Shown here piece after piece: positions 1-23,278 of a stretch of DNA of 23,278 bases (position 1 is its first letter; each line of letters begins with the position of its first letter). The stretch is from a virus: the IMG/VR virus record IMGVR_UViG_3300023220_000276, positions 1 through 23,278 of that record; one strand, 5' to 3'. Both the position numbers and the translations under genes were made by a program. A model generated the notes under the pieces. That model saw only the letters and a program-made list of their open reading frames with translations, did not search any database and was not told the DNA's origin.

Positions 1-255
1 TCCACTGCTAGCGAGCTGGGCATACTCTCCACTGCTAGCGAGCTGGGCATACTCTCCACTGCTAGCGAGCTGGGCATAGTATCCACTGCTAGCGAGCTGG
101 GCATACTCTCCACTGCTAGCGAGCTGGGCATACTCTCCACTGCTAGCGAGCTGGGCATAGTATCCACTGCTAGCGAGCTTGGCAGAGTCTCCACTGCTAG
201 CGAGCTGGGCATACTCTCCACTGCTAGCGAGCTGGGCATACTCTCCACTGCTAGC
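1..255 (-). repeat. 27-bp tandem repeat array inside the DUF7666-like gene
   Basis: Nine complete 27-bp units fill 1-243 and a partial unit follows to 255; the array continues off the left edge. Each unit is nine codons, so copy-number changes keep the reading frame. Units differ only in the last bases: six encode E-Y-A-Q, two encode Y-Y-A-Q (55-81, 136-162) and one encodes D-S-A-K (163-189). An 81-bp higher-order unit is visible, since 1-81 and 82-162 are identical. Near-perfect identity at synonymous sites points to recent expansion. There are no unique spacers, so it is not a CRISPR array. Confidence 0.95.
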
Positions 256-588
256 GTCATCGCTTTTACAGTTAGCTATAACCCAATCGACAGCCTTCTC
301 GATGAATTCAGGTAGCTTCAACTCTGCTTTGATAGTTATCTCAGCGCACACTGTTTTATTTTTATCGGATTTATTCAGATCACCACTAACAGACTCAACC
401 ATACAAAATCGAGAGTCAATAAGGTTGTAATAATCAAGACAATCAAGCGGGTTTACACACATATGGAATCCGTTCCCGCATAGCTTTACATCCCCTTCCG
501 TTTTGTAAGTACTACCGGTTTCATACTGGAAACCACGGCACTTAAGATCTTTATTGAAAGCCTTGAACCCCGTTATTACTTTAGACAT
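1..588 (-). CDS. DUF7666-like protein with C-terminal nonapeptide repeats (3' end cut by window)
   Basis: The frame runs on the minus strand from ATG at 588 to the window edge, so at least 196 residues are present and the C terminus is missing. A good ribosome site (GAAGGGTG) lies just upstream. The first ~110 residues hold GFKAFNKDLKCRGFQY, then GFHMC, DYY and a SGDLNKSDKNKTVCAEI segment. From memory, this pattern matches the N-terminal domain now called DUF7666, found in phages and prophages, often ahead of A/G-rich repeats. The rest is tandem nonapeptides of the form EYAQLASSG, with variants YYAQLASSG and DSAKLASSG. Nine-residue periodicity with small residues would suit a beta-helix or fibre, but this is inference. 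The biochemical role is unknown. It is transcribed away from the replication operon, which suits an accessory gene. Confidence 0.75.
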   Translation of the reverse strand, partial: MSKVITGFKAFNKDLKCRGFQYETGSTYKTEGDVKLCGNGFHMCVNPLDCLDYYNLIDSRFCMVESVSGDLNKSDKNKTVCAEITIKAELKLPEFIEKAVDWVIANCKSDDASSGEYAQLASSGEYAQLASSGDSAKLASSGYYAQLASSGEYAQLASSGEYAQLASSGYYAQLASSGEYAQLASSGEYAQLASSG

Positions 589-632
589 ATCACCCTTCCC
601 TCTTTGGTTGTTGCTAATTGATATTGAAGAGA

Positions 633-731
633 GCGATAGGCAGGAATCGAACCTGCATGAATGGCTTGCTAGGGTTGCCGCGACGCTCACTTCTAGTGCC
701 CGTCCATTCTCTAAAGCTACCAATTGCTATC
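633..731 (-). tRNA. Degenerate tRNA-like element (possible tRNA pseudogene or insertion-bearing tRNA)
   Basis: On the minus strand, 656-640 form a perfect T-arm: stem GCAGG, loop TTCGATT, stem CCTGC. Next comes CTATCGC, and its CTATC can pair with GATAG at 731-727. A D-loop with ideal consensus, AATTGGTA, lies at 725-718 between AGC and GCT. GAATGG (709-704) can pair with CCATTC (664-659) where an anticodon stem would sit, but the loop is about 39 nt instead of 7. The GATAG acceptor pairing also overlaps the D-stem, and U8 and a normal anticodon are missing. It is therefore not a standard tRNA. It may be a decayed tRNA, one with an insertion in the anticodon loop, or a tRNA-mimicking structure. 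Confidence 0.3.
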
Positions 732-767
732 TAACACCCTCATCAATATCAACTACTTCTACCGACA

Positions 768-787
768 AAGCCGCGGTTAAGCGGCTT
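768..787 (-). terminator. 7-bp GC-rich hairpin downstream of the TerB/membrane-peptide pair
   Basis: AAGCCGC (768-774) and GCGGCTT (781-787) pair perfectly around a six-base loop. On the minus strand this sits just after the stop of the 50-residue membrane protein (805), where a transcription terminator is expected. Only TTTG follows, so the uridine tract is poor and termination may be weak or Rho-dependent. Confidence 0.35.
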
Positions 788-804
788 GGCTACTCCTGTG
801 CTGT

Positions 805-957
805 CTATTTAGATCTTAGTGGGTTCCAAACCACCGCAACCAAAACAACAGCTAGGACAAGATCAACGGCAAAAGACAACAGATAAGAAGTAAAGTCTGT
901 TACCGCCAAAAGCATGGCCAGAACAATAACAATGGCTAATCTTCCATGGTTTTCCAT
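805..957 (-). CDS. Small membrane protein, 50 aa, coupled to TerB-like gene
   Basis: The frame starts at ATG 957-955, sharing one base with the TerB-like stop in a TAATG junction, and ends with TAG at 805. The product begins MENHGRLAIVIVLAMLLAV and continues through DLVLAVVLVAVVW to NPLRSK. It therefore has two hydrophobic stretches (about residues 6-20 and 32-46) separated by DFTSYLLSFA, with a basic C-terminal tail. This fits a two-helix inner-membrane hairpin. The stop-start overlap implies translational coupling to the TerB-like gene and perhaps a shared function. No family is recognised. Confidence 0.7.
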   Translation of the reverse strand: MENHGRLAIVIVLAMLLAVTDFTSYLLSFAVDLVLAVVLVAVVWNPLRSK

Positions 958-1403
958 TACGCGGCTTCTAAACCAAAGTCTTGCATCCGAAGGTTTAGCT
1001 CTTTGCCGACCTCCTTGAGAATAACGATTTCTTCTGGCTCAATCTCGCCGTCCGATTCAGCAATACCAATCATCGACACAAAGACTTCTTCTGCTTCGTC
1101 TCTGTTATCTTTGATGTCGCGGATTTCGCGCAATATTTTGGTTTTACCGAGGCGGAAATTTGCTTCAAGCATTTCAGTGAACCGATTAATAGTGACGGTG
1201 ATTTCACTGCCAAAGTGTTGTAGGCTTGGATTTGAGTTGAGTTGCTTCTCCAGGCTTTCAACTTCTTCAGGTTCAATTTCACCATCGGCTGCAGCAACTA
1301 AAAGACAGCCGCCGACGATAGCTTCCATTAAATCTCGGTTCTCAATCTTCTTCATTTCATTGAGAGCTGCGTTTTTCTTTTTACCAAATAATTTACCTAA
1401 CAT
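957..1403 (-). CDS. TerB-like protein (tellurite-resistance TerB family fold)
   Basis: This 148-residue acidic, helical protein starts at ATG 1403, after GGAGATAAACAA. It has the internal duplication typical of TerB: ADGEIEPEE at residues 39-47 and SDGEIEPEE at 117-125, which in TerB form acidic metal-binding loops. The family length is about 150, so it looks complete. TerB proteins are linked to tellurite resistance, phage inhibition and membrane-associated stress complexes. Here there is no TerC, D or Z neighbour, only a coupled membrane microprotein, so a solo accessory role is more likely than metal resistance. Assignment to the fold is firm; function is inferred. Confidence 0.85.
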   Translation of the reverse strand: MLGKLFGKKKNAALNEMKKIENRDLMEAIVGGCLLVAAADGEIEPEEVESLEKQLNSNPSLQHFGSEITVTINRFTEMLEANFRLGKTKILREIRDIKDNRDEAEEVFVSMIGIAESDGEIEPEEIVILKEVGKELNLRMQDFGLEAA

Positions 1404-1464
1404 TTGTTTATCTCCAGATTGGTTGAGTTTCGATTTATCGAGCTGTGTTGCTGCGATGAATTAA

Positions 1465-1493
1465 ACGATAGCAAACGAATCTAGCCACTGCAA
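1465..1493 (-). promoter_or_regulatory. Candidate leftward promoter for the TerB-like gene
   Basis: On the minus strand, TTGCAG (1493-1488) and TATCGT (1470-1465) are separated by 17 bases, giving a sigma70-like -35/-10 pair upstream of ATG 1403. The -10 overlaps GATAGC (1467-1472), which recurs in the rightward promoter. Confidence 0.45.
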
Positions 1494-1520
1494 GTATATT
1501 TTAAATATAATTAAATTAAG

Positions 1521-1549
1521 TTGTGATAGCGCTACAGATAAACTATATT
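1521..1549 (+). promoter_or_regulatory. Candidate rightward early promoter with operator-like palindrome
   Basis: TTGTGA (1521-1526) and TATATT (1544-1549) are 17 bases apart, a good sigma70-like promoter for the Cro-like gene at 1583. The spacer begins with the 8-bp palindrome TAGCGCTA (1527-1534). GATAGC (1525-1530) overlaps the -35 end and matches 1467-1472 at the leftward -10. This layout fits a two-operator switch controlled by the Cro-like protein; binding is inferred. Confidence 0.55.
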
Positions 1550-1582
1550 GACCTTAACTTAAATCATTAGAGGAAATACAAC

Positions 1583-1780
1583 GTGAACATAGGCAAATCA
1601 ATTACTGTTTGTTTAGACGATAGAGGCATGATGAAAAAGAAGTTAGCGGAAAGGCTAGATATAACGCCGCAAACGGTATCAGCCCTAATGAAGTCAGAGC
1701 ATTGCTCATCGAAAATATTAATAGCCCTGGCTAATGAGTTCGAAATGACAGTGGCTGAATTCATCGCGCTGGGTGAGTAG
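1583..1780 (+). CDS. Cro/XRE-type helix-turn-helix regulator
   Basis: Start is GTG at 1583, eight bases after AGAGGAAATA. The product is 65 residues, within the usual 60-75 of Cro-like proteins. Residues 18-45 give the helix-turn-helix pattern KKKLAERLDITPQTVSALM, with AERLDI as helix 2 and PQTVSALM as the recognition helix. It is the first gene of the rightward early operon and lies beside a divergent promoter pair. It probably represses its own promoter and the leftward TerB-like promoter. No separate CI-sized repressor is visible in this window. Confidence 0.85.
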   Translation: MNIGKSITVCLDDRGMMKKKLAERLDITPQTVSALMKSEHCSSKILIALANEFEMTVAEFIALGE

Positions 1781-1782
1781 TT

Positions 1783-2349
1783 ATGATGGCATCATTTGAT
1801 GTACCAGACTCAGAAAGGCACCTTTATTTTCTGTTAAACAATACTTTCCACTTATGCTCCCCACCATCAAGTTCAGGCTATAAGATTGCGGGGCTGTACT
1901 CTATTCACCATGAAGATAAGTGCCGCTATGTTGGGCAAAGTCAAAACCTTCCTAGTCGCTTAGCAAATCACCTATCAGGACACTACTCATATGCTGATGA
2001 GTTTAGGATTTACTTTATTGCGGGCTTTGAGGATTTCTATGATAGAGGAAAGGAATCTAGGAAGATTATTCTTGAAAATAATGAACTGCGCATAATCCAA
2101 GAATTAAAGCCTATCGATAACATAATCTCTAATTATGATCGAGAAATTCCAGAAGAAATGCTTTTCGATAGCTTGTGTGAAATTCAGAGTGGCTACCAAA
2201 TCCATGACTTATCAGGCTTTAAATCTAAGCACTATATAACAATTGTTGAGTGCGTGTATCAGTCAATGGACGATATTGACAATAGAATTATGTCTCCCTA
2301 TATAGAAGAAATGGACAGGATAAGGAGACTTCTCGATGCCAAGATCTAG
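1783..2349 (+). CDS. GIY-YIG family nuclease
   Basis: The 188-residue product starts at ATG 1783, two bases after the regulator stop, with GGTGAG upstream. The GIY-YIG core is GLY at 37-39 and YVGQS at 49-53, followed by arginine 59 and histidine 63. The metal-binding glutamate is probably E101 in NNELRIIQELKP, with an asparagine at 113. All key residues seem present, so it should be active. Such nucleases act as homing endonucleases, restriction enzymes or repair nucleases. No extra DNA-binding domain is recognised in the last ~70 residues. Its end overlaps the replication gene by 14 bases, so it is firmly part of the early operon. Confidence 0.8.
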   Translation: MMASFDVPDSERHLYFLLNNTFHLCSPPSSSGYKIAGLYSIHHEDKCRYVGQSQNLPSRLANHLSGHYSYADEFRIYFIAGFEDFYDRGKESRKIILENNELRIIQELKPIDNIISNYDREIPEEMLFDSLCEIQSGYQIHDLSGFKSKHYITIVECVYQSMDDIDNRIMSPYIEEMDRIRRLLDAKI

Positions 2350-3220
2350 GAATATAAAGCCATCATTGTTCAAAAATGAGCTACTCGGTGAAGCTGACCC
2401 ACTCTTAACAATACTGTTCGAAGGGTTATGGTGTTTGGCTGATAGGGAGGGGCGATTAGAAGATAGGCCGAAAAGAATTAAGGCTGAAATATTTCCTTAC
2501 CGGGAGATACCAGACTTTAACCGTTATCTAACGGTGCTTGAACAACTAGGTTTTATACATCGATACACGGTTAATAATCACCCTTATATCCATGTGATTA
2601 ACTTTGCTATTCACCAGTCTCCACACAAAACAGAGAAGCAAAGCATCATACCAAAACCACCTATAAAATCAGATAGTTGTCCTTTAACCGATACTGCACC
2701 GTTAAACACCGAGATGGTAAAGGTTAAAGAATCCCTGATTCCTGATTCCGGATACCTGATTCCTGATTCATCCAATACTGATTTATTGACTGCCGATTCC
2801 GGACCCCTGATTAATTCTGAAAAAGAAGCAACGAACAAAAAACAAGCCACCAAAGAAGCCAAGGAAGCCCGCAAGGAAATTTGGGAAGAATATTCGAAAG
2901 CTTATTTCGTCCGCTACGCGACCGATCCTGTAAGAAACGCGAAAGTAAATACCGCCGTTAAACAAATCCATGAGCGGATAGGCAAGGAAGCAAAATACGT
3001 AGTCGCATTCTACGTGACAATAAATGACCAGTTCTTGATTAAGCAGTCCCATGCCCTTGGTCCACTCTTGCAGAATTGCGAAGGCTACGTTACCCAATGG
3101 CGAAGAGGTCAAGCAGTGACCACAACCAGCGCAAGGCAAACTGACCAATCACAATCAAATTTCGACGCGGCAGAGCAAGCGATAGCGTTGAGGAGATCTC
3201 GAAATGCTAACAGAGACTGA
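2336..3220 (+). CDS. Phage replication initiator-like protein (lambda O-type layout)
   Basis: The product is 294 residues. Its first 100 carry a conserved phage pattern: RNIKPSLFKNELL, a DPL...LF.GLW.LADREGRLEDRPKRIKAEIFPY block (26-54) and LEQLGFIHRY (68-77), then FAIHQSPHKTE. This is the winged-helix-like N-terminal domain common in replication proteins of siphoviruses and podoviruses. A low-complexity linker (about 120-180) follows, then a helical C-terminal domain with a tryptophan near the end. This layout, with iteron-like repeats in the linker-coding DNA, resembles lambda O. It probably binds the origin and recruits the loader encoded next. The start overlaps the GIY-YIG gene, with AGGAGACTTCTCG upstream. 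Confidence 0.75.
   Translation: MPRSRNIKPSLFKNELLGEADPLLTILFEGLWCLADREGRLEDRPKRIKAEIFPYREIPDFNRYLTVLEQLGFIHRYTVNNHPYIHVINFAIHQSPHKTEKQSIIPKPPIKSDSCPLTDTAPLNTEMVKVKESLIPDSGYLIPDSSNTDLLTADSGPLINSEKEATNKKQATKEAKEARKEIWEEYSKAYFVRYATDPVRNAKVNTAVKQIHERIGKEAKYVVAFYVTINDQFLIKQSHALGPLLQNCEGYVTQWRRGQAVTTTSARQTDQSQSNFDAAEQAIALRRSRNANRD
2734..2860 (+). repeat. Iteron-like direct repeats and A-rich tract inside the replication gene: candidate origin
   Basis: CCTGATTCCTGATTC occurs at 2734-2748 and again at 2755-2769, a 21-base start-to-start spacing. A third, diverged element at 2792-2812 matches 2741-2761 at 17 of 21 positions. An A-rich stretch follows (about 2813-2860). In lambda, four iterons followed by an A-rich duplex-opening region lie in the middle of gene O, exactly this position. 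The repeats encode LIPDSGYLIPDS in the linker, so a purely protein-level repeat remains possible. Confidence 0.5.
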
Positions 3221-3947
3221 AAAAGACGAATTGAGCAGGTTAATTTCTGCTACTTACGAAGTGCTTGGACAGCCTGTAACTGGAACAGCAATCGATTTCA
3301 TGGTTGGTGATCTAAGCCAATATCCTGTTGATGCTATCAACAATGCCTTAGCTGCTTGCCGGCGCGAAGTGAAGGGTCGTTTTAATCTAGCCGAAATAAT
3401 CAACCGCATTGAAAGCGAAGACGGCAGACCGTCACCTAATGAGGCCTGGGGCATCGCATGCAGCGTTTACGATGAAGTCGAGTCTGGTATGGTGAGTAAC
3501 GAAATTCTGGAAGCATTATCAAAAGCAAAACATTGTGGCGACAAGATAGCTGCCCGGATGGTTTTCTTAGAGAGCTACCAAAAAATATGCGATCGAGGCC
3601 GCAGAGATGACGCCAAGCCTGTTTGGAACATGTCTTTAGGCAGTGATCCACATGGTCAAGAATGTGCCATAGAGAGAGCCTTAATAGCTGGGCAGTTAAC
3701 AGAAGTTCAGGCTGAAAATCTACTCCCTAATTTAAGCGCACAGCAACCTCAACTAACCAACTTGCTTGAATCAGCAGCCACCGAGGCGCCGACAAACGAG
3801 TATGCAAAAAAAGCAATGGCAGATTTGAGATCTATGTTTGATAAGCCAAAGCGAAAAGAAACAAAATACGATCCTGATGTTATTAACAGGGAGCTAGCAA
3901 AGTTAAAATCAAAAATGAAAGGAGGCGGTGAAAGTGGGAGCGTTTAA
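3204..3947 (+). CDS. Putative replication partner protein (helicase-loader-like)
   Basis: This 247-residue protein starts at ATG 3204, after AGGAGATCTCGAA, and overlaps the initiator gene by 17 bases. The N-terminal ~70 residues read as a small helical domain ending in GRFNLAEIINRIESEDGRPSPNEAW, followed by KIAARMVFLESYQ (117-129) and SLGSDPHGQE. I recall the same order in phage proteins sitting next to replication initiators, usually unannotated. Position after an O-like gene suggests a lambda P-like role, loading the replicative helicase. No Walker motif is visible, so it is not a DnaC-type ATPase loader. Confidence 0.5.
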   Translation: MLTETEKDELSRLISATYEVLGQPVTGTAIDFMVGDLSQYPVDAINNALAACRREVKGRFNLAEIINRIESEDGRPSPNEAWGIACSVYDEVESGMVSNEILEALSKAKHCGDKIAARMVFLESYQKICDRGRRDDAKPVWNMSLGSDPHGQECAIERALIAGQLTEVQAENLLPNLSAQQPQLTNLLESAATEAPTNEYAKKAMADLRSMFDKPKRKETKYDPDVINRELAKLKSKMKGGGESGSV

Positions 3948-4248
3948 TCCTAACGAAAACCCAGTAAATGAGTATTTCCCGCCAGACTACTGCAATGACG
4001 GTATGTGCAAAAATGCCGTTGCAGTTGTGATGATTGAGGTTCAGAAACCATCTGGAAAGAAAATGGTAACAACGTTCGGACAGGTATGTGTTAAATCCTC
4101 GCATGGAAATATAACTAATCAACTGAATTCTGATTACACATTCATACGCTGGTATTCGTGGTGTGCTGATTGCTTTTTTGAAGAGCAAGACAGGCGACGC
4201 GTTGATATCAGCGGCCAACAAGATTCACAATCAGAGATGGAGGTTTAG
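3934..4248 (+). CDS. Cysteine-containing phage protein of unknown function
   Basis: The best start is GTG at 3934, eight bases after a strong AGGAGG; GTG at 3928 lies too close to it. The product is about 104 residues. It has YCNDGMCKN near the N terminus and WYSWCADCF near residue 80, so two cysteine pairs could bind zinc as a small ribbon. The end (DISGQQDSQSEMEV) looks disordered. It overlaps the previous gene by 14 bases and is followed two bases later by another zinc-ribbon protein. Confidence 0.6.
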   Translation: MGAFNPNENPVNEYFPPDYCNDGMCKNAVAVVMIEVQKPSGKKMVTTFGQVCVKSSHGNITNQLNSDYTFIRWYSWCADCFFEEQDRRRVDISGQQDSQSEMEV

Positions 4249-4249
4249 A

Positions 4250-4438
4250 ATGCCAGAAGAACTGAAACCATGCCCGTTTTGCGGCGGTGAAGGTAGTCTT
4301 GAACAGCTTTGTATCCAGGGCGTGAATTTCTTTTGGATTGAGTGTTTAGGCTGCGGTATTCGAACAGAGGCTCTGGATGTTTTAGATTGGACAACTGCTC
4401 CGTCTCAGGTTTGGAATAAACGAGAGGTAGAAGGTTAA
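4250..4438 (+). CDS. Lar-like restriction alleviation family zinc protein
   Basis: The 62-residue product starts at ATG 4250, after GGAGGT. It opens MPEELKPCPFCGGEG and has a second pair in IECLGCG, then ends VWNKREVEG. The CPFCGG...C..CG...WN.R pattern and length match the Lar family. Rac prophage Lar modulates type I restriction-modification to protect unmodified DNA; most phage homologues are untested. The four cysteines should form one zinc ribbon. It is coupled to the next gene by a TAATG overlap. Confidence 0.75.
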   Translation: MPEELKPCPFCGGEGSLEQLCIQGVNFFWIECLGCGIRTEALDVLDWTTAPSQVWNKREVEG

Positions 4439-4635
4439 TGAGCAGAAACAAGTTTTTTAAATATTACTGTATTCCACTAATGGTGCTTAGCCAGTTAGGT
4501 ATGCCGGGTTTTTTAATATATTACCACTATGTTGAGTTTAACGCATACTTGTTGTTTTCAGCGCCAATATTCTATTTGCTTGGTTTTATTCCATGGGTGA
4601 TAGTCGACGTGTTTGATTTGTTGGAGTGGGAATAA
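4438..4635 (+). CDS. Small membrane protein, 65 aa
   Basis: ATG 4438 overlaps the Lar-like stop by one base. The product has a basic start (MSRNKFFKYY), a first hydrophobic segment at about 11-28 and a second at about 36-58 (LLFSAPIFYLLGFIPWVIV), then an acidic end. This predicts a two-helix inner-membrane protein with both ends on the same side. No family is recognised; superinfection or host-takeover roles are typical of such phage peptides but cannot be shown here. Confidence 0.6.
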   Translation: MSRNKFFKYYCIPLMVLSQLGMPGFLIYYHYVEFNAYLLFSAPIFYLLGFIPWVIVDVFDLLEWE

Positions 4636-4637
4636 TT

Positions 4638-4877
4638 ATGCCTAACTACACTTGCACAGTGACCATCGGTACGCATAGCGAGGTCTGCGTTGACTTCAAC
4701 TACGAGCCTTCCGATCCAGAATGCGGTCTAGGCGCAGAGATAGAAATAAATACTATTGGGTTTATGAATTTAAATTCCATCGATTGCATCATGCGTGATC
4801 TAAGCTTTGATTGTGTCGAACGAATAAGAGTTGAATGTTTTAAATATGTAGAGGTACAACGTGGTAACAGATTATGA
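4638..4877 (+). CDS. Hypothetical phage protein, 79 aa
   Basis: ATG 4638 is preferred over the in-frame GTG at 4626, because GGAGTGGGAATAATT gives it a well-spaced ribosome site. The product begins MPNYTCTVTIGTHSEVCVDF and is rich in beta-strand residues, with cysteines at several positions and VERIRVECFKYVEVQRG at the end. No domain is recognised. It lies three bases after the membrane protein gene in the same operon. Confidence 0.6.
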   Translation: MPNYTCTVTIGTHSEVCVDFNYEPSDPECGLGAEIEINTIGFMNLNSIDCIMRDLSFDCVERIRVECFKYVEVQRGNRL

Positions 4878-4933
4878 CGATTTAGAAGATAACTTTTTTG
4901 AAAACTATTACGGTCAAAATTGGAGTAAGCAAG

Positions 4934-5167
4934 ATGAGCGCAGGAACAGCAATAGCAACGGACCACTTCGAGTCGAAGTATCACGCGATTCAATTTCAGA
5001 GAGCAAAGAGGAAGGCATTCAGGGCTCTAGTGAAGCGCACGAACCGGGAGCTGCAGATCGGCAAGCCTGAGGCGCATTACCCTTGTGTTGCAGAACCAGA
5101 CGAAGACGGTAGATACTGGATCAAGCACATTGATGATGTAGCAAAGAAAATAAATATGTGGGCCTAG
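4934..5167 (+). CDS. Hypothetical phage protein, 77 aa
   Basis: ATG 4934 has GGAG nine bases upstream and gives MSAGTAIATDHFESKYHAIQ as the N terminus. A longer in-frame start at 4898 lacks a ribosome site. The product is basic in the middle (QRAKRKAFRALVKRTNRE) and ends in IDDVAKKINMWA, so nucleic-acid binding is possible. A second open frame with its own GTG start (4861-5070) overlaps most of it; this frame looks more protein-like. Confidence 0.55.
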   Translation: MSAGTAIATDHFESKYHAIQFQRAKRKAFRALVKRTNRELQIGKPEAHYPCVAEPDEDGRYWIKHIDDVAKKINMWA

Positions 5168-5169
5168 TT

Positions 5170-5352
5170 ATGCAAACACAACTAGCAAGATTCGAAGGCG
5201 TTGGTGATCTCGAAGGCTACAGAAAGAAATTTTACAAGGACGATTCTGGTCAGATAATTAGAGAGACCAAAGGTAAAAATATATACACAGCTTCGAAGGT
5301 CGACAAGGTGCCTTCGATGATAAAAGGGTTTACAGAGGTGGGATTAAAATGA
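5170..5352 (+). CDS. Hypothetical phage protein, 60 aa
   Basis: ATG 5170 follows the preceding stop by two bases; GTG 5158 is an alternative that would overlap it. The ribosome site is weak, so translational coupling is likely. The product contains FEGVGDLEGYRKKFYKDDSG, then KNIYTASKVDKVPSMIKGF. It is soluble and basic with no recognised domain. It ends in an ATGA overlap with the next microprotein. Confidence 0.5.
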   Translation: MQTQLARFEGVGDLEGYRKKFYKDDSGQIIRETKGKNIYTASKVDKVPSMIKGFTEVGLK

Positions 5353-5447
5353 AATGGCTAGATAGGTTTTGTTTAATTGAGTTTTGTTTAATTTCTTACG
5401 CCTTTGGAATTATCACAGCGTTGCGTTGCTTTGTTTCGTTTGGATAG
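5349..5447 (+). CDS. Membrane microprotein, 32 aa
   Basis: ATG 5349 overlaps the previous stop as ATGA, and GAGGT lies nine bases upstream. The product reads MKWLDRFCLIEFCLISYAFG, then IITALRCFVSFG and a stop at 5447. Basic residues come first, then one long hydrophobic stretch (about 8-25), fitting a single-pass membrane peptide. A small DNA repeat (TTTTGTTTAATT twice) lies inside. Coding status rests on the ribosome site, coupling and hydrophobicity. Confidence 0.45.
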   Translation: MKWLDRFCLIEFCLISYAFGIITALRCFVSFG

Positions 5448-5465
5448 CACCGGGAGTATTTATTA

Positions 5466-5999
5466 ATGGATAGTCTAAAACAGAAAGCCAGAGATTTCCT
5501 TGCTGGTAATGAAGCGCCAGAATGGGCTACGCATGTTGCTGTTTATATGCCTAAAAGTTTCGCTGTAGCTGAGTATTGTCTTTTCCAGTGTGGAGAGTTC
5601 AGGACTGGACCCGATGCTTCGGTTTTCTTCAATGATGAGAATGAGTTTTTCTCCATAGCAGAACTAACAGAGCAGGGCGGACTAGCTTGCAATAAAGATT
5701 GCGGCATGACGTTTAACGACGGCACCAGATACTATGAGCGAATCCACAAGACAGATTGTGCAATGTATCGGGGCAAACTTGAAGAGGTCATCCCTGTAGA
5801 TCGTCGAGAGATCCTCACACTAGAACAAAAACTAAATAAACTCTGCACAGAGTACAGCGTCTGGTTGCGCAGTGATGAGCCTAAAAAACTGAACCTAGAA
5901 AGATCGCTAAAGAAGTTTGAGATTGCCGACGCTGCAATGCGAATGTATTTCGAAGGCTACGATGAACTTATTGAATTATTGGAGGGTGAAAATGATTAG
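5466..5999 (+). CDS. Hypothetical phage protein, 177 aa
   Basis: Start is ATG 5466, nine bases after GGGAG. The N-terminal half (residues 1-105) is mixed alpha/beta with PEWATHVAVYMPKSFAVAEY and two cysteine pairs (C43; C75, C79, and C98). The C-terminal half (about 118-177) is strongly helical and charged, probably coiled coil, ending IELLEGEND. Sequences like 'P.WATH.A.........' recur in early phage proteins near resolvases, but I know no function. It overlaps the next microprotein by eight bases. Confidence 0.65.
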   Translation: MDSLKQKARDFLAGNEAPEWATHVAVYMPKSFAVAEYCLFQCGEFRTGPDASVFFNDENEFFSIAELTEQGGLACNKDCGMTFNDGTRYYERIHKTDCAMYRGKLEEVIPVDRREILTLEQKLNKLCTEYSVWLRSDEPKKLNLERSLKKFEIADAAMRMYFEGYDELIELLEGEND

Positions 6000-6090
6000 T
6001 TTAAAGTCGGTTGGCTTGTATCTAATTTACTGGTGCGTGATACCCGTTGCTGTGATGGCCATTGCGTGGGCTTTGGTGTCTACGCTATGA
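5992..6090 (+). CDS. Membrane microprotein, 32 aa, upstream of RusA
   Basis: ATG 5992 has the strong ribosome site GGAGGGTGAAA, and the stop (6088-6090) overlaps the RusA start as ATGA. The product is MISLKSVGLYLIYWCVIPVA followed by VMAIAWALVSTL, almost wholly hydrophobic after residue 6. It should be a single-pass inner-membrane peptide. The ribosome site is better than that of RusA itself, so its translation probably drives RusA translation by coupling. Confidence 0.55.
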   Translation: MISLKSVGLYLIYWCVIPVAVMAIAWALVSTL

Positions 6091-6548
6091 AGGTCACCAT
6101 TCACATTCCAATTTCACCACGTGGCAAAGAGCGCGCAAGGTCGAGGATAGTTAAGCCGAAGAATGGTAAAGCATTCACAACGCATTACACGCCGAGCAAA
6201 ACCGTTAGCTACGAAAATGATGTAGCGACGTATGCGAAAATGGCAATGGATTTTAAAAGGCCGCTGACAGGGCCATTGAAAGTAACTCTGTTATTTATCT
6301 TCGAAGCGCACAAGGCACCGAGGTGGCGACACGAGATGGAGTTAAACGGCTGGATATCTCACACGTCCAAGCCAGATATTGATAACTTGGTTAAATCTAT
6401 CTTCGATGGTTTCAATCGCGTGGTGTGGCTTGACGACCAGCAAATTACAAAGCTGATCACGGAAAAGAAATACGGCGCCGAGCCTTGTATTTATGCCGTC
6501 GTGGAAGAGATAGACAAATACTCAGCACAGATCAAGAGGAAGCCATGA
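6087..6548 (+). CDS. rusA: RusA family Holliday junction resolvase
   Basis: The 153-residue product starts at ATG 6087 (MKVTIHIPISPRGKERARSR), overlapping the microprotein stop; upstream in-frame starts would run through that gene. The active-site motif KPDIDNLVKSIFDGFN spans 95-110 and WLDDQQI 114-120. D97, D99, K103 and D116/D117 correspond to the catalytic residues of E. coli RusA. RusA cuts four-way junctions symmetrically, clearing recombination and replication intermediates before packaging. Phage rusA genes usually sit late in the early operon, as here. Length (E. coli RusA 120) is slightly extended at both ends. Confidence 0.93.
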   Translation: MKVTIHIPISPRGKERARSRIVKPKNGKAFTTHYTPSKTVSYENDVATYAKMAMDFKRPLTGPLKVTLLFIFEAHKAPRWRHEMELNGWISHTSKPDIDNLVKSIFDGFNRVVWLDDQQITKLITEKKYGAEPCIYAVVEEIDKYSAQIKRKP

Positions 6549-6697
6549 TCGAACCAACGAAAAAACAAATAGACGCTTGCCTGGGTATGGGCTGGGAACT
6601 GCAAGACGACAAAGTATTCTACAACGAAGAAAAGAAATTGTACGGCTGGTTTACACAATCCGGGTGGGTGAAATGTTTCGAGGATGATTTTGAATAG
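6545..6697 (+). CDS. Hypothetical small phage protein, 50 aa
   Basis: ATG 6545 overlaps the RusA stop as ATGA. The product begins MIEPTKKQIDACLGMGWELQ and ends GWVKCFEDDFE. It is acidic, with four tryptophan/tyrosine-rich positions (GWELQ, YGWFTQSGW). The QIDACLGMGWE opening is plausible for a helix-turn of a tiny globular domain. No function is recognised. An MNIGW-type ribosome-coupled operon position supports its reality. Confidence 0.55.
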   Translation: MIEPTKKQIDACLGMGWELQDDKVFYNEEKKLYGWFTQSGWVKCFEDDFE

Positions 6698-6708
6698 GAG
6701 AAATTAAT

Positions 6709-7059
6709 ATGCATAGAAAAATTTCAGAAGTGTGTCTTGACGCGCTAGAAGATTTTGCAGGTTTTGACGACTGGTGGCACGACCTTGAAGACGACATTAA
6801 AAATGATGTCCGCGAAGAGCTGTCATCTAGATTGGAGCTAACAATTAATCTCTTGACTGAGGAGTCAGATACCGACAACAACAAGGTAATGGAAGAGCGG
6901 GATTTTTGGGAGGCAAAGGCTACAGAGCTGGCTGAAGATATCGGAAAATATCTTGGTTTTGATGTTGGCGAGCACAGCAGTGCCAACTGCCCAGTACAAT
7001 CAGCGATAGATGGTCTGTATGAAATGGGCAGCCAGATCGAAGAGTGGATAAGTAAATAA
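6709..7059 (+). CDS. Hypothetical acidic phage protein, 116 aa
   Basis: Start is ATG 6709, after GGAGAAATTAAT. The protein is acidic and helical, with DDWWHDLEDDIKNDVREELSSRLELTI-type helices in the first half (split here over residues 20-47) and a second helical block ERDFWEAKATELAEDIGKYL at 63-82. The end is GSQIEEWISK. No domain is recognised. It could be a small acidic inhibitor or DNA mimic, but that is speculation from composition only. Confidence 0.6.
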   Translation: MHRKISEVCLDALEDFAGFDDWWHDLEDDIKNDVREELSSRLELTINLLTEESDTDNNKVMEERDFWEAKATELAEDIGKYLGFDVGEHSSANCPVQSAIDGLYEMGSQIEEWISK

Positions 7060-7098
7060 TTTAAAACGGCAATACTGCCACAACAAGAGGGAAAGAAA

Positions 7099-7509
7099 AT
7101 GCAAACGTACACAGGTACTAAAACGCTGGATGCTAAACCAATGTCGTTAGGTGGTTACAATAAATATCAAGGTTGGCCTATACCGCTAGATCAGGACCCG
7201 GACGATGAAGGATATTTAGTTGAATATCACGACGGTGGTAAAGCCAACCATCCTGACCACAAAGGCTATATTTCTTGGTCGCCGAAAGATGTGTTTGAAA
7301 GAACGTATAGCAAAGTTATTGAGCTATATCAGCAGCGAGTGGTTGATGAGAAGTTTGACCTTGATGCAAAGATAAAAGCTCTTGTGAATTTTATGGATGG
7401 GGATACATTTGGCTCCGTTGATCCTAGTGAGCGAGGTAGGATGTCTAACCAGTGCAGCGCCATGGAAGTTTATTCAGAGATGCTCGACTCGCGTATTAGA
7501 AATTTCTAA
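7099..7509 (+). CDS. Phage protein with crAss001_48-like C-terminal region
   Basis: ATG 7099 follows AGAGGGAAAGAAA. The first ~65 residues (MQTYTGTKTLDAKPMSLGGY, then GWPIP and GYLVEYHDGG) and SWSPKDVFERTY form a domain I recall in many phage and prophage proteins of unknown role. The last ~58 residues (RVVDEKFDLDAKIKALVNFM, later CSAMEVYSEMLDSRI) fit the short helical hairpin named 'crAss001_48 related protein'. Thus it is a two-part fusion common in early regions. Function is unknown. Confidence 0.65.
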   Translation: MQTYTGTKTLDAKPMSLGGYNKYQGWPIPLDQDPDDEGYLVEYHDGGKANHPDHKGYISWSPKDVFERTYSKVIELYQQRVVDEKFDLDAKIKALVNFMDGDTFGSVDPSERGRMSNQCSAMEVYSEMLDSRIRNF

Positions 7510-7523
7510 CAACCAACAAACCC

Positions 7524-7541
7524 GCCAGCCTTCGGGCTGGC
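7524..7541 (+). promoter_or_regulatory. cUUCGg-capped RNA hairpin between early genes
   Basis: GCCAGCC and GGCTGGC pair perfectly around TTCG, giving a 7-bp GC-rich stem closed by the exceptionally stable C(UUCG)G tetraloop. It begins 14 bases after a stop codon. No T-run follows (CATTGG), and the next ribosome site (GGAG, 7546) lies just beyond. It may be a weak or Rho-assisted terminator, or an mRNA-stabilising or processing element that sets differential expression. Confidence 0.55.
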
Positions 7542-7557
7542 CATTGGAGATGAGAAA

Positions 7558-8093
<536 letters not shown>

Positions 8094-8098
8094 CTGCG

Positions 8099-8127
8099 TT
8101 GAAGAAGCTCAGTGCTAGACCTACGAT
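8099..8127 (+). promoter_or_regulatory. Candidate promoter in the 140-bp gap before the lysis region
   Basis: The gap 8094-8233 is the largest non-coding stretch inside the rightward gene series and has no convincing gene. TTGAAG (8099-8104) and TACGAT (8122-8127) are 17 bases apart, each matching four of six consensus positions. It could start a middle or late transcript for the zinc-protein and lysis genes. Evidence is sequence resemblance only. Confidence 0.3.
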
Positions 8128-8233
8128 TGGGCGTGGAGAGCAAACAAGGCCTTAGAATGGCTTAGGTGGCGTTTTAGAGATGGGTGATTGTTGGGGTGTT
8201 GTGTTTAAATATTAATCCATTGAAGGTGAAAGT

Positions 8234-8383
8234 ATGCCAATTTTAACCGAAGAAGAATTAGAAACGTGCTGGTACTGTGGTGATTGTGATAAGCCTATGC
8301 GCGAAGACGATGACGGATATCTGCATAATGAAAACTGTTATTGCTCTGAAGAATGTGCTGAAAATTACGACGCTAAGCAATAA
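8234..8383 (+). CDS. Small zinc-binding protein candidate, 49 aa
   Basis: ATG 8234 follows GAAGGTGAAAGT. The product starts MPILTEEELETCWYCGDCDK and later reads NENCYCSEECAENYDAKQ. Cysteines 12, 15, 18, 35, 37 and 41, with H31, give a C-x2-C-x2-C ... C-x-C-x3-C pattern that could form a compact treble-clef-like or FCS-type zinc site. The length and motif suit a protein-protein or nucleic-acid adaptor. It is coupled loosely to the next zinc protein, 16 bases downstream. Confidence 0.65.
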   Translation: MPILTEEELETCWYCGDCDKPMREDDDGYLHNENCYCSEECAENYDAKQ

Positions 8384-8399
8384 ATTAACAGAGGTTGAA

Positions 8400-8741
8400 A
8401 TGGAAGAAATACCTGAAGACGTAGTCAAGCAAGTAGACGATATTCTGAAAATAGTCGGTTTGGATGAATTCAGCCCTTTGGACGAAGAGCCTATTCTTAA
8501 AAATGACAATTACGGCAAGTGTTTCCATGGTAATTTCGTAATATCGGTTAAGGAACAAGAAGTAACATGCGGAAAATGCAATGCAAAACTTAGTCCTATG
8601 TGGGTTTTGTCTGATGTAGCAAGCTCGGAATCACAACTCAGGCAGCGATTAAGATCGTTGACTAAAGAGGTTGAGCGAACAGAGGAAAAGCTTCGCTGTA
8701 AATGCAGAAGCTGCGGGAAAATGACACCAATAGGACGTTGA
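8400..8741 (+). CDS. Phage protein with two cysteine motifs and a coiled coil
   Basis: ATG 8400 has GAGGTTGAA upstream and is preferred to longer in-frame starts, which would run through the 49-residue gene. In the 113-residue product, C41-x-H43 and C57-x2-C60 (VTCGKCNAKLSPMWVL) form a probable zinc ribbon. Residues 74-98 are a charged coiled coil, and CKCRSCGKMTPIG near the end gives a second cysteine cluster. I recall similar proteins in many phages (T-C-x2-C-G-x-x-L-x-P...). The function is unknown. Confidence 0.65.
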   Translation: MEEIPEDVVKQVDDILKIVGLDEFSPLDEEPILKNDNYGKCFHGNFVISVKEQEVTCGKCNAKLSPMWVLSDVASSESQLRQRLRSLTKEVERTEEKLRCKCRSCGKMTPIGR

Positions 8742-8753
8742 TTAGGAGGTAGC

Positions 8754-9170
8754 ATGCCATACATGTACAGAAAAGGACCAGACCCGACAAATTACGGTCT
8801 AAGTTCAACCAAAAACCTAGCATCTTGCCATTTAAATTTGCAATTAATACTGCGCCATTTGGCTGCCGATGGCTGGGATATCAGCGTGATTTGTGGCCAC
8901 CGCAACAAAGAAAAGCAAACCGAGGTATTCGAATCTGGCCACAGCAACGCAGAATGGCCGGACTCAGATCACAACGGCAACCCATCAAATGCCGTCGATA
9001 TAGCGCCCTACATCCCCGGAATTGGCATACCGTGGAGTAACCATGTTAATCTCTGGGTCATCCTAGCCGGTGCATTCCTAGCCAAAGCTCAAGAATTGAA
9101 CATCGAGGTTGAATGGGGTGGCCTGTACAAAAATCTCAAGGATCTCGGACATTTCTCATTAATAACTTAA
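8754..9170 (+). CDS. Endolysin, M15-type L-Ala-D-Glu peptidase
   Basis: Start is ATG 8754 with AGGAGGT upstream. The 138-residue product has the M15/VanY-like order of phage T5 endolysin: ICGHRNKEKQTEVFESGHS (46-64), SDHN with H73, AVDIAPY with D82, WGG at 121-123 and DLGHF at 130-134. H73, D82 and H133 are the likely zinc ligands; D130 is probably catalytic. It cleaves the L-Ala-D-Glu bond of the murein stem peptide. There is no signal peptide, so it needs a holin. It opens the lysis cluster. Confidence 0.9.
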   Translation: MPYMYRKGPDPTNYGLSSTKNLASCHLNLQLILRHLAADGWDISVICGHRNKEKQTEVFESGHSNAEWPDSDHNGNPSNAVDIAPYIPGIGIPWSNHVNLWVILAGAFLAKAQELNIEVEWGGLYKNLKDLGHFSLIT

Positions 9171-9187
9171 TTGCATAAGGTAATTTC

Positions 9188-9334
9188 ATGCCAGTTCACA
9201 CACCCAAAGAAAGAGCCAAAAATAACCCAAAACCCAAAGCCAAGGCCAAGGCCAAACGTAAGGTTGCAGTCGCAGGCAGTTTAACCACGAAAACGCCAGA
9301 TAGGCGCAAAAAAAAGAAACGAGCCACTACATGA
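9188..9334 (+). CDS. Very basic small protein, 48 aa
   Basis: ATG 9188 lies 17 bases after the endolysin stop; the upstream AAGGTAATTTC is a fair ribosome site. The product (MPVHTPKERAKNNPKPKAKA, then KAKRKVAVAGSLTTKTPDRRKKKKRATT) is about 40 percent Lys/Arg and rich in Ala and Pro. It is histone H1-tail-like and surely nucleic-acid or polyanion binding, but its role is unknown. GCCAAG is repeated in tandem. The stop overlaps the next start as ATGA, which supports translation. Confidence 0.6.
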   Translation: MPVHTPKERAKNNPKPKAKAKAKRKVAVAGSLTTKTPDRRKKKKRATT

Positions 9335-9738
9335 TACTGTCAGCGCTCATTGTTTTTAATCTTATACACTTAATAAATCATCGAATCCCAATCGATTACG
9401 AGATACCGATATTCAGTCCATTAACGTTCCATATGCCGCTAGTAGCCGTCGATTCTTTTGCCATTTGGCTTCTCAGGAAAAACCCTGTTCCATTACTCAC
9501 AGATCTACTTTGTGTAGTCATTTCACTATCGATTATTAATCACACATTAGGAACAATGGCTTGGTTGACTTATAATCATGATCTAAGGGTTGTTTATGAT
9601 TATTTAAGATCTGTGCTTTTCGGGCTCGTCTTATTGGCTTTTGCCTGGGGGTGGATCGATCGACAGCTTAATAGAAAACGCCATTTGGCTCCCGTTTCTT
9701 GCCGGCCTGGTTTATATATCGTGGAGAAAAATAAATGA
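9331..9738 (+). CDS. Membrane protein in the lysis cluster, holin candidate A
   Basis: ATG 9331 overlaps the basic-peptide stop. The 135-residue product has hydrophobic segments at about 1-16, 53-80 (LLTDLLCVVISLSIINHTLG) and 94-110 (SVLFGLVLLAFAWGWI), with a basic tail (RQLNRKRH) after the last. Three membrane helices, a charged C terminus and position after the endolysin fit a holin or antiholin. No sequence family is recognised, so the role rests on context. The end overlaps the next gene as ATGA. Confidence 0.6.
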   Translation: MILSALIVFNLIHLINHRIPIDYEIPIFSPLTFHMPLVAVDSFAIWLLRKNPVPLLTDLLCVVISLSIINHTLGTMAWLTYNHDLRVVYDYLRSVLFGLVLLAFAWGWIDRQLNRKRHLAPVSCRPGLYIVEKNK

Positions 9739-10001
9739 CATTGTCAGAATTTGGCGAAGAATTTGGCGACGTCTTGTTGGACAAAGTCGAGTGGATGATA
9801 CTTGGGACGGTGAGTAGCATTATCAGTATCAGCATACCATCCTCAGAAAGCATTTTGTTCTATATGGGCGAGTATGGGATAACAGGTGAGTACATCACAT
9901 TTTGGTTATCAACTGGTCTTCTTGTATTGTCTATTATCAAAATATTGCTAGCTTGTGTCGACCACGCATTAACCATTAGGCAAAGGTTTAAAAACGACTG
10001 A
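9735..10001 (+). CDS. Small membrane protein in the lysis cluster, holin candidate B
   Basis: ATG 9735 overlaps the preceding stop. The 88-residue product starts with an acidic amphipathic segment (MTLSEFGEEFGDVLLDKVEW), then a hydrophobic stretch at 20-35 and a strong helix at 53-74 (ITFWLSTGLLVLSIIKILLA), ending in a basic tail (TIRQRFKND). Two helices, a length near 90 and a charged tail are classic class II holin features. It is the better of the two holin candidates. Spanin genes are not recognised. Confidence 0.55.
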   Translation: MTLSEFGEEFGDVLLDKVEWMILGTVSSIISISIPSSESILFYMGEYGITGEYITFWLSTGLLVLSIIKILLACVDHALTIRQRFKND

Positions 10002-10080
10002 AAAACTGATACTTATAACCACCGTTTAAAAAGGAATTTAAAGTGGAATGGTAAAGATCGAAGAGGAAAGTGAAATTTAA

Positions 10081-10437
10081 ATGAAATATATTATTGCAGT
10101 TATAGCTTTAACCTTTGCATGCGCTAATGCCTATGCAGACCTGAAGATCTATGACGCTTGCTGGACTGAAGTCACTACGAGAGAAGATGGCACCACCGCT
10201 ACGGGACAGGTAACCTACGCTTTATACGGCGGTAACCTTGGCGGCCCATTCTCAGAGCTATTCAACGGCAGCACCCTCTGTGATAAGGGTGAGATAGAGC
10301 TAAATGGCGCTGGTGAATTCTACACAATAGTCTGTGAGGATGGGGGTTGCGGAAAGCAGTCCGAGCACATGGTTGCGGAGTGCGGCACTTCAGTCATAGG
10401 CTCAACAACACTAAATATTACTTTAACTTGTAAATAG
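10081..10437 (+). CDS. Exported six-cysteine protein, 118 aa
   Basis: ATG 10081 is ten bases downstream of AGAGGAAAG. Residues 1-19 (MKYIIAVIALTFACANAYA) form a signal peptide with an AYA site for signal peptidase I; TFAC is not a convincing lipobox. The mature part has six cysteines (27, 67, 85, 90, 101, 117), an even number suiting three disulfides in the periplasm, and is rich in Gly, Thr and beta-strand residues. No family is recognised. Possible roles are superinfection exclusion, lysis control or a virion-associated exported factor. A 79-base gap without a gene precedes it. Confidence 0.65.
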   Translation: MKYIIAVIALTFACANAYADLKIYDACWTEVTTREDGTTATGQVTYALYGGNLGGPFSELFNGSTLCDKGEIELNGAGEFYTIVCEDGGCGKQSEHMVAECGTSVIGSTTLNITLTCK

Positions 10438-10449
10438 AGGAGCCAAGGC

Positions 10450-10902
10450 ATGGCCTTTGATAGAAGCAACAGCGCGGATCTTCTAGCGCTTAAAAACGAG
10501 ATGGCTGACGACCCTATCAACATGGACTACGCGGCAGCTGCTGGCGAAACTCAAATTGCTTTAAGTAAATTGAATAGTCCGGCTGAAAACGTTGGCGGGG
10601 GTAGTATTAATCGCCCAACCGAGGAACTAGATATTCCTGATATCGCAGGCGTTATTGACGCAGCTGAATTTGCACTGCTCTCTGAATACGATAAAGACTG
10701 GGTTAGGATGTTCATTAATAAGCCTGCTGATGCCTTATTGAAGCCTTACCAGGGCAAGTTCGTTTCCTTGTTTGCTCAGGGTAGCAAAACCCTAGCAGCT
10801 ACATTGGCGTTGCGATCCAAGCCAGCTTCTAGAGCAGAGGTTTTATTTGGCGTTAATACGATTATTACTAAACTTGATTATGTCGCAGCGAGGGATTCCT
10901 AA
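10450..10902 (+). CDS. Conserved phage protein, probably virion or assembly related
   Basis: ATG 10450 follows GAGGAGCCAAGGC. The 150-residue product begins MAFDRSNSADLLALKNEMAD with a TQIALSKLN helix, and ends in SRAEVLFGVNTIITKLDYVA ARDS. I recall this N- and C-terminal combination in phage genes at the head of tail-fibre-like clusters, with no assigned role. The last base of its stop is the first base of the next start, so the cluster is translated together. Confidence 0.55.
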   Translation: MAFDRSNSADLLALKNEMADDPINMDYAAAAGETQIALSKLNSPAENVGGGSINRPTEELDIPDIAGVIDAAEFALLSEYDKDWVRMFINKPADALLKPYQGKFVSLFAQGSKTLAATLALRSKPASRAEVLFGVNTIITKLDYVAARDS

Positions 10903-11315
10903 TGGCCCAGGATCTTGGATTAGATTTTGCAGCAGGACCAACGGTCACCTTGCTTTCGTCGGATTTAACTGACGGCAGCCAGTCAGCGTTTACCGCCACA
11001 GTAGATTTTGGAAACCCAGCCCCTATCGCATTTGGTCATGAACTTATCCTTACAACTCTAACCGGCACAACTGGCCCGGTGACGCTGCAAGTTGCTTGGT
11101 CGCATGATAATTCGGATTTCTCCGACGCCAACAATGTGCAAAATGTTGTTACAGCTACGATGGCGGCGTCTACTGACAATGAGGCGGTCGGGTCTTCGGC
11201 TGTGATGGCCCAGTATGCCAAGTTTAGGCTCGACAACCAGAGCGGCGGAACTGTTGACGGTACGTCGTCTAACACGGCTCTTATACTCACCGATATATTT
11301 GGCGACCAAAGCTAA
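10902..11315 (+). CDS. Probable virion protein, beta-rich, 137 aa
   Basis: ATG 10902 overlaps the previous stop. The product is Thr/Ser/Ala/Val rich with alternating strands (LILTTLTGTTGPVTLQVAWS, later YAKFRLDNQSGG and TALILTDIFG). This composition suits a beta-sandwich virion protein, for example a fibre or decoration subunit. No family is certain. Its stop also overlaps the next ATG, keeping 1:1 translation with the LamG-like protein possible. Confidence 0.55.
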   Translation: MAQDLGLDFAAGPTVTLLSSDLTDGSQSAFTATVDFGNPAPIAFGHELILTTLTGTTGPVTLQVAWSHDNSDFSDANNVQNVVTATMAASTDNEAVGSSAVMAQYAKFRLDNQSGGTVDGTSSNTALILTDIFGDQS

Positions 11316-12184
11316 TGTTTTTGCACCCCTTTGCAAGACATCTCGACCCTGGGTTTGCTGACCCAACGAAGAATCCTTTAGACTCCCTGTCTTTAGAGAT
11401 AAGGTGGGAAGATTCGATAACTAAGGATTTGCATAGCGCATACGTGCTAGATACATTCTCAGTTCGGGATATAACGGGGAGAGTCCCACAGTCTGCTATT
11501 GCCGTTAATGGCTCTCAAATAGCGCTAGAATCCCGCCCCGTTTCTAAGGCGCTAACATGGGATGGCAGCGACAACAACCAAGTCAATCTTGACATTGTCG
11601 GTCAGCCTTACGATTTCCACACGTCATCGACAATGTCGTATTCTATTCTCCACTATTTTACCTTTGAGGGGGATACTAATAGCAGCGCCGAAGATACCTT
11701 GTCTGCTTCAACTACCATAGCTGTGTTTGACTTATTATCGGTCGCTGTGTCTATTGAGGACGGCCTACCACATTGCCTATTAGTGACTAGAGATGAGTCG
11801 TTTTATAGAGCTTATCTAGATGGCGTTCAGATTGACGCAACCATTTCTACGTCAGGTCGAGGAAATTCCCATTTATTGCGGTATCAGTCAAATATTAACA
11901 GTTTAGAGTTGTTTACTGGAGCAACAGCGACGAGCACTTACGAGATCGGAGGCACTCCGCAAGCTGGCAATGATCGATGGGCTGGCCCGATATACACTAG
12001 TCAATTTTGGCAACGGGCATTAAGCCCTACTGAGGCTAGGTTCATAACAAGAAACCCTTGGTCTGTGTACAAGAATAGGCTGCCAATACCTTACTTCACT
12101 CCTGCGGGAGTGCCAGGCATTACCCCACAAATAGTTGTTCCTAATGCACAAAGAATAGTCAGACATTCAGGGCGTTACTTTTGA
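11315..12184 (+). CDS. LamG/concanavalin A-like lectin-fold protein, likely receptor-binding or fibre protein
   Basis: The 289-residue product starts at ATG 11315. Residues ~80-255 follow the LamG order: LTWDGSDNNQVNL, a run of strands, YRAYLDGVQIDA (164-175), then GNDRWAGPIYTSQFWQRALS (218-237) with SPTEARF and NPWSVYK. The 'W.RALS..E' strand followed by 'NPW.....' is typical of phage LamG repeats that bind host glycans or proteins. Residues 1-75 may attach it to the virion. The C terminus (ITPQIVVPNAQRIVRHSGRYF) is short. It very likely contributes to host recognition. Confidence 0.7.
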   Translation: MFLHPFARHLDPGFADPTKNPLDSLSLEIRWEDSITKDLHSAYVLDTFSVRDITGRVPQSAIAVNGSQIALESRPVSKALTWDGSDNNQVNLDIVGQPYDFHTSSTMSYSILHYFTFEGDTNSSAEDTLSASTTIAVFDLLSVAVSIEDGLPHCLLVTRDESFYRAYLDGVQIDATISTSGRGNSHLLRYQSNINSLELFTGATATSTYEIGGTPQAGNDRWAGPIYTSQFWQRALSPTEARFITRNPWSVYKNRLPIPYFTPAGVPGITPQIVVPNAQRIVRHSGRYF

Positions 12185-12630
12185 CATACGCACGCATCGG
12201 CAGCATACAAAAAGTTGGTTGTGAAAATCTTTTAGAAATATTTAAAGGATTGGAGTACAAAGAATCAAAAGGCCCTGGCGTTCATTACAGGACTATTCAA
12301 AACGTTGTTAGCTCTATAGTTGACGTAAAGGCTTTGCATGTTATTTGGCCAACGGATGCTTGGCATAACGCCATGTTTATCTGCATTCCACCGAAAGGCA
12401 AGATACCATTGCACACCGAAAGCATTGGCATCAGTGAGGGCGACAAAGGGCCTTGGAAGAAATACCATATTCCCCTACAAACCTCTGATAAAGCGATTAG
12501 TTACATAGGTGCAGAGCAGCATAACTTGGAAGTCGGTAGTGTTTATGAGATAGACTTTAAAAAAGCACACGAATCAGTCAACAATGGCAGCGAAGACCGA
12601 GTTCACTTGGTCATGGAAATATATGAGTGA
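12181..12630 (+). CDS. 2-oxoglutarate/Fe(II) oxygenase, aspartyl/asparaginyl beta-hydroxylase type
   Basis: The frame begins with TTG 12181 overlapping the LamG stop (TTGA); no later start keeps the domain. In the 149-residue product, PLHTE (76-80), KKYHIPL (93-99), VGSVYEIDF (118-126), KAHESVNN (128-135) and EDRVHLVMEI (138-147) align in order with the catalytic core of human AspH. H78 and H130 should bind iron and R140 the 2-oxoglutarate carboxylate. This family hydroxylates Asp/Asn or free amino acids. It is unusual in a tail cluster; a virion-protein substrate is an attractive inference. All catalytic residues seem intact. Confidence 0.78.
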   Translation: MTYARIGSIQKVGCENLLEIFKGLEYKESKGPGVHYRTIQNVVSSIVDVKALHVIWPTDAWHNAMFICIPPKGKIPLHTESIGISEGDKGPWKKYHIPLQTSDKAISYIGAEQHNLEVGSVYEIDFKKAHESVNNGSEDRVHLVMEIYE

Positions 12631-12940
12631 TCGAATAGAAATCGATTTAAAATCAGGGCTCTTTACAGATTACGCCCATCAGATTAGAGTAAGGGCGGAA
12701 TTTGATCACGTTCTTATGTTGATAAGACGCAAAGTGGTTAAAATGAGAACAACGGCAGCTCATAAAGCGGGCTTCGCGTTGGCAAAAAAGGCCGGTGAAG
12801 CATTACCGGGGGAATTTGTTATAATGAATATCAATGGTGAAGCCTTCGAACTCCCACCAGAGTCAGCATTAAATCTAGGGGGCGCGTTGTTACGCAAAGC
12901 CGACGATGTGGACGATTATCAACTGAGGAAAAGCACATGA
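12623..12940 (+). CDS. Hypothetical phage protein, 105 aa
   Basis: ATG 12623 overlaps the oxygenase stop by eight bases; longer in-frame starts would run inside that gene. The product begins MSDRIEIDLKSGLFTDYAHQ, has a helical middle (VVKMRTTAAHKAGFALAKKA) and a strand-rich region with FVIMNINGEAFELPPESALN. No family is recognised. The tight coupling on both sides suggests it acts in the same virion or modification process. Confidence 0.55.
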   Translation: MSDRIEIDLKSGLFTDYAHQIRVRAEFDHVLMLIRRKVVKMRTTAAHKAGFALAKKAGEALPGEFVIMNINGEAFELPPESALNLGGALLRKADDVDDYQLRKST

Positions 12941-13398
12941 TAGGTCGATTGTATACGGTAGCGATTGCTAGCCAGGCACAAACAGCATCAAAAACACTGA
13001 TTGAAGTGGCAAGCGCTGCCGATTCAGTAACTTTGGTTGAGCGAATCTGGATAACCCAGACATCCTTTGATACGTCTGAAAATCTAGGCTCTACAACCCA
13101 AAGAATCACAACCACCGGTACCGGCACTGCAACCACGCCAGAGCCCTTACAGGTAGGTGATTCGGCCTTTGGTGGTGTTGTAGAGACAAACGCTACCATT
13201 GAGCCCTCATATACCGCAGGTACAGAGATATTGCAGCTTGGCTTTAATGTGCTGTCAGGTTTGCTCTGGACTCCCGCGAATGATGACGAAATTATTACTG
13301 TTTCGCCTTCTGCATTGGTCGGGATTAACCTCGATGTGGCTCCAAGCGCCAGCATGAACTTCAGTTATGGCTGTACGATTCGCGAAATAGGCGGTTAA
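12937..13398 (+). CDS. Probable virion protein, beta-rich, 153 aa
   Basis: ATG 12937 overlaps the preceding stop as ATGA. The product is Thr/Ser/Ile rich with strand alternation (VTLVERIWITQTS, ITTTGTGTATTPEPLQVGDS, MNFSYGCTIREIGG). It resembles small phage structural proteins with an 'ERI.I.QTS' and 'TP.PL..GD.A' pattern, in which the second half is an oligomerising beta-sandwich. The assignment to virion is by composition and position only. Confidence 0.55.
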   Translation: MIGRLYTVAIASQAQTASKTLIEVASAADSVTLVERIWITQTSFDTSENLGSTTQRITTTGTGTATTPEPLQVGDSAFGGVVETNATIEPSYTAGTEILQLGFNVLSGLLWTPANDDEIITVSPSALVGINLDVAPSASMNFSYGCTIREIGG

Positions 13399-13431
13399 TC
13401 AATCACTAAGCGTTAACTAAGGTGGTTGATT
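13397..13431 (+). promoter_or_regulatory. 10-bp RNA hairpin covering the ribosome site of the repeat-protein gene
   Basis: AATCAATCAC (13397-13406) pairs with GTGGTTGATT (13422-13431) over all ten positions (one G-U), around a 15-base loop. The stem includes the end of AAGGTGG and abuts the GTG start at 13433. It could restrict translation of the repeat protein or act as a weak terminator; no T-run follows. Confidence 0.5.
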
Positions 13432-13432
13432 T

Positions 13433-14599
13433 GTGTCAAGTCCGCAATTTGTCGTTTATGAGGTAGCATCCCGGCGACTTCAAAAAGTTGTGGCCATCCC
13501 ATGGGCGGAACCCGCGCCAGCCGTTGCGGTTCCATACCCTAGCTTCTTAGCACCAAAACTTCTTAAACAAAAGCCTCTTAACCGAAAGCTGCTGACACCA
13601 CCAGCAAACGATGAATTTCCGGTAACACCACTGGAGGCATCGACATTTCTGCCGGCATGGGTAGCCAGGAAAACTAACAAATCAAAATTTGATCGGACCA
13701 GGCTAGATCCTCAAGAGCTCAATACCTATCCAGAAACACCACTAGAGGCGGCAACGTTTTTGCCTGCGTGGGTTGCAAAAGATGCCAACAAATCAAGCTT
13801 TGACCGAACTCGATTAGATCCTGAAGAACTTAACGTTTACCCTGAAACGCCCCCAGAAGCAGCGACGTTTTACCCAGGATGGCAAGCCAAGGCATCCAAC
13901 AAGAGCCAATTCGAGCGGCATTTACAGATTGTCCCAGAATTGGACGAATATCCAACCGCAGCGGCACCAGATCAGCCATTAACGGCCTTTCTGTTACCAG
14001 ATCAATTCAAGCAGCAACAACGTCGTAAACTGCAGATTATCCCGGAAATAGATACCTATCCGCCGCCGATAGTCCCAGAGCAGCCACCAACAGCATTCCT
14101 TGCGCCAAGAAAGTTCGTTCAGAGGCACGCTAGAGCGCTTCTTAAGCCGCTTGAGATTGATACCTACCCAATGACTCCGGTGGTACCGGAACAGCCGCCT
14201 ACAGCGTTTCTAGCTCCAAGAAAGTTCACACAGCGCCATATTCGCCAGTTGTTAAAGCCTGAAATACTGAGCTTTTACAGCCCACCAGTGCAGGACGAGC
14301 AACCTCCGACTGCATTCTTGGCGCCCAAGAAATTCACGCAGAGGCTAAAAAGAACACTATTAGTCCCCGAGAGACTAGATCAATTCAGGCCAACGCCCGA
14401 TCCTGCTAAGACTTTTGGAGTCGTTAGCCTGATCGATGCCTCTGGCCAGGGCCTCAGTTCGGCGATAGATGTCACTGGTCAAGGAGTAACCTCGTTGATA
14501 ACCCCTAGTTTGGGTGTGCTATCATTGATTGATGATAGTGGACAGGGATTGAAATCCTTAATTGATGAAGATGGTAGTGGTGTGGAGAGTGATATATGA
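13433..14599 (+). CDS. Modular proline-rich repeat protein, 388 aa, putative virion protein
   Basis: Start is GTG 13433. After a 33-residue head, residues 34-318 are eight units of mostly 36-37 residues (the first shorter). Early units read P-E-T-P-L-E-A-A-T-F-L-P and end LDPEELNVY; later ones read PEQPPTAFLAPRKFTQR and end EIDTY. Each thus has a Pro-rich start, an aromatic/Pro turn, a basic helix and an acidic-Tyr end. Residues 328-388 contain four degenerate copies of SLIDxSGQGL. I recognise no family. Alternating Pro-rich and basic segments could bind a rod, tail tube or DNA. The position among fibre genes suggests a structural protein. Confidence 0.7.
   Translation: MSSPQFVVYEVASRRLQKVVAIPWAEPAPAVAVPYPSFLAPKLLKQKPLNRKLLTPPANDEFPVTPLEASTFLPAWVARKTNKSKFDRTRLDPQELNTYPETPLEAATFLPAWVAKDANKSSFDRTRLDPEELNVYPETPPEAATFYPGWQAKASNKSQFERHLQIVPELDEYPTAAAPDQPLTAFLLPDQFKQQQRRKLQIIPEIDTYPPPIVPEQPPTAFLAPRKFVQRHARALLKPLEIDTYPMTPVVPEQPPTAFLAPRKFTQRHIRQLLKPEILSFYSPPVQDEQPPTAFLAPKKFTQRLKRTLLVPERLDQFRPTPDPAKTFGVVSLIDASGQGLSSAIDVTGQGVTSLITPSLGVLSLIDDSGQGLKSLIDEDGSGVESDI
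13532..14386 (+). repeat. Eight ~108-111 bp coding repeats in the repeat-protein gene
   Basis: Units at residues 34-62, 63-99, 100-136, 137-173, 174-209, 210-245, 246-282 and 283-318. Two subtypes are visible: A (units 2-4, with NKSxFDRTRLDP) and B (units 5-8, with TAFLAP and KFxQR). Neighbouring units are most alike, so expansion was local, but third-codon positions have diverged, unlike the 27-bp array at the left edge. Confidence 0.85.
14414..14587 (+). repeat. Short glycine-rich C-terminal repeats (SLIDxSGQGL)
   Basis: Four imperfect copies of a 10-13 residue motif (VVSLIDASGQGL, SAIDVTGQGV, VLSLIDDSGQGL, SLIDEDGSGV) end the repeat protein. The motif pairs a hydrophobic strand with a G-rich turn, typical of a trimerising or beta-solenoid tip. 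Confidence 0.7.
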
Positions 14600-15207
14600 C
14601 GATTAAATACGAGGTAGGTCAAAAATATCACAGGCTAACCATAGAAAGAATCTTCAAACAAGAAAACGTGCACGGAAGAATGGCTGCTTGCCTCTGTGAT
14701 TGCGGTATACAGAAAAACATAAGGCTTGGAAGTTTAGGTAATGGGCATTCTAAAAGTTGCGGTTGCAGTCGCAGAGAGATAAATAAAACTCACGGCATGA
14801 CTCACACTAGGGTTTATTCAATCTGGGAAGGGATGATTCAAAGGTGCACGAATAAAAAAAGCACAGGATATGATAATTATGGCGGCAGAGGAATAACTGT
14901 CTGCGAGGAATGGCGAGATTTCAATAATTTTTACGCGGACATGGGTTTGCCTCCCGATCGTAAGACTTTGGATAGGAAAAACAACGACATAGGATATTGT
15001 AAGGATAATTGCCGTTGGGCGACTTGGAAAGAGCAGCATTCAAACAAACGTATGAGAAAAGACAATCAAACTGGAGTCACTGGGCTTGAATACTGGGGGA
15101 ATAGATTTAGATGTAGAGTTAAAGGAAAGCATCTTGGCATCTTTGATACAATTGGTGATGCAATTTCAGCCATAGAATTAGCTAGGAAGGACCACAAGAA
15201 TGATTAA
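14596..15207 (+). CDS. Free-standing HNH homing endonuclease with AP2 DNA-binding domain
   Basis: ATG 14596 overlaps the repeat-protein stop as ATGA. The 203-residue product has an N-terminal zinc-knuckle region (CLCDCG at 32-37, KSCGCS at 53-58), HGMTHTRVYSIWEGMIQRC (66-84), YGGRGITVCEEW (95-106), the nuclease core KTLDRKNND...GYCKDNCRWAT (123-143), and a C-terminal AP2-like domain (159-200; TGVTGLEYWGNRFRCRV, HLGIFDT). This order is standard for phage AP2/HNH homing enzymes. They cut DNA lacking the gene and so spread into co-infecting phages. It ends overlapping the next start, so it was inserted without breaking translation coupling. Confidence 0.88.
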   Translation: MTIKYEVGQKYHRLTIERIFKQENVHGRMAACLCDCGIQKNIRLGSLGNGHSKSCGCSRREINKTHGMTHTRVYSIWEGMIQRCTNKKSTGYDNYGGRGITVCEEWRDFNNFYADMGLPPDRKTLDRKNNDIGYCKDNCRWATWKEQHSNKRMRKDNQTGVTGLEYWGNRFRCRVKGKHLGIFDTIGDAISAIELARKDHKND

Positions 15208-15550
15208 AAAAGGCTCACTTGGAATTCCCTTGCGCATCGCGACAGGATTCGTAATGAGCGGATCCACCAGTTTAACGATGATAATTACCAAACCCGACGG
15301 AACTAAGCTCACCAAAACATCGGGAGCGGGTGAAGTTTCAGCGCCAGCAGTTGCTTTGGTTGATGACGATGACTTAGGTAATGTGGCGGCAAGTAGCTAC
15401 TTTGAATACACAAATTCTATTAATGATTACGATGTAACGGGGCTTTCAACAGATGATAATCCCTGGAAAGTGTGTGGCATATATGTTGATGGTGTTCAGA
15501 CGCTACCAGTCTCACCAGTACCCTTCACAGTGCTTGAGGGGTGCGATTAA
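15200..15550 (+). CDS. Probable virion protein, Ig-like or beta-sandwich, 116 aa
   Basis: ATG 15200 overlaps the endonuclease stop. The product contains LTMIITKPDGTKLTKTSGAG and PWKVCGIYVDGVQTLPVSPV, the 'I.KPDGT' and 'Y.DG' strand-turn-strand pattern of small phage Ig-like tail proteins. It has no signal or membrane segment and appears complete. It is the last gene before packaging genes; a 50-base gap follows. Confidence 0.55.
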   Translation: MIKKGSLGIPLRIATGFVMSGSTSLTMIITKPDGTKLTKTSGAGEVSAPAVALVDDDDLGNVAASSYFEYTNSINDYDVTGLSTDDNPWKVCGIYVDGVQTLPVSPVPFTVLEGCD

Positions 15551-15600
15551 TTCCAGTAAGTAGTTCCTATAGTAAATAGACCAAGCCAAGAGAGGCTATT

Positions 15601-16164
15601 ATGACCAAGACAACGGCGAAGAAGTCGCCTAAAAAAGCAGCGAAAAAGAGCGAAGCGGGAAGGCCGACGAAATATAAAAAAATCTATGACGAACAAGCAT
15701 ATAAACTCACTTTATTAGGTGGTGTCGATTCCGAGCTGGCTGATTTCTTTAATGTAACTGAGTCAACTTTAAACAAATGGAAGATAGATCACCCATTATT
15801 TTCGGAGTCCATTAAGAATGGCAAGGATATTGCTAATGCAAATGTTGCTACTAGCATGTATCAAAAATCAATCGGTTACTCTCACCCAGAAGACAAAATA
15901 TTTAGTGGTGGCTATGATGAAAATGGCAAACCAAGAGATCCTTTAATAGTCGGAACAACCAAACACTACCCACCAGACACAATGGCCGCATCCCTATTTT
16001 TGAGAAACAGAAGCAGGGTGAAAGGGGCTATTGGTTTAAACTGGCAAGATAAGACCGAACAAGAAGTCACCAACACACATAAGCTAGCAAGTTTGTCAGA
16101 TGAAGATCTAGACCGGATGCTTCAACAGCGAGAGCGCGACCTTGAACAGAGCACAAAAGATTAA
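15601..16164 (+). CDS. Terminase small subunit
   Basis: ATG 15601 follows AGAGAGGCTATT. After a Lys/Ala-rich tail (residues 1-16), GRPTKYKKIYDEQAYKLTLL (21-40) and the helix-turn-helix GGVDSELADFFNVTESTLNKW (41-61) match phage small terminases that bind the packaging start site. KNGKDIANANVATSMYQKS (72-90) and GYSHPEDKI follow. The C terminus is acidic and helical, probably contacting the large subunit. It overlaps the large-subunit gene by 23 bases. The site it recognises is often within or near its own gene, but I see no repeat there that proves a pac site. Confidence 0.85.
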   Translation: MTKTTAKKSPKKAAKKSEAGRPTKYKKIYDEQAYKLTLLGGVDSELADFFNVTESTLNKWKIDHPLFSESIKNGKDIANANVATSMYQKSIGYSHPEDKIFSGGYDENGKPRDPLIVGTTKHYPPDTMAASLFLRNRSRVKGAIGLNWQDKTEQEVTNTHKLASLSDEDLDRMLQQRERDLEQSTKD

Positions 16165-17605
16165 GCGAGTAGAATTACTTGAGGAAAAAATAAGAAGAAA
16201 CAAGCTTTCTCAGGGCATTCGAACATATAACGGGTTTTATGATTGGCAGTTTGAGTTCAATGCCGATACGAAAACTAATACCGCGGCTATGCTTATGGCT
16301 GCCAACCAGGTCGGCAAGTCCCGTACTGGTTGCACTATTGACGCATTCCATCTCACTGGCGAATATCCTGAAGGCTGGCAAGGCCATGAATTCGAATCAC
16401 CCCCAATGTGTTGGCTTCTGGGATACTCTGGTGAAAAGACCAGAGATTTACTGCAGCTCAAACTATTTGGACGATTCACCGGTACCGGCTTTGAAGGTGG
16501 TTTAATCCAGGCTGACAAGATTGTCGATTGGCGTGGTATGTCTGGTACTGCTGGCGCCATGCGTGAAGTCAGGGTAAAGCATGTCAATGGTGTCGCTATC
16601 TGCCAATTTTGGAGCTACAACCAGGGCCAGCATGCTTTGATGGGTGATGTGGTTGACTGGTACCACATTGACGAGGAGCCCAGGGATCCAGAGATATACC
16701 CGCAGGTGCTTACTAGGACGATTAACGGTGATAGTGGGCAGGGCGGCAGAGGCATTCTAACCTTTACACCAGAGAACGGCAGGACGCAGCTTGTGTGCTC
16801 GTTTCTCGATGAGCCAGAGGAAGGCATGCATTGCCGCACTGCAACCTGGGACGATGCACCGCACATCACGGAACGCACTAAGAAAACCATTCTTGCCCAA
16901 TACCCTGATTACCAAAAAGATATGAGATCCAAAGGTGTGCCACTGATGGGCGCCGGTTTGATTTATGAGCATTCGGAAGAAAGCCTAACCTGTGAGCCAT
17001 TTGAAATTCCCGCGCATTGGTATTTAATTAACGGGATGGATTTTGGTTGGGATCATCCACAAGCGCACATTCAATTAGCTTGGGATATGGGCACCGACAC
17101 GTTCTATGTGATCCATGCTTGGAAAGAGAGGAAAAAACAACCTTTCGAGGCTTGGCATGTGGTTAAGCCCTGGGCAGAGGAAGTGCCAACGGCATGGCCT
17201 TCTGATGGATTACAGACTGAAAAAGGTTCTGCTAAGCAGCAAAAGGAATATTACGAGGAAGCCGGTTGGGAGATGATGGACGACCACGCCACTTGGGAAG
17301 AAGGCGGCAACGGTGTTGAAGCTGGGCTAATGGAGATCAATAATCTCATGAAAACGGGTCGTTTAAAGGTTTTCAGGCACTTAAAAGAGGTTTTCGAGGA
17401 GATAAGGCAGTATCATAGGCACAACAAGAAGGGCGAGGACGGCACAGTGAGAAGCGTGATTGTTAAGACTATGGACGATATACTTGACGCTATTCGCTAC
17501 GCTTACATGATGCGCCGGCACGCTATCCAGAAGAATGATATCGGTGTGGACTGGGAAGATGATGACCACGGCCACGGCGGCGACACTAACGCGATGGGGT
17601 ATTGA
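16142..17605 (+). CDS. Terminase large subunit (P22 gp2-like packaging ATPase-nuclease)
   Basis: No ATG fits the N terminus, so TTG 16142 is taken; this start is uncertain. The 487-residue product has Walker A AANQVGKSR (53-61), Walker B VDWYHIDEE with D177-E178, and motif III-like LTFTPENG (207-213). The RNase H-like nuclease begins at GMDFGWDHP (298-306, D300 catalytic) and ends with DDILDAIRYAYMMR near 450. The motor drives DNA into the prohead and cuts concatemers. Size and motifs fit P22-type headful packaging, though the packaging type cannot be proven here. Confidence 0.9.
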   Translation: MNRAQKIKRVELLEEKIRRNKLSQGIRTYNGFYDWQFEFNADTKTNTAAMLMAANQVGKSRTGCTIDAFHLTGEYPEGWQGHEFESPPMCWLLGYSGEKTRDLLQLKLFGRFTGTGFEGGLIQADKIVDWRGMSGTAGAMREVRVKHVNGVAICQFWSYNQGQHALMGDVVDWYHIDEEPRDPEIYPQVLTRTINGDSGQGGRGILTFTPENGRTQLVCSFLDEPEEGMHCRTATWDDAPHITERTKKTILAQYPDYQKDMRSKGVPLMGAGLIYEHSEESLTCEPFEIPAHWYLINGMDFGWDHPQAHIQLAWDMGTDTFYVIHAWKERKKQPFEAWHVVKPWAEEVPTAWPSDGLQTEKGSAKQQKEYYEEAGWEMMDDHATWEEGGNGVEAGLMEINNLMKTGRLKVFRHLKEVFEEIRQYHRHNKKGEDGTVRSVIVKTMDDILDAIRYAYMMRRHAIQKNDIGVDWEDDDHGHGGDTNAMGY

Positions 17606-17776
17606 ATGATCATTAAAGCCACGCCACAACAAGCAGCACTGATGTACTGTGTTTATTTTATAATCATATTCTCGGTAGCGTTGACCGCATTTTCCTGTTT
17701 ATCGCTATCGATTCAACACCCAGAGCTCACCCAAATGCAGGTTATATTCACATTCTTTGGTATAGGTGGTTATTGA
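17606..17776 (+). CDS. Small membrane protein between terminase and portal, 56 aa
   Basis: ATG 17606 follows the terminase stop directly. The product begins MIIKATPQQAALMYCVYFII, continues IFSVALTAFSCLSLSIQHPE, and ends QVIFTFFGIGGY. Residues 12-36 form one strong hydrophobic helix, and 45-54 a second short one. No separate ribosome site is clear, so reinitiation after the terminase stop is likely. No family is recognised. A membrane peptide inside a packaging operon is unexpected. Confidence 0.5.
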   Translation: MIIKATPQQAALMYCVYFIIIFSVALTAFSCLSLSIQHPELTQMQVIFTFFGIGGY

Positions 17777-17778
17777 TT

Positions 17779-17982
17779 ATGGGGAAAGAAAATAAGAGCT
17801 TTGGTGAATTTGATGCAAGTCGTGGCCCTACTGTTAAATACAAGTGGGAAAATAAGGATGCCAGGGGCTTGTTTTTAGCTGAGCCATTTTTTGGAATGAG
17901 CATAGATGGCGGGCCAGTAGTTGATGTAGAAAGAGTAATTGAAATTTGGAATAAGAGACAGTCTCTGCGAGGGGTGATCTAA
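17779..17982 (+). CDS. Hypothetical phage protein, 67 aa
   Basis: ATG 17779 has AGGTGG upstream, inside the end of the preceding membrane-protein gene. The product (MGKENKSFGEFDASRGPTVK, then RGLFLAEPFFGMSIDGGPVV and VERVIEIWNKRQSLRGVI) is basic and soluble. Small proteins with a 'D..W/NKR' ending occur in phage operons, but I cannot assign it. Its stop overlaps the next start (TAATG). Confidence 0.5.
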   Translation: MGKENKSFGEFDASRGPTVKYKWENKDARGLFLAEPFFGMSIDGGPVVDVERVIEIWNKRQSLRGVI

Positions 17983-18596
17983 TGTCAATTAGCTCACAAG
18001 AACCGATGAACGGAGAAGCCCAGGCCATGATGCGAAAGCTTTATGGTGAGCCAGTGCAGTCCGACGAGCACATAGCCCTATACAATGACCTGCCCCCCGG
18101 CCGAGAACGTCTTGCCAATCTAATGGTAGTCGCCCAGCAGGAACTCAAAGTTGATTACTACGCAGAAGGCGAGATCAAAACCTTTGCCGATGGTGTCCAG
18201 TACCGTGTGACATCAACTGGCTGGGAGAAGGTGCACAACCCAACAGTCCAGAACGAGATCAGCGAAGCGCATGCCTTCCTCGATAAACATATTCTCAGCT
18301 ATGATGTAGCTTTGGCCAACGTGGAGTTAGCAGAGTTGATTAAATGGGCAACTATTAATCTAAATAACGGTGGTGCGTTGCATCTCATTCTCGAAGAGCA
18401 TGATTACAGTGATGATGCCGTTAGGTGGTCTCGAGGTGATACTGAGGAAAATAGCGAAACCAAGGAGAAAATGTCTCGTATAATCGAGCTTTTGAAGCCT
18501 TTGAGCGAAGAACAGCGCGAAATGATCTGCGAGCGCAAGACTATAACCGAAGATCTATTCGATTTATTGTATAACCAGGCGAGCAGCGGCGGTTAA
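17982..18596 (+). CDS. Conserved phage protein between terminase and portal, 204 aa
   Basis: ATG 17982 overlaps the preceding stop. The protein is acidic and mainly helical. It has VQYRVTSTGWEKVHNP near residue 75, which could be a small beta-hairpin, and a long helical C-terminal half (EENSETKEKMSRIIELLKPL). No enzymatic motif is visible. Its place between large terminase and portal suggests a packaging or head accessory role. Confidence 0.55.
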   Translation: MSISSQEPMNGEAQAMMRKLYGEPVQSDEHIALYNDLPPGRERLANLMVVAQQELKVDYYAEGEIKTFADGVQYRVTSTGWEKVHNPTVQNEISEAHAFLDKHILSYDVALANVELAELIKWATINLNNGGALHLILEEHDYSDDAVRWSRGDTEENSETKEKMSRIIELLKPLSEEQREMICERKTITEDLFDLLYNQASSGG

Positions 18597-18598
18597 CC

Positions 18599-20710
18599 AT
18601 GGCAATTAAAGAACTTCTGGAATTCATCGGCAAAGACAATATTGTGCCAGAAATACTCGAGATGGAGAAAGGCGACGAGCTGCTTGCCACCATCGGCGAG
18701 CGTATCCGCCGCCAGTTTGATGAGGACTGGAGGTCAATGGATGAGTGGGTGGAGTCAGTCCAGGAAGGCATTAAGCTGATGAAGCAGGAGTGGCATGGCA
18801 AATCGACGCCCTGGGAGAATGCCAGCAACTTCAAATCCCCTATACTCTCGGAAGCATCGATATCCTTTGGCGACAAAGCAACGCTTGAGATATTGCGAGC
18901 TCGAAATTTGGTCAAAGCAGATATCATCGGCAAGGACGCGCAGGGCCTGAAGAAAGAAACGGCTGAGCGTGTTACCGAAGGTATGAATTACCAAGTAAAT
19001 TATCAGATGGAAGATTGGCGCGACGATCAAGAGCGCTTACTGTACGTGTTGCCTAACGTTGGATCCATCTTCAAGAAGACAGTCTTTGATCCCCTGGAAG
19101 GCACCACTGTATCGCATATTATCCAATATCCAGACTTCGCCGTTAACCAAGCAACCACCAGTCTGAAGAAGAGTCGATCGTTTACCCAAATATTAGCCAT
19201 TGATCAGAATGGTGTACTTGAGCGCCAAGCCTCTGGGTTGTGGATTGATGAGCCGTTGTACCCTAAAGATGCAGAAGGCGATGAGGGATCAAATGAGGCT
19301 GCGGAAACGATAGATGCCGAGGCCAACCCGGATAGATTCCTAGAACAACAGTGTTTTGCTGATCTCGATGGTGATGGGTACGAGGAGCCCTATATTATTA
19401 CTGTGCACGAACAGACCCAGAAAGTGGTTAGAATCGTAGCCCGCTATGATTTCCGCTCGTTTATGGTCAAGACTGAGCAAGGGCGCACGATGAACTTGGT
19501 TAGTGCTATTCAAGAGCAGACCAAAGAGCTAGCGCAGAATGGCGGAGACTTGCCTGAAGTGGTGAATTTAAATGATTTCACACTTATTCGCATTGAGCCA
19601 ATTCAGCAGATAACCAAGTATGGGTTTATCCCGGCGCCCGACGGTACTTTCTTGGATCTTGGCTATGCTCATTTGCTTGGCGCTATTGTGCAGGGTGTCA
19701 ATGCCGGAACGAATCAATTGACCGACTCAGGCAAGTTACGCAACGTTGGTGGTGGATTTCTCGCCAAAGGCTTCCGCAAGAAGATGGGGCCAATGCGTAT
19801 AAAGCCTGGTGAGTATCTTTCAACTGAGATCAAAGCAAGTGATTTGCAAAACGGCATACTGCCAAACCCTGCACCAGAGCCAAGCGAAGTCCTGTTCGCG
19901 CTCGTTCAAGACCTCAAGGAGCAAGCCAGAGGGTTAGCTTCAACCGTTGATGCCGGTGGCCAGATCACAGCAAATACGGCCCCCACGACAGCCCTAGCGA
20001 TGATTCAAGAGGCGCTGATCTCAACGTCTGCCCACATGTCTCGTGTGCTTAGAGCCATGTCCAAGGAGTTTCAAATACTGTTCAGGCTCAACCAGACAAC
20101 ATTTGACCCAGAACTTTACAAGATCATCATGGACGATCCGAAAGCCGATGCTAATACTGACTTCAATAATCAGAGTTTGGATATCAAACCCACCGCCAGC
20201 CCAGAAATGTCTTCAAAGCTTCAGCGTATCCAGTTGTCAGCCGTAGAGGTCGATCAGATACCAAACGTAATCCAAGCCGGCGGCAATCCCTTGCCCATTA
20301 TCCGCAATTTCTTTGAGCGCATTGGCTCGGACAACGTGGATGAGATCTTCCCAGAGCAGCCAACCGACCAGCAAGCCCAAGAGATAGCCAGATTTGCAGA
20401 GTTGCAAAAGCAAGAGAACGATATCAACATCGCCAACCTAGAGTTATCCAAGCTTCAGACCGAAGTATTAATGCGAGAGCAAGACCGATTAGATGCCAAG
20501 ACCAAAATAGACATTGATAAGGCCATTAGCAGCATCACCAAAGACCGAGCAGACATGATTCTCACGCTAGAAAAAGCGGAGACTGAAGATGTTAAGAACC
20601 AAATCAGCAAATACACCACACAGCAGCAAGGTGTTATAGATTTACTCACTGCGATAGGAGCAGATAACGATGCTAGAACGACTAATACAAGAAACCAAGG
20701 ACCGGCATAG
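18599..20710 (+). CDS. Portal protein (P22 gp1-like)
   Basis: ATG 18599 is two bases after the previous stop. The 703-residue product is close to P22 portal (725). Early features are RIRRQFDEDWRSMDEWVES (31-50) and WENASNFKSPILSEASISFG, typical of P22-type portals. A long helical C terminus (from about 590) with LQKQENDINIANLELSKLQT fits the portal barrel. It forms the dodecameric ring through which DNA enters and leaves the head. The end overlaps the next gene by 41 bases. Confidence 0.88.
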   Translation: MAIKELLEFIGKDNIVPEILEMEKGDELLATIGERIRRQFDEDWRSMDEWVESVQEGIKLMKQEWHGKSTPWENASNFKSPILSEASISFGDKATLEILRARNLVKADIIGKDAQGLKKETAERVTEGMNYQVNYQMEDWRDDQERLLYVLPNVGSIFKKTVFDPLEGTTVSHIIQYPDFAVNQATTSLKKSRSFTQILAIDQNGVLERQASGLWIDEPLYPKDAEGDEGSNEAAETIDAEANPDRFLEQQCFADLDGDGYEEPYIITVHEQTQKVVRIVARYDFRSFMVKTEQGRTMNLVSAIQEQTKELAQNGGDLPEVVNLNDFTLIRIEPIQQITKYGFIPAPDGTFLDLGYAHLLGAIVQGVNAGTNQLTDSGKLRNVGGGFLAKGFRKKMGPMRIKPGEYLSTEIKASDLQNGILPNPAPEPSEVLFALVQDLKEQARGLASTVDAGGQITANTAPTTALAMIQEALISTSAHMSRVLRAMSKEFQILFRLNQTTFDPELYKIIMDDPKADANTDFNNQSLDIKPTASPEMSSKLQRIQLSAVEVDQIPNVIQAGGNPLPIIRNFFERIGSDNVDEIFPEQPTDQQAQEIARFAELQKQENDINIANLELSKLQTEVLMREQDRLDAKTKIDIDKAISSITKDRADMILTLEKAETEDVKNQISKYTTQQQGVIDLLTAIGADNDARTTNTRNQGPA

Positions 20711-20948
20711 CAAGCGGCCGATCAGCCAAGAACAATATAACAAATGGCGGCGAAGTACCGTAACACAGCGTTTGTTCGAAGAGCTTGAGTTGGCTGTGAT
20801 CGATTCATTCCAAGACTACCTTCCTGAAATCCCCGCTGAATTCTATAGCCAAGCCATGCTAAGGCAGGGTGCTACGTTGATGGTTGAGACCGTTATGGAT
20901 TGGGCGCCTGCTGGTGTGGAGGGTCCGAACGATGAGGAAGATAGTTGA
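20670..20948 (+). CDS. Hypothetical phage protein after portal, 92 aa
   Basis: ATG 20670 has AGGAGCAGATAACG upstream and reads in a second frame across the last 41 bases of the portal gene. The product (MLERLIQETKDRHSKRPISQ, then YNKWRRSTVTQRLFEELELA and an acidic C terminus) is helical and charged. It is probably a small head or portal accessory. No family is known to me. Confidence 0.6.
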   Translation: MLERLIQETKDRHSKRPISQEQYNKWRRSTVTQRLFEELELAVIDSFQDYLPEIPAEFYSQAMLRQGATLMVETVMDWAPAGVEGPNDEEDS

Positions 20949-21312
20949 TTATTACGTGATACAAGCCGAGACTGGTGAAGATTTAACCCTGCTAGTATGC
21001 AACATGATAAGCCAAGGCTGGCGGCCAATAGGCGGCATAGCTTGCATGGATCATGGCATGTCAGGACAGATCATGGTGACGCATGAGGAAGAACCAGATT
21101 TTATTACTGGAGAGCCTGTTGTGGCACTGCCTTTCGATGGTGGTCCTGATGAAGGCAAAACTATTTCTTTGCTCAGGCAACTGGAAACTAGATGTGTCTC
21201 TAGACACAACACCCTTACGGCTTACGGGAATAATGAGGGATCTAAAATGGTAAAAAGATGCCTTCTTGAACTGAGAAAAGTAATCGCGGAGATCGAAGAC
21301 AATGAAGATTAA
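20932..21312 (+). CDS. DUF1737-like phage protein, 126 aa
   Basis: ATG 20932 has GGAGGGTCCGAACG upstream and is preferred to an in-frame start 48 bases earlier. The first 40 residues (MRKIVDYYVIQAETGEDLTL, then VCNMISQGWRPIGGIACMD) match the small DUF1737 fold (YYVI...L...V...I..GW.P.GG). The remainder is helical and ends RKVIAEIEDNED. DUF1737 has no known function. It lies between portal and GroES-like genes and overlaps the latter by 11 bases. Confidence 0.65.
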   Translation: MRKIVDYYVIQAETGEDLTLLVCNMISQGWRPIGGIACMDHGMSGQIMVTHEEEPDFITGEPVVALPFDGGPDEGKTISLLRQLETRCVSRHNTLTAYGNNEGSKMVKRCLLELRKVIAEIEDNED

Positions 21313-21691
21313 ACCACTAGGGTTTTACGTACTAATCGAGATGGAAACGGTTGAGAAGGTTTCGGCGGGCGGTATCGTGTTGCCGGGTGATCTCATTGCT
21401 AAGGAGCAGGACGCTACCGATACGGGGTGGGTTCGTGCCATTGGGCCAACGGCTTATGTTGGGTACCCGGGGTGTGAAAGAGAAGGCGGCGAATTAAAAA
21501 ACATCGCCGAAAAAGGCAGCATTCAATTAGAAAAACAACCAGCACTATCACCAGCTGACTGCTGGGGCCTAGAAATTGGCCAGAAGATCGAATACCGCCG
21601 CTTCGAAGGCAAGAAGTCTTCAGAGCCAGGTTACGAGAATTACCGCTATATCCCAGATTCCCACATCATAGGAGCTATCGACGATGAGTAA
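21302..21691 (+). CDS. GroES/Cpn10-like co-chaperonin
   Basis: ATG 21302 overlaps the previous stop. The 129-residue product has MKIKPLGFYVLIEMETVEKV followed by SAGGIVLP (21-28), the Cpn10 mobile loop with the I-V-L tripeptide that binds GroEL. The later DTGWVRAIGP (40-49) and GLEIGQKIEYRRFEGK also fit the Cpn10 barrel. It is longer than GroES (97), with extra sequence at about 55-85 that could enlarge the dome. Phage T4 gp31 is a known functional analogue that helps fold the major capsid protein. Position just upstream of head genes suggests the same job. Confidence 0.85.
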   Translation: MKIKPLGFYVLIEMETVEKVSAGGIVLPGDLIAKEQDATDTGWVRAIGPTAYVGYPGCEREGGELKNIAEKGSIQLEKQPALSPADCWGLEIGQKIEYRRFEGKKSSEPGYENYRYIPDSHIIGAIDDE

Positions 21692-22370
21692 AGACGCAGC
21701 AGCAGAAGCAGGTGAAGGTGCCGCAGAGGGTGCCAACGACGACGGCAAGCAAGCCGAACAAGTGAGCCCAGCGGAGACCAAAGCCCGTGAGGATGGATGG
21801 AAACCAGAAAGCGAATGGGAGGGTGAAGACTCAGCAAAGCCTCAAGAATTTGTCTCTGCCGAGATCTTTAACGAGCGTGGTGTGTGGATCAAACGGCATA
21901 AGGACCAGCAAAAACGCATCGACGATATCGAGACAAAATTCAACACACGCATGGATAATGCCAATAAGTTGCACAAGCAGCAGCTTGATATGCAAAAGTC
22001 CGAGCTTGAACGAAAGCGCGATGAAGCGATTGATTTAGCTGACAAGGAAACAGCGAACAAATTTCAGGGTGAAATCGATAAGATTAACGCGCAGCCTGAA
22101 GAGGAAGCGTCAGCTCAACCAGGGCAAGCCCAGTTAAATGCATGGAACACGGCTAATCCATGGGCATTGCAGGCTGGCCCTAAGCGCTCATATGCCCAGG
22201 ACCAACTAACCTCATACCTTAACAGTGGTCAGGATATGGACACCGCTCTAAGCAATGTCGATGCAGACCTAACCAGTGACGAGATAAAATACTATCGAGC
22301 TATGCCGGGGGCTTGGAAGAGTGAAGCCGAATATTTACAGGCAGTTTTAGACGTGAGGAATGAGAAATGA
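21684..22370 (+). CDS. Putative scaffolding protein
   Basis: ATG 21684 overlaps the co-chaperonin stop. The 228-residue acidic product opens with an Ala/Glu-rich disordered region, then AREDGWKPESEWEG (35-48) and FVSAEIFNERGVWIKRHKDQ (56-75). A long charged coiled coil spans about 74-125, then Gln/Ala-rich stretches and a helical C terminus. Low complexity, coiled coil, and place just before the capsid genes are typical of internal scaffolds that guide prohead assembly and then leave. No protease is visible nearby. Confidence 0.65.
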   Translation: MSKDAAAEAGEGAAEGANDDGKQAEQVSPAETKAREDGWKPESEWEGEDSAKPQEFVSAEIFNERGVWIKRHKDQQKRIDDIETKFNTRMDNANKLHKQQLDMQKSELERKRDEAIDLADKETANKFQGEIDKINAQPEEEASAQPGQAQLNAWNTANPWALQAGPKRSYAQDQLTSYLNSGQDMDTALSNVDADLTSDEIKYYRAMPGAWKSEAEYLQAVLDVRNEK

Positions 22371-22873
22371 ATGAGCGTAAATCGAACACTAAAAACACCG
22401 TTCAACGTGGTCGAACCGGTGCAGACTTACCCCCAGCAATGCAGGAGCAAGGGCAGGCTTCTGGCTCCCGGGAGGAGACCGCACACTCAAGCGGTGCTCC
22501 AACACGCATTCCTATGGGCAACGCCAAAAAACTGGAAGTACCTGAAAGCCTGAAAGAGGAAGGCTATTATTACCGGTGGTTTCAGAACAGGGAAGGGCGC
22601 ATTTCCCAGGCAAAAGCTGCATTATATGAAGAGGTTACAGACGAGCAAGGCAACCCGTTTACTCGCCAAAGTGGCCCCTTCACTATGCACTTAATGCGCC
22701 TTCCTCAGAAATACCGTAACGAAGACAACGCATTGAAAAAGAAAAGGGTTCAGGCTACACTGGAGGCAGAAGCGCAAATCGGTCAAAATGAATACGCTCC
22801 TGACGAGAATGGCAGGGCGGAAGGCGGGACCAGCGCACTTAGACACCACGTAAGCGATAGCCCTGACGGCTAG
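22367..22873 (+). CDS. Conserved phage head-region protein, 168 aa
   Basis: ATG 22367 overlaps the scaffold stop as ATGA. After a disordered Ser/Gly/Gln-rich start, residues ~48-85 read IPMGNAKKLEVPESLKEEGY then YYRWFQNREGRISQAKAALYEEV, a motif I recall in a family found just before capsid genes of P22-like phages. The C-terminal region is charged and helical. Function is unknown; a minor head or scaffold-associated role is likely. Confidence 0.6.
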   Translation: MNERKSNTKNTVQRGRTGADLPPAMQEQGQASGSREETAHSSGAPTRIPMGNAKKLEVPESLKEEGYYYRWFQNREGRISQAKAALYEEVTDEQGNPFTRQSGPFTMHLMRLPQKYRNEDNALKKKRVQATLEAEAQIGQNEYAPDENGRAEGGTSALRHHVSDSPDG

Positions 22874-22960
22874 ACTCATCAAACGGTAGACAGCCGGAAG
22901 TTGATTGAGAATTGAACGGGATAATTCCCATAATTTTTGATTAATTAACGGAGGTCTACC
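22874..22960 (+). promoter_or_regulatory. 87-bp gap with inverted repeat around the decoration-gene ribosome site
   Basis: GGTAGAC (22885-22891) and GTCTACC (22954-22960) are perfect inverted copies. The right arm lies between GGAGG and the ATG at 22961. A weak 4-bp stem GGGA/TCCC (22918-22929) followed by ATAATTTTTG sits between them. It could regulate translation or stop part of the upstream transcript; neither is proven. Confidence 0.3.
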
Positions 22961-23278
22961 ATGCCAGGTGGATTAAAACTTACCAACACGGACTCTCAAG
23001 GGGACGTCACTGGTAAACAAAAAACCTTTTCAGTGCTCGCGGCAACGGCTGAAGTCATCGTTCCAGGTGATTTAGTCCGGATCCAAGGCACTGCCAATGC
23101 GCAAGGCGTTGCAAACGTCGCTATCGCGCCAACCTCAACCGCTTGTACCGGCGTTGTCCAGTCAGTCGACCCGACATTCGAAGGTGAAGCTCTTTCACAA
23201 ACCCACCACGCCGCATCCACTCTTGGTACGCTCAAGGTCAATGTTGACCCTAATGCGCTTTACGAGGTTGATGTTGCT
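22961..23278 (+). CDS. Head decoration/cement-like protein (3' end cut by window)
   Basis: ATG 22961 has a strong GGAGG. The 106 visible residues (MPGGLKLTNTDSQGDVTGKQ, later VLAATAEVIVPGDLVRI and LGTLKVNVDPNALYEVDVA) form short strands and glycine turns. The 'A.VI.PGD.V.I.G.A' and 'VD.....YEVD' order resembles the cement/decoration proteins found just before major capsid genes. The window ends before its C terminus. Its strong ribosome site, unlike those upstream, suggests high expression. Confidence 0.6.
   Translation, partial: MPGGLKLTNTDSQGDVTGKQKTFSVLAATAEVIVPGDLVRIQGTANAQGVANVAIAPTSTACTGVVQSVDPTFEGEALSQTHHAASTLGTLKVNVDPNALYEVDVA

Follow-up and report, generated by a model that had tools for sequence, protein, structure and literature searches.

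Phage genes resembling AspH have already been published. One encodes a core protein of pelagimyophages annotated as asparaginyl beta-hydroxylase (PMC7029224), another so annotated is encoded by the cyanophages P-HM1 and P-HM2 (PMC3037559), and a third is ORF8 of Limnohabitans phage DC33 (PMC12195039). Such genes are usually listed as metabolic and are given no target. The closest small relative by structure, Cpz10, is the caprazamycin beta-hydroxylase (7v4f/7v4m), a protein of 168-182 amino acids with a small-molecule substrate (PMC9814697). Here we describe an AspH-like gene in a complete IMG/VR record, a linear virus contig of 23,278 bases from an uncultured tailed phage (hereafter the window). 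What is newer is the late-module clade to which the gene belongs and the swappable slot that it occupies. No description of this clade, of the coupling to an adhesin-like gene or of an alternative slot enzyme was found in the open-access literature searched; a limited search of that literature, with subscription journals mostly outside it, also gave no report of a tailed phage hydroxylating its own adhesins.

The features of the window and of the related contigs are presented in Table 1. A simple P22-like phage was considered for the window and dropped: the TerL resembles those of Pseudomonas podophages and the portal resembles the HTVC027P/QDWS535 types.

Table 1. Positions of the features discussed (in the window unless a contig is named)
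Feature	Position	Strand	Evidence or remark
27-bp tandem repeat	1-256		9.5 copies; contig starts inside it; probably an assembly break
TerB-like protein	957-1403	-	50 bits; left end
GIY-YIG domain protein	1783-2349		27 bits; left end
Adhesin-like protein	11315-12184	+	Weak LamG match, Laminin_G_3 below cut-off; overlaps AspH
Basic C-terminal segment AQRIVRHSGRYF of the adhesin-like protein	12146-12181	+	Common to otherwise unrelated adhesin-like proteins
Gene ends with the basic segment, related loci	L005 7247; L006 7703; L007 4867, 5918; L011 5600		
AspH-like Fe(II)/2OG oxygenase, 149 aa	12181-12630	+	PF05118 match, AlphaFold model, PDB matches 4p7w, 7v4m and human AspH
HXE iron-binding motif H78-T79-E80	12412-12420	+	Aligned with Cpz10 H115/D117
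H130 (iron), R140 (2OG), H142 (second shell)	12568-12606	+	Spacing +10/+12 as in Cpz10 H160/R170/H172
Cassette gene g12584	12584-12940	+	Possible start 12622; 34-64% identity across loci
Cassette gene g12937	12937-13398	+	Beta-rich, strongly conserved; 61-86% identity across loci
Proline-rich repeat protein	13433-14599	+	13.7% Pro; units of about 36 aa ending in [LI][DN]x[YF]PxTP
HNH endonuclease	14596-15207		phrog_374; between repeat protein and terminase genes
Terminase small and large subunits	15601-17605	+	PHROG 309 and 5653/2; just downstream (context)
GroES-like co-chaperonin	21302-21691		Cpn10, 31.8 bits (cut-off 21.1); between portal and contig end
Sulfotransfer_2, cysteine-rich and nearby sugar-biosynthesis genes (Polysacc_synt_2 dehydratase, DegT aminotransferase)	L103 5823-6326, 6999-7415, 10730-12168		Sulfotransfer_2 and cysteine-rich genes in the slot, the others nearby
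AspH, GNAT acetyltransferase, then ejection/virion structural proteins	L113 (PfAn1) 4627-5691; L047 7689-8713		Gene order
AspH domain behind an N6/N4 DNA methylase	L074 5604-8360		

The hydroxylase and its active site

The AspH gene of the window is genuine, and its TTG start is backed by homologues. The product is a short single-domain protein, i.e. a soluble bare domain, which matches PF05118 (Asp_Arg_Hydrox) at 38.9 bits (E 9.9e-10; cut-off 22.6); no match was found among the PHROG and NCBIfam families or the PADLOC defence/counter-defence models. Its AlphaFold model (ten sequences) is a double-stranded beta-helix with a pLDDT of 91.9 and a pTM of 0.87. Searched against the PDB with Foldseek, the model matches L-proline cis-4-hydroxylase best (4p7w, E 2.5e-8). 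Using VIA-align, the best structure is 7v4m (Cpz10; Z 14.4, rmsd 2.3, 132 aligned), and 5apa gives Z 12.6, rmsd 3.2 and 139 aligned.

Looking at the active site, the Fe(II)/2OG signature HX[DE]...H with an Arg at +10 is found as H78, E80, H130 and R140, and the profile alignment places H115, D117, H160, R170 and H172 of Cpz10 on H78, E80, H130, R140 and H142. The initial annotation had claimed a complete AspH-like core (H78, H130, R140) in a 2OG oxygenase; the core is present at exactly these positions, and the family score, the fold model and the catalytic residues bear out the identification. The window gene is predicted to encode a minimal Fe(II)/2-oxoglutarate hydroxylase with the PF05118 fold. 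H130, N134, R140 and H142 are invariant in all 67 non-redundant viral relatives, and H78 is kept in each of the 66 that cover its site. Since these residues do not vary among the 67 relatives, although the cassette AspHs described below share no more than 24-39% identity with the window AspH, catalysis is under selection.

The acidic iron ligand is D in 65 of the 66 viral relatives covering the site and E (E80) in the window alone; this is the only ground for questioning whether the window copy is fully active. E80 would weaken iron binding, and the gene is dispensable in three related contigs (L006, L093 and L103); both points would suit a non-catalytic accessory, either a decaying moron or a late protein with a structural or chaperone-like function. 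We consider such a role unlikely, because H78, H96, H130, N134, R140 and H142 are all intact in a complete frame and some 2OG oxygenases can be active with an HXE motif. Human AspH has no carboxylate ligand for the iron at all. Judging from its residues, the window AspH is presumably active despite E80.

The cassette, its slot and the late-module clade

The initial annotation placed the oxygenase between a LamG-like receptor gene and small virion genes, with a proline-rich repeat protein just downstream. The repeat protein is found there and the overlaps hold on both sides: 4 nt with the upstream gene and 47 nt with g12584 (about 9 nt if the latter starts at ATG 12622). However, the Laminin_G_3 match of the upstream gene (20.5 bits, E 5.5e-4) lies below the cut-off of 27.6, so that it is not assigned to the LamG/ConA-like lectins, and neither g12584 nor g12937 has a match in Pfam or PHROG (nor g12584 in NCBIfam); from their context, both would be virion genes. 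The AlphaFold model of g12937 is uninformative (pLDDT 45).

A scan with the window AspH as a single protein found no viral relatives. Twelve contigs were obtained with g12937 as bait, and two more, L093 and L103, came from scans with alignments of g12937 and g12584; after removal of the near-duplicates L008 and L010 and the truncated L013, the compared set consists of 12 contigs including the window, the cassette contigs being fragments. Nine of these 12 non-redundant g12937-type contigs carry a PF05118 gene in the same slot, so its presence in the window is not due to chance. The slot is bounded by g12584 on one side and, on the upstream side, by a gene that is adhesin-like in most cases; L011 carries two tandem AspH copies in it, and in L012 AspH and g12584 are separated by one small additional gene. 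Both boundaries are present in eight of the nine loci, and in each of these the first 4-19 nt of AspH overlap the end of the adhesin-like gene, stop codon included, which points to coupled translation of the two genes.

Homologues of the repeat protein are located downstream of g12937 in the other cassette loci. Whether the neighbours co-occur in other phages was a check proposed in the initial annotation, and the adhesin-like gene, g12584, g12937 and the repeat protein do recur together. Co-occurrence only with metabolic genes, named there as counter-evidence, is not seen: the cassette adjoins terminase and portal genes. The terminases that follow the cassette differ in type (the window TerL and portal have no tblastn match in the related loci, yet terminases are present in L003, L004, L006 and L007), and the conserved unit is therefore the cassette and not the phage backbone. 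No relatives of g12937 or of the L012 cassette AspH were found among annotated phages, and scans of genome contigs with alignments A2 and A5 gave no matches.

L006 and L093 contain the cassette (g12584, g12937 and the repeat protein) and no PF05118 gene anywhere in the contig; L103, also free of PF05118 genes, keeps g12584 and g12937. Two further genes of L103 stand among the adhesin-like genes just upstream of g12584, in the slot region: one for a Sulfotransfer_2 protein (25.3 bits against a cut-off of 22) and one for a cysteine-rich protein. A sulfotransferase-family gene at this place is as expected for interchangeable tailoring enzymes. The cassette as a whole could be a mobile adhesin unit whose slot receives alternative enzymes (AspH or sulfotransferase) for the modification of the phage's own receptor-binding proteins, a reading which we regard as rather doubtful.

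Based on an alignment scan of viral contigs, 70 loci contain relatives of AspH; in 11 of them the AspH is short and has terminase, portal or head-protein genes as neighbours, as checked by PHROG on representative hallmark genes. In a tree of 69 sequences (126 columns, with some long branches, that of the window among them), the 10 cassette AspHs group with these 11 late-module AspHs in a single clade of 21 members (support 97/98), within which the cassette AspHs are not monophyletic. A second group, consisting of PfAn1, L047 and L063 (97/91), is likewise located in late blocks. An acetyltransferase gene follows the AspH of PfAn1 and that of L047, and virion proteins come next. Among six cultured phages with a related TerL, only PfAn1 contains a PF05118 gene, which is located elsewhere in its genome.

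The longer AspH proteins of other phages form a separate clade (100/100). In L036, L039, L043, L069 and L074 the AspH domain has a further domain of roughly 200 aa on its N-terminal side; these proteins are possible DNA hypermodification enzymes. The L074 protein, in which AspH is fused to an N6/N4 DNA methylase, and the match of the double-stranded beta-helix fold to AlkB might place the window enzyme in a DNA or nucleotide modification pathway. This is highly improbable, given that the fused group belongs to the separate clade and that no recognised base-modification enzyme is found among the genes adjoining the window AspH.

Proposed role and candidate substrates

The enzyme probably tailors a late component of the phage or of the host surface. 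The reading that we favour, though tentatively, is a late tailoring hydroxylase which most likely modifies a virion adhesin encoded in the cassette, a host-surface or metabolite target being close behind. Late expression, a protein substrate and the choice of that protein are what we infer here. AspH would be a late product whose translation is coupled to that of the preceding adhesin-like gene, and it would hydroxylate a virion protein encoded in the cassette, on a side chain of the Asp, Asn, His or Pro class; the target would probably be the adhesin-like protein, hydroxylated before or during assembly.

Concerning the other cassette products, the repeat protein, g12584 and g12937 are candidate substrates only, and none shows an AspH-dependent residue. 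A search for such residues in g12584 and g12937 gave a single conservative Ile and nothing convincing. The end of the repeat unit is inviting for an Asp/Asn hydroxylase; its conserved [DN] position was tried as a substrate mark and is weakened as such, because it persists in contigs without AspH (N in four of four units in L006, and the same residues in L093).

The bodies of the adhesin-like proteins upstream of AspH are mutually unrelated across loci, and any target site shared by them would therefore lie in the basic C-terminal segment. Pairs of these proteins share their last 30-60 residues, ending in QRxxRHSGR-like segments (variants QRIVRHSGRYF, QRNVRHSGRF, QRNRRHIGR and QRNSRKSGRY); the ends of the L005 and L007 proteins are 67% identical over 30 aa (E 4e-10), with nothing shared upstream. 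The segment is also present in L006, which has no AspH, and is possibly a virion docking tag on exchangeable adhesins. A DNA scan for a C-terminal QRxxRHSGR[FY] returned six chance matches, none of them at a protein end and none accompanied by AspH or g12937.

The small size of the enzyme does not imply a protein substrate, because Cpz10, of similar size, acts on a small molecule. A host-directed late enzyme is a serious alternative, almost as likely as the favoured reading: it would hydroxylate a host metabolite, lipid (as for LpxO or OlsC) or surface precursor, for example altering the host envelope or blocking superinfection, and would merely share a late operon with virion genes. The nearest fold relatives, which include the free-amino-acid hydroxylases 4p7w and 1e5r as well as Cpz10, are consistent with such a role, as are the weak LpxO similarity of two homologues (26.7 bits in L007, 27.1 bits in L065) and the L103 slot, with its sulfotransferase-family gene and the sugar-biosynthesis genes nearby. 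However, these scores are far under the cut-off of the LpxO NCBIfam equivalog (500 bits), which the window enzyme, a bare soluble domain, does not match at all; a metabolic role would require neither the coupling to the adhesin-like gene nor the fixed place in the cassette, and no metabolic gene adjoins AspH within the window. As regards the favoured modification of adhesins, the clade is confined, over the 21 cases examined, to adhesin/packaging modules, with its cassette members coupled in translation to an adhesin-like gene. This gives a so far imprecise annotation a hypothesis that can be tested, namely that adhesins of some phages are hydroxylated by an enzyme of the phage itself. If true, this would be phage-encoded post-translational hydroxylation of virion adhesins.

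Comparison with known systems

Among the published phage enzymes, the tree covers that of DC33; this AspH is not a member of the late-module clade of 21, yet its gene also lies beside the terminase. The record of DC33 (L114, PQ492659) assigns it to Inoviridae, which looks wrong for a phage of 39 kb that encodes a terminase and a head-tail connector. The cultured Pseudomonas phage PfAn1 has a TerL 49% identical to that of the window. Its AspH (PV364321, 11626-12222; PF05118 63.7 bits) is in a late block, followed by the acetyltransferase and ejection proteins, but belongs to a different clade and has different neighbours from the window AspH.

The lipid A hydroxylase LpxO and OlsC belong to the same Pfam superfamily, with a weak match in some of the window homologues; compared with them, a hydrophobic membrane segment is not evident in the window sequence. 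L-proline cis-4-hydroxylase (4p7w) aligns in the catalytic core; its solved chain of 280 aa has a C-terminal region missing from the window AspH, and its substrate is a free amino acid. Cpz10 has a similar minimal size and its catalytic residues map onto the window enzyme, with D in Cpz10 where the window has E; unlike the role proposed here, it functions in an antibiotic pathway. Human AspH, the PF05118 Asp/Asn beta-hydroxylase, is also among the PDB structure matches. The window protein differs from it in lacking the TPR and membrane regions, and no EGF-domain substrate was recognised in the phage; the two share the fold and the H...H...R core, and 2OG chemistry is expected in the window protein.
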